Below, piece after piece: positions 1 to 64,000 of a stretch of DNA of 64,000 bases. Under the pieces are notes generated by a model that had not been told where the DNA came from, ran no database searches, and saw only the letters and a program-made list of their open reading frames with translations. Positions within the stretch are counted from its first letter, which is position 1; every line of letters starts with the position of its first letter. Origin of the DNA: an uncultured Sphingomonadaceae bacterium (GTDB taxonomy: Bacteria; Pseudomonadota; Alphaproteobacteria; Sphingomonadales; Sphingomonadaceae); contig CANLQE010000002.1 of NCBI GenBank assembly GCA_947493215.1, forward strand, positions 124,001 to 188,000, written 5' to 3'. The position numbers and the translations under genes are program-made.

Positions 1-1905
1 GTTGGTACCATTGTTGTTTCCTTTGCCTCGACCATCGGTGCGACAATTGCGTTTCTCACGTCTCGCTATTTGCTCGGCGACTGGGTCGAGAGCAAATTTG
101 GTCAGCGGCTGAAAAACATCAATGAAGGCATCAAGCGCGACGGCATATTCTACCTGATTTCCATAAGACTTGTTCCAGCCTTCCCGTTTTTCGTGGTGAA
201 CTTGCTCATGGGCCTTACCAAAATGCGTGTCTGGAAATATTTCCTCGCCAGCCAGATTGGTATGCTCGCCGGTACGATTGTTTTCGTGAATGCCGGTACA
301 CAGCTATCGCAAGTCAACTCGGTGGGTGAGGTCTTTTCGCTCCCCGTCATCGGTTCCTTCGTCTTGCTCGCCATATTCCCATGGATTGCCAAGGGGGTTA
401 TCGGCTTTTTCAAGAACCGGAAAATCTACAAGAGCTGGACCAAGCCCAAGAAATTTGACCGCAACCTTATCGTTATCGGCGCGGGTTCCGGTGGCTTGGT
501 ATCCTCGCTCATCGCTGCCACTATTAATGCAAAGGTCACTTTGATTGAATCCGGCAAGATGGGCGGTGACTGCCTGAACTATGGTTGTATCCCCTCCAAG
601 GCCCTGATCAAAAGCGCCAAGGTTGCCGAACAGATGCAACATGCGGATCGCTATGGCCTGACCGCTAGCACGCCTAGCTTTGACTTTAAGAATGTGATGG
701 CACGAATTGAAGATGTCATCAAAACCATCGAACCCCACGACAGCGTCGAACGGTTTGAAGGCCTCGGCGTCGATGTGGTGCAGGGCTATGCCAAGCTTAC
801 CGATCCATGGACGGTGGAAATTGCACGCAATGATGGCGGCACCCAAACGCTAACCGGGAAGGCGATTGTCTTGGCCACCGGCGCGCGCCCGTTTGTCCCG
901 CCGCTGCCCGGCCTCGAAGATACCGGCTATCTCACCAGCGATACGCTGTGGGAAGAAATGGCGAAACGCGATGCGGTGCCAGAAAAAATGATCGTCCTGG
1001 GCGGCGGTCCTATTGGCTGCGAATTGTCGCAATCCTTTGCGCGGCTTGGCAGCCATGTCACCCTCATTGAAATGGCCGACCGGGTCATGGGTATTGAGGA
1101 CGAGGATGTGTCCGAAATCGCGGCCAAAGCCCTTGGGGATTCCGGCGTCACCCTGCTCTGCGGCCATAAAGCGCTGCGCACCGAGATGAACGGGGCGCAG
1201 AGAATGATCATCGTCGAGAATGAAAGCGGCGAGCAATCCCTGCCCTTTGACGATTTGCTGATCGCCGTTGGCCGCGCGGCCCGGCTGGATGGTTTTGGCC
1301 TCGACAAACTGGGCGTGGAAACCGAGCGGACTTTGGTGACCAACGAGCATCTGCAAACCACTTTCCCGCATATCTATGCCGCTGGCGATGTGGCCGGTCC
1401 CTATCAGCTTACCCATAATGCCTCGCATCAAGCGTGGTTCGCGACGGTCAATGCGTTGTTCGGCCGGTTTAAGAAATTCAAGCCAAGTTATGAGTTTTTG
1501 CCATGGACGACATTTTTGGACCCCGAAATTGCTCATGTCGGCCTCAACGAACAGGATGCGAAAAAAGAGGGGATCGAATATGAGGTCACTAAATATGGCC
1601 TTGATGATCTCGACCGCGCCATTGCTGAAAGCGCGACCGAGGGCTTTGTTAAAGTGCTGACCCCTCCCGGCAAGGACCGGATTTTAGGCGTTACCATTGT
1701 CGGTCAAAATGCGGGCGAACTGCTCACTGAATATGTGCTGGCGATGAAACATGGCCTGGGTCTGGGCAAGATATTGGGGACCATTCACACCTATCCGACC
1801 ATGGCCGAAGCCAATAAATTTGCCGCTGGTGAATGGCGCAAAAAGCATAAGCCGGAATGGGCGCTGAAATGGCTGGAGCGCTATTTCAATTGGGCGCGAA
1901 GTTAA
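1..1905 (+). CDS. DedA/TVP38-like membrane domain fused to mercuric-reductase-like flavin disulfide oxidoreductase (5' partial)
   Basis: The reading frame is open from base 1, so the start lies outside the window; an internal TTG at 70 is unlikely to be the true start. The first ~140 residues are hydrophobic with a SNARE-associated (DedA/TVP38) pattern. From ~nt 460 a class I pyridine nucleotide-disulfide oxidoreductase follows: FAD site GAGSGG, redox pair Cys-x4-Cys at nt 571-588, NAD site GGGPIG, second FAD motif AAGDVAG, and the C-terminal dimerisation motif HTYPTMAE. The fusion links a membrane domain to a mercuric reductase/dihydrolipoamide dehydrogenase-type enzyme. The substrate is unknown; no Cys pair follows the HTYP motif as in true MerA. 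Followed by an opposing gene 45 bp on. Confidence 0.9.
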   Translation, partial: VGTIVVSFASTIGATIAFLTSRYLLGDWVESKFGQRLKNINEGIKRDGIFYLISIRLVPAFPFFVVNLLMGLTKMRVWKYFLASQIGMLAGTIVFVNAGTQLSQVNSVGEVFSLPVIGSFVLLAIFPWIAKGVIGFFKNRKIYKSWTKPKKFDRNLIVIGAGSGGLVSSLIAATINAKVTLIESGKMGGDCLNYGCIPSKALIKSAKVAEQMQHADRYGLTASTPSFDFKNVMARIEDVIKTIEPHDSVERFEGLGVDVVQGYAKLTDPWTVEIARNDGGTQTLTGKAIVLATGARPFVPPLPGLEDTGYLTSDTLWEEMAKRDAVPEKMIVLGGGPIGCELSQSFARLGSHVTLIEMADRVMGIEDEDVSEIAAKALGDSGVTLLCGHKALRTEMNGAQRMIIVENESGEQSLPFDDLLIAVGRAARLDGFGLDKLGVETERTLVTNEHLQTTFPHIYAAGDVAGPYQLTHNASHQAWFATVNALFGRFKKFKPSYEFLPWTTFLDPEIAHVGLNEQDAKKEGIEYEVTKYGLDDLDRAIAESATEGFVKVLTPPGKDRILGVTIVGQNAGELLTEYVLAMKHGLGLGKILGTIHTYPTMAEANKFAAGEWRKKHKPEWALKWLERYFNWARS

Positions 1906-1950
1906 GCAGTCGCTTTCTTATAGGAAAGTTGATTACGACGCGGTGCAAAG

Positions 1951-2556
1951 TCAGTTTCGAAAAGACTGCCATGCCAGCACTGTCCGCTGCAAAACGGTCA
2001 CCACGCATAGCGCGGCAAAAATGTAAGCCAGTGTCGCAAAATGGGCCGGGAACAGGCACATGATCACGAAGAAGAGGATCGTTTCCGTGCCTTCGGCAAC
2101 ACCAGTGCTGTAAAAGAAGCTCTTTTCGCCATGAGCCTTTGTCTGTGCGCCCTGCTCCGCAGCCGTAACAGCGAAGGCCAAAAAACTAATCCCCGTAATG
2201 GTGAAAGCGGCGACCAACACCAAGGCCGGTAGCATATTGGTGGGATAGACAATCCCGAAGGCAAGCGGCACGGACACATAAAAAATGAAATCGCAGACGA
2301 TGTCGAGATAGCCACCAAAGGCCGTTTTTTGCGTTGCGCGGGCCACGGCGCCGTCGAGACCATCCAATATCCGACTGACCAAGACCAGTGCCAGCGCCCA
2401 GCCAAATTGTTGAAGCGTAATGGCATAGGCCGCGCCCAACCCAAAGCCGAGCCCCAGCAATGTGATCACATTAGCGGTCAAACCCATCCGCGCCAGTCCG
2501 CGACCAATGGCATTAAGCGGCGGATCGATCAACGGACGGATTTTGGAGTCAAACAT
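1951..2556 (-). CDS. CDP-alcohol phosphatidyltransferase family protein
   Basis: A 201-residue integral membrane protein with the family signature DG-x2-AR-x8-G-x3-D-x3-D, seen from DGLDGAVARA to the Asp of YLDIVCD (~residues 64-86). Such enzymes transfer a phospho-alcohol between CDP-activated lipid and an alcohol acceptor in the inner membrane (phosphatidylglycerophosphate synthase and similar). Several hydrophobic helices follow the motif. The ATG at 2556 is the only good start. It lies 12 bp downstream of the CNT transporter on the same strand, suggesting co-transcription. The substrate cannot be told from sequence. Confidence 0.88.
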   Translation of the reverse strand: MFDSKIRPLIDPPLNAIGRGLARMGLTANVITLLGLGFGLGAAYAITLQQFGWALALVLVSRILDGLDGAVARATQKTAFGGYLDIVCDFIFYVSVPLAFGIVYPTNMLPALVLVAAFTITGISFLAFAVTAAEQGAQTKAHGEKSFFYSTGVAEGTETILFFVIMCLFPAHFATLAYIFAALCVVTVLQRTVLAWQSFRN

Positions 2557-2568
2557 GGCGGTACAGTC

Positions 2569-3837
2569 CTATATCCATGTGATGATGCCAATCACCGCGC
2601 CCGTCATCGCGGTTGCGCAATTGCCAGCAAGCCAGCTCTTCATACCCAGTCCTGCGACTTCGGCGCGGCGTTGGGGACATAAGGTTCCGATGGTCGAGAT
2701 GATCAGGCCTACACTCGCAAGATTGGCCACTCCGCACAGCGCGTAGGTGACAATTAACTGCCCCTTGGCGCTGAACGTATCGGCGGGCAACGCTGCCAGT
2801 TCCAGATAAGCTACATATTCATTCAGAATCGCCTTGGTTCCCATCAGCGACCCGGCTGCCGCCGATTCCGCCCAAGGCACACCGATCATCCACATCAGCG
2901 GCGCAAATATCCAGCCGAATATCCGTTTCAGCGTCAACGCTTCGCCAGCCACCGAAGGCAACGTCGAAAGTATTTGATCGGCCAAGGCGACAAAGGCAAA
3001 AATCACAATGATCACGGCGATTACCGCTAGGAAAAGCTGCACGCCGTCCATCGTACCTTTGATGATCGCGTCAAAACTATTGTCATATTTAAGCCCCGGT
3101 TCTTCGCGGTTCACCTTGGTATCGGACAAACCCGGCACCATCAGCCGCGCGAGCAGAATTGCCGCGGGCAGAGATATGAGCGAGGCCGATATCATATGCC
3201 CGACCGCATTGGGTACGGTCTTTTCCAGCGTTGTCGCGTAAAGCACCAATATCGCGCCCGATATGGTGGACATGGCCAGCACCATGATCGCGAATAGCTC
3301 GGCACGGCTCATCTTCTCAAAATAGGCGCGCACCACCAGCGGGGATTCCACAACGCCGAGGAAGATGTTTGCACCACCGCTGAGGCCGATGACACCGCTC
3401 ACACCGAGCGTTTTTTGCAGCGCCCAAGACAGGCATTTGACTATGACTTGGAGCACCCTCCAATGCCACAGCAAGGCCGCCAGAGCAGAGAAAACGATGA
3501 TCAGTGGCAATATCTGAAACGCGATAATCAACGGAGGCGCAGCGCCTTCCTTCAAGACAAAAGGCAATTCCGCGCCGCCAATATAGCCAAACATATAGCT
3601 GGAACCCGCCAGCGTCGCTTGCTCAATCGCCTGCACAGCTTGATTGGCGAGGCCGATTATGTCCCAGATGAACGGGATGCGGACAATCGAAACCGCGAGA
3701 ATGAACTGCACCGCGATAGCGCCGGCAATCCAGCGCCAGCTTGGTCGATCTTTGCGGTTTTCGGACAAGGCCCATGCAAGGGTCAGGATGAAGGCAATGC
3801 CAATCAGGCCCTGAAACTGGCTTAATATCTCAAGCAA
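2569..3837 (-). CDS. Concentrative nucleoside transporter (CNT/NupC family)
   Basis: About 422 residues of mostly membrane helices with the CNT order: N-terminal Nucleos_tra2_N-like helices, a gate region, then the C-terminal core containing GGANIFLGVVESP and the following AMSTISGAI stretch. The family imports nucleosides using a Na+ or H+ gradient. There is no ATG; a TTG at 3837 has GGAAGG at good spacing, while the TTG at 3843 abuts the ribosome site, so 3837 is preferred. Likely co-transcribed with the phosphatidyltransferase downstream. Ordinary metabolism, apparently unrelated to the catabolic genes that follow. Confidence 0.88.
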   Translation of the reverse strand: MLEILSQFQGLIGIAFILTLAWALSENRKDRPSWRWIAGAIAVQFILAVSIVRIPFIWDIIGLANQAVQAIEQATLAGSSYMFGYIGGAELPFVLKEGAAPPLIIAFQILPLIIVFSALAALLWHWRVLQVIVKCLSWALQKTLGVSGVIGLSGGANIFLGVVESPLVVRAYFEKMSRAELFAIMVLAMSTISGAILVLYATTLEKTVPNAVGHMISASLISLPAAILLARLMVPGLSDTKVNREEPGLKYDNSFDAIIKGTMDGVQLFLAVIAVIIVIFAFVALADQILSTLPSVAGEALTLKRIFGWIFAPLMWMIGVPWAESAAAGSLMGTKAILNEYVAYLELAALPADTFSAKGQLIVTYALCGVANLASVGLIISTIGTLCPQRRAEVAGLGMKSWLAGNCATAMTGAVIGIITWI

Positions 3838-3921
3838 TAGCAACCTTCCCGATGGCGAAGCGATAATGCGCCACCATGGCGGAAAATTGGAACAGCGCCA
3901 ACCGGCTTTTGTCGCGCCGCC

Positions 3922-4725
3922 TTAGGAAGCGGCTGCCACGGCCCCCATCATCAATTCCTGATCTTTCCGCGTTGGATTGCCGCGCAGACACAGGCCGCCG
4001 TTAACCTGCAAATTCTCACCGGTCATGAAGCATTCGTCGCTGGCCAAGAAGACGGCAGCCGCTGCGATATCTTCACTGGTGCCAATACGGCCCAGCGGAT
4101 AACGCGCTTCGAACGATTCAACCAGGCCCGGCACCTGATCGACACCGGCGGTCATGGGCGTACGGGTCAAACCGGGCGAAATGCTGTTGGCGCGGATGCC
4201 CCTATCACCAAATTCATGGGCAATGCAGCGGATGATATGATCGGTTGCCGCCTTGGTACCCATATAGGCTGCGTGGTCGTTGAGCATGATCGTTGCCGTG
4301 GCAGAGCTGATCTGGATGATCGACCCGCCATTTGAATCATTGGCGCTCATGGCCTTGATCATCGCTTGGTAGAATTGGAACGGGCCGACCAATTGCAGGG
4401 CCGACATCAATTCCAGTTCTTCTCTGGTATTTTCCAGAAACGGTTTCAGAAAGCCAAGACCGGTTGCGTTAATGGCGATATCAACCCCGCCCATTTTGCT
4501 GGTCGCGGTTTCTGCGAGCGCGTTTACGTCCACTTCGTTTGTCAGATCACATAGCGCGTAATGGCCGCCCAGTTCTTCGGCAAAGCGTTTCAGCTCATCT
4601 TCCTTGCGCCCTGCAACAAGTACATCAGCGCCTTCGTCACGAAACCGCTTGGCAATGACCTGTCCCATATTGCCCGCGCCTGCCGCGCCCAATATAATGG
4701 CTTTCTTACCTTCAAGACGTCCCAT
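3922..4725 (-). CDS. SDR family oxidoreductase
   Basis: A short-chain dehydrogenase/reductase of 267 residues: N-terminal Rossmann glycine-rich segment (GAAGAGNMG), a catalytic Ser in SSATATIM, YMGTK as the Tyr-x3-Lys motif and a C-terminal FMTGENLQVNGG ending typical of classical SDRs. The ATG at 4725 follows GAGGAG with 7 bp spacing, while the upstream TTG at 4740 has no such site. First gene of the catabolic block by content. It stands alone between the transporter and a TonB receptor. The 4798-4811 segment upstream contains the perfect inverted repeat CTATC-N4-GATAG. Substrate unknown; a hydroxysteroid- or alcohol-dehydrogenase role is only inferred from neighbours. Confidence 0.85.
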   Translation of the reverse strand: MGRLEGKKAIILGAAGAGNMGQVIAKRFRDEGADVLVAGRKEDELKRFAEELGGHYALCDLTNEVDVNALAETATSKMGGVDIAINATGLGFLKPFLENTREELELMSALQLVGPFQFYQAMIKAMSANDSNGGSIIQISSATATIMLNDHAAYMGTKAATDHIIRCIAHEFGDRGIRANSISPGLTRTPMTAGVDQVPGLVESFEARYPLGRIGTSEDIAAAAVFLASDECFMTGENLQVNGGLCLRGNPTRKDQELMMGAVAAAS

Positions 4726-4832
4726 AGATTTGCTCCTCAATTCCTGAAAATTGCTTTGAAACTAGATGATCGGTCGCCAGAGGCCACTCTCAATATGGCT
4801 ATCATCCGATAGTGTGAGCCAGACAAAGTAAA

Positions 4833-4862
4833 GGCCGGGACAGCCCCCCAGCTGTCCCGGCC
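4833..4862 (-). terminator. Strong hairpin terminator after the TonB receptor
   Basis: A perfect 12-bp stem (GGCCGGGACAGC / GCTGTCCCGGCC) with a 6-nt loop lies 26 bp past the receptor stop at 4888. On the minus strand the stem is followed by TTTACTTTG, an imperfect U tract. It also sits upstream of the SDR, so it insulates the two units. Confidence 0.75.
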
Positions 4863-4887
4863 CTTATTTGATCAACGGGAGAGTTGA

Positions 4888-7482
4888 TCAGAACCTGAAG
4901 CCGACCTCCACGGAAATCTGACGACCACGTGTGAGAGTGACCGTTTGGTCATCACCAGGGCCGATGCCGGGAAAGCTGGTAGGTGCGCCAACAGGACCGT
5001 TCAGAAATGGCCGCGGACCAGCGGATGTTATGAACTGCTCGTCGGTCAAATTCGTACCGACCAACGACAATTTCCATTTCCCGTCCGGATCTCCAATGGA
5101 GATTGCACCATCAAGTGTAATGAAATCATCCTGCACGATGTCGGCTGCAGTAGATTGGCCAGTGAAGTATGAACCACTATAAGCCACATTACCGCTCAGA
5201 CCGAGCTCAAAACTGTTACCAACTGGGATGAACCAGTCTGCGGCAATATTTCCGGAGAATTCAGGAGCACGAGGCGCTGCCCTGCCATCAAAATCTGTAC
5301 CATCTGTACCAATGAACGTATCGGTAAATTCAGAGTCCAGATATGCCAATGCACCTGAGAGACGCAATCCCTCAACTGGTGTCCGCCACGCCCAATCGAC
5401 ATCCAAGCCCTTTGTTGTTAGTTCGCCAGCGTTAAAGGTGTTAAATTGAATGGCAACGGCATTAAAAAGCTGAACCTGTAAATCATCATAGACGTAATAG
5501 AAGGCAGTAGCATTCACCGTAACCGCACGGTCCGAAAATTGCGACTTAATGCCAATTTCACCGCCTATTGCCGTTTCAGAATCAAAGATAAGACCAGCCG
5601 TGGCATCTGCATCAAAAGTATTGCCTGTCGCCGGATTAATAGCGAGGTTACCGATACCTCCAAGGCCTGCCCCTGGAAGCGCACTATTATCAATACCACC
5701 GGATTTAAACCCAGTCTTAAAGGCACCAAACACATTGATGTCGTCCGTAACATTGTAGGTTAAAGATACTTCGGGCGAGAAGTTACTGTCGCTAAATTTA
5801 ATCGGATTGGAAACAAAGCCGCTGCCGACAAAAAGGGCGCCCCCTGCGATGCCGGTGAGAACAGGACTAATGTATGGGATCTGGATCGTGTTTGACTTTT
5901 GTTCATCCGTCCAACGCGCGCCTGCTGTTAAATGCAATCTGTCCGATATATCGAAGTCAAAACTGCCAAATATCGAGAAGGCTTCGGTATCTGTCTCATG
6001 TTGCCGATGATAATCGAACGTATTGCCGGTACCAAATGGATCCGGTCCAACAGTCAGAACAATATTAAGCGCTTGTTCCGAAGAGTTAAATTCAATTTCA
6101 CGCGTTTCGTAAAAAGCGCCCACTTGGAAATTAAATGGACCATCAAAATCTGACGCCACGCGAAGCTCTTGCGTAAATTGGCGTGTTTGATTGTCCGCCA
6201 GGTTACCTCCAACACCCAATGGCGTTGCCGCCGTATTAGGGAAGTCGGGGTTTGTCGCAAGGAAATTTTGCAAGAATGGCGCTGCAGCCGGGCTAGCAAA
6301 CTGGGCTGGTCCGACACCAACAAAACTAAAGACGTCGCGATCCAGCGACTTAAAATCAAGATAGCCAGTCGTCGAACTCAAGGTGAGAGAATCAGAAATA
6401 TCGACGTCAAATTTCAACCGGCCGAACCAGATATTCGTTATACCAAAGGCGGCGCCATTTCTGGCTGCAAACTCCTCGGCACCTCTGTTTTGGGAAGGCG
6501 CTTGACCGAACACGCCTTGAATGGGCGTGGCATCAACTTGCGGAAATAAGCTGTCACCGATGTTACAGTCGGCATTATTTGCTATTGCGGTAACTCCACC
6601 AACGATTACTGGATCGGCAACGCCATTGGGACCACAATCTTGATCCCTCAAAAGATTGGAACCATCATTGGTGTTACGGGTATAGCTTATTTTGAGATTC
6701 GCATCAAAAATATCAGTTGGTTCCCAATCCAACGTCAAACGGCTCACAAAATTGGTCAATCCGCGTGGATTTACTGTAGCAGGTGTTCCTGGTTGGACCT
6801 TATTAAACTCATCTACATCATTATATTGCGCCGCCAGACGTATACCTAATGTATCTGATAAAGGTCCGGAGATATATCCACCAATTGTGTATCCTTCCTC
6901 CTCAAATTCATAGGAGGCTTTGCCGCCAATTTCCCAATCAGGCGTAGGATCAGCCGAGCGGATAGAAATTACCCCGGCCGTCGAACTTTTACCAAAAAAG
7001 AGTGATTGCGGGCCTTTCAAAATATCGATTTGCTCAGCGTCAAAAAACCCTGCCTGCACTAAGCGCGAGGTACTAACTTGCACCCCGTCAATATCAAAAG
7101 CTACTGCGGAGTCGAATGCAGCTGAAATAGCCGAAGATCCAACACCGCGGAGATTAACCGAGCCGCCTGCACCAGAACCGCCAACTTGAATGACCAACGA
7201 GGGCACCCGGCTGGTCACATCTGCAATCTCATCAATTTGATATCGGTCAAGTGTTTCACCGCCAATGGCCGTAACGGTAACCGGAACTTCTTGAAGAGAC
7301 TCCGTGTTTTTACGCGCGATGACAGTAATGATATTTTCGTCATCCGCATCTGCCGCCGTATCTTGTGCATAAGCTGGCGCTGCAAAGCCAACAAAGGCAA
7401 TGCTCGCAGCAGAGCTCAATAAAAACCCGCGCATGGTCTTTGTTGCAAAAATACTATTGTTGCGTTTTGATTGTGTAGTCAT
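4888..7482 (-). CDS. TonB-dependent receptor (receptor 1)
   Basis: Outer-membrane receptor of 864 residues. Start ATG at 7482 has GGGAGAG upstream; earlier in-frame ATGs lack one. Order: signal peptide ending AAPAYAQ, a short TonB-box-like segment (ENIITVIARK), plug domain with NLRGVG and ILKGPQSLFFG, then a 22-strand-type barrel ending VEVGFRF with terminal Phe. Receptors of this class import large or hydrophobic substrates using TonB energy. Reads visibly AT-richer than the adjacent enzyme genes. It is divergent from an SDR at 7755, with a candidate operator between them. No TTGTCCGGACAA site is present, unlike receptors 2 and 3. Substrate presumed to be that of block 2. Confidence 0.93.
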   Translation of the reverse strand: MTTQSKRNNSIFATKTMRGFLLSSAASIAFVGFAAPAYAQDTAADADDENIITVIARKNTESLQEVPVTVTAIGGETLDRYQIDEIADVTSRVPSLVIQVGGSGAGGSVNLRGVGSSAISAAFDSAVAFDIDGVQVSTSRLVQAGFFDAEQIDILKGPQSLFFGKSSTAGVISIRSADPTPDWEIGGKASYEFEEEGYTIGGYISGPLSDTLGIRLAAQYNDVDEFNKVQPGTPATVNPRGLTNFVSRLTLDWEPTDIFDANLKISYTRNTNDGSNLLRDQDCGPNGVADPVIVGGVTAIANNADCNIGDSLFPQVDATPIQGVFGQAPSQNRGAEEFAARNGAAFGITNIWFGRLKFDVDISDSLTLSSTTGYLDFKSLDRDVFSFVGVGPAQFASPAAAPFLQNFLATNPDFPNTAATPLGVGGNLADNQTRQFTQELRVASDFDGPFNFQVGAFYETREIEFNSSEQALNIVLTVGPDPFGTGNTFDYHRQHETDTEAFSIFGSFDFDISDRLHLTAGARWTDEQKSNTIQIPYISPVLTGIAGGALFVGSGFVSNPIKFSDSNFSPEVSLTYNVTDDINVFGAFKTGFKSGGIDNSALPGAGLGGIGNLAINPATGNTFDADATAGLIFDSETAIGGEIGIKSQFSDRAVTVNATAFYYVYDDLQVQLFNAVAIQFNTFNAGELTTKGLDVDWAWRTPVEGLRLSGALAYLDSEFTDTFIGTDGTDFDGRAAPRAPEFSGNIAADWFIPVGNSFELGLSGNVAYSGSYFTGQSTAADIVQDDFITLDGAISIGDPDGKWKLSLVGTNLTDEQFITSAGPRPFLNGPVGAPTSFPGIGPGDDQTVTLTRGRQISVEVGFRF

Positions 7483-7592
7483 CACTCTCTCCCAAAATTC
7501 CCAGGCCCCAGACCCGAGTCTCATTCAAAATAAGTGGCGGTTTTTCCGCCTTATTTATGGACTCATCTTAAGCAGGAGTTTCGTGTCGCTCT

Positions 7593-7610
7593 GCTAGCCA
7601 ATTTGATAGC
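7593..7610. promoter_or_regulatory. Candidate operator, site A of the CTGCC/GGCTAGT-type repeat
   Basis: GCTAGCCAATTTGATAGC is an imperfect inverted repeat between divergent receptor 1 (start 7482) and the SDR at 7755. It resembles site C at 17650 (GCC-N-TTTGATAGC) with the spacer one base shorter. The weakest of the five proposed sites. Confidence 0.35.
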
Positions 7611-7754
7611 AAATATGCAAAACTGTGATATTCACGCAACATATGTTCAGTGCTGCCGGAAAATCCTCTACGGAAACTAACGATATTGGGTATTGCTATG
7701 GCCACCTCAATTACCACCTATACGTTCAAAGGTGCAGGTTTTAGAGGAGACATT

Positions 7755-8519
7755 ATGAGCCGGTTAAAAGGTAAAATTGCAATTGTTACGGGCGCTGGAT
7801 CTGGCCTTGGCAAAGCGATCAGCGAGACATTCGCTGCCGAAGGCGCAAAGGTTGTCGTCACCGATGTGAATGCCGATAGCGCCGAAGCGGTAGCTGCTGC
7901 CATTGGCCCCAATGCAATGGCTTTGCACCAAGATGTTGCCGACCAAAAGCGCTGGCAGGAGGTGTTTGAGGAAACAGGAAAAGCCTTTGGAACGCCGCAT
8001 ATATTAGTGAACAATGCCGGCCTAGTCATTCCCGCCTCTATTGAAGATTGCACGCTGGAACAATTCCGACTCACCAATGCGATTATGCTGGAGGGTGTTT
8101 TTTTAGGATGTCAGACTGCCGTGCGGGCGATGAAGAGCAATGATCAACCCAGCTCTATCATCAACCTCAGTTCCATGGCTGCGCTGCAAGGCTATGCGCC
8201 TTTCCTTGCTTATGCCGCAGCCAAAGGCGGCGTGCGGTCGATGACCAAATCAGTGGCGATGCATTGTAAGGTGGAAAATTATCCAATCCGCTGCAACAGC
8301 CTGCATCCCGCCGGTATCGATACGCCGATGGTCCGGCAGCCCTCCGTGGGCGCCGATGGCGATGCCACACCGGCCACTGGCATGATCCCGCTCGGCGGTT
8401 TGGGACACCCCAATGATGTCGCGGAACTTTGCGTCTATCTGGCCAGCGATGCGTCGCGCTTCATGACGGCGGGTGAATATCCGGTAGATAATGGGGCGCT
8501 TTACCAGCCCCATCAATAG
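7755..8519 (+). CDS. SDR family oxidoreductase
   Basis: Classical SDR of 254 residues: MSRLKGKIAIVTG start, nucleotide motif GAGSGLG, NNAG, catalytic Ser in NLSSMAA, YAAAK, and the C-terminal FMTAGEYPVDNGA. Start chosen at 7755 because AGGAGA lies just upstream; a longer open frame from 7650 has no convincing ribosome site. The pattern is that of NAD(P)-dependent alcohol/hydroxysteroid dehydrogenases. It faces the LEH-like gene tail to tail with a 3-bp gap and shares its divergent promoter region with TonB receptor 1, suggesting an uptake-plus-first-oxidation pair. Substrate unproven. Confidence 0.9.
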   Translation: MSRLKGKIAIVTGAGSGLGKAISETFAAEGAKVVVTDVNADSAEAVAAAIGPNAMALHQDVADQKRWQEVFEETGKAFGTPHILVNNAGLVIPASIEDCTLEQFRLTNAIMLEGVFLGCQTAVRAMKSNDQPSSIINLSSMAALQGYAPFLAYAAAKGGVRSMTKSVAMHCKVENYPIRCNSLHPAGIDTPMVRQPSVGADGDATPATGMIPLGGLGHPNDVAELCVYLASDASRFMTAGEYPVDNGALYQPHQ

Positions 8520-8522
8520 GAG

Positions 8523-8918
8523 TCAGGATGCGCTGGCACCCATGACACGGGCCATCTCTGCCTGAAATTCGGCTAGGTCAAAATAGTCCCGCCACTTGGC
8601 AATTTTGCCATTTTCGATTTCAAAGGTTCCCATGACGCGGATTGCAATCCATTGGCCATTGATACGGAACTTGTCGGTGCGTTCTGTCAACACCACGTCG
8701 CCATTGGTCGCGATATGATGGGTTATCCATTCCGCGCCATCCGATCCCATGCCGGAACCTTCGAAAAAAGCGCGGACCGCGTCAATCCCCTCGCACGGGT
8801 CCATCGGGATGTTATGATAGAAAATATCATCAGACATCGCCGCATAGATGGAATCATAATCCATCCGGTTCCAGCTTTCGATAAAGTCGCGAACAATTTG
8901 TTCTGCAGTGTTTGCCAT
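8523..8918 (-). CDS. Limonene-1,2-epoxide hydrolase family protein
   Basis: 131 residues of the LEH/NTF2-like fold. All five catalytic positions known for limonene-1,2-epoxide hydrolase are in place: Tyr34 and Asn36 (YHNIP), Arg80 and Asp82 (TERTD), and Asp111 (WRDYFD). The family adds water to an epoxide by a one-step Asp-Arg-Asp mechanism. Start at ATG 8918 with AGAGG upstream; the alternative ATG at 8948 would overlap the upstream gene. Last gene of the minus-strand operon 12772-8523. An epoxide or related ring substrate in this pathway is a reasonable inference, as is a steroid-type hydratase/isomerase role. Confidence 0.85.
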   Translation of the reverse strand: MANTAEQIVRDFIESWNRMDYDSIYAAMSDDIFYHNIPMDPCEGIDAVRAFFEGSGMGSDGAEWITHHIATNGDVVLTERTDKFRINGQWIAIRVMGTFEIENGKIAKWRDYFDLAEFQAEMARVMGASAS

Positions 8919-8928
8919 GATTAAACCT

Positions 8929-9951
8929 CTATTCTTCTGGTGAGACATCCAAAATCATCTTGCCCTGATTACCGCCAGAGAACAGCTTCATGAAGGCATC
9001 ATAGCTATTCTCAATACCTTTTTCGATATCTTCATCATGCTTGATTTTGCCCTCGGCCAGCCATTGCCCCATTTGCGTAATGCCTTCGGGGAAACGCGGC
9101 GGATAATCGCGGACGAGGAAGCCCTTGATCGTCGCCTGACGCGAAATCAGATACCATAGATTGCGCGTGCCGACCGGTTCCGGGCTATTATATTCGCTGA
9201 TCAATCCGCACAGCACCATCCGGCCATATTCGTTGATCGAGGCGATCCCTGCATCCATGATTATGCCGCCGACATTTTCCCAGATAATATCGACACCGTC
9301 AGGTGCGGCTGTGGCAATTTCTGCCTCTAGCTGCGCCTGGGTTTTGCCGCGATAATCAATGGCTGCATCAAAGCCATAATCGTTGACAAGCTTCCCACAT
9401 TTGTCTGCGCCGCCTGCAATGCCGACAACCCGGCAGCCTTTGATCTTACCAATCTGGCCTACCAGCGAACCGACGGCTCCGGCTGCTCCGGTAACAAGCA
9501 GCGTTTCGCCTTCTTTGGGTTTGCCGTCATCGATCATACCGAAATAGGCGGTCATGCCGACGGCGCCCAATACCGAGAGGAAATTAGTTGCCGATGGTAC
9601 CAGCGATGCGTCGACCGGCGCGGTAAAGCCGCCTGCCTGCACAACCGAATATTCCTCCATCGCGGCAAGGCCCACAACCCACTGACCCTCCGGAAAGTCG
9701 GGATTTTTCGACGCATGAACCCGGCCCACAGCGCTCGCCGTTACCGCCGCGCCCAAGGCGATCGGCGGCATATAGCTTTCCGCATCACTCATCCAGCCGC
9801 GCTGGGCAGGATCGAGCGAGATATAATGGTTGCGGACGAGAAACGATCCATCTTCCAGTTCCGGCAAATCTTCTTCGACCAGCGCGAAATCGCTCGACTT
9901 GGGTTCTCCATCGGGACGACTGACGAGCGTGAACTTGCGGTTTTTGGTCAT
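8929..9951 (-). CDS. NADP-dependent medium-chain oxidoreductase (prostaglandin/curcumin reductase-like)
   Basis: 340 residues without the zinc ligands of alcohol dehydrogenases. N-terminal GroES-like domain with LDPAQRGWM, then a Rossmann domain with VTGAAGAVGSLVGQIGK and a VGIAGG turn; NVGG follows at ~residue 230. This matches the leukotriene B4 dehydrogenase/CurA group, which reduces alpha,beta-unsaturated C=C bonds with NADPH. ATG at 9951 follows GAGGA. It lies between an acyl-CoA dehydrogenase and the LEH-like gene in one operon. A paralogue is at 16591 and a more distant one at 40551. Confidence 0.88.
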   Translation of the reverse strand: MTKNRKFTLVSRPDGEPKSSDFALVEEDLPELEDGSFLVRNHYISLDPAQRGWMSDAESYMPPIALGAAVTASAVGRVHASKNPDFPEGQWVVGLAAMEEYSVVQAGGFTAPVDASLVPSATNFLSVLGAVGMTAYFGMIDDGKPKEGETLLVTGAAGAVGSLVGQIGKIKGCRVVGIAGGADKCGKLVNDYGFDAAIDYRGKTQAQLEAEIATAAPDGVDIIWENVGGIIMDAGIASINEYGRMVLCGLISEYNSPEPVGTRNLWYLISRQATIKGFLVRDYPPRFPEGITQMGQWLAEGKIKHDEDIEKGIENSYDAFMKLFSGGNQGKMILDVSPEE

Positions 9952-9964
9952 GATGTTCCTCTGT

Positions 9965-11128
9965 TTAAACCTGATGCGATTTCTTTATCTTCTTGGCTAG
10001 CGACCATTTGTGGACCTCGGTCGGACCGTCATAAACGCGGAAAGCGCGGACCTCGCGGAAGACCTGTTCGACCACCGTGTCCCGGCTCAGTCCTGTGCCG
10101 CCCATGACTTGGACGCATTTATCGGCAATGCGGAACAGGGCTTCGGACACAGCGACTTTCGCCATAGAGCTTTCGGTCGTGCCTATATCTCCGGTATCCA
10201 GAACCTTCGCGCACCAGTCGATCATCAGTTCGGCCTGTTTCAAGTCAATCTGATTTTCCGCTAGCATGAAACCAACGCCTTCATGATCAACAAGCGGTTT
10301 GCCAAAAGCCATCCGCTTGCAGGCATAATCGGTGGCGATTTCCTGCGCGCGATCACAACAACCAAGCCAACGCATACAATGGGTCAGCCTGGCCGGCGCA
10401 AGGCGCACCTGCGCATATTTGAAACCTTCGCCACTTTCACCGAGCATCTGGTCAGCCGGAACGCGCAAGTTATCGATATTCACCACCGAGTGGCTGCCGG
10501 GCATGGAGCTATCGATGGTATCAAGGACGCGTTCAATCGTGATCGCTGGATCCGGCAGATCGACAAGGAACATGCAGGCGCCATCGTCAGATTTTGCCAT
10601 AACAATCCCGACGGTCGCGCCTTTAGCGCCGGTGATGAAAGTCTTGCGGCCATTAATCACCCAATGATTGCCATCTGGCTTGGCCGTCGTCTGCATCATC
10701 ATGGGATCAGAACCAGCGCCATTTTCACTGGCCGGTTCGGTCATGAAAAAGGCCGAGCGGGTGGTGCCTTCGATCAGCGGTTTGAGGAAATGGTCTTTCT
10801 GTTCCGGCGATGCGCATTTGCCGAGCAGATACATATTGCCTTCGTCCGGGGCGAATGTGTTCACCGCCAGCGGACCGAGTGGAGACAGACCGGATTTACG
10901 CAACACCAAAGCGGTTTCAAGATGGGTTAAATGACTGCCATCGTCGCGAATATGCGGAGTAAGGACACCGGCTTCCCTCGCCAGAGCCCGCATTTCCTGA
11001 ACCAATTCATCGGTCGGTCCATGATCTTCACAGCGCGGGTCTTTTTCATAAGCGAAGATTTTGTCGCGGACGAAGCGTTCGACTTTGTCCGCAATTTCAC
11101 GGGCTTCGGCGCTGATTTCGTGGTTCAA
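9965..11128 (-). CDS. Acyl-CoA dehydrogenase
   Basis: 387 residues of the full acyl-CoA dehydrogenase fold: N-terminal helical domain, FAD-binding middle domain with FFMTEPASENGAGSD and WVINGRKTFITGA, and a C-terminal four-helix domain with QVMGGTGLSRDTVVEQ. Such flavoenzymes insert an alpha,beta double bond in an acyl-CoA and pass electrons to ETF. The start is TTG at 11128 with GAGGA at 6 bp spacing. Middle gene of the 12772-8523 operon, after the thiolase-like gene; a hairpin at 11155-11179 separates the two. The acyl group is unknown. Confidence 0.9.
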   Translation of the reverse strand: MNHEISAEAREIADKVERFVRDKIFAYEKDPRCEDHGPTDELVQEMRALAREAGVLTPHIRDDGSHLTHLETALVLRKSGLSPLGPLAVNTFAPDEGNMYLLGKCASPEQKDHFLKPLIEGTTRSAFFMTEPASENGAGSDPMMMQTTAKPDGNHWVINGRKTFITGAKGATVGIVMAKSDDGACMFLVDLPDPAITIERVLDTIDSSMPGSHSVVNIDNLRVPADQMLGESGEGFKYAQVRLAPARLTHCMRWLGCCDRAQEIATDYACKRMAFGKPLVDHEGVGFMLAENQIDLKQAELMIDWCAKVLDTGDIGTTESSMAKVAVSEALFRIADKCVQVMGGTGLSRDTVVEQVFREVRAFRVYDGPTEVHKWSLAKKIKKSHQV

Positions 11129-11154
11129 TGGTTTTCCTCAATAGTTATCACGAC

Positions 11155-11179
11155 GTGCTCCGCACTTGATGCGGAGCAC
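11155..11179. other. Intra-operon hairpin (9-bp perfect stem)
   Basis: GTGCTCCGC and GCGGAGCAC form a perfect 9-bp stem with a 7-nt loop in the 78-bp gap between the thiolase-like and acyl-CoA dehydrogenase genes. No U tract follows, so an mRNA processing/stability element or a dispersed repeat unit is as likely as an attenuator. Confidence 0.5.
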
Positions 11180-11206
11180 AAGCTCTCTAGGAAATAGGGC
11201 AAAAAC

Positions 11207-12352
11207 TCAACGCTGCAATATCGTCACAGCGGCCACACCGGGGGCGCCATAAACTTGCGTATAGGCGGTCTTCGGATCGCCCGGCACTTGGTGCTCACCG
11301 GCCGTGCCGCGCAATTGAATGACATTTTCATAGACTTGCCGCAGACCAGAAGCACCAATGGGTTCTCCGCAAGCTAGGCAACCACCATCGGTATTGACCG
11401 GCAGCGCGCCATTAATTTCCGTGCGCCCCTCGATCAGCCATTTTTCCTGATCACCATGCGGGCAGAAACCGTTCTCGGCCATATGCATAATCTCTGCTCC
11501 GGATTCCGTATCCTGAAGCTGAGCAACGTCAATATCTTCCGGCCCCATGCCAGCTTGTTCAAACGCCGCCTTGGCCGCCAGTTCGGTTGCAGTCCCACCG
11601 CGCTCATTATCTATCGAAGCGGCAAATACCTCAAACGATCCTGGCGGACGGGTGCGCATGACCGAGGTTTTCAGACGGATCATCGGTCCGCCCAATTCCT
11701 TGGCCTTTTTCTCGCTGGCAAGAATCAAGGCTACCGCGCCTTCAGCCGGAGAACAGAACATATATTTGTTGAGCGGATCGCTGATCAACGGGGCGTTCAT
11801 GATGGTTTCCAGATCAACCTCGCTACGCCGCCATGCGTGATCGGTCTTCGCGCCATTGCGGAAGGCTTTTTCAGAAACGCGTCCGAGTGCTTCGGTGCTC
11901 AAACCATTTTCATGCAGGTAGCGCATGATTTTCGCGCCGAAAAATTGCGTGGTCAGCATATAGCCCGCTTCACCATACCAGTTGGGCAAGCCATAAGCGG
12001 CCGGGTCAGCGTTAAACGCACCGCGGGGATGTTTGTCGAAACCGACCGCCATGCCCAGCTCATATTCACCCGACTTGATCGCGCTCGCCGCTGCATTAAG
12101 CGCCGAGCCACCGGTTGCGCAGCCGTTGGAGACATTGATAAACTGAATGCCGGTCAGACCGAGTTGCGACACCATGGTATCGGCTGCACCCGACGCACTG
12201 GAACCACCAAAGGCAAATTCGACATCTTCCCAGGCGATACTCGTATCAGCCAAAGCCTGTTTCACGGCATAGACGCCTTGATCCATGCCATCGAGGCCTT
12301 CTGTCCTACCGAAAGGGTGAATACCTGCGCCCACAATACATACGTCGCTCAT
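11207..12352 (-). CDS. SCP-x-type thiolase/lipid-transfer-like protein (possibly a retro-aldolase)
   Basis: 381 residues with the thiolase fold. The nucleophile-site Cys78 is in VSNGCATGG. The position of the usual catalytic His (GHP) reads CGEPIGASG, with Glu330, and the C-terminal catalytic Cys motif is replaced by VYGAPGVAAV. Classical thiolysis therefore looks doubtful. In steroid side-chain pathways, thiolase homologues paired with a DUF35 protein can act as retro-aldolases (Ltp2 type), and the next gene upstream is a DUF35 protein. That pairing is established for the family; the activity here is inferred. ATG at 12352 with GAGGAG upstream. Confidence 0.85.
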   Translation of the reverse strand: MSDVCIVGAGIHPFGRTEGLDGMDQGVYAVKQALADTSIAWEDVEFAFGGSSASGAADTMVSQLGLTGIQFINVSNGCATGGSALNAAASAIKSGEYELGMAVGFDKHPRGAFNADPAAYGLPNWYGEAGYMLTTQFFGAKIMRYLHENGLSTEALGRVSEKAFRNGAKTDHAWRRSEVDLETIMNAPLISDPLNKYMFCSPAEGAVALILASEKKAKELGGPMIRLKTSVMRTRPPGSFEVFAASIDNERGGTATELAAKAAFEQAGMGPEDIDVAQLQDTESGAEIMHMAENGFCPHGDQEKWLIEGRTEINGALPVNTDGGCLACGEPIGASGLRQVYENVIQLRGTAGEHQVPGDPKTAYTQVYGAPGVAAVTILQR

Positions 12353-12364
12353 CTCAATATCTCC

Positions 12365-12772
12365 TCAAACCGGCTGGAAAGCGTGAATCATAATTTGTTG
12401 ATCGGCTGGTGCGTCCGGGTCCAGCGGTATGGCGGTGAACTCCACCTCCATGCCGATTTTAACATCTTCCGGTTCAACACCGGTCAGCCGCGATTCCACC
12501 ATCGTCTGGCCCGGCAGCGAAACATAAGCCACAACATAGGGCTTGAAATTTACCGGATCGGCAGGCCCTGCATAAGGCGTTTTCGGTGGAAAGCGTTGCA
12601 CGGTATAAGTCCAAACGGTGCCTCGCGTGGCAAGAGCTATCGGCTCAATATTATCATTGGGTGTCAGCGGCAGCGGGAAGAATATCTGACCCGTCTGCTT
12701 GTTCCGTGCGCCGACCAAGGCGGTCATATTGTCATCTGTAAACAGATTATCTGCGATTGGCTGTGCGCCCAT
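12365..12772 (-). CDS. DUF35 OB-fold protein, partner of the thiolase-like protein
   Basis: 135 residues: short N-terminal region where DUF35 proteins normally carry a zinc ribbon, then an OB fold (WTYTVQRF ... PYVVAYVSLP ... IGMEVEF). The protein has no cysteine at all, so the rubredoxin-like zinc site is lost. DUF35 partners bind acyl-CoA or stabilise SCP-x-type thiolases and aldolases. Start ATG at 12772 with AAGGAGAG; the open frame extends further but without a ribosome site. First gene of the operon running to 8523. Candidate operator site B lies 52 bp upstream. Confidence 0.85.
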   Translation of the reverse strand: MGAQPIADNLFTDDNMTALVGARNKQTGQIFFPLPLTPNDNIEPIALATRGTVWTYTVQRFPPKTPYAGPADPVNFKPYVVAYVSLPGQTMVESRLTGVEPEDVKIGMEVEFTAIPLDPDAPADQQIMIHAFQPV

Positions 12773-12823
12773 TCGCCCTCTCCTTTTTCCTGTGCTTTCA
12801 TTAGGCCAAAGCCCGTCCGCCAA

Positions 12824-12845
12824 TAACTGCCAAAACGGCTAGTTA
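12824..12845. promoter_or_regulatory. Candidate operator, site B (best-formed copy)
   Basis: The core AACTGCCAAAACGGCTAGTT is an imperfect inverted repeat (arms TAACTGCC and TAACTAGCC, 5-bp spacer) 52 bp upstream of the DUF35 start. Read on the opposite strand, site E at 28640 matches it at 16 of 19 positions. A promoter-proximal activator or repressor site is inferred. Confidence 0.5.
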
Positions 12846-12866
12846 GATATTTGATAGTCGGCCCAC

Positions 12867-13637
12867 TTAATAGCCAGGATGCACCGCGAGCATGCCGCCG
12901 TCCACCAGCAGATCGCTGCCGGTCACAAAACCGGCATCGTCGCTCGCCAGATAGACCGCTGCTCCGGCCAGATCGGCGCCCTGCCCCATCCGGTTCATGG
13001 GCGACATCGCGGCAACCCGATCATATATATCGGGCACAAACTCTTTGGCCGCATCAATAATCCCCGTGTGGGTTCCCCCCGGAACGATGTTATTGCAGCG
13101 AATATTATGTCCTTGTTGCGCGCAATGCACTGCTACGGACCGGGTCAGCATGCGCACCGCGCTTTTCGAAGCGGTATAGGTCACGTCTCCCGGCAGGGCT
13201 GCAAAGGCCGACGTCGAGGCAATATTGATGATAGACCCCGACGATCCACCGGGGTTTTGCTTCATAGCTTTGATCGCGGTTTGACAGCCAAGCATCACGC
13301 CGGTCAGGTTGATACCGAGCAAATGGTGCCAGCTTTCCAGATCAATATCCTCAATCGATTTTGCTGCGACGATTCCGGCATTGTTGACGAGGGTATCCAG
13401 ACGTCCAAATTCTGATTGCGCCTTGGTGATAACGGCCTGCCAGCCTTCTTCCGTTGCAACATCCTGCTCTATGAAAAGCGCGCCAGCTTCGTCCGCGACC
13501 GATTGACCCAGTTCAACTTGAACATCCGTTGAGAGCACCTTCGCGCCTTCTTCGACAAAGCGTTTCACCATCGCCGCGCCAATGCCACTGGCACCACCCG
13601 TGATAATCGCTGTTTTTCCCTGCAACCGGTCCGTCAT
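12867..13637 (-). CDS. SDR family oxidoreductase
   Basis: 256 residues of classical SDR: MTDRLQGKTAIITGG, GGASGIG nucleotide motif, NNAGIVA, catalytic Ser in IASTSAFA, YTASK, and VTGSDLLVDGG near the C-terminus. An Asp (STDVQ) at the end of the second strand predicts NAD preference. ATG at 13637 with GAGGAG upstream. It is divergent from the ketosteroid isomerase gene, so a 3-hydroxysteroid dehydrogenase acting just before the isomerase is an attractive but unproven idea. The 92-bp gap between them holds the inverted repeat CCCTA-N6-TAGGG. Confidence 0.88.
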   Translation of the reverse strand: MTDRLQGKTAIITGGASGIGAAMVKRFVEEGAKVLSTDVQVELGQSVADEAGALFIEQDVATEEGWQAVITKAQSEFGRLDTLVNNAGIVAAKSIEDIDLESWHHLLGINLTGVMLGCQTAIKAMKQNPGGSSGSIINIASTSAFAALPGDVTYTASKSAVRMLTRSVAVHCAQQGHNIRCNNIVPGGTHTGIIDAAKEFVPDIYDRVAAMSPMNRMGQGADLAGAAVYLASDDAGFVTGSDLLVDGGMLAVHPGY

Positions 13638-13729
13638 GTCATTTCTCCTCAAACCCTATCAAATTAGGGAGACGCCTGTGCATGCTATGCGCCTCTATTA
13701 TTCATGTCATTCTTCAGAAAGGAAGCCCG

Positions 13730-14110
13730 ATGCCAACGCCCGAACATATGACCGAGATCGTCAACCGCTATATGGCGGCGATTAATGACGGTGACATGCA
13801 CGCGGTCATGGATCTTTATTCCGACAATGCCGCGGTGGAAGATCCGGCCGGTACAGAGCCGAAGACAGGAGCCGATATCCTGAGCTTTTACCAAAACGCA
13901 TTTTCTGGCGGTGCGAAAGTCGAACTGACCGATAATATCAGAATAAGCGCTAAGACCGCGGCATTCGCCTTTCGCGCTGATATCGGTCAACCCGATGGCA
14001 AGCTGCTTACCGTCGAAGTGATTGACGTTTTTGAATTTGATGATGCGGGTAAAGTTGAAAAAATGACGGCTCATTTCGGTCCATCCAATATCACGATGAG
14101 CGATGGTTAG
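13730..14110 (+). CDS. ksi: Ketosteroid (delta5-3-ketosteroid) isomerase-like protein
   Basis: 126 residues that align without gaps in the N-terminal half to the classical bacterial 3-oxo-delta5-steroid isomerase pattern: TPEHM near the start, Tyr14 (VNRYM), Asp38 (VEDP) and Asp99 (VIDVF), the exact three catalytic positions. The family moves a C5-C6 double bond into conjugation with the C3 ketone. Start ATG at 13730 with AAAGGAAG at 5 bp spacing. Divergent from an SDR and tail to tail with an acyl-CoA dehydrogenase. This is the best single clue that block 2 handles steroids. A related polycyclic enone as substrate remains possible. Confidence 0.85.
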   Translation: MPTPEHMTEIVNRYMAAINDGDMHAVMDLYSDNAAVEDPAGTEPKTGADILSFYQNAFSGGAKVELTDNIRISAKTAAFAFRADIGQPDGKLLTVEVIDVFEFDDAGKVEKMTAHFGPSNITMSDG

Positions 14111-14126
14111 GCCGCCGATCAACCGT

Positions 14127-15266
14127 TCAATAGCCGGAGCGTTTTGCTAGTCGGTCCGCATGGAAACCGGCATCGCCGAACATCTGTTGGGCGACATGGA
14201 CACGCTTGAAATAGAGCCCGACATCATATTCGTCGGTCACACCGATACCGCCGTGCATCTGGATCGCTTCCTGGGTGGATAGCTGCGCGGTCATACCCGA
14301 TTTCGCTTTCGCCATCGAACAGGTGGCAGAGGCACTTTCAAAATCATCGTCGAGCAATTGTAGCGATTTCAGAACCGCCGATTTGGTCATCTCTATCTCA
14401 GTAGCGAGATGCGCGGCGCGATGCTGCAAGCCTTGGAACGACCCAATTTTCTGACCAAATTGCTCCCGCTCTTTCAGATAGTCCGTAGTAATTGCAAAGG
14501 CCCGCTGCGAAGAACCAGACATTTCCGCGCCTAATACAGCACGCCCCGCCGATAATATGCCCTCGAGCGCTTCATAGCCGCCGTCCACTTCACCCAATAT
14601 GTCATCGCCAGTGACCTCCAGGCCATCGACCTTGATATTGGCTGCATTACGGCTGTCGATCATCGGCGTGTGGGTGCGTTCAATCGCAGCAGCGTCAGCA
14701 TCCACCAGAAATAATGTGATCCCCGATGGGTCATGGGCCTCGCCCGACGTGCGAGCGGCAATAATCAACTTGTTCGCGACATGACCGTCAGCGACGAACG
14801 TTTTGGAGCCTGACAATATATAGCCATTACCATGGGATTTGGCAGAAAATTCGATATGTTCGGGACGGTGACGCGGCCCTTCATCAACAGCCAGTGCAAA
14901 TAAAGCTGTGCCATCACAAATGGCTCCGAGATTCTGATCCTTCTGTTTCGCCGTGCCGTAACGCTGAACAGCGGTTGCGCCCAGTACCGATGTCGAGAAA
15001 AACGGCGAAGCGGTTAGATTCCGGCCCATTTGTTCAGCCAGGACACCTGCCCCGACATAGCCAAATCCACTGCCGCCAAATTCCTCATCAACAATGATGC
15101 CTGCCCATCCCATGGCCGCCATTTCGTGCCATAGATCACGGGAGAAACCGTCTGGATTCTTGCTGTCTCTAATCTCTCGAAACGCAGCGACAGGCGCATT
15201 TTCGTCCAAAAACCCGTGCGCCGCATCTTGCAGCATTTCTTGTTCTTCGGTGAGAATAAGGGACAT
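14127..15266 (-). CDS. Acyl-CoA dehydrogenase, small partner
   Basis: 379 residues. FAD-domain features include LSGSKTFVADGHVANK, and the C-terminal domain reads MHGGIGVTDEYDVGLYFKR. The preceding gene (15282-16493) is a second, different acyl-CoA dehydrogenase, 15 bp upstream and co-directional. Adjacent dissimilar pairs of this kind form alpha2beta2 enzymes in steroid side-chain degradation (ChsE1-ChsE2 type), where FAD and substrate sites are shared between subunits. That is established for the mycobacterial pairs and inferred here. ATG at 15266. Confidence 0.88.
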   Translation of the reverse strand: MSLILTEEQEMLQDAAHGFLDENAPVAAFREIRDSKNPDGFSRDLWHEMAAMGWAGIIVDEEFGGSGFGYVGAGVLAEQMGRNLTASPFFSTSVLGATAVQRYGTAKQKDQNLGAICDGTALFALAVDEGPRHRPEHIEFSAKSHGNGYILSGSKTFVADGHVANKLIIAARTSGEAHDPSGITLFLVDADAAAIERTHTPMIDSRNAANIKVDGLEVTGDDILGEVDGGYEALEGILSAGRAVLGAEMSGSSQRAFAITTDYLKEREQFGQKIGSFQGLQHRAAHLATEIEMTKSAVLKSLQLLDDDFESASATCSMAKAKSGMTAQLSTQEAIQMHGGIGVTDEYDVGLYFKRVHVAQQMFGDAGFHADRLAKRSGY

Positions 15267-15281
15267 GTCGCTCTCGCCTAT

Positions 15282-16493
15282 CTATGCGCTGGGAAGTTCC
15301 AAGACACGCTTGGAAATAATGTTGAGCTGAACTTCGGTCGTCCCGCCGAGTATCGAATAAGCGCGATTATAAAGCCAGGTATTGGCAAGACTGTCATATT
15401 CGATGCCATCCGGGCCAATGGTCGCAGCATCGGTACCGCCAATATCCATCCGCAGCTCGCTACCCTTTTTGGTTAACTCAGACGCCGCATATTTCAGCAT
15501 CGATGATTTTGCGCCCAAGCCATTGCCAGCATTGGCTTCATCATTCATCCGTTCCACGGTCAATGTATAGGCCCAGTCATCAATTTCGGCCTGCGCGATT
15601 TTTTGCCGCAAGGCCGGATCATCCAACCGGCCCGTAAGGTCCAAACCGATTTCTTCTGCAGCATAGCCGCCCAGATTTTCAGGCCCCTTGGAACCACGCA
15701 GCGGCGACATAGTCCCCAACATTCCGCGTTCGTGAACGAGCAGATTTTTCGCCACATCCCAGCCCCGATTCACCTCTCCGACCACTGATAAATTGCCTTC
15801 GCCATAGGCTTTGGGCACTTTGACATCGTCAAAGAACGTCTCGCAAAACGGGGAATGACCAGAGATCAAGATGATCGGCTTCACGCTAATCCCTTCACTC
15901 GCCATATCGATCAATATGAACGTAATGCCCTTATGCTTGGGCGCGTCAAAATCGGTGCGGACCAGACAGAATATCCAGTCGGAAATATCGGCGTTGGACG
16001 TCCAGATTTTCTGGCCATTGATAAGCCAGTGGTCGCCTTTGTCCTCACATTTGGTTTTGAGTGACGCCAGATCAGAACCAGCGCCCGGTTCGGAATAGCC
16101 CTGGCACCAGCGAATTTGACCACGGGCGATACCCCCAAGATGCTGGAGTTTTTGTTCATGGGTGCCATAGGCTAGCAAAGCGGGGCCCAACATCGAGATA
16201 CCGAAATTGCTGAGCGGCTTGCGCGCATTGATCCGATCACGTTCTTCGGTGAGGATTTTCGCTTGGTCCGCTGTTAATCCAGCACCGCCATATTCCTTGG
16301 GCCAGGTCGGGACTGTATAGCCTTTTTCCAAAGCCGCTTCGAACCAGCGTTTCTGAGCATCGGACTGGAACTCCCATTGGCGCCCACCCCAGCATTGATT
16401 CTCTGCCGTAATATCGCCATCACGCATTTCCTCGGGGCAGTTTTCTGCTAACCAAGCCCGTGTTTCAGCGCGAAATTGCTCCAGATCGCTCAT
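15282..16493 (-). CDS. Acyl-CoA dehydrogenase, large partner
   Basis: 403 residues: N-terminal acyl-CoA dehydrogenase domain (ETRAWLAENCPEEM), middle domain with CQGYSEPGAGSDLASLKT and WLINGQKIWTSNA, and C-terminal SILGGTTEVQLNIISKR. ATG at 16493 with GAGAGGG upstream. It begins a two-gene unit with the smaller partner at 14127. The long N-terminal segment and the pairing resemble FadE-type subunits of heterotetrameric dehydrogenases acting on CoA esters of bulky substrates. The upstream gap to the medium-chain reductase holds an 8-bp inverted repeat. Confidence 0.88.
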   Translation of the reverse strand: MSDLEQFRAETRAWLAENCPEEMRDGDITAENQCWGGRQWEFQSDAQKRWFEAALEKGYTVPTWPKEYGGAGLTADQAKILTEERDRINARKPLSNFGISMLGPALLAYGTHEQKLQHLGGIARGQIRWCQGYSEPGAGSDLASLKTKCEDKGDHWLINGQKIWTSNADISDWIFCLVRTDFDAPKHKGITFILIDMASEGISVKPIILISGHSPFCETFFDDVKVPKAYGEGNLSVVGEVNRGWDVAKNLLVHERGMLGTMSPLRGSKGPENLGGYAAEEIGLDLTGRLDDPALRQKIAQAEIDDWAYTLTVERMNDEANAGNGLGAKSSMLKYAASELTKKGSELRMDIGGTDAATIGPDGIEYDSLANTWLYNRAYSILGGTTEVQLNIISKRVLELPSA

Positions 16494-16536
16494 ATTTTCC
16501 CTCTCGTAATTAAACCGTCATATTGCAGACGACTAA

Positions 16537-16581
16537 GGGCTGGCACTACGCAAATAGTTAGCACAAGGCGTCAGCCAGCCC
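16537..16581. other. Inverted repeat between reductase and dehydrogenase genes
   Basis: GGGCTGGC (16537-16544) and GCCAGCCC (16574-16581) are perfect 8-bp arms 29 bp apart, just past the 16591 stop and before the 16493 start. No U tract follows on the minus strand. It may be a weak terminator for the reductase gene or two operator half-sites. Confidence 0.4.
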
Positions 16582-16590
16582 GATAAACTA

Positions 16591-17592
16591 TCAGTCCAGC
16601 CGCAACATCTGCTTTCCGAAATTCTGTCCGGCAAACAAACGCTTCAAGGTATCAGGGATGTTATCAAAGCCTTCCTGGATATCTTCCTTGTAGGTGATTT
16701 TGCCTTCTTTGATCCACTGCCGGATTCGTTCACGCGCGGCTGGAAACTCGCTGGCATAATCGCTGACGATAAAGCCGGACATGCTGGCGCGCTTGAAGAT
16801 CAGGTTGAAATAATTTTCCGGACCCGCTGGCAAGTTTCCAGTTTCATAGCGGGAAATTCCGCCGCAAATTGCGACTCGAGCGTTCATCGCAATATGCGCC
16901 AACGCGTCGTTCAAAATCTTGCCACCGACATTGTCATAAAAAACGTTGATCGATTGATTGCAAAGCTCTTTCAGTTTCGCTCGGACATCATCATTTTTAT
17001 AGTCGATCGCATGGTCATAACCAACATCACCGGTTAGCCACGCACATTTTTCTTCGCCGCCCGCAATGCCAATGGTCCGGCATCCAGCAATTCTGGCAAT
17101 CTGACCGACCATGGATCCGGTTGCGCCAGCAGCGCCAGAGACCACAACCGTATCACCTGGCTGTGGCCGACCATGTTTCAGCAAACCGAAATAGGCCGTG
17201 AGACCGGTTGTACCGAGCGCACCCAGATTGGCGGTCAGCAGGTCATCATTCTCAATTTTCTGGATTTCGCGGCCATCGATATGGGCATAGTCCTGCCAGC
17301 GCAGCATCCCCATGACCTTGTCGCCTTTTGCAAAATCGGGATGGCGAGATTCGATCACCTCACCAATGCCGCTACCGCGCATCACTTCACCAATTTCGGT
17401 GGGCGCAACATAACCGCCAATGTTTTCCATCCAGCCTTTCAGCGCAGGATCAAAACCGAGAACCTCGTTTTTGACCAGCACATGACCTTCGGCAACCTCT
17501 GGCACAGGCGTAACAACTTTTTTGAAATCGTCATCAACCAGCCCACGCCCTCTGGGTCGTCCATTGATCAGCCACTGCCTGTTATCAGTCAT
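16591..17592 (-). CDS. NADP-dependent medium-chain oxidoreductase (prostaglandin/curcumin reductase-like)
   Basis: 333 residues, a paralogue of the protein at 8929: FDPALKGWMENIGGY in the N-terminal domain, VVSGAAGATGSMVGQIAR and IGIAGGEEKCAW in the Rossmann domain, YDNVGG at ~residue 220, and a C-terminus with FKRASMSGFIVSDY. No zinc ligands. Expected to reduce conjugated C=C bonds with NADPH. ATG at 17592 with GGGAG at 6 bp. Apparently a single-gene unit, divergent from the 2-oxoacid dehydrogenase genes. Candidate operator site C is 58 bp upstream. Confidence 0.88.
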   Translation of the reverse strand: MTDNRQWLINGRPRGRGLVDDDFKKVVTPVPEVAEGHVLVKNEVLGFDPALKGWMENIGGYVAPTEIGEVMRGSGIGEVIESRHPDFAKGDKVMGMLRWQDYAHIDGREIQKIENDDLLTANLGALGTTGLTAYFGLLKHGRPQPGDTVVVSGAAGATGSMVGQIARIAGCRTIGIAGGEEKCAWLTGDVGYDHAIDYKNDDVRAKLKELCNQSINVFYDNVGGKILNDALAHIAMNARVAICGGISRYETGNLPAGPENYFNLIFKRASMSGFIVSDYASEFPAARERIRQWIKEGKITYKEDIQEGFDNIPDTLKRLFAGQNFGKQMLRLD

Positions 17593-17926
17593 TTTATTCT
17601 CCCGTTACGCATTATTTTCAATCTGATAGACCCGAGTCCTGCCGCGACATAACTGCCAGCTTTGATAGCTGCTTCATTTGCCCAAACTTGTTGCTGCCGT
17701 TTTTATTACATGACATTACTGAGAAGCTTAAAAACAAACCACTCCAAAAGGCCTTATTTTCTGCCACTTCTTGACAATTTTAACCATGAAGGAGCGATCC
17801 CATCCAGCAATGGGAAAGGCCATGGTCAAAACGGGTGCCTGTCTCGCACACTCCCTATAACAATAGTGGCGAGAGGCTTGGCCTGCGCTATGAAGATTTC
17901 AGAACAAAAGACCCGAAAGAGGTCCG
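17593..17926. other. 334-bp divergent intergenic region
   Basis: Between the reductase (minus) and E1-alpha (plus). It contains candidate operator site C near its left end, TTGACA at 17774-17779 and TATAAC at ~17856, which could belong to promoters but are not correctly spaced with each other. A 24-codon frame from 17788 has no support. Nothing else is recognisable. Confidence 0.5.
17650..17671. promoter_or_regulatory. Candidate operator, site C
   Basis: TAACTGCC-AGCTT-TGATAGCT, 58 bp upstream of the reductase start at 17592. The left arm is identical to that of site B (TAACTGCC); the right arm matches the site B arm GGCTAGTT at 5 of 8 positions with the same 5-bp spacer. Confidence 0.4.
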
Positions 17927-18940
17927 ATGATGGATGACCACCAAAGGAGCAAAGCCTTGAGCGATACACAGATGGCAGACAAAGATGTCCTGATCGACAT
18001 TTTCACCCGCGCCGACCTGATCATGCAATCGGATATTAAATTCCGCAAAATGATCGGCGCCGGACAATTGCAAATCGTCTATTATCCCGTGCGCGGACAG
18101 GAAGTTGTTTCCTCCGCCATGATGGCAGCGATCAATCAGGAAGATTATCTGGTTACCATCTATCGCGGTCTCCATGACCAGCTCGCCAAGGGCATTCCAT
18201 CGAAAGAATTATGGGCCGAGTTTGCCGGCAAGATGGCTGGCACCTGCAAAGGCAAGGGCGGTCCCATGCACATCACCCATCCTGAAACCGGCGTTATGGT
18301 CACCACCGGCATTGTCGGCTCCGGCATTCCGATCGCCAATGGCTTAGGTCTTGCGAGCCAGCTCGACAAAGACGGCAAAGTCACTGTCTGCTGCTTTGGT
18401 GACGGAGCCACCAATATTGGCGCGTTCCATGAAGGCTTGAACATGGCGCAAGTTTGGAAACTTCCAGTCATTTTCCTCTGCCAGAATAATCTCTATTCCG
18501 AACATACGCCGATGGCCTTTGCGACCAGTTCCGACACCATCAAACAGCGTGGCGAAGGCTTAGGCATGCGTTCGGTGCGTGTGAACGGCAATGACGCTAG
18601 CGAAATGTATGCAGCAGCCAAGGAAGCCGTCGAATATGCGCGCGCTGGCAACGGACCGACGTTGATCGAGGCGATGACCTTCCGCTTCCATGGCCATCTG
18701 CTCGGTGATACCGGCCATTATATTCCTGAAGCGGAAATGGAACAGGCACTGAAAGACGATCCGATGCCGATCCTGCGCCAGCAATTACTCGACATTCAGG
18801 TTAGCGAAGCGGACATCGCCGCGATCGAAGCGAAGAACAAAGCAATTATTGACGAAGCGGCGCAATTCGCACTCGACGCCCCTTATCCTCCGGGCGATGA
18901 ATATCGCATCGATGTATTAGACGTGGAGATAGCAGCATGA
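17927..18940 (+). CDS. Thiamine-dependent 2-oxoacid dehydrogenase E1 component, alpha subunit
   Basis: 337 residues with the thiamine diphosphate motif GDGATN...NN (GDGATNIGAFHEG to CQNN, ~residues 160-190) and the HITHPETGV and TYRGLHDQ-type segments of PDH/acetoin/branched-chain E1-alpha. It decarboxylates a 2-oxoacid (or cleaves acetoin) and passes the acyl group to a lipoyl domain with its beta partner. ATG at 17927 follows AGAGG; a TTG at 17957 has the stronger AAAGGAG at 7 bp and may be the real start. First of three coupled genes. Confidence 0.9.
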   Translation: MMDDHQRSKALSDTQMADKDVLIDIFTRADLIMQSDIKFRKMIGAGQLQIVYYPVRGQEVVSSAMMAAINQEDYLVTIYRGLHDQLAKGIPSKELWAEFAGKMAGTCKGKGGPMHITHPETGVMVTTGIVGSGIPIANGLGLASQLDKDGKVTVCCFGDGATNIGAFHEGLNMAQVWKLPVIFLCQNNLYSEHTPMAFATSSDTIKQRGEGLGMRSVRVNGNDASEMYAAAKEAVEYARAGNGPTLIEAMTFRFHGHLLGDTGHYIPEAEMEQALKDDPMPILRQQLLDIQVSEADIAAIEAKNKAIIDEAAQFALDAPYPPGDEYRIDVLDVEIAA

Positions 18941-19929
18941 GCGACGCACCAAAGGAAATCATGTTCGCACAAGCCTGTAACATGGCAATGGCCAAAGCCA
19001 TGGCGGACGATCCCAAAGTCATCTTGATGGGCGAAGATATTGCTGACGAACAAGGCGGCGGTGTTTTTAAAGTGACCGCTGGCCTTTCCGCACAATTTGG
19101 CACGGACCGCGTTCGCTCGACCCCAATTTCTGAACAAGCCATTGTGGGTGCAGCGGTCGGTTCCGCTTTGGTCGGCTACAAACCTGTCGCAGAAATCATG
19201 TTGATGAACTTCATCACCGTGGCAATGGATCAGATTGTTAATCACGCCGCGAAATTGCGCTTCATGTCCGGCGGACAGACAAGCGTACCATTGACCATTC
19301 GAACCACCACAGGAGCCGGTACAGGCCTTGGCGGGCAGCACAGTGATATGCTCGAAGCTTGGCTGGCCCACGTACCTGGCCTGAAAGTGGTTGCCGCTTC
19401 CAACCCCTGCGATGCCTATGGCTTGCTATATTCGTCGATCATGGATCCCAATCCGGTGATCTTTATCGAGAATACGCCGACTTATTTCACCAAGGGTCCT
19501 GCTCCGGCTCCCGATCATGTTGTCCCGCTTGGCGTGGCATCAGTCCCTCGTGAAGGTTCTGATATCAGCTTGATCACCTATAGCCGCGGCGTTGGCGCTT
19601 GCCATGCGGTCGCTGAGAAGCTCGCAGGCGAAGGCATTTCCTGTGAAGTGGTTGATCTACGCACGATCGCACCGTTTGATGAGGAAACTGTGCTCAAAAG
19701 CGTCGCCAAGACCAAGGCGGCAGTCGTGGTGCATGAGGCGGTGAAGAATTTCGGCACCGGCGCTGAAATCTCGTCCCGCATCCATGAAGAACTATTTTCT
19801 GAACTCAAAGCACCGGTTGGACGTGTCGGTTCTGGCTATGCGCCAGTGCCCTTTTCACCGGCCATCGAAAAGGCATGGATGTTCAGTGAAGGTGATATCG
19901 AACGCGAAATTCGCAAAATATTGGGGTAA
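18937..19929 (+). CDS. Thiamine-dependent 2-oxoacid dehydrogenase E1 component, beta subunit
   Basis: 330 residues with the transketolase pyrimidine-binding domain (GEDIADEQGG, STPISEQAIVG), GLGGQHSD, and the C-terminal transketolase domain (DISLITYSRGV, VVDLRTIAPFDEE). The start ATG overlaps the stop of the alpha gene (ATGA), so the two are translationally coupled and make an alpha2beta2 E1. The best family description is pyruvate/acetoin/branched-chain E1. The cytosolic product would load a lipoyl protein such as the one encoded next. Confidence 0.92.
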   Translation: MSDAPKEIMFAQACNMAMAKAMADDPKVILMGEDIADEQGGGVFKVTAGLSAQFGTDRVRSTPISEQAIVGAAVGSALVGYKPVAEIMLMNFITVAMDQIVNHAAKLRFMSGGQTSVPLTIRTTTGAGTGLGGQHSDMLEAWLAHVPGLKVVAASNPCDAYGLLYSSIMDPNPVIFIENTPTYFTKGPAPAPDHVVPLGVASVPREGSDISLITYSRGVGACHAVAEKLAGEGISCEVVDLRTIAPFDEETVLKSVAKTKAAVVVHEAVKNFGTGAEISSRIHEELFSELKAPVGRVGSGYAPVPFSPAIEKAWMFSEGDIEREIRKILG

Positions 19930-19931
19930 AA

Positions 19932-20165
19932 ATGGCTACTGAAATACGGATACCAAAACTGGGTTTTAGCATGGAAGTTGGCACGCTGGCCGAATGGCTG
20001 GTCCCCGATGGCGCGGACGTCACTGAGGGGCAGGACATCTATGCTCTGGAGAATGATAAATCCACTCAGGAAGTTGAATCACCCGCAACTGGAAAACTGA
20101 AGATTATCGTCAGCGCAACCGGCGAAGAATATCCGGTTGGCGAGTTGATCGGAACCATTGAATAA
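19932..20165 (+). CDS. Stand-alone lipoyl-domain protein
   Basis: 77 residues forming a single lipoyl/biotinyl domain: IPKLGFSMEVG, then Lys43 in ENDKS as the expected lipoylation site, and SPATGKL. It starts 2 bp after the E1-beta stop, so it belongs to the E1 operon. A normal E2 would continue with a peripheral-subunit-binding domain and a catalytic acyltransferase core; neither is present here or next door, and no E3 follows. It may shuttle between this E1 and a core encoded elsewhere, or serve a different acceptor. Confidence 0.88.
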   Translation: MATEIRIPKLGFSMEVGTLAEWLVPDGADVTEGQDIYALENDKSTQEVESPATGKLKIIVSATGEEYPVGELIGTIE

Positions 20166-20225
20166 TCACAACAAAAAATCATCTGCGGAAGCGGTTTATC
20201 AACACCTATCATTATTATTAGTAAT

Positions 20226-20249
20226 GTTTGGTTGACTGCAAAACCAAAC
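20226..20249. promoter_or_regulatory. Perfect inverted repeat upstream of the LuxR-type gene
   Basis: GTTTGGTT and AACCAAAC, perfect 8-bp arms with an 8-bp spacer, in the 148-bp gap before 20314. No U run follows, so an operator (possibly for autoregulation) is more likely than a terminator. A second, imperfect stem (GAGCC/GGCTC, 20274-20293) lies just before the GGAGG. Confidence 0.45.
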
Positions 20250-20313
20250 GACGCGACAAGCAACGCAAGTCGAGAGCCTTGATCAAAGGGCTCCGTGGAG
20301 GACAAGCGTTATT

Positions 20314-21126
20314 ATGGCAGAGAATTTCGTCGCAGAAATACCTGATGTTTCAAAGGCAACCTTCCGCCGCAATCTGGACAGCGTAACGATCACCAGTGCG
20401 GCTGAAATTCGGCCGGCGGCAGAGGCAATCCACAAAATCGCGCAATCCTATGGCTTCCGTATTGCCGTCAGCGCGGACATCTCGTCCAAGGCCCATTTGG
20501 TCGATGCCGAGGGCGAGCTTATCAACAAAGATATTTTCGGCTGGGTTGCTGAAGGCGAACGTTGGTGGGAAGATACAAGACTGGCGCTGAGCTCTCCTCT
20601 GCCCCGCGCTTGCCGTTATGAAAGTGAGCCGATCTGGTGCAATGCGGAGGGTTTTCATGGCCATTGGCAGAATGAATATCTCGACGAAATTGACCTTAAG
20701 GACTTTTATGAAGCCGGCGCCACTGCCAAGTCAGCCATCCTGATTCCAGTGCATTTGCCTTTCGGGCAAATCGCGGCGGTCAGCTTCACACCGATTGACT
20801 ATAGCGTCACCGACCTGAGCGAACCTTATCGAATTTTTTCTGATTTTCTGTCGATTGTCACCAGCCGCTTTGTAACCGGCTATGTGCTGGCAATGCGCAA
20901 GAAGCACCGGATGCCGACAAACTGCATATTGTCGAAACGCGAAGCAGAATGCCTGCATTGGGCCGCCATTGGCAAGACGGACAAGGAAATCAGCATGATA
21001 TTGTCGCTGAGCCATGCGACTATCCGCTATCATGTCAATCGCGCCGGGCAAAAACTCAATAGCGTCAACCGCGGCCAGACGATTTTCAAGGCCGGCCAGC
21101 TCGGTTATTTGGGGGCGACCGACTAG
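20314..21126 (+). CDS. LuxR-family transcriptional regulator
   Basis: 270 residues: an N-terminal sensor region (~1-200) with conserved-looking aromatic positions as in autoinducer-binding domains (EGERWWEDTRL, CRYESEPIWC), and a C-terminal LuxR helix-turn-helix (LSKREAECLHWAAIGKTDKE to IRYHVNRAGQKL, ~205-262). No LuxI-type synthase is nearby, so a solo LuxR responding to a pathway metabolite is possible. GGAGG lies 12 bp from the ATG, an unusually long spacing. It follows the E1/lipoyl genes and could control block 2 promoters; that link is inferred from position only. Confidence 0.88.
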   Translation: MAENFVAEIPDVSKATFRRNLDSVTITSAAEIRPAAEAIHKIAQSYGFRIAVSADISSKAHLVDAEGELINKDIFGWVAEGERWWEDTRLALSSPLPRACRYESEPIWCNAEGFHGHWQNEYLDEIDLKDFYEAGATAKSAILIPVHLPFGQIAAVSFTPIDYSVTDLSEPYRIFSDFLSIVTSRFVTGYVLAMRKKHRMPTNCILSKREAECLHWAAIGKTDKEISMILSLSHATIRYHVNRAGQKLNSVNRGQTIFKAGQLGYLGATD

Positions 21127-21132
21127 CGTCCG

Positions 21133-21540
21133 CTATTTGCGCAACAACGCAAATACACCTGTCATTGTCATAAGCACCCGCTCGCCGGCGATGATTTCGC
21201 CGTGACAATAAGCGGTTCGCTTACCTTTGCGATCGATATGCGCATGCGCGACGACCCAATCGCCGAGTTTCGCGCCGGTCAGGAAATTGGTGTTGAGGTT
21301 GATCGTAGCAATGGGCAGGCGCGGCTTTTCGCTGACAAATAATTGATAGCTTAGCGCGACATCGGCCAGCGTTGTCAACACGCCGCCATGGGCGACATTG
21401 ATCCCGTTTAAGTGTCCTTCGGCTATTCGAATACCGACCGCAATATGATCGGTCTCTTTGCGCGTAAAATAAGGGCCGGCAACATCTAGAAACCCAGTGG
21501 AAAATGTCGCCGGCGCAAATCCTTCGGGAATGTCCGCCAA
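21133..21540 (-). CDS. PaaI-type hotdog-fold thioesterase
   Basis: 135 residues with the 4HBT/PaaI pattern: GHLNGINVAHGGVLTTLADVAL (HGG turn followed by the central helix) and TNFLTGAKLGDWV. These enzymes hydrolyse aryl- or acyl-CoA thioesters, often rescuing CoA. There is no ATG; the only in-frame start after the upstream stop is TTG at 21540. It lies 4 bp after the Rieske oxygenase stop, so the two are one unit. It meets the LuxR gene tail to tail with a 6-bp gap. Confidence 0.85.
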   Translation of the reverse strand: MADIPEGFAPATFSTGFLDVAGPYFTRKETDHIAVGIRIAEGHLNGINVAHGGVLTTLADVALSYQLFVSEKPRLPIATINLNTNFLTGAKLGDWVVAHAHIDRKGKRTAYCHGEIIAGERVLMTMTGVFALLRK

Positions 21541-21544
21541 AGCC

Positions 21545-23125
21545 TTATTCTGCTGCTAGCAGCTTAGGACTTTTTGGCGGCTCTTCGCTGTTCAGCCATA
21601 AATCCAGTGTTTCATGGAAATGGCGGAGTTTCGATTCCTGATAGCTGGCAAAGATCGAAACGCCATGCGGCTGGTTTTTCACGCCCTTTTGCATCGCTTT
21701 GTGATTAAGATAATCCTGATTGAATATCTTGTTCAAATAGCTGCCAAATTCCTTTGCTTCTGTATAATCATCATGCAGATCGAGGAAGGTGCATTTAGCC
21801 GGTTCCGGGCGCTCTGCGCCTTCTGGCAGGGCGACCATGAACATCACTTCATGCAAGGATTGCTCTGGATTATCGCCATCGGGACGGAAACGATAAAAGA
21901 TCGGATTATAGTCAGCCCACGGGCTCATGTTCGGGAACACGCTATAGAAAATCGCATCAGTCAAATCAGCATCGCTGATTTCATCAACCTTGTCGCCCCA
22001 GGTCGGACGCATTTCTTCGCGTCTTGCTTGCGCCGCTTCGTCCCTCATTTGGTGAGGCGAAACGTCGGTATATACCATTGGCGTGTCTTCTTCTTCCGGC
22101 GCAATTTTGCCGCCGATCCAGTTACACATATGGGGGTCCGCGGATTTCAAATCGCCTTCGATATAATTGGCTTCCATATCGAAAATGCCGCTTTTGCCAT
22201 TGGGTAAAGAAACCTGAACCCGGTTTTCTTCCAAGCGTTTAAACGTGTGCTTGCTGATCGGGTGAATGAAGCTTTGAAAGGCTTTTTGATCAGGGAAAGC
22301 TGTCGGATCAGGGTTGATCAGATCCGTATGCGGACTCGGCGCGCCGTGGGCCGACATGGCGCGTGAAACATTATGCCACACATCATATTTGCTGTTTGCA
22401 TCAGCAAAAGCGGGCATCAGTTCCGGGTGCGTACCGACCACATGATAGGATTCCATAAAGGCTTCCTGCGCAATTTTCCAATTGCAGGGCAAGCGCTTGA
22501 TCATATGTGCAGCTTTATAGCGGCGCTCAAACGGGATTTGAAAATGGCGATCCAGATCGCCAAGAAAATCTTCCAGCGGCTCGCAATCGCGATCCGGATT
22601 GATAAAGACAAAGCCGCCCCACTCGCCAACGCTAATCGCTTTCAGACTGTGGGTTTCTTCGCTAACCGTTGGGAAATCCCATTGGCACGGCACTTCTTTA
22701 AGCTTGCCATCCAATTCCCATGACCAGCCGTGAAAGGGACAACGCAGCGCTTTCTGACCCTTTTTATGGTTATCGCAAATGGCGCGACCACGATGCATAC
22801 AACTATTGGGATAGGCTTTAATCTCGTCTTCAGACACGCGAACTACGATGAACGACAGACCGGCAATATCATAAACAAACGTATCGCCGACTTCTTTGAT
22901 GTCGTCTTTGTGACACGCCATTTGCCAGACCCGTTTCCAGAGCATTTCCACTTCGCGGTCATGCTCTTCCTTGGTCCAGTAGCGGCTGACCTCAACTTCT
23001 GTCAGGCCCGGTTCCATAGGAGATTCTTCAAAAAAGACATCCGGCGCCCGGACTTTGTCGCCTTCGAGCAATTCGGTATAAGCAATTCCGTTTGACCGAT
23101 TGTGACCGGTGAGCGTCTCGACCAT
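21545..23125 (-). CDS. Rieske non-heme iron ring-hydroxylating oxygenase, large subunit
   Basis: 526 residues. Rieske cluster ligands are C109-x-H111 (CMHRG) and C129-x2-H132 (CPFHGW). The C-terminal catalytic domain shows NWKIAQEAFMESYHVVGTHPE, with the two facial-triad histidines. Such oxygenases hydroxylate aromatic or alicyclic/steroid rings using an electron-transfer partner; no small subunit, ferredoxin or reductase is encoded nearby, so these come from elsewhere. It is longer than KshA-type steroid hydroxylases. ATG at 23125 (or the adjacent 23128) follows AGGAG. Candidate operator site D is 61 bp upstream. Confidence 0.92.
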   Translation of the reverse strand: MVETLTGHNRSNGIAYTELLEGDKVRAPDVFFEESPMEPGLTEVEVSRYWTKEEHDREVEMLWKRVWQMACHKDDIKEVGDTFVYDIAGLSFIVVRVSEDEIKAYPNSCMHRGRAICDNHKKGQKALRCPFHGWSWELDGKLKEVPCQWDFPTVSEETHSLKAISVGEWGGFVFINPDRDCEPLEDFLGDLDRHFQIPFERRYKAAHMIKRLPCNWKIAQEAFMESYHVVGTHPELMPAFADANSKYDVWHNVSRAMSAHGAPSPHTDLINPDPTAFPDQKAFQSFIHPISKHTFKRLEENRVQVSLPNGKSGIFDMEANYIEGDLKSADPHMCNWIGGKIAPEEEDTPMVYTDVSPHQMRDEAAQARREEMRPTWGDKVDEISDADLTDAIFYSVFPNMSPWADYNPIFYRFRPDGDNPEQSLHEVMFMVALPEGAERPEPAKCTFLDLHDDYTEAKEFGSYLNKIFNQDYLNHKAMQKGVKNQPHGVSIFASYQESKLRHFHETLDLWLNSEEPPKSPKLLAAE

Positions 23126-23185
23126 CATATTCTCCTGAAAACTACAAATATTTGCAATCAGATTACCGCAAGAAGTCGCAAACTC

Positions 23186-23203
23186 CACTAGTGAATCTGG
23201 CAG
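23186..23203. promoter_or_regulatory. Candidate operator, site D
   Basis: CACTAGTG-AATCT-GGCAG: read on the minus strand this is CTGCC-N5-CACTAGTG, the same half-site order and spacer as sites B and C. It is upstream of the Rieske gene (start 23125) and within the region shared with the divergent GST gene (23348). Confidence 0.4.
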
Positions 23204-23347
23204 CCTGCCGAATCTTTGGGGTTAATTTGCAGCCGCTCTTTTCCAAGGCATAACCTAATGTTTTTGAGAGGACCGTTCGACCCTGTTACCTGTGTATCTT
23301 CACAGCAATGAGGCCGTGACGAATCTGCCCAAAAGGAGAGCAAACCC

Positions 23348-23977
23348 GTGAAACTCTATTCCAGCCTTGGCCCCAATCCTCGGCTAGCCCGCATGTTCCT
23401 GATGGAAAAAGGCATTGAGGTGGAGAGAATCCATCTCGACATTATCACCGGCGAAAACCGCAGTGATGATTATGCCAAAAAAAATGTCATGCAGACGACG
23501 CCAACGCTGGAACTGGATGACGGAACGCTGATTAGCGAATCCACGGTCATCTGCGAATATCTGGAAGAAACCAAACCGGACCCCGTGCTGATCGGATCGA
23601 CTGCAAAAGAGCGTGCGGAAACCCGGCGGTGGGCGCGCCGGATAGACCAGGAGATCGCTGTTCCGATGACGCTCGGTTTTCGCGGCGGCGGCGGGCGGCC
23701 CATGTTCGAGCCGCGGATGAACGTGGTCAGCCCAGAGGCTGCTGCTGAGCTGTCAGCCATGTCGGATAAGCATTGGCTGTGGCTCGACGCGCAACTGGGC
23801 GAAAAGGATCATCTTTGCCACGACAAGTTGACGCTGGCGGATCTGGTTGCGTTTTGTTTCATCAAATTTGGCGGTACAGTGGGATGGTCGCTGCCGGCAG
23901 GCGCAGACAATTTGACGCGCTTTGCAGCTAAAATGGAGGAACGCCCCTCTGCTGAAATCTGGCGCGGCGAAGAATGA
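23348..23977 (+). CDS. Glutathione S-transferase family protein
   Basis: 209 residues: N-terminal thioredoxin-like domain (KLYSSLGPNPRLARMFLMEKG, a Ser/Tyr-type glutathione site; STVICEYL as the ESxxI-like glutathione motif) and an all-helical C-terminal domain. Possible roles are glutathione conjugation, dehalogenation or isomerisation of a pathway intermediate. GTG start at 23348 with AGGAG at 10 bp spacing. First of four plus-strand genes (GST, VOC, ThuA-like, SDR); the VOC gene overlaps its stop by 4 bp. Confidence 0.88.
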   Translation: MKLYSSLGPNPRLARMFLMEKGIEVERIHLDIITGENRSDDYAKKNVMQTTPTLELDDGTLISESTVICEYLEETKPDPVLIGSTAKERAETRRWARRIDQEIAVPMTLGFRGGGGRPMFEPRMNVVSPEAAAELSAMSDKHWLWLDAQLGEKDHLCHDKLTLADLVAFCFIKFGGTVGWSLPAGADNLTRFAAKMEERPSAEIWRGEE

Positions 23978-24522
23978 CCGATAGCCCGGCCACCCTCGCC
24001 AAACTCGGCACGATCATGCAGATCAGCTATGTGCCGGATGATTATGATGCTGCGCTCGACTATTGGACGCAGAAAATGGGCGCAGGCCCGTTTTTCCATA
24101 CCGAGGGCGTGCAGGTCGAGAATGTCAAATATCGCGGAAAAGCTTCGGACATACAGTTTTCCATGGCCATCGGCTATTGGGGCGATGTCCAAGTTGAGCT
24201 GATCCGGCCGGACAATGACGCACCGTCCATGTTCAAGGACTGGCGCGCAAAAGGCCTGCAAGGCGTGCAACATCTATGTGTCATCGTCGACGATCTGGCC
24301 GAAGCACGCCAGGTTACTGAGAGCAAAGGCGGAGATATCATTCAGGAAGTCAGCCTACCCGGCGGGGTCGGTGGGGCTTTCTATGCTGACTATGGCGGCG
24401 GTCCCGGCACGATAATAGAATATCTGCAAATCCCGCAAGCCGGCCTCGATGGCTTTGCCGCGATGCGTCAGGCCCATTTGAACTGGGATGGCGTCAGCAA
24501 TCCCGTAATAGGAAAAGAATAG
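23974..24522 (+). CDS. VOC-superfamily protein (glyoxalase/methylmalonyl-CoA epimerase-like)
   Basis: 182 residues of the vicinal oxygen chelate fold: an ISYVPDDYDAALDYWTQKMG opening of the type seen in methylmalonyl-CoA epimerases, GDVQVELIRP, and GVQHLCVIVDD as the second module with a metal-ligand His. The reaction type (isomerase, lyase or dioxygenase) cannot be read from the fold. The start overlaps the GST stop (ATGA), implying translational coupling and probably a joint pathway step. Confidence 0.85.
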   Translation: MTDSPATLAKLGTIMQISYVPDDYDAALDYWTQKMGAGPFFHTEGVQVENVKYRGKASDIQFSMAIGYWGDVQVELIRPDNDAPSMFKDWRAKGLQGVQHLCVIVDDLAEARQVTESKGGDIIQEVSLPGGVGGAFYADYGGGPGTIIEYLQIPQAGLDGFAAMRQAHLNWDGVSNPVIGKE

Positions 24523-25311
24523 ATGAGCGACACACCACCCGAACGCCAACCGGATCAGAAACCGATCAAATGCGTGCTGGTTGCAGCTGGCAAATATCAT
24601 GACATTGATTTCGCGCGGCTCGAAATATTGAAACTACTCGCCGAGGATGACCGCATCCGCGTCCGGGTGTTTGAAGATTATGAGAATCTCGAGGCGATCA
24701 AGAACGCCGATGTCCTAATCAGCTATACCTGCGACCTGTTGCCCAGCGAAGCAGCGCAGAAAAATATTCAAGCCTTCGTCAACACTGGCGGACAATATTT
24801 TGCCCTGCATGGAACCAACAGCGTATTGAAGTTTCTCGAAGACGGCCGCGTCGATGCGCCTGATGATATGCCGACCTTTGTCGACACATTGGGCAGTCGC
24901 TTTCTATCCCATCCGCCGATCATCCCGTTCACCGTTGACAATGCGCAACCGGATCACCCGCTGGTCAAGGGCATTCCCAGTTTTGAAACGGTCGATGAGC
25001 AATATCTCGTCGAAACCCGCGCCGAAATCGACGTGCTGCTAGACACCGAATATAATGGCACCGACGATATTAGCGGCTTTGTGCACAGCGACATTGAAAA
25101 GAGCCGTCACCCGGTTTTCTATATTCGCAAAATGGGCGAAGGCGCGGTGCTTTATTTGACCATGGGCCATTGTCGCGGCCATTATGACATGGACCCGGTC
25201 CTCGACTGGTGGCCCGAAGTGGATCGTTCCGGTTGGCAGCAGCCGATTATCTATGACCTGCTGCGGCGCGGCATCAAGTGGGTTTGCCAGCCCGCCATTG
25301 CAAAATTCTAA
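24523..25311 (+). CDS. ThuA-like protein
   Basis: 262 residues of the ThuA (trehalose-utilisation) glutamine-amidotransferase-like fold: LVAAGKYHDIDFARLEIL, VLISYTCDLLP, FVNTGGQYFALHGT, and GEGAVLYLTMGHCRGHYD. ThuA itself is linked to sugar metabolism, but family members occur in many catabolic clusters with undefined chemistry. The ATG follows the VOC stop directly (TAG-ATG). A metal-binding His pair (LHG, GHCRGH) is visible. No specific reaction can be assigned. Confidence 0.82.
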   Translation: MSDTPPERQPDQKPIKCVLVAAGKYHDIDFARLEILKLLAEDDRIRVRVFEDYENLEAIKNADVLISYTCDLLPSEAAQKNIQAFVNTGGQYFALHGTNSVLKFLEDGRVDAPDDMPTFVDTLGSRFLSHPPIIPFTVDNAQPDHPLVKGIPSFETVDEQYLVETRAEIDVLLDTEYNGTDDISGFVHSDIEKSRHPVFYIRKMGEGAVLYLTMGHCRGHYDMDPVLDWWPEVDRSGWQQPIIYDLLRRGIKWVCQPAIAKF

Positions 25312-25327
25312 ACGTAAAACCCAAACC

Positions 25328-25352
25328 CCAATATTTTCAAGGCCAATATTTT
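25328..25352 (+). repeat. Direct repeat of a decamer
   Basis: CCAATATTTT occurs at 25328-25337 and again at 25343-25352, 15 bp apart, in the leader of the SDR at 25367. It may be an AT-rich regulator site or chance. Confidence 0.4.
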
Positions 25353-25366
25353 AAAGGAGAGCAAAA

Positions 25367-26125
25367 ATGGATTTAGGACTTAAAGGCAAGAAAGTCATTC
25401 TCACCGGCGGTAGCCGCGGACTAGGGCGCGCTGCGCTAGAGCATTTCGCCAAAGAAGGCGCGGATGTTGCGTTTTTCTCGCGCAATGCGGAACAGGTCGC
25501 AGCAGCCAAGAGCGAGCTTGAAGCCCATGGCGGGAAAGTCTTCGCTGAAGCATTTGATATGACCGATGCTGACGGCTATCCTAAATGGCTTGAAAAAGCT
25601 GCTGGCGAACTGGGCGGTTGCGATATTTTCATCCATAATGTTAGCTCCTCCGGTGCCGGCGGAACGGGGGACTGGGAAATGACCTTCAACACCGACATTA
25701 TCGGCGCTGTCAAAGCGATGGAAGTACTCGAACCCCATCTGGAAAAATCAGACGACGGCTCGGTGATCTTCATGTCATCCACCGCTGCATTCGAAACTTT
25801 CGTGGCTCCTCAAGCCTTTAACGCGATGAAAGCCGCGCTGATCACCTACGGCAGTCAGTTGAGCCAAGCGCTTGGCCCTAAAGGCATCCGGGTCAACATG
25901 GTGTCTCCAGGCCCCATTAAATTCCCGGGCGGCAACTGGTCACAGATTGAAGCAGGCATGCCCGACTTCTACAACATGACCAAAGCCGGTTTTGCACTGG
26001 GTGACTTTGGCGGTGCCGATGACGTGGCACGTAGCGTTGTGTTCCTAGCAAGCCCAGCGTCTAGCTATACAACAGGTGCCCATCTGGTCATCGATGGCGG
26101 CTTTACCAAGCGCGTTCAGTTCTAA
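25367..26125 (+). CDS. SDR-fold protein with the catalytic Tyr replaced by Phe
   Basis: 252 residues: GGSRGLG nucleotide motif, catalytic Ser138 (MSSTAAF), then FNAMK where SDRs have Tyr-x3-Lys, so Phe151 takes the Tyr position (TTT codon) with Lys155 kept, and TTGAHLVIDGGF at the end. The usual NNAG is HNVSSSG. It may be an SDR-derived non-redox enzyme, use another acid, or be a binding protein. ATG at 25367 with AAAGGAG. Last gene of the GST-VOC-ThuA group, followed by a hairpin at 26132. Confidence 0.85.
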   Translation: MDLGLKGKKVILTGGSRGLGRAALEHFAKEGADVAFFSRNAEQVAAAKSELEAHGGKVFAEAFDMTDADGYPKWLEKAAGELGGCDIFIHNVSSSGAGGTGDWEMTFNTDIIGAVKAMEVLEPHLEKSDDGSVIFMSSTAAFETFVAPQAFNAMKAALITYGSQLSQALGPKGIRVNMVSPGPIKFPGGNWSQIEAGMPDFYNMTKAGFALGDFGGADDVARSVVFLASPASSYTTGAHLVIDGGFTKRVQF

Positions 26126-26131
26126 TTATTT

Positions 26132-26155
26132 GGGTCCCGGCCGCGGTCGGGACCC
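26132..26155. terminator. Hairpin between convergent genes
   Basis: GGGTCCCGGCC/GGTCGGGACCC forms a ~10-bp stem with a minimal loop and one wobble between the SDR (ends 26125) and the crotonase (ends 26206). The U tract is poor, but the position between converging stops suits a two-way terminator. Confidence 0.6.
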
Positions 26156-26205
26156 ATAGCTTTCATATGAGCCGACCGGAGGCATATTTCTCGCGCGTCT
26201 GATCG

Positions 26206-26946
26206 TTATTTCTTGGTAAATGCCGAAATCCGGTCATGCATATCGGGACCATGGCCCTCTGATTCCATCACTTCCCATTGCAGTCCCGCATCGAGTGGGC
26301 CGCCATCCGTTGCCTCTAATAGCCGCTTGTTTGCGGCATGAGAGAAGCCGGAATTGGCCACAATTTTCTGGGCTAACTTGGCAATCTCATCATCAAATTG
26401 CTCCAGCGGCACGGAATATTCTGCTAGACCAATGCGCACCGCTTCCTCCGCGCCGATCATATCGGCTGTAAACATCAACCGCTTTGCAGTGGCGATGCCG
26501 ACCCGGCGCGGCAGCCGTTGGCTCATGCCCCAAACCGGCGTCAGCGCCCATTTCGCATGGGTATCACCAAAGCGCGCGCTATCGGCTGCCACAATAAAAT
26601 CGGCTGCCAGGGCCACTTCCAACGCGCCCGTATAGCAGTGGCCATGAACCGCCGCGATCACTGGTTTTGGAAGCTTTTCCAAGAGGCGAAGAGTTTCCGA
26701 ATGCCAACCGCGTGAAGGCACTTCCTCTCCCTCCGCGATATCGCCCAAATCATGTCCCGCGGAAAAACATTTCCCCGCGCCGCGAATGACGACACAACCG
26801 ATGGTATCATCCCTACGTAAGTCAGCGACATAACTTCGTAATTCCCGAAACATTCCGACCGTGAGGGAATTTAGCTTATGAGGCCTGTTGAGCGTCAGCA
26901 CCGACCAGCCCTTATGATCTTCGCGCAATATGGTATCCGTCGACAC
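26206..26946 (-). CDS. Enoyl-CoA hydratase/isomerase (crotonase) family protein
   Basis: 246 residues with the crotonase fold: LTLNRPHKLNSL, CFSAGHDLGDI as the oxyanion-hole loop, AAVHGHCYTGALEVALAADF, and FGDTHAKWALTPVWGMSQRL. The hydratase glutamates are not both obvious, so hydration, isomerisation or C-C cleavage are all possible. GTG start at 26946 with GGGAGGG. Second gene of a unit with the acyl-CoA synthetase 23 bp upstream, so it probably acts on the CoA ester made by that enzyme. Confidence 0.87.
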   Translation of the reverse strand: MSTDTILREDHKGWSVLTLNRPHKLNSLTVGMFRELRSYVADLRRDDTIGCVVIRGAGKCFSAGHDLGDIAEGEEVPSRGWHSETLRLLEKLPKPVIAAVHGHCYTGALEVALAADFIVAADSARFGDTHAKWALTPVWGMSQRLPRRVGIATAKRLMFTADMIGAEEAVRIGLAEYSVPLEQFDDEIAKLAQKIVANSGFSHAANKRLLEATDGGPLDAGLQWEVMESEGHGPDMHDRISAFTKK

Positions 26947-26969
26947 AAACCCTCCCTAGCTGTTGCTAT

Positions 26970-28550
26970 CTAATTAACCGCCCGGTCTTTGCCTTCCCAA
27001 TAGGGTGCACGCAATTCGCGGCGCAGGATTTTTCCCGATGGGTTGCGCGGCAATTCCGGAATAAAATCGACAGATTTCGGGCATTTAAACCCCGCGATAT
27101 TGACCCTGGCATGGGCAATCAGATCAGCCTCCGCTATTTCCGCGCCTTCTTTCAACACCACACAGGCTTTCACCGCTTCGCCCCATTTTTCATCAGGCAC
27201 ACCAATTACGGCCACATCTGCAATCGCCGGATGACCATAAATCGCATTTTCGACCTCCGCCGGATAGATATTCTCCCCGCCAGAGATGATCATATCCTTC
27301 ACCCGGTCATGGATATAGAGATAGCCATCCTCATCAAAATAACCCGCATCACCAGTCCGTAGCCAGCCATCGACATCGATGGTCGCAGCGGTCGCTTCAT
27401 CCATGTTCCAATAGCCTTTCATATTGAACGAAGACCGCGTGGCAATCTCTCCGACTTCGCGGGCAGGCAATGTATTGCCTTCCTCATCAATAATCTTGAC
27501 CTCAACGCCCTGTAGCGGTTTGCCAACCGAACGCATTTTGTCATTGCCGTTGGGATCATGGTCTTCCGGCGGCAGGGCGACAATAGTTCCCGATGTCTCG
27601 GTCATGCCGTACATCTGAATAAATTCGCAGCCGAATATGTCGATGCTCTGCTTCATCATTTCCAGCGGGATCGGTGATGCGCCATAAGAGATATATTTAA
27701 GCTTGGAAAAATCGACCTCTCCTACCCGTGGATGGTTGAGCAATATCTGGATCGCGGCTGGCACCATGAAAATTTTGCTGATGCCATATTGTTCAATAAA
27801 CTCCAGCGCCTGCGTCGGATCATATTCCCGCACCACAACCGCATGACCGCCGCTGTACATATTGCCAAGACCCGACCCCGTCCCCCCAATATGGAAACAG
27901 GGCATGGCGAGCAGCATCGTTTCCCCGGGCTGCGATCTCTGCCAGTCAGCTAGATCATCGTCGGTCAATTTGGCCCGCGCCCCGAAAATCGAATAGCCGG
28001 ACATGATCGCGCCCTTGGGATGGCCAGTCGTACCCGATGTATAGAGCTGCAAGGCGTCATCGCCTGGCGCGCAAGCAACCATTGGATCAGTATCAGGAAA
28101 TCCATCCCGCCAAGCCGGATAACCGGCAAATTCCTCATCCGCCTGTTCCGAACAGAAGATGGTTTCGACATATTCAAACTGCGGTTTGATCTGCTTCACC
28201 AGATCGATAAATTCTGGGCCAATGAACAGGATCTTGGCTTGGCAATTGTTGACGATATAAGTCACTTCCGGTCCGGCCAGCCGCCAGTTGACCGGCGTCA
28301 TCACCGCGCCAATTTTGGCTGCCCCCAATAATATTTCGAAATAGAGATGCGAATTTTTACCCATATAGGCGATCCGGTCGCCTTTGGTCACACCCAACGA
28401 TGCCAGCGCATTGGCCGCCCGGCTGCTGCCGGCATCAAGCTGGGCATAGCTCATCTCGTCGCCTTCAAAGGTGAACACGAGCGCGTCGCCCTGATCCTTG
28501 GCCTGTTGCCGGATGACGTCCGCTATGGTGACAATATCTTCTTTCAGCAT
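26970..28550 (-). CDS. Acyl-CoA synthetase (AMP-forming)
   Basis: 526 residues of the ANL superfamily with motifs in order: LYTSGTTGHPKGA (P-loop), YGMTETSG, TGDAGYFDEDGY, DRVKDMIISGGENIYPAEVE, and the C-terminal catalytic Lys in NPSGKILRREL. It makes an acyl-CoA from a carboxylic acid with ATP. The sequence class includes FadD3-like and long-chain ligases; in block 2 an acid from a steroid or terpenoid side chain would fit. ATG at 28550. Divergent from the TIM-barrel gene at 28681, with candidate operator site E in between. Confidence 0.92.
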   Translation of the reverse strand: MLKEDIVTIADVIRQQAKDQGDALVFTFEGDEMSYAQLDAGSSRAANALASLGVTKGDRIAYMGKNSHLYFEILLGAAKIGAVMTPVNWRLAGPEVTYIVNNCQAKILFIGPEFIDLVKQIKPQFEYVETIFCSEQADEEFAGYPAWRDGFPDTDPMVACAPGDDALQLYTSGTTGHPKGAIMSGYSIFGARAKLTDDDLADWQRSQPGETMLLAMPCFHIGGTGSGLGNMYSGGHAVVVREYDPTQALEFIEQYGISKIFMVPAAIQILLNHPRVGEVDFSKLKYISYGASPIPLEMMKQSIDIFGCEFIQMYGMTETSGTIVALPPEDHDPNGNDKMRSVGKPLQGVEVKIIDEEGNTLPAREVGEIATRSSFNMKGYWNMDEATAATIDVDGWLRTGDAGYFDEDGYLYIHDRVKDMIISGGENIYPAEVENAIYGHPAIADVAVIGVPDEKWGEAVKACVVLKEGAEIAEADLIAHARVNIAGFKCPKSVDFIPELPRNPSGKILRRELRAPYWEGKDRAVN

Positions 28551-28639
28551 TTACCTGTCCTAGTTTTGGCGACCCTCATCGTGGCCGATTCTCATAACTC
28601 TATCTAATGGCGGCCGCCGCGCAAACAGCCTAGCATATT

Positions 28640-28658
28640 GACTAGCCGTCTTGGCTGC
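28640..28658. promoter_or_regulatory. Candidate operator, site E
   Basis: GACTAGCC-GTCTT-GGCTGC; its complement CAGCCAAGACGGCTAGTC matches site B closely. It sits 22 bp before the ATG at 28681 and 90 bp from the synthetase start at 28550, within a 130-bp divergent promoter region. Confidence 0.5.
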
Positions 28659-28680
28659 ACGCTTGGATTAAGATTGGCTT

Positions 28681-29478
28681 ATGCGTGACGTGGCTCTCCA
28701 CCAGATTACCATGGCCAAGGGCGGGCCAACGGAACTTGTCCGGTTCGCGGCGAAGGCTGATCTCAAGAAAGTCTGCCTGTTCACCGCAACACCGCTGACG
28801 GCAGATGGTAAGCCCATGTTTGCGATTGTTGAACCATCAGGAAAAACAGAATTTCAAAGCCTGCTGGCCGACCATAATGTGTCGATCATCAATGCGGAAT
28901 ATTTTCCAGTGATGCCGGAAACCGATGTCACCGGATATGCAGCAGCGCTAGAGCTCGCCGCTGCGCTAGGCGCGAAACGTGCTGTTACGCATATTCACGA
29001 GGTTGACCCCACACGGATTGCCGATCAACTCGGTACATTATGTGCAATGGCCAGTGATTTAGGCATGGAAATCGGACTGGAATTTACCGGCTTTGCGAAA
29101 GGTTGTGACAGCCTTGAAAAAGCAGTCAAGCTGCATCAGGCCATGAACCAACCCAATCTGAAAATCGCGATCGATGCGCTGCATTTGTTTCGAACAGGCG
29201 GAACGCTGGATCAGCTCAAGGCCGTTGATCCTCAGATTATCGGCTATGCCCAGATATGCGATGGACCGCATTTTCGAAAATCTGTCAATTATGTCGAGGA
29301 GGCCATGAACCGGATGATCCCCGGCGAAGGCATGTTCCCGCTTCGCGCTTTGATCGATCTTATGGGCGATCATGTCGATTTGGATATTGAAGTGCCGCAT
29401 TTTGCTTCCGCGTCGCATTTCGATTCAGAAAAATGGGCACTTGAAGCGATAGCGGCGAGCAAGATGTTACTTGAATGA
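28681..29478 (+). CDS. Sugar phosphate isomerase/epimerase-like TIM-barrel protein
   Basis: 265 residues of the AP-endonuclease-2/xylose-isomerase-like TIM barrel: AVTHIHEVDPTRI, MEIGLEFTGF with the metal-site Glu, IAIDALHLFRTGG with Asp and His, and PGEGMFPLRALIDLM. Metal-dependent isomerases, epimerases and lyases share this set. It begins a two-gene unit with an NTF2-like protein 12 bp downstream. No clear ribosome site is seen upstream of the ATG. The substrate is unknown; a ring- or keto-enol rearrangement is possible. Confidence 0.83.
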   Translation: MRDVALHQITMAKGGPTELVRFAAKADLKKVCLFTATPLTADGKPMFAIVEPSGKTEFQSLLADHNVSIINAEYFPVMPETDVTGYAAALELAAALGAKRAVTHIHEVDPTRIADQLGTLCAMASDLGMEIGLEFTGFAKGCDSLEKAVKLHQAMNQPNLKIAIDALHLFRTGGTLDQLKAVDPQIIGYAQICDGPHFRKSVNYVEEAMNRMIPGEGMFPLRALIDLMGDHVDLDIEVPHFASASHFDSEKWALEAIAASKMLLE

Positions 29479-29490
29479 TTGGAAGCCATG

Positions 29491-29967
29491 ATGACGCATG
29501 ACGATTTGATCGACCGGTCGAATATAACCGACCATGTGCTTAACTATGCAACCGGTATCGACCAGCATCAGTGGGATCTATACCGCTCCATCTTCGCAGA
29601 CGAGATCATGCTGGATTTCTCCAGCTGGTCCGGTGATCCTGCCAGCACCATGCCCGCTGATGATTGGGTGGCCGCAGTCCGGGCAACGCTGGAACCCTTT
29701 GATGCGACCCAGCATGTCCTGACCAATTTTGCCATCAACCTCGACGGCGATAGCGCCGCGTGCACATGCTATATGGCCGCCCATCATCATCTCGTGGTTG
29801 ATGGCGACCGGCAGATGCATTCCATCGGCGGCTATTATATTCACGGCCTACAGCGCGCAGGCGACGGATGGTTGATCCACAAAACCCAACTTAACGTGAC
29901 ATGGGAAATGAGTGACCGCGGCCTGTTCGAACTGGCTGCCAAGCGCGGCTCGGCATCAATGATCTAA
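29491..29967 (+). CDS. SnoaL-like (NTF2-fold) protein
   Basis: 158 residues of the SnoaL_4/NTF2-like fold: NITDHVLNYATGIDQHQWD, SIFADEIMLDF, and a His-rich strand YMAAHHHLVVDG. Members include polyketide cyclases, dehydratases and oxygenase small subunits. The second ATG of a pair (29491) has GGAAG at 5 bp and is preferred; 29488 is possible. Last gene of block 2; the first TTGTCCGGACAA operator follows 31 bp later. It could serve as a hydratase/isomerase or a structural subunit. Confidence 0.82.
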   Translation: MTHDDLIDRSNITDHVLNYATGIDQHQWDLYRSIFADEIMLDFSSWSGDPASTMPADDWVAAVRATLEPFDATQHVLTNFAINLDGDSAACTCYMAAHHHLVVDGDRQMHSIGGYYIHGLQRAGDGWLIHKTQLNVTWEMSDRGLFELAAKRGSASMI

Positions 29968-29998
29968 CGCAGTTGCGTAATGCGCAATTGATGTTAAG

Positions 29999-30010
29999 TT
30001 GTCCGGACAA
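29999..30010. promoter_or_regulatory. Operator TTGTCCGGACAA, copy 1
   Basis: Perfect 12-bp palindrome 21 bp upstream of the exported-protein gene at 30032, followed by AT-rich AATATT. First of nine related sites. Confidence 0.85.
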
Positions 30011-30031
30011 ATATTGCAAAGGACCGACCCG

Positions 30032-30838
30032 ATGTTTCTCACCAGTCTTTCTGCCTTGGCACTCGCCACCGGATCACCGAGCGCTGTAACGCTGGATCAG
30101 CAGTTACCCGGCATTTATACCAATGAAGAGCAGGCCTATTTTGAAAAAGATGCGGGCCGGACCCCGCCGCCCTGGATTGCGCTAAGCATTGAGGAGAAGG
30201 ACGGTGATCTGGTGATCACTCGCACAGATGCGTTCGGCAAGCCGGTTGCATCTCCGCAGAAAGGCACAACCGCCACCGGCGCAGAACGCGACAGTTTGAC
30301 CGTTGGTAATTGTACCCGCTATTTTGATCGTAACGATGCAGGCTGGACTTACAGCGCAGTGCAAAACAGAATGCTTTGCAAGCAAGATTATCAAATTACC
30401 AGCGTCAACGCGGACGGATTGAAACTTCGTTTTTCCGATGGCACGGAAACCCAATTGAAACGTGCCCGGCCCGTCGAATGCTGGGCTGCTGCTAAAAAGG
30501 TGGAACCCAAAGCTGATGGCAGCCCTGACTGGCTGTTCGCCCAAAAACTGAACCTACATGATCAGGGCGGACGGGTCATGGTGGGTGGCGGGGATAGCGG
30601 TGCCGAGCCGCTAATCCTGCGTATGCGCGCGGTACACTGGCCCAAGCCAAGCACAAACCGGCCCAGCATGGTGCTCTATGTCCACAAGCCCGACAATCCT
30701 GATCGCGCCGTCAGCTATAGCTGGGCGGATATCGATGCCAGCCGCGTGGGCCTCAACCTGCGCTGGATGCAAGCAAGCTGCACGATCAAGGGCGCAGAGC
30801 GTTCTTCCGATGTAACAAGCCAAAATTTTCGCGGCTGA
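30032..30838 (+). CDS. Exported protein of unknown function
   Basis: 268 residues, no family recognised. It starts with a signal-peptide-like stretch (MFLTSLSALALATGSPSA) and the rest is hydrophilic, with several Trp, Tyr and Cys residues (GNCTRYFD, MLCKQDY, VECWAAA, ASCTIKG) that could form disulfides in the periplasm. ATG at 30032 has AAAGGA at 9 bp spacing; the longer frame starts inside the operator. It faces the next gene tail to tail with no gap. The operator copy directly upstream places it in the TTGTCCGGACAA regulon. Confidence 0.75.
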   Translation: MFLTSLSALALATGSPSAVTLDQQLPGIYTNEEQAYFEKDAGRTPPPWIALSIEEKDGDLVITRTDAFGKPVASPQKGTTATGAERDSLTVGNCTRYFDRNDAGWTYSAVQNRMLCKQDYQITSVNADGLKLRFSDGTETQLKRARPVECWAAAKKVEPKADGSPDWLFAQKLNLHDQGGRVMVGGGDSGAEPLILRMRAVHWPKPSTNRPSMVLYVHKPDNPDRAVSYSWADIDASRVGLNLRWMQASCTIKGAERSSDVTSQNFRG

Positions 30839-31600
30839 TTATTTTGCAGGCGGCGTGAAAAGAGCATCATCTATCGCTGCATTCACTTTGGTCTCTGTCC
30901 AGAATACCTCATTGGATTTGCGCCCGTCATAATAAAGCGTGACATGTCGCGCCTGCAACCATCGCGGGTTTTCAAGGGTGACGAAGTCATCATAGACCCG
31001 CAAATGCCAACCCTTGGGCGTGCGAAAACCCATGGTCCGGATAGCATGGCTTTGCTGATCAATGCCGAAGAGCGTTTTGCCGCCTTTGGGATCGGTTAGC
31101 TCAACCATGTACAGGCCATGGCTACCGACATCATCATCTGCCAAACGGGTCGCGGCAAAACCTGGCTTGTCAGCTTGACGGATGATACCAAAACCAAAAT
31201 TGCTCGCCCAGAATTTATCGGCTTCCGCTTTCGGCGTTATCCCGCGTTCGGTCCAGGTGGTCTCCCCATCATAACCGACTTCAAAAATCAGTTTTTCCGA
31301 ATTTTTCGCAATGATGCGAACCTTGCCATCCGCGCCGTGGGCAACCGTGCGGTCAGGATCAAATACCCGCCACATCCGGTAGTCGGTAGCAATCGTGCGG
31401 GGCTTATGATCTGCCGGTCCATAAAAAACGGCGCGTCCGGATAAGGCCAATGTTCGCGCATTGGCCCAGTCATCGCCGCCTGCCGCTTCTCGAGCCATGG
31501 CCAATATACTAGCGCCATCTGGTTCCGCTTCCGCAGCGAATAGCGGATGCGCTAACATTGTCAGCACGAACACTATTATTATCTGCCAATATCGAACCAT
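30839..31600 (-). CDS. Exported protein, LolA-like lipoprotein-sorting fold possible
   Basis: 253 residues with an N-terminal signal (IIIVFVLTMLAHPLFAAEA). The body has a repeating beta pattern (IIAKNSEKLIFEVGYDGETTWTE split over strands; LYMVELTDPKGGKTLFGIDQ; IRTMGFRTPKGW) that resembles outer-membrane-lipoprotein-sorting or related half-barrels binding hydrophobic ligands. No specific domain is recognised with certainty. ATG at 31600. Operator copy 2 lies 20 bp upstream and is shared with the divergent flavin oxidase gene, so both are probably co-regulated. Hydrophobic substrate binding in the periplasm is only a suggestion. Confidence 0.72.
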   Translation of the reverse strand: MVRYWQIIIVFVLTMLAHPLFAAEAEPDGASILAMAREAAGGDDWANARTLALSGRAVFYGPADHKPRTIATDYRMWRVFDPDRTVAHGADGKVRIIAKNSEKLIFEVGYDGETTWTERGITPKAEADKFWASNFGFGIIRQADKPGFAATRLADDDVGSHGLYMVELTDPKGGKTLFGIDQQSHAIRTMGFRTPKGWHLRVYDDFVTLENPRWLQARHVTLYYDGRKSNEVFWTETKVNAAIDDALFTPPAK

Positions 31601-31619
31601 GAGATGTGCCTCCTATTTT

Positions 31620-31631
31620 TTGTCCGGACAA
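31620..31631. promoter_or_regulatory. Operator TTGTCCGGACAA, copy 2
   Basis: Perfect palindrome in a 74-bp divergent region: 20 bp from the start at 31600 (minus) and 43 bp from that at 31675 (plus). One site could control both genes. Confidence 0.87.
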
Positions 31632-31674
31632 ATTCACCTTGCCTTGATGCCCGGGTTTCTGTCAACATGATGCT

Positions 31675-33084
31675 ATGAACACCAAGGCTTCTATAATCAG
31701 CAGGCGCGCCTTTGTCGGCGGGATGAGTGCATCGCTAATCGCCTGCGCTGCGCCGCGAAAGACATGGAGCAAGACCACGGCTGATGTGATTGTCATCGGC
31801 GCTGGTCTGGCGGGACTGCATGCAGCGAGCCTAATTGACAATGCGGGCTACAAGACAATCCTGTTGGAAGGCACGGGTCACACCGGCGGGCGTTTGCACA
31901 CGCTGGACGATTTGCCCGGCAAGCCTGATGCTGGTGGCATCCAGATTGGGGCGGGTTACAAACGCTTTCATGCCATAGCCGATCGTTTGAATGTGGAACG
32001 TTATGTTCCACCTCCATCTGCGCGCGGTTCCCTCTATCATATCGATGGCCATTCCCTGACCGCGCAGCAATGGGCAGATGCGCCGCAAAACAAGCTGTCC
32101 GCACAAGAAAAATCGGTACTACCGGATCGCCTGTTTTTCTCTTATCTCAAAGACCTGCCGAAATTTGAAAATATCGCCGACTGGATGCAACCGCAGGGCA
32201 GCGCCATCGATATCGCGCTCAGCCAATATTTGCGCGACCAAGGCGCATCCAAAGAAGCGCTGCGACTGATGAATGCCAATCTCAATGGCAACAGTATCGA
32301 CCAGCAATCGGCATTGCATATGGCCCGCACATTGGCGATTTTTCGCGCAGGCGGAAGCCCTACTCGCTACGTCCGTGGCGGTTCGCAGCGCATGACCGAT
32401 GCCATGGCGGGATCGTTGCGCAGTGAAATCTTCCTGAACAGTCCGGTTGCAGCAATTGAAGACGAGGGCGATGGTGTAGAGATCAGCCTGACCGATGGCC
32501 GCAAATATGGCGCGCGCCATGTCATTTGCACAGCCCCTTTTGCCGCGATGCAGTCCATGGCCATAGAAGCGGATTTGCCATTTGGGTTGCGGAACATCAT
32601 CGCGGCGCTGCCCTATACCAAAGCCAGTTTCGCCTATCTCGAAGCCAGCGAGGCGTTCTGGAAAGATGATGGCTTGCCAGAGACGATCTGGTCTGATGAC
32701 CCCATGTTGGGCAGAATGTTTGTGCTTGGCGACGATCCGGCAATGGTGAAAATCTGGCTCAATGGTCCAAGCGCGGATTTAGTGGATCAGATGGATGACC
32801 AGACAGCCGGCGCGGCGATCATAAACAAGATTGAAAGCGCTCGCCCATCGGCCAAAGGAAAGCTCAAATTTCTTAGGACGTTCAGCTGGCAGAAAAATCC
32901 TTTCGCAAGGGGCGTATATCATCATATCGGCGCTGGCCAAGGTGCCGCGTTGGCAGCAGCAACACAGCACCGCGGCACGCGCCTGCATTTTGCCGGAGAG
33001 CATCTCGCGCAGCAAAGTTCTGGCGTCGAAGGCGCGCTGGAAAGCGGGCAACGCACTGCCGAATATGTGCTGCAAAAACTGTGA
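31675..33084 (+). CDS. Flavin-dependent amine oxidase family protein, Tat lipoprotein-like signal
   Basis: 469 residues. Arg10-Arg11 in a SRRAFVGG twin-arginine context and LIAC with Cys24 as a lipobox suggest export folded and lipid anchoring. FAD site VIVIGAGLAG (res ~38-47), then EGTGHTGGRL, and a C-terminal FAD motif LHFAGEHLAQQSSGVEGALESG. These features mark the flavin monoamine oxidase/tryptophan monooxygenase/phytoene desaturase superfamily; the reaction (amine or C-C oxidation) is open. It forms a pair with the hydrolase 28 bp downstream and is controlled by operator copy 2. Confidence 0.88.
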   Translation: MNTKASIISRRAFVGGMSASLIACAAPRKTWSKTTADVIVIGAGLAGLHAASLIDNAGYKTILLEGTGHTGGRLHTLDDLPGKPDAGGIQIGAGYKRFHAIADRLNVERYVPPPSARGSLYHIDGHSLTAQQWADAPQNKLSAQEKSVLPDRLFFSYLKDLPKFENIADWMQPQGSAIDIALSQYLRDQGASKEALRLMNANLNGNSIDQQSALHMARTLAIFRAGGSPTRYVRGGSQRMTDAMAGSLRSEIFLNSPVAAIEDEGDGVEISLTDGRKYGARHVICTAPFAAMQSMAIEADLPFGLRNIIAALPYTKASFAYLEASEAFWKDDGLPETIWSDDPMLGRMFVLGDDPAMVKIWLNGPSADLVDQMDDQTAGAAIINKIESARPSAKGKLKFLRTFSWQKNPFARGVYHHIGAGQGAALAAATQHRGTRLHFAGEHLAQQSSGVEGALESGQRTAEYVLQKL

Positions 33085-33112
33085 CAAGAACGGACAAGAA
33101 AGACGGAACATT

Positions 33113-33970
33113 ATGACAGACGGGACTCAAGGAAAATGGAACCGTCGACAGATAATGACAGCTGCGGCAATATCGTGCCTTGCCACTTCGACCATTGCTT
33201 GCACCAGTTTGAGCGCGCGGCCTATAATCTCTCGACCGGCGATGGCCAAAACCTTCGTGCTGGTCCACGGCGCGTGGCACGGCGGCTGGTGCTGGCGCGA
33301 TGTCCGGTCGCAACTGGAAGCGCAAGGACACCGCGTGTTCACGCCCACCCTCACCGGACTTGCCGAACGCGCGCATCTATTGTCAGCGGATATCGGGCTG
33401 GATGCGCATATCACGGACATCACGTCGCTGATCGACTATTATGATCTCAGCAACATTGTGCTGGTTGGCCATAGCTACGGCGGCATGGTGATTACCGGTG
33501 TTGCAGATGCAATGAAGAACCGGATTGACGAGATTTTCTATCTCGATGCCGCCTTACCGGACCATGGTGAGACAATGATCACGCAGGGGCCGGAGCGCAG
33601 TCCGGCAGCTATCGAACAGACCCGCACAGCATTGGAAGCATTCGCACCAGATGGCATTGGCATGGCGGCCTTCCCGCCGGATTTTCTGGGCATTCCGAAA
33701 GGCCATCCTGGCTATGACTGGGTCGCCCGGAAATTAACACCGCATCCACTCAAAACCTGGCTGGACCCCATTCAGCTCACTAATGGCGGACCACAAGGAA
33801 TGACGCGCCACTATATCCACTGCACCGAGCCGGCCTTGCCCAATAGTAGCTTTCCCTATCATGCTGAGCAGGTGCAAGCAGACCCGAGCTGGACCTATCA
33901 TGCGCTCGCCACCGGCCATGACGCGATGGTGACGGCACCCAACGAGCTGGTCGCGATATTGACAGGGTAA
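33113..33970 (+). CDS. Alpha/beta hydrolase, exported (EstC/salicylate-esterase-like)
   Basis: 285 residues. NRRQIMTAAA near the N-terminus resembles a Tat signal, with a weak lipobox-like TIAC at Cys30. Hydrolase motifs: oxyanion segment VHGAWHGGWCW (51-61), nucleophile Ser121 in GHSYGG, and catalytic His269 in ATGHDAM. The class hydrolyses esters or cleaves C-C bonds. Start at ATG 33113; the longer frame into the previous gene is not credible. A decayed second copy of this gene is at ~36793-36942, next to receptor 3. Both copies converge with a TonB receptor ~110 bp away. Confidence 0.88.
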   Translation: MTDGTQGKWNRRQIMTAAAISCLATSTIACTSLSARPIISRPAMAKTFVLVHGAWHGGWCWRDVRSQLEAQGHRVFTPTLTGLAERAHLLSADIGLDAHITDITSLIDYYDLSNIVLVGHSYGGMVITGVADAMKNRIDEIFYLDAALPDHGETMITQGPERSPAAIEQTRTALEAFAPDGIGMAAFPPDFLGIPKGHPGYDWVARKLTPHPLKTWLDPIQLTNGGPQGMTRHYIHCTEPALPNSSFPYHAEQVQADPSWTYHALATGHDAMVTAPNELVAILTG

Positions 33971-34024
33971 CTCAAGCGCCACATCCAACGCCGCAATATA
34001 GTCTATCTGTCCCAGCAAATATCG

Positions 34025-34053
34025 TAAAAAAGGCGCCTCCTGAGAGACGCCTT
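34025..34053 (-). terminator. Rho-independent terminator after TonB receptor 2
   Basis: On the minus strand AAGGCGTCTC-TCAG-GAGGCGCCTT forms a 10-bp stem (one wobble) followed by a U run (A's at 34025-34030 on the plus strand), 24 bp past the receptor stop. It also lies between converging genes. Confidence 0.8.
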
Positions 34054-34076
34054 CCTTATCTGTGAAAATTGCCAAT

Positions 34077-36566
34077 CTACTGGAACGTATATTTCAACTT
34101 CACGCCAAATTGCCGTTTGTCGCGCAGGCCAACACGGTCACCTTCGCGGCCAAAGTTGAAGAACCCGCCGGGAAGTGCACGCGTGCCAAAACTCGTATCT
34201 GCAAAGTTAAAGGCGGTTGTCGGTGCATCTTCGTTCAATAAATTGGTCACGAAAAATTCGATGCCCGCATTTTCGCCCCTTAGACCTAGGCGAAGATTGA
34301 CATCGGTTGCTTCCTCTACCTCGGCGACATTGGCGTTGCTGTCAAAATAGTCACCCGTAAAATAGAGGTCGCTACGCAAATACCAGCTGTCGAAAATGTC
34401 TCCAAAACCGTTGAAATCGTCCTCATAGGTAGCGCCCAGTGATAGTGTCAAAGGCGGAAAGCGCGGTGCCCGTTGTCCAGAAATATCTGCATCGGGGCCA
34501 AAGATATCGCCAAAATCTCCGGTTCCGCCATCAGCAGGGAAGGACGAAATCTTTGCGTCAATATAGGCAAAGGACCCCTGCATCGATAGATTTTCACTGA
34601 CGTTCACTGTCGCATCAAACTCGACGCCGTAAATATTGGTGCTCGCCCCGTTCGACGTAAAGTTGACCGTCCGAACCGGGTTGGGGGCCCCCGGATCAGT
34701 GTCGGTTATCACCTCAATGGAGCTGAAAATTTCGTCACTCCGTTTCATGTAAAAAGCAGCCAGATTGAATCCGAAAATACCGCTAGGATGCTGCTGCTTC
34801 CAGCCGAATTCATAATTGGTCAGCTGCTCCTCACCAAAAAGCACATTTGCATCAGGCGCTAAAGCGGCCAATTCGGCAAGTTGCAGTGCATCCAGTCCAG
34901 CGATTTGCGGATTGAAGCCGCCTGGCAGATTGCCTTCGCTGTAAGTTGCATAGAATGTGGTGTAATTTGACGGTTGATATCGCAATGTCCCGCGCGGCAG
35001 GAAGCTGTTAATTTCACCGGGCGAGATTGGTGTTGCCAGACCGTCATTAACCTCGGGATTGCTGAACTCGTCTTTCTGGAAACGACCCTCGAGCGTAATC
35101 GATATCTGGTCTGTAATTTGATAGTCTAGCGAACCAAAAAAGCCCAGAGTTTCAGCGCCCGATACAAATGGATCGGACCTAAAAATGTCGCCAAAGAAAA
35201 TCGGAGGGCCAAAGAAACTTGCCGTTCCACCCAGCTCATCAATGTCGATTTTAACATAGCTCGCACCAGCTGAAATATTAAGGCTATCATCAAATAGAGA
35301 TGCAGACAGGCGCCCTTCGACCGTCAAATCTTCCGTTTCACGTGCGGTAAAGCTGGTGAAACTATTATCGGGGGTTGAATCGAAATCCGTGTAAAAACCG
35401 AATCTCTCCTTATTATACCCGGCCAGAAAACTAAACTCGATATTGTCGGTCAGATCCGCAGAGCCAACGGCGCTCAGACGCAATGAATCGAGGTTCAGAC
35501 CAAAATCGTCCACCGTGGTCGGACTATATTTGAAATCAAATATGGCATCACTGGGATCGGAACGTCCATCATTCAAAAAGCCGAGAAATGCCTGAAGGTT
35601 TTCCGGAGCTGTGTTCAGTCCGATGCGATCAGCAGGAGGTTCCGTAATCCGTCCGCGGAAGACCGATTCACCGCGACCACCGCCCGGTGAAGGCACGACC
35701 GAATCCGTTTGATCGGCAATGCCATTGACGAACTGAAAACCCCCGAAATTATGCTGACTGGTACCAAAGTACAAAACAGAAGCGGCTGGGCCATCATCAA
35801 TTTCCTGATAGGACCCTCTCAATTTGAGGCGGATGCCATCGCTTGGTTCGATCAGCAACGTGCCGGCGATCGACCATTGTGATTCGTCACCCAGGCGTTG
35901 GCCAGGAACAGCAACATTGTCAAAATGGCCGTCTTTCGTATCATAATTACCGCTCAAGCGAAAAGACAGACCGTCTGTAATCGGTCCTTCTACCCCTGCC
36001 GCGAAATTATATTCATCCCGGGTGGCCGCCGTGACGCTCAGATCAACCTGGAACTCGTCGCTGGGGTCCTTGGTCACATAGTTGATCGCACCAGCAAAAG
36101 TGTTGCGGCCAAACAAAGCCGATTGCGGACCTTTGATAATTTCCACGCGTTGCAATTCATTGATACCGATGGTCTGCGCACCGCCGCTCAGGAATACGCC
36201 ATCCAGAAATACCGTTGCTGTTTGTTGCAGTCGGTTGCCGCTTATCAACGTGATGCCGCGAAACCGCGGCGTTGAGTTAATGCGCGCGGTGCCGTTGGTA
36301 TTATCACCGAACGGTTCGACAAAAGCGCCCGGAGCCGCCTTGGTGATTTCGGTAATGTCCGAGAAACCTGCCCCTTGAAGCTCCGTTTCACCGATTACGG
36401 TAACCGCCAAGGGCGCGTCCAGCAGAGTCTCTTCTTTCTTGCGCGCGGTGACAATGATGACATTGGAGTTATCATCAGCGCCTTCTTCAGCCGTATCCTG
36501 TGCATAAACGGGCACACTGCCCAAAATGGTGGCCGACAACAGCGCGGCCTTCAACATCATCTTCAT
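34077..36566 (-). CDS. TonB-dependent receptor (receptor 2)
   Basis: 829 residues: signal peptide ending GSVPVYAQ, TonB-box-like NVIIVTARKKEE, plug with FRGITLISGN, IIKGPQSALFGRNTFAGAINYVT, and a long beta barrel ending GVKLKYTFQ. ATG at 36566 is preceded by GGGAG and lies just downstream of a TATAAT at 36587-36582 and two operator copies. It imports the inducing substrate or a relative of it, by inference. Paralogue of receptor 3; the two sit in a duplicated unit with an alpha/beta hydrolase. Clearly different from receptor 1, which lacks the operator. Confidence 0.93.
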   Translation of the reverse strand: MKMMLKAALLSATILGSVPVYAQDTAEEGADDNSNVIIVTARKKEETLLDAPLAVTVIGETELQGAGFSDITEITKAAPGAFVEPFGDNTNGTARINSTPRFRGITLISGNRLQQTATVFLDGVFLSGGAQTIGINELQRVEIIKGPQSALFGRNTFAGAINYVTKDPSDEFQVDLSVTAATRDEYNFAAGVEGPITDGLSFRLSGNYDTKDGHFDNVAVPGQRLGDESQWSIAGTLLIEPSDGIRLKLRGSYQEIDDGPAASVLYFGTSQHNFGGFQFVNGIADQTDSVVPSPGGGRGESVFRGRITEPPADRIGLNTAPENLQAFLGFLNDGRSDPSDAIFDFKYSPTTVDDFGLNLDSLRLSAVGSADLTDNIEFSFLAGYNKERFGFYTDFDSTPDNSFTSFTARETEDLTVEGRLSASLFDDSLNISAGASYVKIDIDELGGTASFFGPPIFFGDIFRSDPFVSGAETLGFFGSLDYQITDQISITLEGRFQKDEFSNPEVNDGLATPISPGEINSFLPRGTLRYQPSNYTTFYATYSEGNLPGGFNPQIAGLDALQLAELAALAPDANVLFGEEQLTNYEFGWKQQHPSGIFGFNLAAFYMKRSDEIFSSIEVITDTDPGAPNPVRTVNFTSNGASTNIYGVEFDATVNVSENLSMQGSFAYIDAKISSFPADGGTGDFGDIFGPDADISGQRAPRFPPLTLSLGATYEDDFNGFGDIFDSWYLRSDLYFTGDYFDSNANVAEVEEATDVNLRLGLRGENAGIEFFVTNLLNEDAPTTAFNFADTSFGTRALPGGFFNFGREGDRVGLRDKRQFGVKLKYTFQ

Positions 36567-36589
36567 TACCCGATCTCCCTGATTATAAT

Positions 36590-36601
36590 TTGTCTGGACA
36601 A
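36590..36601. promoter_or_regulatory. Operator TTGTCTGGACAA (variant), copy 3, with adjacent -10 element
   Basis: 11 of 12 bases match the consensus; the core is still GT-N4-AC. On the minus strand it is followed after two bases by TATAAT (36587-36582), a textbook -10 box, so a bound protein would block RNA polymerase. Upstream of receptor 2. Confidence 0.85.
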
Positions 36602-36620
36602 ATCTCATTAATCCGGAAAT

Positions 36621-36632
36621 TTGTCCAGACAA
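36621..36632. promoter_or_regulatory. Operator TTGTCCAGACAA (variant), copy 4
   Basis: Complement of the copy 3 sequence, with flanks AAT/ATT extending the dyad. Its centre is 31 bp from copy 3, about three helical turns, so two dimers would sit on one face. Confidence 0.85.
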
Positions 36633-36792
36633 ATTTTCAGGTTCACCAAAATCGGATCAGGATGTGTAGTATTTATGCGACATTTGCACTTGTCAGACGC
36701 AAAAACCCGCCGCCAGATTAACCGAAAGCGCACGATCCAGAAATATGTTCTTTGATCCAATTTCGTAAACTATTGCTTATTCCTCACGATAG
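36633..36792. other. Gene-free stretch upstream of the hydrolase remnant
   Basis: Together with the pseudogene this makes a 421-bp gap between receptors 2 and 3. This part shows no credible gene, repeat or terminator; it may hold more decayed hydrolase sequence that is no longer readable. Confidence 0.5.
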
Positions 36793-36942
36793 GAAGGTAC
36801 ACCAGCATTTCTCGGCATCCCCAATGATGATACCGAGCAGCTGGAAGCAGATGACAGCTGAATATATCATAAGCTCCCCAATGGTCATGACGCTATGGCG
36901 ACCGCGCTGGATAAAATTATCGCCCTGTTGCTTGTTACCTGA
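36793..36942 (+). pseudogene. Decayed alpha/beta hydrolase fragment (copy of 33113-33970)
   Basis: In one frame the region reads FLGIPNDDT, then EQLEADDS-stop-IYHKLPNGHDAM and ends ALDKIIALLLVT before TGA at 36940. The intact hydrolase has FLGIPKGHP and, ~90 residues later, EQVQADPSWTYHALATGHDAM and a similar C-terminus. The nonsense codon TGA (36859-36861) replaces the Trp TGG, and ~80 residues between the two segments are deleted. An earlier in-frame stop at ~36790 closes the 5' side. The fragment sits 111 bp from the stop of receptor 3, as the intact gene sits 106 bp from that of receptor 2. Confidence 0.78.
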
Positions 36943-36969
36943 AAGCCGCACTTCAATTAACTGTCAGGC

Positions 36970-36997
36970 AAAAAAGAAGGCCGCAAAAGCAGCCTTC
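36970..36997 (-). terminator. Rho-independent terminator after TonB receptor 3
   Basis: On the minus strand GAAGGCTGC-TTTT-GCGGCCTTC (9-bp stem, one wobble) is followed by six U's (A's at 36970-36975). It is 56 bp past the receptor stop at 37054 and equivalent in place to the terminator at 34025. Confidence 0.83.
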
Positions 36998-37053
36998 TCT
37001 CAATTTAACTGACTTGTGATCAAGCCATGAGGATCAAACTGATGCAAATCCTA

Positions 37054-39483
37054 TTAGAAGGATCCGCTTAAAGTCACGCCGAACTGGCGTCTCTCAGGCG
37101 GAGTAATCGCAAAGGCTCGCTGCCGCACGCCATTGAGCGTGGGGGCAGAAAAATCAACATAACGCAAAATGCCGCGCGGTGTTTCATCTTGGAAAGCATT
37201 TTTTACCCAGAATCGGATGGAAAGATTATCCTTCCGAACGCCTGCAGAGAAATTGGCTTTAGTAGAATCTCCCGTTTCCGCTAGATTATGTATTTGGGCG
37301 AAGAAGGAAGACCGATAGATCAAGTCACCACGTGCGAAGATATCCCATCCACTATCGCCGAGTGGTAGATCAATCGCAGTGCTGAACGATGCCTGATGTT
37401 TGGATACCAAAGGAGGTGTCTTGCCAGAAACATCAGCGAACGTTGAACATGCAGTTGGTCCAGTCGTTAGAGTACCGTCACCAAGCGCCTGTCCAGCATC
37501 CAAAATAGTGGCAGGGTTTGCACAACCGCCCGTCGTCGGCAATGTTGCCCCAGGATTGTTGGGATCAGGAACGGTTCCAGTGCCTGTTGTCCCGCCCAAT
37601 AACACCGCCTGATCCGTACTGACTCCATTCGTGACTTCGGCATCGATGTAAGCATATGTCCCTGATAGGGTAAGAAAATCGGTAACACGCCATGATGCGT
37701 CTAGTTCCAAACCATAAATTTCAGTATCGCCGATATTGTCGCTGAATGAGTCCACTCCGCCCGCACCGGTAGTAAATGTGCTTGTAAGAACTTGGTCACT
37801 ATAGTCGATGAAGAAACCAGCAACGTTTACTCGCAGACCATCTAAGGGTTCTGACTTGATACCCACCTCATAGTTTTTTAGTCGCTCTTCGCCAAAAGTG
37901 GTGATTGGCGCATCAGTTGAGTTGAACCCGCCGGGAGAATTGCCCTCAGCATATTTAGCATAAACCAACAGATTATCATTTGCCTGATAGTCGACAGTTA
38001 TGCGTGGTAAAACCGACTTAAATGTCGCGTTACGGACGGCTCCGTCTCCATTAATAATCCTGTCCGGATTTACGGCACCTGCAAATAAGTCACCGAGCCG
38101 GTAGGAGGCTCCAGGTCGCGTTCCTATTTCTTCTCGGGCAATCCGCAGTTCACCGCCAATTGTCAGGCGATCGGTTATATCAAATTCAACAGAACCAAAT
38201 GCAGCTAGGTTGGTTGTGACGTCAGTTTCAGAAATTGAATCAAACCCGAACTCTGTTTGTTTTCGCCCATAATCGGTGCCATTGGTCTTATCGTCAAAAA
38301 AGAACCCGCCAATTTCAACACGGATCGCCTTGTCTTGCGGTGAGGCAAAACGCAACTCTGCTGATATTGCGGTACGCTCGATCTCAGAATCGGTGTTGAA
38401 CGGCGATACTCCAAAAGCACAATCCGGGATAAAGTTAGCACAAACAAACGGCGAGCTGATGAAAAGAGCGGTCTGATCGTTGAACGTTTGATCAGTGCCC
38501 GTCCGTTCGGTAATGTCCGTGTATCCAAACAAGGCGGTTGCCGTGTAACCGGAATCACCGAGCTCGGCAGTTGCAGTTGCAATGAAGCGATTGGCCTTCC
38601 GGTTTAATCCTGGGTCAATCAACTCATCCGTGTTCAGGCCAATGGGTTCCCGTAACTCTACTTCACCTTGGAAATACCCTCTGCTGCCGGCGGTAAAGAC
38701 ATTGTTGAAACTGGAATCCTGAAGTCCGATTGCGTAATGATCATCATCATCTTCCGTCCGAAGATAAATGACACTGGCTTCAAAACCATCGCTTTGATAA
38801 TTTAGCCCCGCCGAAATTGTGAGAGTTTCCTGACCCAGACTATTACCAGTAACCGAATTCGTGTAATCGCCGCCGAAGCTGTTATATTTGCCAGAAACAA
38901 AGCCACTTAACCCATCGGCAATTGGTCCTGCAATGCGGCCAAAGACTTCATAGTCATCGTGGGTCGCGGCTGTTAGCTCAAAATCGACCGTTAGCTCGTC
39001 TGATGGCTGCTTGGAAACATAGTTCACAGCGCCCGAGAGGGTACCGCGTCCAAAAACAGCGCTTTGCGGACCTTTGATAACTTCTACCCGGCGATAATTT
39101 TCCAAATCAAGCGCGGTTGATGCGCCAACAAACGGCACCCCATCAATGAAGAATCCGACCTTGCCCTCCGAAATCAAAATATTCGAAGCACCCCGAATAA
39201 CCGGACGATCAGCGTCGCGACCAAATGCAGATTGCAATTGAAAGCCGGGCGTAAAATCTGAAATCTGTTCCAATCCAGAGATATTCGCATCATCAATCAG
39301 TTCTTCCCCAAAGACACTAACCGCGACGGGCACTGTTTGCAGACTCTCTTCTCTCTTACGAGCGGTAACAACAATATCGTTTCCGAAACCTGTTACGCTA
39401 TCTTGCCCACTGTCCTGCGCGAATGCATATGTTGGTGTCGCTGCTGTAGCCGCCAACAACAAACTCTTAAGCAGTGCTTTCAT
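37054..39483 (-). CDS. TonB-dependent receptor (receptor 3)
   Basis: 809 residues: signal peptide ending ATPTYAFAQD, TonB-box-like GNDIVVTARKREES, plug with VIRGASNILISEG and VIKGPQSAVFGRGTLSGAVNYVS, and a beta barrel ending GVTLSGSF. Same layout as receptor 2 (GKYNSFGGDYTNS and NYEVGIKSEP barrel segments), so a paralogue by duplication. ATG at 39483. Operator copies 5 and 6 lie 22 and 69 bp upstream. Reads AT-richer than the flanking enzyme genes. Its presence with receptor 2 suggests two related ligands, or dosage gain. Confidence 0.93.
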   Translation of the reverse strand: MKALLKSLLLAATAATPTYAFAQDSGQDSVTGFGNDIVVTARKREESLQTVPVAVSVFGEELIDDANISGLEQISDFTPGFQLQSAFGRDADRPVIRGASNILISEGKVGFFIDGVPFVGASTALDLENYRRVEVIKGPQSAVFGRGTLSGAVNYVSKQPSDELTVDFELTAATHDDYEVFGRIAGPIADGLSGFVSGKYNSFGGDYTNSVTGNSLGQETLTISAGLNYQSDGFEASVIYLRTEDDDDHYAIGLQDSSFNNVFTAGSRGYFQGEVELREPIGLNTDELIDPGLNRKANRFIATATAELGDSGYTATALFGYTDITERTGTDQTFNDQTALFISSPFVCANFIPDCAFGVSPFNTDSEIERTAISAELRFASPQDKAIRVEIGGFFFDDKTNGTDYGRKQTEFGFDSISETDVTTNLAAFGSVEFDITDRLTIGGELRIAREEIGTRPGASYRLGDLFAGAVNPDRIINGDGAVRNATFKSVLPRITVDYQANDNLLVYAKYAEGNSPGGFNSTDAPITTFGEERLKNYEVGIKSEPLDGLRVNVAGFFIDYSDQVLTSTFTTGAGGVDSFSDNIGDTEIYGLELDASWRVTDFLTLSGTYAYIDAEVTNGVSTDQAVLLGGTTGTGTVPDPNNPGATLPTTGGCANPATILDAGQALGDGTLTTGPTACSTFADVSGKTPPLVSKHQASFSTAIDLPLGDSGWDIFARGDLIYRSSFFAQIHNLAETGDSTKANFSAGVRKDNLSIRFWVKNAFQDETPRGILRYVDFSAPTLNGVRQRAFAITPPERRQFGVTLSGSF

Positions 39484-39505
39484 TTTGATTTCTCCCTATT
39501 TTCTA

Positions 39506-39517
39506 TTGTCCGGACAA
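39506..39517. promoter_or_regulatory. Operator TTGTCCGGACAA, copy 5
   Basis: Perfect palindrome 22 bp upstream of receptor 3. On the minus strand it is followed at once by AT-rich ATAGAAAATAG, which could act as a -10 region, as at copy 3. Confidence 0.87.
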
Positions 39518-39552
39518 CCTCTCCAAATGTTGATTTCCACCACTTATCTAAT

Positions 39553-39564
39553 TTGTCCAGACAA
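39553..39564. promoter_or_regulatory. Operator TTGTCCAGACAA (variant), copy 6
   Basis: 11 of 12 bases match, with flanks AAT/ATT; 47 bp centre to centre from copy 5. Receptor 3 thus has paired sites like receptor 2 but with different spacing. Confidence 0.83.
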
Positions 39565-39746
39565 ATTTTAATCCTTCCTGTTTCGAAAACCTCTATTGTT
39601 ACATAAATGCAACTATGCTGATCTATGATCTCGACGGCGCCTATTAATCCCAAGATATTGGTGCTTCACGTGTAATTCGCGCAAAAAGATTGGCTCTTAG
39701 AAATTAGGGGTAAATAGCGGTTGCAATCATTTATCCTTCGCGTAAT

Positions 39747-39758
39747 TTGTCCGGACAA
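39747..39758. promoter_or_regulatory. Operator TTGTCCGGACAA, copy 7
   Basis: Perfect palindrome 19 bp upstream of the DUF1330 gene at 39778, which heads the plus-strand operon to 45710. Confidence 0.87.
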
Positions 39759-39777
39759 CTTTTAAAAGGACTCACCC

Positions 39778-40080
39778 ATGCCAGCGTATATGATCGTTAC
39801 TGCTAAAATTGCCGATCGCGATAAATTTATCTCAGGCTATGGCGCAGCTGCCGGGGCCCTCGTGGAGAAATTTGGCGGCCGCTATGTTTTACGCGGCCCC
39901 GGAGCAGAGCTACTGGAAGGTGATTTTGGCGATGGCGCATCGATGGTGATTTCCGAATGGCCCGATAAGGCAGCGGTACATAAATTCTGGAACAGCCCGG
40001 AATATCAGGAAGCCAAGAAATTGCGCGCTGACATCGCCGATTGTCAGGTTCTTGTTATAGAAAGCCCCAAAATCACATGA
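39778..40080 (+). CDS. DUF1330 family protein
   Basis: 100 residues of the DUF1330 dimeric alpha+beta barrel: AYMIVTAKIADRDKFISGY, FGGRYVLRGPG, FGDGASMVISEWPDKAA, FWNSPEYQEAKKLR. Function is not known for the family, but the ferredoxin-like barrel suits small-molecule binding or a cofactor-free reaction. ATG at 39778 with AAAAGGA at 8 bp. First gene of an operon of at least nine genes, directly behind operator copy 7. The next gene overlaps its stop (ATGA). Confidence 0.86.
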   Translation: MPAYMIVTAKIADRDKFISGYGAAAGALVEKFGGRYVLRGPGAELLEGDFGDGASMVISEWPDKAAVHKFWNSPEYQEAKKLRADIADCQVLVIESPKIT

Positions 40081-40550
40081 CGGACATAATCAAACGGACG
40101 ACCCTGATGGTTCGCGACGGTGACGCAGCCTCTCACTGGTATGAAACCGTTTTTGGCATGACCAAATGGATGGATACGCCCTTCACGCTGTCCGGAACCC
40201 AACTAGCCGCCGGTAAGAAAGGCGATCAGACCCGCTTGATCATCCTGAAATGTGAGCATGACATGATCGGGATGATAGGATTGCTGGAATGGCTTGACCC
40301 TAAACAAGACGCCCCTGACGAGCTACCCACCGAAATCAAGTTCGGCGCACCGGTTTTTGTTGTGGCCTCGGAAGATGCAAAGGGCGCGGTAGAGCGGGCG
40401 CGTGCGCTCGGCTCACGCATCCACAGCGAACCGCGCGAATGGACAGTAACCGGAGCTGACGGCAAGCAAAAGGACATGATCGGCTGCTCCTTCTGGGATT
40501 TGGATGGTTATTTCTTTGAAGTGAATCAGGTCGTGAAGGTTCATGATTGA
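40077..40550 (+). CDS. VOC-superfamily protein
   Basis: 157 residues of the glyoxalase/extradiol dioxygenase fold: TLMVRDGDAASHWYETVFGM opening, KFGAPVFVVASEDAKGAVERARALG, and a C-terminal FWDLDGYFFEVNQ with the Asp-Gly-Glu strand. The metal-ligand set is not fully evident. The ATG overlaps the DUF1330 stop. One of three VOC proteins in block 3. Possible roles are isomerisation, epimerisation or ring cleavage of the pathway substrate; none can be chosen from sequence. Confidence 0.84.
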   Translation: MTDIIKRTTLMVRDGDAASHWYETVFGMTKWMDTPFTLSGTQLAAGKKGDQTRLIILKCEHDMIGMIGLLEWLDPKQDAPDELPTEIKFGAPVFVVASEDAKGAVERARALGSRIHSEPREWTVTGADGKQKDMIGCSFWDLDGYFFEVNQVVKVHD

Positions 40551-41642
40551 GTGACCGCCGGTTCCTCTCTTGCCGATTTTGATGTCCTCTCTGCTAGCAA
40601 GCAGATTGACGATGACGCCAATTATCAGTGGCGCGTGGCCGCAAGGCCCCTTGGCAATGTCGTGCCGTCGGATTTTGAATGGGCGGTGACCGGCATTCCC
40701 GAACCCGGTGACGGTGAAGTTCTTCTCAAAACTCATTATCTCGGCCTTGCCCCCGTCATGCGTTTCTACATGCAAGGCACGGGTGCGGCAGGGGAGCGAG
40801 TTCTGGAACCCGGTGATGTCATTCACGGTCGCGGTGTCGCGCAAGTGGTCAAATCGCGCCATCCCGACTGGCGTGAAGGTGAAATGGCGCAAGGTCAACT
40901 GGGTTGGCAGACTTATAAAGTCTCCAAAATGACGCCCCAAGAGAAATTTTTTCGCATGCCGCCTAACGGGCTGCCTGCTGCTCTTGGCTCGGGCGTCCTT
41001 GGTATGACCGGCCTCTCTGCCCATGCCGGGCTCTTTGCTTGCGGAGATCCCAGAGAAAGTGATCGCATGGTGCTGTCGGGGGCAGCTGGCGGCGTTGGAT
41101 CGATGGTCAGTCAAATGGCCGCCAATGTGGTCGGTTGTGACGTTGTCGGCATGGCGGGCGGGCCGGAAAAATGCGCGTTCATTCTTGATCATGGATGTTC
41201 TCAGGCGATTGACTATAAATCCGAGAATATCGAAGCGCGGCTTGATGACCTGCGGCCCGACGGCATAGACTTATATTTTGACAATGTCGGTGGTGAAACA
41301 TTGGAGGCCTGTCTCGAACGCCTCAAGCTTCACAGCCGGGTCGTGCTGTGCGGATCGATCAGCGAATATACGCGGGACGAACCATTCAAACTGTCCAACT
41401 ACACCCGGCTGCGCGCCACAGAAACGCGGATGCAGGGCTTTTTTGTCTATAATCATCTGGACCGCTGGGACGCGGTGATGGATGATCTGGCGGGCTGGAT
41501 TCACGACGGTAAACTCAAACCGGTGCAAGACGTTGAACAAGGTTTTCAGCACATGCCTCGCGCGCTTGCCAATCTATACCATGGCCAGAATGTCGGTGTG
41601 CAATGCTGTTCGGTTCGCGGCGAACCCGAACAATGGATGTAA
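40551..41642 (+). CDS. NADP-dependent medium-chain oxidoreductase
   Basis: 363 residues, related to the two block 2 reductases but more distant and with a longer N-terminus. GroES-like domain with YLGLAPVMRFYM, Rossmann domain with VLSGAAGGVGSMVSQMA and GMAGGPEKCAF, FDNVGGETLEA, and C-terminal MQGFFVYNHLDRW. No zinc ligands; conjugated C=C reduction is the expected reaction. GTG start at 40551 immediately after the previous stop TGA, so coupled translation is likely. Confidence 0.88.
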   Translation: MTAGSSLADFDVLSASKQIDDDANYQWRVAARPLGNVVPSDFEWAVTGIPEPGDGEVLLKTHYLGLAPVMRFYMQGTGAAGERVLEPGDVIHGRGVAQVVKSRHPDWREGEMAQGQLGWQTYKVSKMTPQEKFFRMPPNGLPAALGSGVLGMTGLSAHAGLFACGDPRESDRMVLSGAAGGVGSMVSQMAANVVGCDVVGMAGGPEKCAFILDHGCSQAIDYKSENIEARLDDLRPDGIDLYFDNVGGETLEACLERLKLHSRVVLCGSISEYTRDEPFKLSNYTRLRATETRMQGFFVYNHLDRWDAVMDDLAGWIHDGKLKPVQDVEQGFQHMPRALANLYHGQNVGVQCCSVRGEPEQWM

Positions 41643-41653
41643 GGGAAAACACT

Positions 41654-42106
41654 ATGATTGAAAAACAACAAACACGTTTTCAGCGAGGCAATTTTGTTGT
41701 GGCTGATATCGATCGAGCCCTGACTTTTTACCGCGATGTGCTAGGTTTTGAAGAAACCTTTCGCAAGGGTCATAACCCCGATAGCTATTCCTTCCCGGTA
41801 TTTGAAATACCGAAAGACGCGGAAATCGGATTTTCGATCCTATCGCTGCCAGGTCAGCCGCGGGTCATGGCCCTGTCGGAAGTTAAAAACGTGCCGCTGG
41901 AGCCGGTCCCTCATCCACGGCGCGGCGCTATTGTGCTGGACGTGGCGGACCCCGATGCCGTGATGGAAGGTGCCCGTAAACTGGGTTTGCAGGTCTATGA
42001 AGAAGGCAGGCTGGAAACCCATGACGGGCGGATTGGGCGTGAGATCGGGATCGTTGATTTTGATGACAATCTGGTGGTCATTTATCTCATTCCGGACGCA
42101 CAATAA
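41654..42106 (+). CDS. VOC-superfamily (glyoxalase-like) protein
   Basis: 150 residues: RGNFVVADIDRALTFYRDVLGFEETF is a standard VOC opening (here given over two strands), with PHPRRGAIVLDVADPDAV in the middle and EIGIVDFDDNLVVIYL at the end. Start at ATG 41654 with AAGGGA at 8 bp; an upstream extension overlaps the reductase gene. The stop TAA shares a base with the MFS start. Likely an isomerase, lyase or dioxygenase of the same pathway as its neighbours. Confidence 0.85.
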   Translation: MIEKQQTRFQRGNFVVADIDRALTFYRDVLGFEETFRKGHNPDSYSFPVFEIPKDAEIGFSILSLPGQPRVMALSEVKNVPLEPVPHPRRGAIVLDVADPDAVMEGARKLGLQVYEEGRLETHDGRIGREIGIVDFDDNLVVIYLIPDAQ

Positions 42107-43449
42107 TGGCGAGCCAGACAGACGTAGACGCTGTTCCAGCAAAACCCTATCCGAGCGCCGCAGCGGGTTGGTTTCTGGTGGTCATGCTGACTGTTGCCTA
42201 TATTTTCAGCTTTGTGGATCGCTACATCCTCGGTCTTTTGATTGAACCGATCAAGGCGGAATTTGACCTGTCCGACCGCTCGATCGGCTGGCTGCTCAGT
42301 GCGTTCACTCTGGTCTATGGCTTTGTCGGCATATTCATGGGCTGGTTGATTGACCGTGGCAAACGCATGTGGATCGTATCCATTGGCGTAGCTCTCTGGT
42401 CAGCAGCGACCGTTGCCACCGGGACGGCAAAAAATTTCGCTCAGCTGTTCGCCGCGCGCATGGGAGTCGGCGTCGGTGAAGCGACCCTCAGTCCCGCAAC
42501 ATTCTCGATGATTGGCGACAGCTTCCCGACCGAGAAACGCGGCAAACCCATTGCATTTTACTCTTCTGCCCTGCCCATTGGTGCCGGTCTCGCTTCTTTG
42601 CTCAGCGGAGCAATCATCGCTTGGACTGTGTCGAGCGGCAATCAATCCCTGCCCTTTTTCGGTGAACTATCTCCGTGGCGTTTTACCCTGATCCTTGTCG
42701 GTCTGCCCGGCATATTTTTTGCGCTATTCTTCTTGTTCATGAAAGAACCGGCGCGGCGGCCCGTTGCAGCCGCAGCCGATGTTATCAGCGGTAGCGGCTT
42801 TTTCGACGCGCTTAAATATATCTGGCGCAACAAGACGCTCTATATCGGCTTTGTCCTAGTCATCTGTACGATGACGACGATCGCTTATAGCCAAGGTTTT
42901 CTGGCCCCCACATTTGAACGTACATGGGGATGGTCTGCCCAGAAATACGCTTTCGTCAACGGAGTTGCGCTGCTGATCATTGGCCCGGCAAACATGATGA
43001 TCATGGGAAGCATTTCCGATTGGTGGACAAAAAAAGGTGTGCAGGATGCGTCTTTGCGCATTCTCTATATCGGCTTTTTCATCATGGTCCCGACCGCCGC
43101 AATCCCCTTGTTCATGCCGACGGCCGAGCTGGCCTTTGCCATATTGTGCATCAATACAATCGGCATCGGCATTGTATCGGCCATTGGAGTCACATCGCTG
43201 CTGGTCATTACGCCGGCGCAGATTCGAGGACAGGTCGTCGCGCTCTACTATCTCGCGATTAGCTGGTTCGGATCACTCGGTCCGATTGTCGTCGGTGAAT
43301 TGTCGAGCAGCGTTTTTGGCGAGGATAACCTACGCTATGCCGTAGCTGCGGTCCCGATAATCTTTGCGATTGTACCCTTTGTGATGATGCCGGTTACGCG
43401 GCGGCTCTACCGGGAGCAGATGGTGCGGTTGGGAGCATCCAGCGAATGA
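42106..43449 (+). CDS. Major facilitator superfamily transporter
   Basis: 447 residues, about 12 membrane helices. The loop 2-3 motif is GWLIDRGKR and the fourth helix region has ARMGVGVGEATLSPATFSMIGD, matching the spinster-like/hexuronate-type MFS subset common in sphingomonad catabolic clusters. It carries no signal peptide and would sit in the inner membrane. With TonB receptors 2 and 3 supplying the outer membrane step, this is the likely inner-membrane importer. The ATG overlaps the VOC stop and its own stop overlaps the hydrolase start, so both are coupled. Confidence 0.93.
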   Translation: MASQTDVDAVPAKPYPSAAAGWFLVVMLTVAYIFSFVDRYILGLLIEPIKAEFDLSDRSIGWLLSAFTLVYGFVGIFMGWLIDRGKRMWIVSIGVALWSAATVATGTAKNFAQLFAARMGVGVGEATLSPATFSMIGDSFPTEKRGKPIAFYSSALPIGAGLASLLSGAIIAWTVSSGNQSLPFFGELSPWRFTLILVGLPGIFFALFFLFMKEPARRPVAAAADVISGSGFFDALKYIWRNKTLYIGFVLVICTMTTIAYSQGFLAPTFERTWGWSAQKYAFVNGVALLIIGPANMMIMGSISDWWTKKGVQDASLRILYIGFFIMVPTAAIPLFMPTAELAFAILCINTIGIGIVSAIGVTSLLVITPAQIRGQVVALYYLAISWFGSLGPIVVGELSSSVFGEDNLRYAVAAVPIIFAIVPFVMMPVTRRLYREQMVRLGASSE

Positions 43450-44249
43450 TCAGAAAGGGCTATTCGGACGGTCCGTTTGGGCAAATTCACTGGCGGATGC
43501 TGGTACCGGAAGAGCCCCTGTCAAAACCCGATCTCTATTGCCTGCACCCCGCACCTTTTAGCGGCTTGGCATTCACGACTATCATGCCGTATCTGGCCAA
43601 ACATAGGCGTGTCTTCGCGCCGGATTATCCCGGATATGGCGGCTCTGATCCATTCAAGAAAGAACCCGCCATCAGCGAATATGCGGAAGCCATGATGGCG
43701 GTAATCTACGACCAATCCGGCAGCGGGTCGGTCGATCTGATGGGTTTCCATACCGGCAATCTCGTAGCGGCGGAAATGGCGCTATCCCAGCCCGAAAAAA
43801 TCCGACGACTAGCGCTGATAGACGTGCCGGCCTTTGATGCCGAGACCAGCGCCAAGCATCTCGCCGCCAGCGCCAAAACATTCGAGGTCACACCGGAAAT
43901 GGGCTGCCTCGAACAGCCTTGGGAACGCGGGATGACCAAACGGATTGAGAGCCAAGGGCTGGAACGCAGTTTTGATATGTTTGCCGAGCAACTGCGCCCC
44001 GGCCCTTTGATGAACAAAGCTTTTCATGCCGCGTTTAGCTATGATGTTGATCGCAAACTGACGACTTTGGAACATCCTAGCCTTGTCCTTGCAACGCAGT
44101 CGGGTCTACTAGGGGCCACGCGGCGGGCCGCAAAGATGATCCCCAATGCCACCGTCATCGAACGGCTCACCATCACCCGCGCGGTCCTTGATGAAGCCCA
44201 TGAGGAAGTTGCTGGCGTGGTTCTGTCATTTCTCGATAATCAGGATTAA
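43446..44249 (+). CDS. Alpha/beta-hydrolase-fold protein with His at the nucleophile elbow
   Basis: 267 residues of the alpha/beta hydrolase fold: LHPAPFSGLAF (oxyanion region), DYPGYGGSDP, and at the elbow LMGFHTGNLVA, where His102 replaces the nucleophilic Ser of G-x-S-x-G (codon CAT). A late His in DEAHEEVA takes the usual catalytic-His place. Cofactor-free dioxygenases and some lyases use altered elbows in this fold, so non-hydrolytic chemistry or binding is possible. ATG overlaps the MFS stop by 4 bp. A YciI-like gene follows 3 bp downstream. Confidence 0.86.
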   Translation: MIRKGYSDGPFGQIHWRMLVPEEPLSKPDLYCLHPAPFSGLAFTTIMPYLAKHRRVFAPDYPGYGGSDPFKKEPAISEYAEAMMAVIYDQSGSGSVDLMGFHTGNLVAAEMALSQPEKIRRLALIDVPAFDAETSAKHLAASAKTFEVTPEMGCLEQPWERGMTKRIESQGLERSFDMFAEQLRPGPLMNKAFHAAFSYDVDRKLTTLEHPSLVLATQSGLLGATRRAAKMIPNATVIERLTITRAVLDEAHEEVAGVVLSFLDNQD

Positions 44250-44252
44250 TCC

Positions 44253-44564
44253 ATGACCCAACAAAAAGCCTTCGCCGTCTATTGCACCGACAAGCCGGGT
44301 ACTGAGCAAAAACGCCTCAACACACGCGATGCCCATTTTGCCCATATCGAGAAGACGATCGCCAACCTGTTTGTCGCTGGACCCTTTAGGAATGCGCAAG
44401 GCGATACGGTAGGATCGCTGTTGATCGTCAAAGCCGAGACTGCCGAAGATGCCCGCGCGCAGCTCGAGGCGGACCCCTATTTTCATGCGGGCATCTGGGC
44501 AGATATTCGCATAAATGAGTTTACCGCCGCCGCTGGCGATTGGATTGGCGGGAAAATATGGTAG
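44253..44564 (+). CDS. YciI-like protein
   Basis: 103 residues of the YCII-related dimeric alpha+beta barrel: FAVYCTDKPGTEQKRLNTRDAH with the conserved His at the end, AGPFRNAQGDTVGSLLIV, and ADPYFHAGIWADIRI. The His-Asp pair occurs in YciI proteins proposed to act on small aromatic or chlorinated substrates. It follows the altered hydrolase gene by 3 bp and precedes the AhpD-like gene by 29 bp. Function within the pathway unknown; muconolactone-isomerase-like chemistry is a possibility. Confidence 0.85.
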   Translation: MTQQKAFAVYCTDKPGTEQKRLNTRDAHFAHIEKTIANLFVAGPFRNAQGDTVGSLLIVKAETAEDARAQLEADPYFHAGIWADIRINEFTAAAGDWIGGKIW

Positions 44565-44593
44565 GCTTTCATAATTCCTGAGGAGATCAGAAG

Positions 44594-45196
44594 ATGACCC
44601 GCATCACGCCGCTGACCATGGACCAACTGCCCGACGAAACGCAGGCGGCTCTCAAGTTTTCTGAAAATCTGATGGGCTATGTTCCCAATTCGGTGATGAC
44701 CATGGCCCACTGGCCGGAATTGCTGGGCGCGTTTCGTGGGCTGGTCAGCGTGATCTATGGTGAAAGCACTATCGACAACGGCCTGAAGCGCCTGATCGGA
44801 GCCGTCGTCAGTGCGGCCGCCGGGTGCCAATATTGCAAGGCACATACGACGTTGGGTGCTCGCGACGTAGGTGTGGATGAAGAGAAGGTGAAAGCGGTCT
44901 GGGACTATCAATCCAGCGACTTGTTCAACGCCGCTGAGCGTGCTGCACTCAATCTCGCCTTTGCTGCAGGACAAGTGCCCAATGCCGCCACCGATGCGCA
45001 TTTCACCGCGCTTGATGCCTTTTATGACGAGCGCCAGAAAACCGAGATTATCTCGGTAATCAGCATGTTTGGTTTTCTCAATCGCTGGAATGACAGCCTC
45101 GCCACCGAGCTGGAAGACAAGCCCTTTGATTCCGCGACCGCGCTTTACACGCCGGACCAATGGCAAGCCGGTCCGCATCGCCGCGAGGAAACCTAA
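44594..45196 (+). CDS. Carboxymuconolactone decarboxylase/AhpD-like protein
   Basis: 200 residues: helical AhpD fold with the redox motif CQYCKAH (Cys-x2-Cys-x3-His region) at ~residues 77-83, IDNGLKRLIGAVVSAAAG before it, and helices to VISMFGFLNRWND. AhpD-type proteins reduce peroxides or act as peroxidase partners, while carboxymuconolactone decarboxylases lack the Cys pair; the Cys pair favours the peroxidase class. ATG at 44594 with GAGGAG upstream. Part of the plus-strand operon. Confidence 0.88.
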   Translation: MTRITPLTMDQLPDETQAALKFSENLMGYVPNSVMTMAHWPELLGAFRGLVSVIYGESTIDNGLKRLIGAVVSAAAGCQYCKAHTTLGARDVGVDEEKVKAVWDYQSSDLFNAAERAALNLAFAAGQVPNAATDAHFTALDAFYDERQKTEIISVISMFGFLNRWNDSLATELEDKPFDSATALYTPDQWQAGPHRREET

Positions 45197-45200
45197 AGCA

Positions 45201-45710
45201 ATGCCGATCAAAGCATGTTTGATGGCCGTAGCACTTACGATCGTGACCCCGGGAGCATCGCCAGCCTATGCTCTTGATAGTCACGCAGAAACGTTGTCAA
45301 CAGAAGAGCAGATGATCACCGATTGGGGTAAAAAGTGGCAGCAGCTATTCGAGAACGGTGATGTCGAACAGATGCGCGATATGTATGAACCCGACGCGGT
45401 TCTGATGGCTCATGGCGCGTTGCCGCAAACCGGCGTTGATGCAATCCTGTCTTTTCTGGGCCGCAACAAAGCCGCTGGCAATGAAGTCACCATTGATTTT
45501 GCCAATGAGGACATCACCATCGACGGTTTACGCGCCTATCTAACCGCCAAATATTGGATGACAATCACTCTCGCCGATGGCCAAGCTCTGAACTTTAAGG
45601 GGCGATCCTTTCTGGTTTACAAGAAAGGCAGACATGGCCTGTGGCGACTGTGGCGCGACATGGATAATCAGGCACCCGACGTGTTGGCGGAAGACCGCCC
45701 CGCCCGCTAA
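45201..45710 (+). CDS. Exported SnoaL/DUF4440-like protein
   Basis: 169 residues starting with a signal peptide (MPIKACLMAVALTIVTPGASPAYA). The mature part has the NTF2-like pattern: EEQMITDWGKKWQQLFENGD, MRDMYEPDAVLMAHG, and TAKYWMTITLADG. Start at ATG 45201; the longer open frame overlaps the AhpD-like gene and lacks a signal. It is the last gene of the plus-strand operon and its stop overlaps that of the opposing VOC gene by 3 bp. Periplasmic ligand binding or hydratase/isomerase activity is possible. Confidence 0.8.
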   Translation: MPIKACLMAVALTIVTPGASPAYALDSHAETLSTEEQMITDWGKKWQQLFENGDVEQMRDMYEPDAVLMAHGALPQTGVDAILSFLGRNKAAGNEVTIDFANEDITIDGLRAYLTAKYWMTITLADGQALNFKGRSFLVYKKGRHGLWRLWRDMDNQAPDVLAEDRPAR

Positions 45711-46609
45711 CCGATTTCGATCAGTTCCAACAGTTCACCCGCTGGCCCGAAAGCCGTTGCCGATCGTCGTCCGATATAGGGGGCAGCATCCTGCAGCATT
45801 GGCGCCGTGATCCAATCCAATTGAATGGCATCAAGACTTTCGACCGCCAGCGTCACCAGCGCATTGCCCGGTGGCAGCATCCCAGCATGGCGAGGACGGC
45901 TCGTGGCTTCCTCGGGATAATCATCGACCTCAATAATCGGCAACCGGTCATTTTGAACCATTGTTAAATCGGATACCGTTCCTGCCGGTTTTCCGAACGC
46001 TTCATTGATCATGCTATATTCTAGCGTGTAGGTATCGCCGACGGTTAGATGCAAGCGGTCCCTATACCAGTTCACGGTCGCTGCACGGTCGGGCGTTGCC
46101 AGAATCACAATGAAAATATGGTCGGTCAGCGACCGCGCCTTTGGCAGGTCGGATGATGGCGTATCTTCTCGCACCTCATTGAGATAGACCATTTCGCGGC
46201 CCGTCCCTAGCACCTGCATCGGTACGAAAAACGGCAAGCCTTCTAGTTCTTTGGGCGGTCCGATAATGTCGAAGCCACTGCCTTCAAGCCGCGCCGGCCA
46301 GCCGAATACATCCTCGACCGTCAGTTCATAAGCCGCCCAACCGTAGGTCGTCGTCGGCTTGAAATCGGGATGGTCGGGTTGCTCAACCAGCCGGATGAAA
46401 CAGTCAGCCCCGCTGACCGGTTGCAACACGGCCATCGGCGCGCCTGCACTGTCAGGACAATTCCAGCTATTCGCCAAATCATCGTTCAGAATGCCTTGTT
46501 CGATCATTTTCATGCCTAGCACATCGTGATAGTCGTTCAGTGCCGCCTGCAAATTGGGGACCACCGAAACGCCGCCCAAGATCGATCCATGTTGTAGCTG
46601 GTGGGTCAT
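45707..46609 (-). CDS. Two-domain VOC-superfamily protein
   Basis: 300 residues with two VOC modules: SVVPNLQAALNDYHDVLGM at the start, and LTDHIFIVILATPDRAATVN at ~residue 160. The end reads GRRSATAFGPAGELLELIEIG with a metal-ligand-type Glu. Such tandem modules are found in extradiol dioxygenases and glyoxalase-like lyases; the His ligands for iron are not clearly complete. Last gene of the long minus-strand operon from 54907. It follows the crotonase gene by 1 bp. Confidence 0.84.
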   Translation of the reverse strand: MTHQLQHGSILGGVSVVPNLQAALNDYHDVLGMKMIEQGILNDDLANSWNCPDSAGAPMAVLQPVSGADCFIRLVEQPDHPDFKPTTTYGWAAYELTVEDVFGWPARLEGSGFDIIGPPKELEGLPFFVPMQVLGTGREMVYLNEVREDTPSSDLPKARSLTDHIFIVILATPDRAATVNWYRDRLHLTVGDTYTLEYSMINEAFGKPAGTVSDLTMVQNDRLPIIEVDDYPEEATSRPRHAGMLPPGNALVTLAVESLDAIQLDWITAPMLQDAAPYIGRRSATAFGPAGELLELIEIG

Positions 46610-46610
46610 A

Positions 46611-47375
46611 TCAAAATTCCGGCTTTCTCTTCGTAAGAAACGCGCTCACACCTTCCTTGAAATCGTCGCTTTCAAAGGCGGCATCGAACAAGGCTTTGGA
46701 TGCGGCGTCATCATCGGCCTGCCCATCCAATATGCGTTTTATGATCGATTTGCTCATGGTCTGGCTATGCGATGAAACAGAGGACATTGTGTCGGCGAGC
46801 GCCGTCGCTTCGGCATAGGGATCATCCGACAATATCGTGATCAAACCGATATCCAATGCTTCTTGTGCTGACAGCAATTGTCCGGTGAACAGGATGCGCT
46901 TGGCCTGCGACGGGCCAACCACATCGACTAGTAATTTCGTGTCATGCAGCGGGTAAACTAGACCAAGCTTGGCAGGCGTAATCCCAAAGCGCGCCTGAGG
47001 CCCAGCAATGCGTATATCACAGGCTAGCGATATGCCGCAGCCGCCGCCTATGCAATCGCCATCAATTACCGCGATCGTCGGTTTGGGAGCCTGCGCCAGA
47101 TCGTGCTGCACTTTGCCAATGGCCGCCTGATTACGCGCGCGCCACTCTGGGTCTTTGGCTCCAGCGGCAAATTCACCAATATCGGCGCCAGCGCAAAAGC
47201 TGCTGTTTTTCTTGCTTGCATTGACAATCAGCACGCGGATCGCATCATCCGCTATGGCATCGGCAAGCAGCTCGGGCAGCAATTCCCACATTTCCTGTGT
47301 GAACGCATTGCGTTTATCGGGCCGGTCGATGAGCAGGCGGGCGACCTTGCCATTTTTCTCAAGGCGCAATGTCAT
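46611..47375 (-). CDS. Enoyl-CoA hydratase/isomerase family protein
   Basis: 254 residues: RLLIDRPDKRNAF, SFCAGADIGEFAAG as oxyanion loop, VIDGDCIGGGCGISLACDIRIA and RFGITPAKLGLVYPL. The Glu at the first catalytic position of classical hydratases is not evident in the CGISLACD segment, so an isomerase or lyase may be meant. ATG overlaps the stop of the upstream PuuE-like gene (ATGA). It probably handles the CoA ester produced by the PaaK-like ligase of the same operon. Confidence 0.88.
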   Translation of the reverse strand: MTLRLEKNGKVARLLIDRPDKRNAFTQEMWELLPELLADAIADDAIRVLIVNASKKNSSFCAGADIGEFAAGAKDPEWRARNQAAIGKVQHDLAQAPKPTIAVIDGDCIGGGCGISLACDIRIAGPQARFGITPAKLGLVYPLHDTKLLVDVVGPSQAKRILFTGQLLSAQEALDIGLITILSDDPYAEATALADTMSSVSSHSQTMSKSIIKRILDGQADDDAASKALFDAAFESDDFKEGVSAFLTKRKPEF

Positions 47376-48241
47376 GCAGGATCAACCTTCGCCAGATGTT
47401 GCGCAATCTGATGGCGGGTGGTTACCCAGACATCCTTTTTGGATCGCACATGTTTCAGAAATTCCTCAAAGGCCCAGATGCGCCCCGGCCGACCGATAAT
47501 CCGCAGATGGAGGCCGAGCGACATCATTTTCGGATTGCCTTCTTCGCCCTCGCGGTAAATCTGATCGAAATTATGCTTAGCGTAATCCAGCCATTGCTGC
47601 GGCGTCATCGCCGGATCGGTCCACATTTTCATATCATTGCTATCAAGCTGATAAGGCACAATCGCAATCGGTTTTTCCGGCATTGTTGTCTTGTCCCAGA
47701 ACGGAATGTCGCCGGAATAATCGTCCATATGATAATCAAAGCCTTCTTCGATCAACAAGCGCCGCGTATTGTCGGTATGGAAATAGCGCGACAGCCAGCC
47801 ATAAGGCCGCGTGCCGGTCGTCTTTTGGATCGATGAGACCGCCTTGCGAATAAAGTCCCTTTCCTTGTCCTCATCCATCTTGAACTGATGCACCCAGCGA
47901 TAGCCGTGGCTCACCGGCTCATGGCCCATGTCGGCAATGGCTGCACCAATTTCGGGATGGTTTTCGAGGCTCATCGCTGCAACCGTCCAGCTCGCTAGGA
48001 TATCATAGTCTTTGAGCAGCTTGACGATGCGTGGCGCGCCCGCCTTGATGCCATAAAGATAATTGCTTTCATTGCCATAGTTGCGGATTGGCGACTTGAT
48101 GTGGATGCCCAGCTCATCAACTGGCTCCATCCCGCGATCGCCGCGCGCAATCGTCATTTCACTGCCTTCCTCGACATTGACGACAATACTCAGCGCCATT
48201 TTCGCGCCGTCTGGCCAGTCCATCCGTTCTTCTTGCAGCAT
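47372..48241 (-). CDS. Polysaccharide-deacetylase-like protein (PuuE class)
   Basis: 289 residues of the NodB-like TIM-barrel class: LSIVVNVEEGSEM takes the place of the usual TFDDG, as in PuuE-type allantoinases; then ASWTVAAMSLENHPE, EPVSHGYRWVHQ, and PYGWLSRYFHTD. Some members open cyclic amides or hydrolyse C-N bonds without the deacetylase metal triad. ATG at 48241. In an operon that also codes for an amidase, a C-N bond in the substrate is plausible, but no allantoin genes are here. Confidence 0.85.
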   Translation of the reverse strand: MLQEERMDWPDGAKMALSIVVNVEEGSEMTIARGDRGMEPVDELGIHIKSPIRNYGNESNYLYGIKAGAPRIVKLLKDYDILASWTVAAMSLENHPEIGAAIADMGHEPVSHGYRWVHQFKMDEDKERDFIRKAVSSIQKTTGTRPYGWLSRYFHTDNTRRLLIEEGFDYHMDDYSGDIPFWDKTTMPEKPIAIVPYQLDSNDMKMWTDPAMTPQQWLDYAKHNFDQIYREGEEGNPKMMSLGLHLRIIGRPGRIWAFEEFLKHVRSKKDVWVTTRHQIAQHLAKVDPA

Positions 48242-48242
48242 G

Positions 48243-48665
48243 TCAGTTTTTGTCCTTAATCATGGCCGGTGTCCAGCGCTTAGCTCTGCGGTCGAGACGC
48301 GAATCCAATATTTCCCCCTCGAGATCCATGGGCGCGGCCTGTTCGATAAAGACCGCGCTCTCAGCAAGACAATTGACGCGAACCACGCCGAGTAGCTGCC
48401 CTTCAATTTCACTCACAACAGCAGGTACGACACCGCAATTTGCGCAAATCAGAAAATCGGCGGTCTTTGTTCCGAAACGATAGCGGGACACCGGACCGGA
48501 CAGCGTAATTTCGACATGCCCCTGCGGATCGGATGTCCACGACGCACCATGCATCTGGCAAAAAGAACACTGGCAGGTCCGCGCGCCGAGTTCCGCTAGC
48601 GATTTTTCGCTGCGGAAATCCAGCGTCAATGCGCCGCAATGGCAAGCTCCTGCATATTGCGCCAT
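48243..48665 (-). CDS. GFA-domain (glutathione-dependent formaldehyde-activating-like) protein
   Basis: 140 residues with zinc-site cysteines in the GFA pattern: CHCG at ~8-11, RTCQCSFCQMHG at ~29-40, and CANCG at ~74-78. The family includes Gfa and CENP-V-like proteins that may bind glutathione adducts. It overlaps the SDR stop by one base and precedes the PuuE-like gene by 1 bp. A role in formaldehyde or reactive-carbonyl handling within the pathway is possible but unproven. Confidence 0.87.
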   Translation of the reverse strand: MAQYAGACHCGALTLDFRSEKSLAELGARTCQCSFCQMHGASWTSDPQGHVEITLSGPVSRYRFGTKTADFLICANCGVVPAVVSEIEGQLLGVVRVNCLAESAVFIEQAAPMDLEGEILDSRLDRRAKRWTPAMIKDKN

Positions 48666-49468
48666 CAGTGCATTTCCTCTCCGCCGGAAACGTTGAGCGC
48701 TTCTCCGGTCACATAGAAGGCGTCATCGCTGGCTAGCCACGCACATGCGGCAGCCGTATCGGATGGCAGGCCGGGCCGGCCCATCGGGTTGCTCTTGCTC
48801 ATATTGGCGAGATAGGCCTCGACACTGTCAAAGCCGAGCAGCTTGGAAAAATACTCGTTCTGCTGGGCACCCAGACCAGTCGTCACATGGTTAGGACACA
48901 CCGCGTTGACGGTAATCCCGTGCGCGCCGAGTTCAACAGCGCTCGCCCGAGTAAGGCCTACCATGCCATGTTTGGAACTGACATAGGCGGGCAGATGAGG
49001 AAAACCGGTCTTCGCGGCCTGCGATGCGATATTGATGATGCGTCCACCATTGCCGGCAGCAACCATCGCTTTGGCGGCCGCCTGGGTGCAGTAAAAGGCG
49101 CCAGACAGGTTCACGCCGATGACCTGATCCCATTCCTTGGCGGTGTCGACCTCCAACAGCGGCTTCATCATGAAGCCGATACCGGCATTATTGACGAAAA
49201 TGTCCACCGCGCCAAAAGCATCCACGCTTTGATCGACCAGAGCCTGACATTGCGCAGCATCGCTGACATCGCAGGCTATGGTCGCGACTTTGGCTCCGCG
49301 CCCGCGCAATTCTTCAGCCACGCCCTCTTCCTGATCGCCAATGGCGAGGTCCGACACGACGCAGTTGGCGCCTTCATCGGCGAAGCGCTGCAATATGCCC
49401 TGCCCCAGCCCTCTTTCCTTGCCGGAACCGGTAACGACGATAGTTTTTCCTGCAAACCGGCCAGACAT
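48665..49468 (-). CDS. SDR family oxidoreductase
   Basis: 267 residues of classical SDR: VTGSGKERGLGQGI (a longer glycine motif, as in some enoyl-ACP-reductase-like members), CDVSDAA, NNAGIGF, catalytic Ser in NIASQAAKT, YVSSK, and YVTGEALNVSGGEE at the end. ATG at 49468 overlaps the HapK-like stop (1 bp). It is co-directional with the operon from 54907. NAD(P)-dependent oxidation of a hydroxy intermediate is the expected role. Confidence 0.88.
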   Translation of the reverse strand: MSGRFAGKTIVVTGSGKERGLGQGILQRFADEGANCVVSDLAIGDQEEGVAEELRGRGAKVATIACDVSDAAQCQALVDQSVDAFGAVDIFVNNAGIGFMMKPLLEVDTAKEWDQVIGVNLSGAFYCTQAAAKAMVAAGNGGRIINIASQAAKTGFPHLPAYVSSKHGMVGLTRASAVELGAHGITVNAVCPNHVTTGLGAQQNEYFSKLLGFDSVEAYLANMSKSNPMGRPGLPSDTAAACAWLASDDAFYVTGEALNVSGGEEMH

Positions 49469-49773
49469 CAGAGGTCTTCTGTCAGTATGAATTGCGGACC
49501 ATCGGCATAATCCTGAAATGGTGCGGCCATGGCCTGAAATTCAGGGTCCGACACATCGGCGACAAATGCATCCATGCCGGCAATGTCGATAATCTCGAAA
49601 TACTCATAGGGAGACGGGTCATCCGAACCGAACAGGCCAGTGGCCTTGTGGACGGTGAATGACGTGACCGAGCTCAGCGCGCTGGCCGTCGGGATATCCC
49701 GCGTCTTGGCCCATTCCTCATATTCAGCAATATCAACGCCTTCTTTCAGATTGAACAATACAATGATGCGCAT
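49468..49773 (-). CDS. HapK/REDY-like small protein
   Basis: 101 residues: IIVLFNLKEGVDIAEYEEWAK, PTASALSSVTSFTVHKATG, EYFEIIDIAGMDAF, FILTEDL. This matches the REDY-like group named for HapK of prodigiosin pathways, a dimeric alpha+beta barrel of undefined reaction. ATG at 49773 with GGAGAG at good spacing; the longer frame to 49860 is unsupported. With DUF1330 and YciI proteins of the other operon this makes three small barrel proteins in block 3. Confidence 0.78.
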   Translation of the reverse strand: MRIIVLFNLKEGVDIAEYEEWAKTRDIPTASALSSVTSFTVHKATGLFGSDDPSPYEYFEIIDIAGMDAFVADVSDPEFQAMAAPFQDYADGPQFILTEDL

Positions 49774-49786
49774 AGCTTCTCTCCTC

Positions 49787-50980
49787 TCATGTGATTTCCA
49801 AATAGGCTTCGGGGCGACGATAGCCACGTAACTTCTCGTCCAGCTTCCGCGCCAGAGCAAATAGATCCGCTTCGCATCCTTTTGGCGCTAAAATCTGGAG
49901 CCCCAAAGGCATGCCATTGTCGTTAAAGCCGGACGGAATAGTAATAGCGGGAAGGTCAGCAATATTGGCAAGACAGGTATAATCAGCCTGATTGGCCGGT
50001 GCATCTTCGCTATGCGGAAAGGCGCCTTGCGGGGTGGTCGGCAAGATACAAAACCCGTGTTTTAGAACCAGCATCTGCATCGTTTCAGAGGTCTGTTCGA
50101 GAATCGCCTGATCCTCGTCCCAATCAACGGCGCTGCGTTTCGGGCCATAGGTAAGCATTTTTTTCAAATTGTCGGAAAGCTTGCTTTGATCTTCGTCCGC
50201 AAAATGTGCGGCCATCGCTTTCGATGTTTTTATGAACCCGGCAAACCGAATGCGCGACAAAACATGTTTGAGCTGAGCCACGGCAATAGTTTCCCCCGCC
50301 CAGCGCATGATATCACGGAAATTCTCGATGACTTCCAGTTCGCACTCAACACCCGTTTCGACCAATGTCGCCAGCGACCCCGTCGCGGCCTTGTGCTCAC
50401 CGAAATCGCTGATGACCCGTGCAACCTTTTCCAACAGATCCAAATTCCGGGCCAGCGGTCCGATGCAGTCCAGCGATTGTTCCGCCAGCTCCAAACCGTC
50501 CTGGCTAATCGCCGATTGTGCAGGTTTAAATCCATACACCCCGCAGTAAGCAGCCGGTATACGCACAGACCCCATTGTATCCGTACCCAATGCGACATCG
50601 CATAGACCAGCCGCAACTGCAGCTCCGCTTCCGCCAGAAGAGCCGCCGGGCGTATAACCGTCCTTGTGCGGATTATATGTTTTGCCGAACCATGGATTGT
50701 CGGTCTTTGCACCAAGCGCGGCCTCCTCCATATTCAGCATTCCGATCATGGCCCCACCAGCCGCCCGAAGCGCTGCAACCACCTCAGCATCTTCGCCCGC
50801 AACACGGTCACGATAGAGTTCGCAGCCGGCAGTCCAAGGCATGGCTTTAACCGCGATATTGCCCTTCACGCCGATGGTGACCCCGGCCAAAGGTCCGGCA
50901 CCGCCCGTTGCGGTCCGATCAAAATCGGTAAAGGCATTTAACGGCCTGCTGGCCGTTTCCAAGACATCCCAGTCGATCAT
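49787..50980 (-). CDS. Amidase signature family protein
   Basis: 397 residues of the amidase signature family: Lys in TIGVKGNIAVK (first catalytic residue), GGSSGGSGAAVAAGLC with the cis-Ser, and TDTMGSVRIPAAYCGVYGF with the nucleophilic Ser. The Ser-cisSer-Lys set is complete. Likely hydrolyses an amide; esters are also possible for the family. Start ATG at 50980 overlaps the PaaK-like stop (50977), so coupled. In an operon with a C-N-bond-type PuuE-like protein and an AMP ligase, an amide-containing substrate is suggested. Confidence 0.92.
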   Translation of the reverse strand: MIDWDVLETASRPLNAFTDFDRTATGGAGPLAGVTIGVKGNIAVKAMPWTAGCELYRDRVAGEDAEVVAALRAAGGAMIGMLNMEEAALGAKTDNPWFGKTYNPHKDGYTPGGSSGGSGAAVAAGLCDVALGTDTMGSVRIPAAYCGVYGFKPAQSAISQDGLELAEQSLDCIGPLARNLDLLEKVARVISDFGEHKAATGSLATLVETGVECELEVIENFRDIMRWAGETIAVAQLKHVLSRIRFAGFIKTSKAMAAHFADEDQSKLSDNLKKMLTYGPKRSAVDWDEDQAILEQTSETMQMLVLKHGFCILPTTPQGAFPHSEDAPANQADYTCLANIADLPAITIPSGFNDNGMPLGLQILAPKGCEADLFALARKLDEKLRGYRRPEAYLEIT

Positions 50981-52338
50981 AAACCTCGCTCATCAATCAG
51001 GCGAATGGGTTTCTGGCGCGTATCAATTTGCGTATCCTTTGCAGTCTCTCCGGCATCAACCAATGCCACGTCGACTTCAATACCGATGCCTTTACGAAGC
51101 AGGTCCACCAACTCAGCCTGGCTGCTGCTGCCTTTGCTTTCAAGCGTGACGTGCATCTCGTCCCGTCCGGCATCGTCCCGCGTGACGCGGCAGACATATT
51201 CACCGGTCAGGTCGCTACGCCCTTCGATAATGGCTCCAATGGCATGCGGGAATATATTGATACCGCGCAGTTTGACCATATTATCGCTGCGGCCCTTGAA
51301 CCCGGTAATCCGCTTGAACACCATGCCGGTGGCATTGCTGTCGGTGCGTTCCTCGGTAATATCATGGGTATTGAATCGGATACAGGGCGCAATGTCGTCC
51401 TTGAACAGGCAGGTCACGACCATATCACCTGTCTCTCCGGCAGCCACTGGCGCGCCGCTATCGACATCAAGAAGTTCGAGATATTGCGCGTCTTCCCACA
51501 CATACATGCCATCGCGTTCGGGGCCTTCGCCTGCAATACTGCCAGTATCGCCGACACCGTACCAATCATAGGCCTTGGCCCCTTGCCAGGCTGCCTCTGT
51601 CGAGGCGCGATCTTCTGTTCCCAGATGACCGATGATCATACTCAGGTTGATCCGATCGAACAGTTCCTCTGCGGCAGCGACATCGGCCAGCTTGCGAATA
51701 TAATCGACAAAACCGACCATGCAGCTGACATTAAAATCCGCCATCAGGTTGACCTGATTGATCGACCGGGTTTCAATGCCAGTGCCTGCGCTCAGGAACA
51801 GCGCGTTGGTGAAATGCGTCACCGCCTCGCGAATATAATGCCCGCCATTGATCATGCCATGACCATAAACGGATTGCACCACATCATCGCGCCCTAGCCC
51901 CATCCAGCGATACATCCGTCCGACCAGCAAATTGGTAATTTCCCGGCCCTTTGGACCAAACATCAACGGCTGCGGACGGCCGGTTGTTCCGGATGTCGTG
52001 TGGAACACCACAGGCGTGTCTCCGCGCCCGTCAAAATCGCCATAAGGCGGAAAATCGTTGACCGAAGCCATAAGATCGCTTTTGTCGTAAACTGGAAGCT
52101 TCGTGATATCGGCCAAGCCCGCAATATCGCCGGGCTCAATAGCCTGCTTACCCCAAAGCCGCTGATAGAATGGAATTTCCCAACCCCGTTTCATCAGCTT
52201 CAGAAAACGATCATTTTGTATCGCATGCAGTTCATCCCGCGACATACCCGTGTAGCGGGTGATAAATGCGTCACCAACCGGATAGTCAGTGAGCATCTGT
52301 TTGGCGTCAAAAGCTTCGAAATAGGTCGGAAAAGTCAT
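50977..52338 (-). CDS. Phenylacetate-CoA ligase-like AMP-forming ligase
   Basis: 453 residues of the PaaK type: N-terminal MTFPTYFEAFDAK, P-loop HTTSGTTGRPQPL, YGVGDTGSIAGEGPERDG in the middle, and a C-terminal domain with KLRGINIFPHAIGAI and an AMP-binding_C_2-like end. It activates an aryl or arylalkyl acid to the CoA ester. ATG at 52338 overlaps the MmgE/PrpD stop. Together with the amidase downstream it would give acid release followed by CoA activation. Confidence 0.9.
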   Translation of the reverse strand: MTFPTYFEAFDAKQMLTDYPVGDAFITRYTGMSRDELHAIQNDRFLKLMKRGWEIPFYQRLWGKQAIEPGDIAGLADITKLPVYDKSDLMASVNDFPPYGDFDGRGDTPVVFHTTSGTTGRPQPLMFGPKGREITNLLVGRMYRWMGLGRDDVVQSVYGHGMINGGHYIREAVTHFTNALFLSAGTGIETRSINQVNLMADFNVSCMVGFVDYIRKLADVAAAEELFDRINLSMIIGHLGTEDRASTEAAWQGAKAYDWYGVGDTGSIAGEGPERDGMYVWEDAQYLELLDVDSGAPVAAGETGDMVVTCLFKDDIAPCIRFNTHDITEERTDSNATGMVFKRITGFKGRSDNMVKLRGINIFPHAIGAIIEGRSDLTGEYVCRVTRDDAGRDEMHVTLESKGSSSQAELVDLLRKGIGIEVDVALVDAGETAKDTQIDTRQKPIRLIDERGL

Positions 52339-53642
52339 TGGGGCTCCGTGGCATAAGCTAGGGGGTTGTCGAATATTCTGGGATCGCAATTTTCATTGGA
52401 AAGCGAACGCGCAAGGTCGCGTTTGGATTGGGTCTGTGCATCCGACATCGGGGCGGCTGGGCTACCCAGGTTTTGGGTAATATCGCGCTCAATCTTCTGA
52501 CCATCGGTAAGAGTGATGGTCAGTTTCTGAGGTGCCAAGGCATTGTGATCGGGATTATCATCAATCCTCACGTCCACTCGGCTTCCCAGTTTTGCGAGGT
52601 CGGGATTTGCAAATTCAGCTTGCGTAAAACAGCGTGGATCAATGATCCGGTCACGCAACATCAATGGCACCAGAAACGGCAAACACAGCCTCGCATAGCT
52701 AGGCGTCATATCCGTTTTGTAGGGCCGTCCGACCAGCCGATGAATAAGCGGCGGCGCAGCAACATCGACCGATTGCACCATATCCGGATCAAGCGATCCA
52801 TCGCGAAGCATGGCATCAATTGCGCCCAATATTCCATGGCTCGCTCGACCAGATGGGAAAGGCTTGATACTAACATCCTCGATCAGCCATTTGGTTCCGA
52901 TGTCGTTGGTATACTCAGAGAGATTACCCTGCTCGAATAGCTTGAAATAGCCAAATGGCCCTTCCAGCGCATCATGGGGTCCATCCATGCTGGCTTTTGC
53001 GAGGTCGACGGCGGTGATCGCCGCACGAGAGGCATTCGCGATCTGCAGCGGCAAAGCAATGGATGCCTCGACATGGGCTTGCATGGTGCCAGACGCTTGA
53101 GAATAGGCTAGACCCAAGACGTCGGCAAAATGCTCCCTCGAAAGACCTTCAAGCCGCGCTGCTGCAAGGGCCGCGCCGATAACACCGGCTGTCGCAGGGC
53201 GGAAAAACTGCATCGCGCCGGTGGCTGCGACACCAATCCCGCTCGCTACATCAACACCAACAGCAAGAGCGGTCAAAAACTGGTCTGCCTCACATCCACC
53301 CATCCGATCCGCACTGGCTAATAAGGTAGCCGTGACGACGGACATTGCGTGTACAACCGCCGGTTCATGCACCGCATCCCATTCCAGGCAATGGATTGCA
53401 AAACCGTTAAACCATGCCGTGGATGTTGCAGGCAAACGATCTGATAAACCCAGTAAGCGGGCCTGACCGCCGCCTCCCCATTCACGAACGGCGGACAACA
53501 TAGCCTGCGCCTCATCAGAAGCAGCGCCCGCAACGCCACCAGCCAGTGTATCACCGAGCAACAAAAGTGCCGCCGCCCTGGTGTTGCCCGGCAAAACATG
53601 TTCGGTAGCCGTGAAATCCAATATTTGCTGGGTTGCGGTCAT
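52335..53642 (-). CDS. MmgE/PrpD family protein (copy 2)
   Basis: 435 residues of the MmgE/PrpD fold: LLLLGDTLAGGVAGAAS, FNGFAIHCLEWDAVHEPAVVHAM (helical core and conserved His region), and KPFPSGRASHGILGAIDAM. The family includes 2-methylcitrate dehydratase, cis-aconitate decarboxylase and iminodisuccinate epimerase. ATG at 53642 overlaps the upstream MmgE/PrpD stop (53639), which also rules out the longer frame. Two different MmgE/PrpD proteins in tandem suggest a heteromeric enzyme or successive steps. Confidence 0.88.
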   Translation of the reverse strand: MTATQQILDFTATEHVLPGNTRAAALLLLGDTLAGGVAGAASDEAQAMLSAVREWGGGGQARLLGLSDRLPATSTAWFNGFAIHCLEWDAVHEPAVVHAMSVVTATLLASADRMGGCEADQFLTALAVGVDVASGIGVAATGAMQFFRPATAGVIGAALAAARLEGLSREHFADVLGLAYSQASGTMQAHVEASIALPLQIANASRAAITAVDLAKASMDGPHDALEGPFGYFKLFEQGNLSEYTNDIGTKWLIEDVSIKPFPSGRASHGILGAIDAMLRDGSLDPDMVQSVDVAAPPLIHRLVGRPYKTDMTPSYARLCLPFLVPLMLRDRIIDPRCFTQAEFANPDLAKLGSRVDVRIDDNPDHNALAPQKLTITLTDGQKIERDITQNLGSPAAPMSDAQTQSKRDLARSLSNENCDPRIFDNPLAYATEPQ

Positions 53643-54907
53643 GACAGCCAATCTTCCAGCATCTTGTTTATTGCCTGCGGATCGTCGCCATTCAGGGCAA
53701 GGTCTACTGTGCGATCCGCCTCTTTGTCGGTCAGCCCACCCCAAGCTATCAACGCCCTCGCCTTATCGATTATGCCTTCTTTGGACAAAGGCCGTTCCGG
53801 ATCGCCACGTGTGTCCACCAGTTCAACACTATCTCCACCACAAGTCAGGCGCGCACCATAATGTTCGGGATATCGGGCGGTTATGTCGCTGGCTTCGCTA
53901 ACTGTTACGTGAGCACGCTTTTCCGACAGCGTGGCAATCGCATCCGGTTCAAAATCGCCAAGTTGCGGTACACCGCGTTCGGCCACCACCGCCACAGCAT
54001 GCTGAAGCGAGAATTTCGCGTCGATGACGGTTTGCGGATCAGGGCGGTCACAAAAACTGATGGCGTCGGCATAGGTTTCAATACGGATGTCTCCATCAAG
54101 GACACCCGTCTTTTCCTTTAAATCCAATGCTGCATCGATCGCCGGATGGGCATGACGGCAAGCGCCCCATGGTTTGAAACTGACTTCATGGATGCGCCAT
54201 TGATCTGGAAAGGTCATTGGCTTGGGGTTCTTACAGGTGGCGGCATAGAGGCCATGCGGACCTTCGAGGATGAAGCGGGGCCCGACAATTCCATCCCATA
54301 CGTAACAGCATGCGCTTTGCGCTGTCTGAATTGCATGAACAATATGCCATTGTTTTGTATGTCCCTGTTCATGCCGCATCTGCCAAAGTCCGCCACTTAC
54401 TGACCCAACCAAACCGAAGGCCGAAGTGAGTTCTATAACCTCTTCAGAAACGGCTTTGGTATCAGATTCGCCATAAGCCCAATGCGCTGCCACGCTACCA
54501 AAAACACCTGCGGTTGCTGTATTATGATAGCTCCCGTAGTGCATGTTATCGAATGTTGAACCCACAGCAATCATGGCTTCATAGCCCTTAACCGCTGACA
54601 CCAATATATCGTCAAAGTTGTCCCTACATGACAAGGCTGATGGCCAAACAACCGGGCCAGGATGAAGAATGGACGTACGGTGCACATCGTCCATTTCAAA
54701 CAAATTTCCGAGCCATTTTGCTATGTCGATAGAGTCATATTCAACATCAACCTTTTCTATAACACGTCTGGCCAAATCACTCTGCCGCGCGCCCGCCACG
54801 CACCCTAGCCAATCGAGCAGATGCAATCTTGCCCGTTGCCGCGTCGCTTCATCAACGGGCCTCATCAAATGTGCGGACAATTTCTCGGTCAGGCTCTCTT
54901 GCGTCAT
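53639..54907 (-). CDS. MmgE/PrpD family protein (copy 1)
   Basis: 422 residues: RLHLLDWLGCVAGARQ, NLFEMDDVHRTSILHPGPVVWP (the conserved Asp-His region), GSYHNTATAGVFGSVAA and KPWGACRHAHPAIDAALD. Same family as the following gene but clearly different in sequence. ATG at 54907, 26 bp from the divergent GntR start at 54934, so the operon promoter must overlap the regulator's start region. First gene of the ten-gene minus-strand operon ending at 45707. Confidence 0.88.
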   Translation of the reverse strand: MTQESLTEKLSAHLMRPVDEATRQRARLHLLDWLGCVAGARQSDLARRVIEKVDVEYDSIDIAKWLGNLFEMDDVHRTSILHPGPVVWPSALSCRDNFDDILVSAVKGYEAMIAVGSTFDNMHYGSYHNTATAGVFGSVAAHWAYGESDTKAVSEEVIELTSAFGLVGSVSGGLWQMRHEQGHTKQWHIVHAIQTAQSACCYVWDGIVGPRFILEGPHGLYAATCKNPKPMTFPDQWRIHEVSFKPWGACRHAHPAIDAALDLKEKTGVLDGDIRIETYADAISFCDRPDPQTVIDAKFSLQHAVAVVAERGVPQLGDFEPDAIATLSEKRAHVTVSEASDITARYPEHYGARLTCGGDSVELVDTRGDPERPLSKEGIIDKARALIAWGGLTDKEADRTVDLALNGDDPQAINKMLEDWLS

Positions 54908-54933
54908 AGCGGCGCCCGTCCTAAGACTGCCCG

Positions 54934-55713
54934 ATGTCCGGGAGAGAAAAATTGGCCGCGAAAGCACCCGCTAAATCCAAAAACGCGTCGAAGAAGAAAC
55001 CGCGCTATCTCGAATTGGCAGACGAACTGCGTGAGGCGGTGTTGCGTGGGGACTATCCCGATCCCGGTGATTTTCCGACCGAATCTGTCTTGTGCAAAAA
55101 ATATGATGTCAGCCGCTTCACGGTGCGGGAGGCTTTGCGCAAACTGACCGCCGAGGGGCTGATTACCCGCAAGCGCGGCTCCGGTACAGTGGTCCAGCCG
55201 GCGACCGCGCGCGCCGGCGCGCTGCACCAGCCGCTGAGCAATGTCGGCGAAATTTTGCAATATGCCCGCGATACCACGATTGCTTTTGAAAAGCGGAAGG
55301 CCGGCGCAATTCCCAAAGATGTTGTGGAGCAAATTGGCGCAAAAGCCGAAGGCGACTGGTTCGCCTTTCGCGGCAAGCGCATGAAACCCGGCAGGAAACG
55401 CCCCATTGCCGTAACCGAGGCCTGGGTTCACCCCGAACTGGCCGATGCTGTCGCCCAGATTGACGTCAATGCCACAACCCTGTTTGGCCAGATTGAAACG
55501 CTTGGAAAAGTCAGTGTGACCCGGGTGACGCAGGATATTCAGGCGATCAAAGGCACCAAAGACATACTTTCCGATCTGGGTCTGGAAAAAGGCGATCCCG
55601 TGCTGCGTATCCTGCGCTGCTATTTTGATGAAAGCGATCGGATGTTCGAGATTTCGGCGAGCTATCATCCCGGCGAGCGCTTTGCCTATTCGATGCATAT
55701 CGAAGTGGACTAG
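54934..55713 (+). CDS. GntR-family regulator, HutC subfamily (UTRA domain); candidate operator-binding protein
   Basis: 259 residues: basic N-terminal tail (AAKAPAKSKNASKKK), winged helix-turn-helix (YLELADELREAVLRGDYP to EGLITRKRGSGTVVQ, ~25-90) and a C-terminal UTRA ligand domain (~110-255) ending FAYSMHIEVD. HutC-type regulators bind short palindromes with GT-N4-AC cores and release on effector. The only regulator inside block 3, so the best candidate for the nine TTGTCCGGACAA sites. ATG at 54934; a TTG at 54952 with GGGAG is an alternative start. TGTCCGG at 54935-54941 resembles a half-site. No full operator is next to the gene. Confidence 0.9.
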   Translation: MSGREKLAAKAPAKSKNASKKKPRYLELADELREAVLRGDYPDPGDFPTESVLCKKYDVSRFTVREALRKLTAEGLITRKRGSGTVVQPATARAGALHQPLSNVGEILQYARDTTIAFEKRKAGAIPKDVVEQIGAKAEGDWFAFRGKRMKPGRKRPIAVTEAWVHPELADAVAQIDVNATTLFGQIETLGKVSVTRVTQDIQAIKGTKDILSDLGLEKGDPVLRILRCYFDESDRMFEISASYHPGERFAYSMHIEVD

Positions 55714-55721
55714 AGCCAGCG

Positions 55722-56810
55722 TCATTGCGGTTCACCAAGGCTAGGCGCATCTTGTGCCTGCCAATCCTCTTCGGAGGCAAAGCGGAAGGACGGACCAATC
55801 TGATGGCTGCCATGCGCTTCAATAAGCAAACCTCGCTGGCGCAAAAAATCCTGATCGAGTGCTTCGCGAAAATCAAGGACCGGAGAGAAAGCAACATCCT
55901 TGTCAGCGAACCAAGCCACCCATTCATCGCGGCTTTTGGTTGCGAATGTCTCTCGCAAATAGGCTATCAGTAGCGCTTGCCCCGCGCCCGGTTCAGCCTC
56001 GGCGAGCGGCAATAAATCGAGACGTTCGAGTGCAGTCAGCAGATTGCGCGCAAATTTGATTTCCCGCGCGCCGAGCACGACATGCTTGGCATCGGCGGTT
56101 TGGTAAATATTGTAAAAAGCTGCGCCGCCCAATGAGCGTTGTGATTGAGATTGCGGTGATACGCCGCCGGAAATGGCTGACCCAGCAGTATGCGCGCACC
56201 ATGGGAGCATGGAGTCAAACATGGCGATGTCGATGTAATCGCCCTCACCCGATTTCTCGCGCCCGATCAGGGCCATCAACACCGCCGACAAACCGTTCAG
56301 ACCGGCTGCCATATCGGCCGACGGCACACCCGGCACCACCGGCGTTCCATCCGCACCGTCATTGACCGACAGGAAGCCGGACAAAGCCTGTACCGCCAGA
56401 TCATGGGCCGGATGATGCGCCATTTCCCCCTCCTGCCCAAAGGCAGAGATCGAACAATAGACAATCTTCGGAAAGCGCGCCGACACGGTGTCATAATCAA
56501 AACCCAGCCGCTTCATCACACCGGGCCGAAAGCCCTCCATCATCACGTCGGCATCCGCCAGTAAATCCCATAATTGCGTTCGGCCTTGATCGGATTTCAG
56601 ATCGAGCGCCAAAGACTGTTTGCCGCGATTAAGGTTACGGAACCAGACCGATTGCCCGGCCTCCATCGGCTCCATCGTCCGCGCCGGATCACCGGCAGGC
56701 GGCTCGACCTTGATCACCTCGGCACCATGGTCGGCCATCATCATGCTGAGCATCGGGCCCGGCAGAAAAAGCGAGAGGTCAACGACCTTGATACCCGTTA
56801 GTTTACCCAT
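55722..56810 (-). CDS. Class III CoA-transferase (CaiB/BaiF family)
   Basis: 362 residues: VDLSLFLPGPMLSMMMADHGAEVIK, FRNLNRGKQSLALDL, MEGFRPGVMKRLGF, and the region with the expected catalytic Asp (GVPSADMAAGL, ~residue 170). It would move CoA between acids without ATP. Sequence is distinct from the neighbouring CoA-transferase. ATG at 56810, 7 bp from the other gene's stop, last gene of the operon starting at 60633. Converges with the GntR gene (9-bp gap). Confidence 0.9.
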   Translation of the reverse strand: MGKLTGIKVVDLSLFLPGPMLSMMMADHGAEVIKVEPPAGDPARTMEPMEAGQSVWFRNLNRGKQSLALDLKSDQGRTQLWDLLADADVMMEGFRPGVMKRLGFDYDTVSARFPKIVYCSISAFGQEGEMAHHPAHDLAVQALSGFLSVNDGADGTPVVPGVPSADMAAGLNGLSAVLMALIGREKSGEGDYIDIAMFDSMLPWCAHTAGSAISGGVSPQSQSQRSLGGAAFYNIYQTADAKHVVLGAREIKFARNLLTALERLDLLPLAEAEPGAGQALLIAYLRETFATKSRDEWVAWFADKDVAFSPVLDFREALDQDFLRQRGLLIEAHGSHQIGPSFRFASEEDWQAQDAPSLGEPQ

Positions 56811-56817
56811 GGAAGTT

Positions 56818-58011
56818 TCAGACTATCCCTTTCGCACGCAAAGCGGCAATCGCGGCGGGATCATAACCGACCTCCGCCAATACCGCATCGCTATCCGCAC
56901 CAAGCAATGGCCCGGCCCGGTTCGGCAATCGCTCTCCATTGAGTTTGATCGGACTGGACAAAACATTCATATCCGCGCGATCCGGATGGCTGACCGTATC
57001 ACGCATGCCGATGGTTTTCAGCCATGGACTATCCAGCGCCTGATCCAAATCATAAACGGGTGCAATCGGCATCAAACCCTGCAGACGCTCCAGCCAATGC
57101 GCCACCGGATGCGCTCTAAAAATATCACCCAACAGGTCCGACAATGCCGAACGATTGGTCAGGCGATTGGCCGGTGTGTCAAAACGCGGGTCGGTGATAA
57201 GTTCTTCATGACCAATCCGCTCGCACAGGATCATCCAGAATTTCGGTAACTGCGCCATGACAAACATCCAGCCATCGGCGGCTTTGAACATCTGGCTTGG
57301 CGTCGCCGAGGGATGCGCGCCATAAGGAGCACGACCGGTGACGTCTTCTTCATTCATATACCAGAGTGCCGGATAGCTCGTTTGATGAATGGCAGCCGAC
57401 AACAGATCGACATCGACATCACAGCCTTCACCGGATCGCTGTGAATCCAGCAAGGCGGCGAGGAGACCGACGGCCGCCATAGTGCCGGTCATGAAATCCA
57501 CCATCGACAAGCCAAAGCGCACGGGCGGCCCGTCTGGCTCTCCGGTCAAGGAACAGAAACCGGCCTCGGCCTGCATAAGATAGTCATAACCCGGCCATTT
57601 CGACCGCTCATTACCGCGTCCATAAGCGGAGATATGCGCGCAAACGATGGCCGGGTTGACCGCTTTCAGCGCGTCATAGTTGAGGCCAATTTTATCCGGT
57701 ACATCGCCGCGTAAATTATTCGCAACCACATGCGCATCTTTGGCAAGGTCATGCAACACTTGCTGCCCTTCATCGGTCCGCAGGTCTAGGGTCAGCGAAC
57801 GCTTGTTGAGGTTGAAGCTTTGAAAATAGAGACTTTCCTGCTCGCGGAGCCAATGCGGCCCGACATGGCGCGCGGTATCCCCGCCTTTCGGCGGCTCGAT
57901 CTTGATAACATCCGCGCCCATCTGCGCGAGGAACATGGTGCCATAAGGGCCGGCACCATATTGCTCGGCGGACAGAACCCGAAAGCCTTTCAGGGGTTGT
58001 TTCACGCTCAC
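56818..58011 (-). CDS. Class III CoA-transferase (CaiB/BaiF family)
   Basis: 397 residues: FRVLSAEQYGAGPYGTMFLAQ, IEPPKGGDTARH, LNKRSLTLDL, and RFGLSMVDFMTGTMAAVGLL with the expected catalytic Asp (~residue 170). GTG start at 58011, overlapping the dehydrogenase stop by 4 bp. Two unlike CoA-transferases side by side may form a heteromer (as in some succinyl-CoA:benzylsuccinate or 2-methylmalyl-type enzymes) or act on two acids. The context is CoA-ester catabolism with CitE-like and MaoC proteins. Confidence 0.9.
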   Translation of the reverse strand: MSVKQPLKGFRVLSAEQYGAGPYGTMFLAQMGADVIKIEPPKGGDTARHVGPHWLREQESLYFQSFNLNKRSLTLDLRTDEGQQVLHDLAKDAHVVANNLRGDVPDKIGLNYDALKAVNPAIVCAHISAYGRGNERSKWPGYDYLMQAEAGFCSLTGEPDGPPVRFGLSMVDFMTGTMAAVGLLAALLDSQRSGEGCDVDVDLLSAAIHQTSYPALWYMNEEDVTGRAPYGAHPSATPSQMFKAADGWMFVMAQLPKFWMILCERIGHEELITDPRFDTPANRLTNRSALSDLLGDIFRAHPVAHWLERLQGLMPIAPVYDLDQALDSPWLKTIGMRDTVSHPDRADMNVLSSPIKLNGERLPNRAGPLLGADSDAVLAEVGYDPAAIAALRAKGIV

Positions 58012-59186
58012 GCAGGGTTCCTCTTAACCCATTGTTTGGAAATGATCATTCGTTGCATCTCGTTGGTTCCCTCGCCAATGCACATGAGCAAAGAGTCGCG
58101 ATAATAGCGTTCAATCTCATATTCTTTGGAATAGGCATAGCCGCCATGGACGCGCATCGATTCCTCGGAATTGCGGACCGCCGCTTCGGAGGCAAAATAT
58201 TTCGCCATGCCCGCTTCGAGATCGCAACGTTCGCCGCGATCATAAGCTTCCGCTGCATCAAGTGTGAGCAGCCGCGCTGCGCGTGCCCTTGTGACCATTT
58301 CCCCCAACTTCAACTGGATCGCCTGATGTTCGGATATTGGCTTACCCATGGTTTCGCGCAACTGCGCATATTCGGTCGCTAGCCGTAAAGACCCTTCCGC
58401 GAGCCCAACACCGCGCGCAGCGACGTTAATCCGGCCGAGCTCTAGACCACCGGTGGCCTGAAAAAAGCCCTGTCCTTCGACGTCGCCGATGAGGTTTTCC
58501 GCTGGGATGCGATAATTGTCGAAGACCAGCTCCGCACTGTCGATACTATTATAACCCATTTTTTTAAACTTCTTGCCAACCGTAAAACCCTCACCCTTTG
58601 GGGCGATCATTAGGCTCATGCCCTTATAACGCGGGTCCGCCTTGGGATCGGTTTTGACCAGTAGCGCAAAACAACTGCCGTTTATGCCGTTGGAAATCCA
58701 TGTCTTGGTTCCATTGATGACATATTCATCACCATCGCGCACCGCAGTGGTGCGGATCGCCTGCAAATCCGTGCCCGCATTGGGCTCAGTCAGCGCCAAC
58801 CCGCCGCGGATTTCGCCGCTGGCGAATTTGGGCAGCCATTTGGCTTTTTGTTCAGCTGTACCAAAGCGTTCGACCGCACAAGCCATGATCAGGTGCGAAT
58901 TGAAAATGCCGGTTATCGCCATCCAATGTGAGGCTATTTCGGCTACGATCTTTGCATAGCTGGTCGCCGGCAGACCTAGGCCGCCATATTCCTCGCCAAT
59001 GGTTGCGCCGAACAGCCCCATGTCGGCCATTTCACCGACGAGCTGCTCGGGCCATTTATCCTCATGGTCATGTTCCATGACCACGGGCTTCACCGACCGA
59101 TTGATCCATTTCTGGATCGCGTCCATGAAGGCCTGCTCTTCTTCCGGGTCAATCATATGCTGCGCATTATCAATTGCCGTTGCCAT
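58008..59186 (-). CDS. Acyl-CoA dehydrogenase
   Basis: 392 residues: GGLALTEPNAGTDLQAI, YVINGTKTWISNG, NLIGDVEGQGFFQATGGLELG, and C-terminal RVHGGYAYSKEYEIERYYRDS with the expected catalytic Glu near Tyr-Ser-Lys-Glu-Tyr-Glu. It oxidises an acyl-CoA to the enoyl-CoA. ATG at 59186 with AGGAG at 8 bp. Middle of the CitE-MaoC-ACAD-CoA-transferase operon; the enoyl-CoA formed could be hydrated by the MaoC protein and cleaved by the CitE-like lyase. Confidence 0.92.
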   Translation of the reverse strand: MATAIDNAQHMIDPEEEQAFMDAIQKWINRSVKPVVMEHDHEDKWPEQLVGEMADMGLFGATIGEEYGGLGLPATSYAKIVAEIASHWMAITGIFNSHLIMACAVERFGTAEQKAKWLPKFASGEIRGGLALTEPNAGTDLQAIRTTAVRDGDEYVINGTKTWISNGINGSCFALLVKTDPKADPRYKGMSLMIAPKGEGFTVGKKFKKMGYNSIDSAELVFDNYRIPAENLIGDVEGQGFFQATGGLELGRINVAARGVGLAEGSLRLATEYAQLRETMGKPISEHQAIQLKLGEMVTRARAARLLTLDAAEAYDRGERCDLEAGMAKYFASEAAVRNSEESMRVHGGYAYSKEYEIERYYRDSLLMCIGEGTNEMQRMIISKQWVKRNPA

Positions 59187-59262
59187 TATCGTCGCTCCTG
59201 AGTCTTTTAAAATTGGGATTCCCTCCCCCATTTTTTATCGTCGGGCTTTTTCGTCGGGCCCG

Positions 59263-59772
59263 TTAGTCGTCAGCCCCGCCAAAACCGCGTTTCCAGATCA
59301 GCATGGTGCGTTCAAATGTGCACACGACTTTATCATCCTGATTTTTGCCGATGGTTTTAATGGTAACGATGCCCTGCTCCGGTCGCGACGCGGATTCTTT
59401 CTTGTTCAGCACTTCGCTCTCGGCATAAAGTGTGTCGCCCGGAAACAGGGGGTGTGTCAGGCGAATTTTGTCCCAGCCCAGATTGGCCACTGCTTTTTGG
59501 CTGGTATCCGAAACGCTCATCCCAACCATCAACGCCACGGTCAGGGGAGAACAGACCAAAGGTTTCTTGAACTCAGTTTTCTTGGCAAATTCATAGTCGA
59601 AATGTGCCGGGTGGGTGTTCATCGTCAGCAGGGTGAAATGCACATTGTCCGTGTCAGTGATCGTCCGGCCGGGCCGATGCTCGTAAATATGGCCGACTTC
59701 AAAATCTTCATAATAGCGCCCGAATGTCTCGCGAAAACGCCCCGGGCTAACTTCAATTACTCCATCACGCAT
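59263..59772 (-). CDS. MaoC-like dehydratase/hydratase
   Basis: 169 residues with a hotdog fold: FEVGHIYEHRPGRTITDTDNVHF (Asp-x4-His hydratase motif with Asp and His at ~41-46), HFDYEFAKKTEFKKPLV, and LGWDKIRLTHPLFPGDTLYAES. (R)-specific enoyl-CoA or mesaconyl-CoA-type hydration is the expected role. ATG at 59772, 42 bp from the CitE-like stop. A TTTGTCC half-site at ~59778 is probably chance. Works between the acyl-CoA dehydrogenase and the CitE-like lyase. Confidence 0.9.
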   Translation of the reverse strand: MRDGVIEVSPGRFRETFGRYYEDFEVGHIYEHRPGRTITDTDNVHFTLLTMNTHPAHFDYEFAKKTEFKKPLVCSPLTVALMVGMSVSDTSQKAVANLGWDKIRLTHPLFPGDTLYAESEVLNKKESASRPEQGIVTIKTIGKNQDDKVVCTFERTMLIWKRGFGGADD

Positions 59773-59814
59773 GTATTTGTCCTTGTTGATTAGATATTTC
59801 GACTATTGATTCTA

Positions 59815-60633
59815 TCACGCTGCTGCCGCGATATGCCGGTATCGTTGCATAACCGGCGCTTCGAGCATACGCCCATTATGGCTAATCGCTTTGCCGCCGG
59901 CTGCATCAAAAGCATTGATGGCTTCTATGGCCTCGGCAATTTCAGCGGCAGTTGGTTTCATCGCTGCTGCAATGGCGGCAATTTGTTTGGGATGAATAGC
60001 GGCCTTGGCGTGAAAGCCCATCGCCTTTGCTTTGGCGGATTCTTCGGCCAGACCAGCCTCGTTGCCCATATCAATATAAGGCACGTCAATTGCAGCAACA
60101 GCAGCCGAAGCGCAGCACAGGATAAAGGCCCCGCGCGCAGCCAGTAACGGTTCCCATTCCAGCTTGGTGCCAAGCTCTGCAGAAAAATCGCCGCCACCAA
60201 ACATCATAGCGGTGACCCCAGCGCTCGCCGCAATGCCATCACCAGCGCGCAGGCCCTTGACCGTTTCAATGAGCGGGACCAGACCATCAATCCGATCGCC
60301 CAAAATCGCATGAGCAATTTCAACCTCGGCCGGACTTTCAACCATCGGCAGGAAAATAAGCGTCGGGAGATTATCGGCGATCGACAACGCGAGCAGGTCA
60401 GCAAGACCGGCGGCGGTCTTGAGGCCATTGATTCGCACCGCCGTTTTTGCTCGGTCGAGCGCTTTAAGCGCACCCAGAACGGATTCGCGTGCGCTATCTT
60501 TCTGATCCGCAGGGACCGAATCTTCCAGATCGATACAGATCAGGTCAGCACCACTATTCGCCGCTTTCTCAAAGCGTTCAGGGCAATTGGCGGGCACAAA
60601 AAGGAAGTTGGTAAAACCGTTCATAAGGTCCAT
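59815..60633 (-). CDS. CitE-like lyase (HpcH/HpaI aldolase/citrate lyase family)
   Basis: About 272 residues: NFLFVPANCPERFEKAA (the start of CitE-type lyases), CIDLEDSVPADQK with metal-binding Glu/Asp, VRINGLKT, PLIETVKGLRAG, MFGGGDFSAELG, and GFHAKAAIHPKQI. Malyl-, citramalyl- or related beta-hydroxyacyl-CoA lyases have this set. ATG at 60633 is chosen; 60639 and 60624 are alternatives and no ribosome site decides. First gene of the operon to 55722. Operator copy 8 is 33 bp upstream and shared with the DUF1838 gene. Confidence 0.9.
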   Translation of the reverse strand: MDLMNGFTNFLFVPANCPERFEKAANSGADLICIDLEDSVPADQKDSARESVLGALKALDRAKTAVRINGLKTAAGLADLLALSIADNLPTLIFLPMVESPAEVEIAHAILGDRIDGLVPLIETVKGLRAGDGIAASAGVTAMMFGGGDFSAELGTKLEWEPLLAARGAFILCCASAAVAAIDVPYIDMGNEAGLAEESAKAKAMGFHAKAAIHPKQIAAIAAAMKPTAAEIAEAIEAINAFDAAGGKAISHNGRMLEAPVMQRYRHIAAAA

Positions 60634-60666
60634 TATCATGATTGATTGATATTGCCTCTTCACAAT

Positions 60667-60678
60667 TTGTCCGGACAA
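60667..60678. promoter_or_regulatory. Operator TTGTCCGGACAA, copy 8
   Basis: Perfect palindrome with flanks AAT/ATA between the CitE-like operon (minus) and the DUF1838 gene (plus). TATAAA at 60680-60685 directly follows and could be the plus-strand -10. Confidence 0.88.
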
Positions 60679-60748
60679 ATATAAAGTCAACTAGAAAGTG
60701 AAATTAATTGCATTGTTACCGGACGTAAATTTTAGGGAGAAGCGTGAA

Positions 60749-61657
60749 ATGAATCGATTTTTGAAGCAGACGGCCTTGGCGACCATGGTGGCATCATTTG
60801 CCATGAGTAGCCCTTCCGCTGCGCGGACACTGGATCCGAAAAAACCCGAAGATGCTCTGGAAATCATGAAACGGACGCAATGCGGCACCGCTGATGGTGT
60901 GCCCGCCGTTTATCACTGGTCCGGCAAAGTCTATTCGCGCGTGCAGGGGGAGCCCGATCGCCATCTCTACAATGGCGAGGGTATGAATGTTCGCCAATGC
61001 GTGAAGGTCGAAGACCCGAAGCGCGGTGTTGGATATCGGCAAGTCAGCCGCGAAGTGATGTTCTATCTTGATCCCAAGACCAATGAAGTGCTGCGCACCT
61101 GGGACAATCCGTGGACAGGCGAGACGGTCAAGGTCATGCAAATTGCCAATGATCCGGTGAACAGCCGTCCCAACTATCCTTACCGCGCCGATGGCACGCC
61201 TTATACGCTGCCCAATATTCGACAGCAGGGCAATTGGATGTTCATGCCGATCGAAGTGCCGCTGTTTTACCACAATGTGCTCGCAGGCGAGTATCAGGAT
61301 TATGTCGGCAACAAATATCACGCGATGGAAATTTTTGACTTCACCATGCTGGCCGACGAGATTCTCGATACCAAGAACCCGACGGCTTATCCCTCGATCA
61401 GTTGGGTGCGGATTTCCGACTGGATGCCGTGGATGAAAATGCGCGGGCGACAGGGGCAGATGGTGTTTAACGCCATGGGCGCGAAGCTGAAAAATTATGA
61501 CGAGCTGCCAGACGTGATCAAGGATGAAATTGCGCTCAACTATCCCGAATATACCGCGCCGCCACCGGGTGATGATCCGCGCAAGAATGAAACGACTTGG
61601 ACGGTGTTCAAAGAGATGATCGACGCGGAACGGGCGGCAGAGGAAGCGAAGAAATAA
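60749..61657 (+). CDS. DUF1838 family exported protein
   Basis: 302 residues with a signal peptide (FLKQTALATMVASFAMSSPSAA). The mature body has the DUF1838 pattern: VYHWSGKVYSRVQGEPDRH, GYRQVSREVMFYLDPKTNE, NYPYRADGTPYTLPN, and SWVRISDWMPWMKMRGRQGQ. Function not known for the family, which recurs in sphingomonad and marine catabolic clusters. ATG at 60749 with AGGGAG at 9 bp; a longer frame from 60698 has no such site. Controlled by operator copy 8. Ends before a clear terminator. Confidence 0.86.
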   Translation: MNRFLKQTALATMVASFAMSSPSAARTLDPKKPEDALEIMKRTQCGTADGVPAVYHWSGKVYSRVQGEPDRHLYNGEGMNVRQCVKVEDPKRGVGYRQVSREVMFYLDPKTNEVLRTWDNPWTGETVKVMQIANDPVNSRPNYPYRADGTPYTLPNIRQQGNWMFMPIEVPLFYHNVLAGEYQDYVGNKYHAMEIFDFTMLADEILDTKNPTAYPSISWVRISDWMPWMKMRGRQGQMVFNAMGAKLKNYDELPDVIKDEIALNYPEYTAPPPGDDPRKNETTWTVFKEMIDAERAAEEAKK

Positions 61658-61681
61658 CGCTTTCTTTCAGAGTTTCTCCCT

Positions 61682-61711
61682 AGGGGTCGGCCTGTTGGTC
61701 GGCCTCTTTTT
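61682..61711 (+). terminator. Rho-independent terminator
   Basis: AGGGGTCGGCC-TGTT-GGTCGGCCTCT (11-bp stem with wobble pairs), then TTTT, 24 bp past the DUF1838 stop; also lies just beyond the opposing gene's stop at 61715. Confidence 0.85.
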
Positions 61712-61714
61712 GTC

Positions 61715-62401
61715 TTAAAACGGCTTGATATTGCCGAGAAACGCGGTGGAGAGCAACAGCAGATAGACGATCCAGACCCAGATACGGGTGGTGTCCATTG
61801 TCTTGCGCAGCGGGATTTCGGTTTCATCTGATGATCCCTCGGCAATCAACTTAACGAGCTGCGGCCCGACGGGTTTAAATGCCACATCGATCATGATCGC
61901 GGCGGCAAAGATGAGGCCGAACATCAGCGCTTTAGTCGCGAGCCAGACCGGGATCAGCGGCTCCCCTTGGGCTAGCGACACAATGCCAAGGCCCAGATAG
62001 AAGACGGTCAGACCGATTTTGAGGATCGATTCAATTTTCCGGTCGCGCGCGGCCCGTTCTGTCTGGTCATGGATATGCGCGTCCCATACCAGCCATATCC
62101 AGACAGCGCCGACTGCCCAAGACAACGCCACGGCCCAGCCGGGCAAATCCCACCAGCCGCCAGCATCGACCATGGTGATCGTCAGCGGCACCATCAGCGC
62201 CCAAGCGGTGCGCGGTACCATGTCGAGATTGACGAGCAGTTGCAGCAAAACCAGCCGTTGCGGCAGATCATATTTCTCCCGCTTACGAAAATGCTGACCG
62301 AGCATGAACACGCCGACATCGGCGCCGAGCCACAGGACGAACAACAGGATGTGGACGAAGACCAGCCATTGATAAAAGGAAATGTTCAATATCTCTGTCA
62401 T
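61715..62401 (-). CDS. Polytopic membrane protein of unknown function
   Basis: 228 residues with about six hydrophobic helices: FYQWLVFVHILLFVLWLGADVG, LTITMVDAGGW..ALSWAVGAVWIWLVW, LTVFYLGLGIVSLAQ, ATKALMFGLIFAAAIMID, and WIVYLLLLSTAFLG. Histidine in the first helix (VHILLF) recalls CopD/DUF2269-type proteins, but the family is not certain. ATG at 62401; the frame extends to 62419 without a ribosome site. Operator copy 9 lies 46 bp upstream, so it belongs to the regulon. Confidence 0.75.
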   Translation of the reverse strand: MTEILNISFYQWLVFVHILLFVLWLGADVGVFMLGQHFRKREKYDLPQRLVLLQLLVNLDMVPRTAWALMVPLTITMVDAGGWWDLPGWAVALSWAVGAVWIWLVWDAHIHDQTERAARDRKIESILKIGLTVFYLGLGIVSLAQGEPLIPVWLATKALMFGLIFAAAIMIDVAFKPVGPQLVKLIAEGSSDETEIPLRKTMDTTRIWVWIVYLLLLSTAFLGNIKPF

Positions 62402-62446
62402 CGCGCTCAATCCCCGCATTTTGCTGCATCACCGTCATAACTATAT

Positions 62447-62458
62447 ATGTCCGGACAA
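62447..62458. promoter_or_regulatory. Operator ATGTCCGGACAA (one mismatch), copy 9
   Basis: 11 of 12 bases match. It is 46 bp upstream of the membrane-protein gene and just past the stop of the preceding gene at 62469. Confidence 0.75.
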
Positions 62459-62468
62459 ATTGCAATGG

Positions 62469-62933
62469 TTAGTCGCGCAGGCGATGCTCATCGCACAAGG
62501 TACGCTTGAACAACCGTCCATCCTTAAACCAATGCCAGGTCCGCGCGCGGTGATGGCCATCGTCGCCGAGACAGATAATCTCATAGAAATTTGCACCGGG
62601 ATCATCCTTGCGATTGAGGTTGAGCAGGATCAGGCCAAAGTCGGTTTCCCAAGCGCAGCCATCAAAATTTTCATTATCCCACCACAGCTTGCCATCGCGC
62701 AGCACACCGTTCAGCGTGGAGCTATATTCGCGACCATCATCCCATCGAAACAGATTTTTCTGGATATAGGCATAGGGCCCTTCGCTAGGAAAAATGCACT
62801 CCACGCGGGCCTGATGTTGATCGACTAGTTTGTTGTCGGTGTCGACGTGACGATACACACCGATCCATGTTCCCTCGTGTTTCATCATGCCGGGCATAAT
62901 GTCCGTCAGTATCGCTCTATTTTTAAGATTCAC
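62469..62933 (-). CDS. Lipocalin-like protein of unknown family
   Basis: 154 residues, rich in aromatic and charged strands: GTWIGVYRHVDTDNKLVDQHQ, YIQKNLFRWDDGREYSSTLNG, LWWDNENFDGCAWETDFGLILLNL, RTWHWFKDGRLFKR. The alternating pattern suggests a small beta barrel (DUF3598/lipocalin-like), but no family can be named with certainty. The GTG at 62933 has AAGGG at 9 bp; ATGs at 62897 and 62888 are alternatives. Divergent from the LysR gene. Co-directional with the membrane protein, which has its own operator. Confidence 0.7.
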   Translation of the reverse strand: MNLKNRAILTDIMPGMMKHEGTWIGVYRHVDTDNKLVDQHQARVECIFPSEGPYAYIQKNLFRWDDGREYSSTLNGVLRDGKLWWDNENFDGCAWETDFGLILLNLNRKDDPGANFYEIICLGDDGHHRARTWHWFKDGRLFKRTLCDEHRLRD

Positions 62934-63061
62934 GCCCTAATACCCTTGTTTCTCGACATAATTTGGCTTCCGTTAGGCGACATGATAGGACGCAGCTAAC
63001 AACCGGTATTGGATTTTGCACAGCCATTGATTGTGGCGATATCGAGTGGAAGGAACTGATC

Positions 63062-64000
63062 ATGGACCAACCTGACCTGCGTCAGCGTTTTATCAAGCCG
63101 TCGATGGATCCACAGAAATTACAGCATTTTCTCTCGGTCTATGACACTGGAAGCTTTTCCCGCGCTGCAAGCAATAATGATGTCAGCCAGCAAGCGGTTT
63201 CCAAAAGCGTGGCCAAGCTCGAAGAAAGTCTCGGCGTCAGATTGTTCGAGCGCGGCGCCTTTGGTGCGGAGCCTACGCGTTTTGGCCATGCGCTGGCGCG
63301 GCGGGCCAAGGTCATCACGGCAGAAAGCCGTCTGGCTGCAGCAGAGATCAGCGCTTTGCGCGGCGCAGATCGCGGTTATGTACGAATCGGGCTGGGTTGG
63401 TCTTTCCTCACCAGAATTGCGCCGCTGGTGATCAACCGGTTCAACGAAAAACAGCCCGGTGTCACGCTCAGCATCACCTCTGGCGATAGCAGGTCGCTCT
63501 ATGATAAATTGCTACGCGGAGAAGTCGAGTTTGTCGCCAGCGCGCCGCCCACCGACCTTGAAATCGACAATGCCATCGAGACGACAGAAATGTTCGAGGA
63601 CCGGGATGTCATCATGATGCGCCGTGACCACCCTCTGGCGTCAAAGGACGCGGTAACTTTGGAAGACCTCGCTGCACAGACATGGCTGGTCTCGATGCAG
63701 CTTCAGATGCAATGGGAGCGCGTCTGCAACATTTTTCTCGCCGCGGGCCTCGCCCCGCCAAGCCGGTATGTTGATATGGATTCGGTTATCCTCGCCAAAT
63801 CCACCCTGTTACAAAGCGATGCGGTTATGCTGCTAGCGAAGGAATTATTCGCAACCGAGGAAGAGCAAGCGCAATATCACATTATCGAGGAGACAGAATT
63901 TCCTGTCGCCCGTACCGCTTATTTTGCAATGCGCCGTAATTCGGTGCTGCAACCGGTGGCGCAAACCCTGAAAAACGAACTGATCACTGCGTGTCGCGCT
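63062..64000 (+). CDS. LysR-family transcriptional regulator (3' partial)
   Basis: 313 codons without a stop; the end lies outside the window. N-terminal helix-turn-helix: LQHFLSVYDTGSFSRAASNNDV and SQQAVSKSVAKLEESLGVRL (split over two segments), ERGAFGAEPTRFG. The C-terminal periplasmic-binding-like domain starts at ~residue 100 (YVRIGLGWSFLTRI). ATG at 63062 with AAGGA at 7 bp. LysR proteins act as activators responding to a pathway acid. It could regulate the divergent gene at 62933. No LysR-type T-N11-A site can be assigned from sequence alone. Confidence 0.9.
   Translation, partial: MDQPDLRQRFIKPSMDPQKLQHFLSVYDTGSFSRAASNNDVSQQAVSKSVAKLEESLGVRLFERGAFGAEPTRFGHALARRAKVITAESRLAAAEISALRGADRGYVRIGLGWSFLTRIAPLVINRFNEKQPGVTLSITSGDSRSLYDKLLRGEVEFVASAPPTDLEIDNAIETTEMFEDRDVIMMRRDHPLASKDAVTLEDLAAQTWLVSMQLQMQWERVCNIFLAAGLAPPSRYVDMDSVILAKSTLLQSDAVMLLAKELFATEEEQAQYHIIEETEFPVARTAYFAMRRNSVLQPVAQTLKNELITACRA

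Follow-up and report, generated by a model that had tools for sequence, protein, structure and literature searches.

A probable recombination scar in a receptor-exchange locus of an uncultured Sphingomonadaceae bacterium

Between two neighbouring TonB-dependent receptor genes of an uncultured Sphingomonadaceae bacterium lies a broken piece of a hydrolase gene, an intact version of which adjoins the first receptor. How did this arrangement arise? The stretch of DNA analysed (64,000 nucleotides, hereafter the window) is situated on contig C2 of a 3.69 Mb genome, and an earlier note had read this part of it as a tandem duplication of a hydrolase-receptor unit, one hydrolase having decayed. Tandem duplication followed by pseudogene decay is a known process. 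The locus resembles its products in that a related receptor is flanked by an incomplete second gene copy carrying a stop and a deletion. It departs from them in that this copy is more similar to a gene of another species than to the neighbouring one, and in that the receptors are not recent copies. A literature search yielded no paper recognised as dealing with this locus. Its layout is given in Table 1. The hydrolase and the receptors R2 and R3 are open reading frames of the families and at the coordinates that the earlier note had assigned (ORFs, Pfam), both receptors carrying plug and barrel domains (PF07715 and PF00593) above the curated cut-off; the 106 and 111 bp that it gave between hydrolase and receptor agree with the coordinates.

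Table 1. Features of the locus, with positions in the window
Feature	Position	Strand	Basis
AO, FAD-dependent amine-oxidase-like gene, left neighbour	31675..33084	+	Pfam PF01593
Intact alpha/beta hydrolase, constant gene of the locus	33113..33970	+	Pfam Abhydrolase_6
Terminator hairpin in the hydrolase/R2 gap, strongest on minus strand	34025..34058		-21.6 kcal/mol, z -5.6
R2, TonB-dependent receptor, exchanged recently	34077..36566	-	Pfam; 97% aa, 71% of 397 four-fold sites vs G312
Two palindromic operators before R2	36590-36601 and 36621-36632		each 1 mismatch from TTGTCCGGACAA
Junction 1: 17 nt equal to the left arm of the G320 R3' terminator (upstream of R2 there), leading into R3' coding sequence	36701..36717		alignment
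R3'-type TonB receptor relic, codons 548-581 (G322 fragment numbering), one in-frame stop	36708..36809	-	28/34 residues vs G322, G317, G323; 20/34 vs G243
Hydrolase relic piece 1, codons 191-199, FLGIP	36808..36834	+	about 3 nt (ATT) common with the receptor relic
Hydrolase relic piece 2, codons 252 to end, in-frame TGA	36835..36942	+	DNA alignment, tblastn
Terminator hairpin in the hydrolase relic/R3 gap, strongest on minus strand	36972..37001		-20.8 kcal/mol, z -5.7
R3, TonB-dependent receptor, baseline divergence of the locus	37054..39483	-	Pfam; 92-93% aa, 40% four-fold sites vs G312 and G301
Two operators before R3	39506-39517 (exact) and 39553-39564 (one mismatch)		motif search
DUF1330 gene, right neighbour	39778..40080	+	Pfam; exact operator at 39747

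The hydrolase relic combines recognisable homology with disabling changes and is thus a pseudogene: it retains codons 191-199 and, after an in-frame gap of 52 codons, everything from codon 252 onwards, a stretch that includes an in-frame TGA; codons 1-190 are absent. Its DNA alignment with the intact hydrolase scores 40, a value that none of 1000 dinucleotide shuffles equals (mean 14, maximum 22), and tblastn on the same genome recovers the fragment including the in-frame TGA (E 3e-4). The earlier note was therefore right to see a broken hydrolase here, except for its left end: the relic starts at about 36808, not at 36793, and what lies before 36809 belongs to a receptor relic. The FLGIP motif, which the note had reported as preserved upstream, is a true piece of the gene, its 25-nt stretch being best placed at the matching codon in all nine hydrolases tried, with 1/5000 shuffles equally good anywhere in the G322 gene. 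A chance match was considered for this stretch, which abuts the receptor relic, and was dropped because the nine hydrolases place it at the same codon.

To which hydrolase is the relic closest? In a comparison with 12 hydrolases over 117 nt, 87 positions are identical with G322, 82 with G323 and G317, 80 with G320 and G321, 79 with the intact gene of the same genome and 71-78 with the others. The best of G322, G323 and G317 beats the own intact gene in 1923/2000 column resamplings, and the latter is the top match in 45/2000, both on few sites. The copy left by a recent tandem segmental duplication would be nearest to its same-genome neighbour, and this is not what we find (79 versus 87 of 117 nt). 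The own genome holds no second close hydrolase, the next match after the intact gene having an E value of 8e-6 and 25% identity. Nor did the alignment of the two units recommended in the earlier note reveal a whole-unit repeat, DNA repeats reaching at most 27 nt. A recent tandem segmental duplication is thus not supported, as the segments do not align over their length at raised identity (at most 27 nt; receptors about 30%).

The reading of the earlier note, a tandem duplication of the unit in this lineage that gave rise to R2 and R3 and was followed by decay of the second hydrolase, would account for the nature of the fragment and for the same layout and spacing on both sides. It would also agree with the kinship of the receptors. 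R2 and R3, which share about 30% protein identity, are mutual best hits (236 and 251 bits, versus 141 and 150 for the next) among the receptors compared from the own genome, i.e. 29 partial reading frames, cut by locus ends, from 30 of its 38 plug-domain loci. They are thus not less alike than random receptors, a point on which the earlier note had staked its reading. In a 40-row tree, built after removal of three duplicate rows (one each of R2, of R3 and of the receptor at 4888), R2 and R3 fall with two further types, R2' and R3', into a single clade (100/99), within which R2 groups with R3 at 81/59 only. Their branches measure 1.34 and 0.94 changes per site. Judging from tree and identities, the R2/R3 split is ancient, and the receptors of the locus seem to be drawn from four deep types, R2, R2', R3 and R3'. 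However, receptors about 30% identical are difficult to reconcile with a fragment that is still at 68-74% DNA identity to living hydrolases (own gene, G322).

The gap between R2 and R3 holds a further element overlooked in the earlier note, a relic of 34 codons of an R3'-type receptor, so that the order is R2, R3' piece, hydrolase 3' end, R3. Its homology is above chance and above that of other receptor types: its DNA alignment to G322 scores 57, versus at most 19 in 300 mononucleotide shuffles, and it matches the G322 R3' with E 4e-16 for the 414-nt gap alone and 1.8e-10 in a search of 20 loci; the same gap matches R2' at E 0.007 and neither R2 nor R3 below 0.05. The R3' relic stands left of the hydrolase relic, while in G322 and similar loci the hydrolase stands left of R3'. 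Since this order is opposite to the native one, hydrolase sequence must once have flanked R3' on either side, or else have been copied to its present place. This implies a past second hydrolase segment in tandem, though not necessarily a second intact gene. With a length of only 102 and about 135 nt, the R3' and hydrolase relics give no more than an indication of their nearest relatives. They presumably code for nothing.

Comparison with relatives supplies the context of these remains. From 24 stretches fetched, 21 were compared, L042, L043 and L055 (the last contained in L097) being set aside. The genus of the window, which includes Sphingorhabdus sp. EL138 (G312) and Parasphingorhabdus marina DSM 22363 (G278), has the hydrolase at 55% identity or more in 15 of 32 genomes, that of the window included. 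AO, hydrolase, receptor and DUF1330 occur together in 12 congeners, six with one receptor and six with two, in six combinations: R2+R3 (G312), R2'+R3 (G301), R2+R3' (G320, G318, G153, G243), R2 alone (G321), R2' alone (G298) and R3' alone (G317, G322, G323, G319). The intact second hydrolase that the earlier note advised looking for in related strains is present between receptors in none of these 12, the R3-R2 gap of G312 measuring 118 bp without hydrolase, and a hydrolase-receptor-hydrolase-receptor arrangement is absent from all loci examined. Receptors also occur in other settings: in G313, R3'+R2 are accompanied by a carbon-nitrogen hydrolase gene that takes the position of the hydrolase, G278 possesses R2 and R3 without an adjoining hydrolase of this kind, and G323 has an additional R2 elsewhere in the genome. 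R3 is solitary in an uncultured Erythrobacter, where a search, run without a positive control, found no hydrolase of this kind. More generally, a convergent receptor lies within 600 bp of the hydrolase in 13 of 40 hydrolase loci (about 3.7 kb each, 43 receptor query sequences), all 13 hydrolases being at least 63% identical and the remaining 27 at most 59%. Elsewhere, L096 displays one further short hydrolase match, remote at 29% identity.

The neighbours of the receptors have diverse affinities. AO is 76-81% identical to the version of G298, G317, G322 and G323 and 61-63% to that of G312, G301, G320, G318, G321, G153 and G243. On the right, the flank from R3 to DUF1330 aligns best with G322, G323 and G317 (positions 39478-39800: 73% over 328 nt with G323; two pieces, 82%, with G322), and the window, like these three, is devoid of the two hydrolase-type genes found at this flank in 8 of 12 congeners. 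The intact hydrolase itself is mixed: at 72 sites separating G317/G322/G323 from G312/G320/G318/G321, 39 are like the G312 group, 20 like the G317 group and 13 like neither, 12 of the 20 falling in the first 180 nt and 6 at 33833-33952.

R2 stands out from this background. Between the window and G312, four-fold sites, counted where the first two bases are equal, are identical at 71% of 397 sites in R2 versus 770/1730 (45%) across 13 other genes (Fisher test on counts recovered from rounded percentages, 6e-22). The R2 values are 65-71% for G312, G320, G318 and G321 and 57% for G153 and G243, while the copies in G323, G313 and G278 give 37-39%, which makes codon bias an unlikely cause of the high identity. 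R3, at 40% against G312 and G301, is in line with the rest of the locus. The contrast shows R2 to have been, by this measure, exchanged more recently than its neighbours, and the lineage of the window may have been donor or recipient.

These results weigh against the lineage duplication introduced above, as each receptor is found without the other elsewhere, the R2 exchange is more recent than R3, and a third receptor relic sits between the two. We regard it as very unlikely. Recent duplication of the first unit is likewise not supported, given the independent distribution of the receptors, the R2 exchange and the affinities of the relic. What survives of the proposal in the earlier note is a fragment in the right place and orientation next to R3, and a past tandem hydrolase segment. 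An origin of R2 and R3 by local duplication is not supported, in view of their roughly 30% identity, their separate occurrence, the exchange of R2 and a fragment nearer to other species' hydrolases (on few sites). The locus suggests instead change by receptor exchange with relatives, not the simple doubling of one gene pair.

The joins between the pieces may inform on how this happened. Upstream of R2 the sequence tracks G320 as far as AAAAACCCGCCGCCAGA, which in G320 forms the left arm of the R3' terminator; from there it continues as R3' coding sequence. The overlap is of about 9 nt at this join and of about 3 nt (ATT on both sides) at the R3'/hydrolase join; overlaps of 3 to 9 nt may be fortuitous and are suggestive only as to mechanism. 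A short tandem duplication in a hydrolase-R3' locus, doubling the segment from hydrolase codon 191 to R3' codon 548, would give in a single step the observed order and join, with the 3 nt common to both sides. As its junction would be the one observed, the second hydrolase would have been born truncated and would never have been a gene. Yet R3 would then have to replace the second R3' and R2 most of the first, and the intermediate is seen in none of the loci examined, so that we consider this path possible and rather unlikely.

Much the same standing may be given to two one-sided insertions. PMC3240628 describes homology-facilitated illegitimate recombination in bacteria, by which foreign DNA enters through one homologous end, the other being joined without homology. 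Here, R2 DNA would have paired at the hydrolase and hydrolase-R3 DNA at the receptor promoter and DUF1330, the other ends being joined at short overlaps. The overlaps at both joins and the flanks with different nearest relatives are consistent with such insertions, although so few shared nucleotides (3 to 9) carry little weight. Unlike in the process described there, the events here are deduced from a scar. Moreover, the donor would have to carry this hydrolase next to R3, an arrangement displayed by none of the five R3 relatives found. These were sought in 32 genus genomes (E 1e-60), in 397 family genomes (E 1e-150), where only G278 was recovered besides the own genome, and in a named genome collection (4 loci); plasmids gave no R3 match at E 1e-100. 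As for an assembly error joining pieces of different strains, the unusual mosaic is all that speaks for it: stops and a deletion mark the relics, the contig extends over 364,849 bp and the genome is recorded as 100% complete with 0.18% contamination, which makes such an error extremely improbable.

We therefore favour, as probable, the view that recombination in a locus of exchangeable receptors left this stretch as its scar. The starting locus would have been of the G322/G323/G317 kind, AO, hydrolase, R3' and DUF1330. Recombination through the hydrolase would have added DNA, giving AO-hydrolase-R3'-hydrolase-R3-DUF1330; a hydrolase-R2 segment resembling that of G320 would have entered on the left; and deletions joined at short overlaps would have trimmed R3' and the second hydrolase. 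The first hydrolase, R2 and R3 would remain, with 34 codons of R3' and some 45 of the second hydrolase lying between the two receptors. The pieces and their order, their closest relatives among the sequences compared, the later exchange of R2 and the independent distribution of the receptors are observed; number, order and direction of these events, and the route through the hydrolase, we infer; the events themselves belong to known kinds. The order of the relics, R3' then hydrolase, argues for this history, as a single native hydrolase-R3' unit does not give it. So do the affinity of both relics, and of the right flank, with the same three congeners G322, G323 and G317, the raised four-fold identity of R2, the G320-like terminator arm upstream of R2 and the varying receptor content of the 12 congeners. 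A local duplication of the R2 unit leaves the third receptor, the ages and the affinities unexplained, while a mosaic with a once doubled hydrolase, cut by deletion, explains them. Against it count the identity of the hydrolase relic with G320 and G321, also 80/117, and the weak pairing of R2 with R3 in the tree (81/59) together with their mutual best hits, which a deep duplication would give as well. The scar is a single case, since scanning 19 relatives' loci for short matches (the 21 compared, less L040 and L094) revealed no such relics beside receptors.

The signals around the receptors are those described in the earlier note, two operators before each receptor, confirmed by motif search, and a terminator in each hydrolase/receptor gap. 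Both hairpins are more stable than 200/200 shuffles and fold more strongly on the minus strand, i.e. they are terminators of the receptor genes; a scan with a strict terminator pattern picked up neither. The window contains 13 operator-like sites with at most two mismatches, versus 2.5 expected. Exact TTGTCCGGACAA occurs at nine places in the genome, eight of them inside 51 kb of C2 overlapping the window, and again in 31 of 131 loci retrieved, including most of those that cover this region in relatives. Among a few genes near operators, no regulator could be tied to the operator, although L044 contains a LysR-type gene.

By position and family, the locus presumably works as an operator-controlled module for uptake and hydrolysis, R2 and R3 importing related compounds on which the one hydrolase acts. 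In core sequence the intact hydrolase resembles alpha/beta hydrolases such as SABP2, hydroxynitrile lyase and pyrethroid hydrolase (best solved match 6tj2, also 1xkl and 5y51); it differs from the SABP2 kind by an N-terminal export-like stretch, judged by eye.

Siderophore receptor genes are exchanged at fixed loci, e.g. fpvA of Pseudomonas. As there, interchangeable and deeply diverged TonB receptors occupy a constant locus. Unlike fpvA, the window presents a catabolic-type cluster, a hydrolase as constant neighbour and the broken remains of a former arrangement. One may tentatively go further and see in the hydrolase a standing recombination handle, at which donor DNA would pair and add a tandem hydrolase-receptor segment, the old one being lost afterwards. 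The locus would then cycle between one- and two-receptor states, and the window would be caught in mid-cycle, with old receptor and old hydrolase still legible.

The finding calls for caution, in that a broken gene copy next to a paralogue may have arisen otherwise than by tandem duplication and decay. Beyond that, a legible scar of this kind shows how a catabolic-type uptake locus alters what it imports: congeners trade receptors at a fixed site and the enzyme stays.

At the TonB-dependent receptor locus with its constant alpha/beta hydrolase, 8 of the 12 congeners have two further genes between receptor and DUF1330 gene: a second alpha/beta hydrolase gene and one for a carbon-nitrogen hydrolase. 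Both are missing there from the window and from genomes G317, G322 and G323, and G319 has only the second. G308 and G313 have a carbon-nitrogen hydrolase gene next to the receptor in the position of the constant hydrolase itself.

Extra and replacing genes at the receptor locus
Gene(s)	Coordinates	Place
Second alpha/beta hydrolase + carbon-nitrogen hydrolase	L052 5678-7793 and equivalent places	between receptor and DUF1330
Carbon-nitrogen hydrolase	L097 1819-2958; L095 4880-5983	receptor-adjacent, G308 and G313

Left of the hydrolase, the FAD-dependent amine-oxidase-like gene (window 31675-33084) exists in two versions across the genus, that of the window being 76-81% identical to one and 61-63% to the other. 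Since its neighbours at 29999-31600 stay 77-85% alike across the 12 congeners where present, except G319, this split suggests that the oxidase gene was exchanged separately.

By eye, the hydrolase N-terminus (window 33113-33240) displays a twin-arginine and a hydrophobic stretch, and therefore the enzyme may be exported.

The operator palindrome TTGTCCGGACAA precedes several genes in window 29999-62458 and in the longer genome stretch C2:153999-204560, and no regulator for it was identified among the few genes examined near the operators. This 51-kb genome stretch holds 8 of the 9 exact genomic copies and looks like one regulon.
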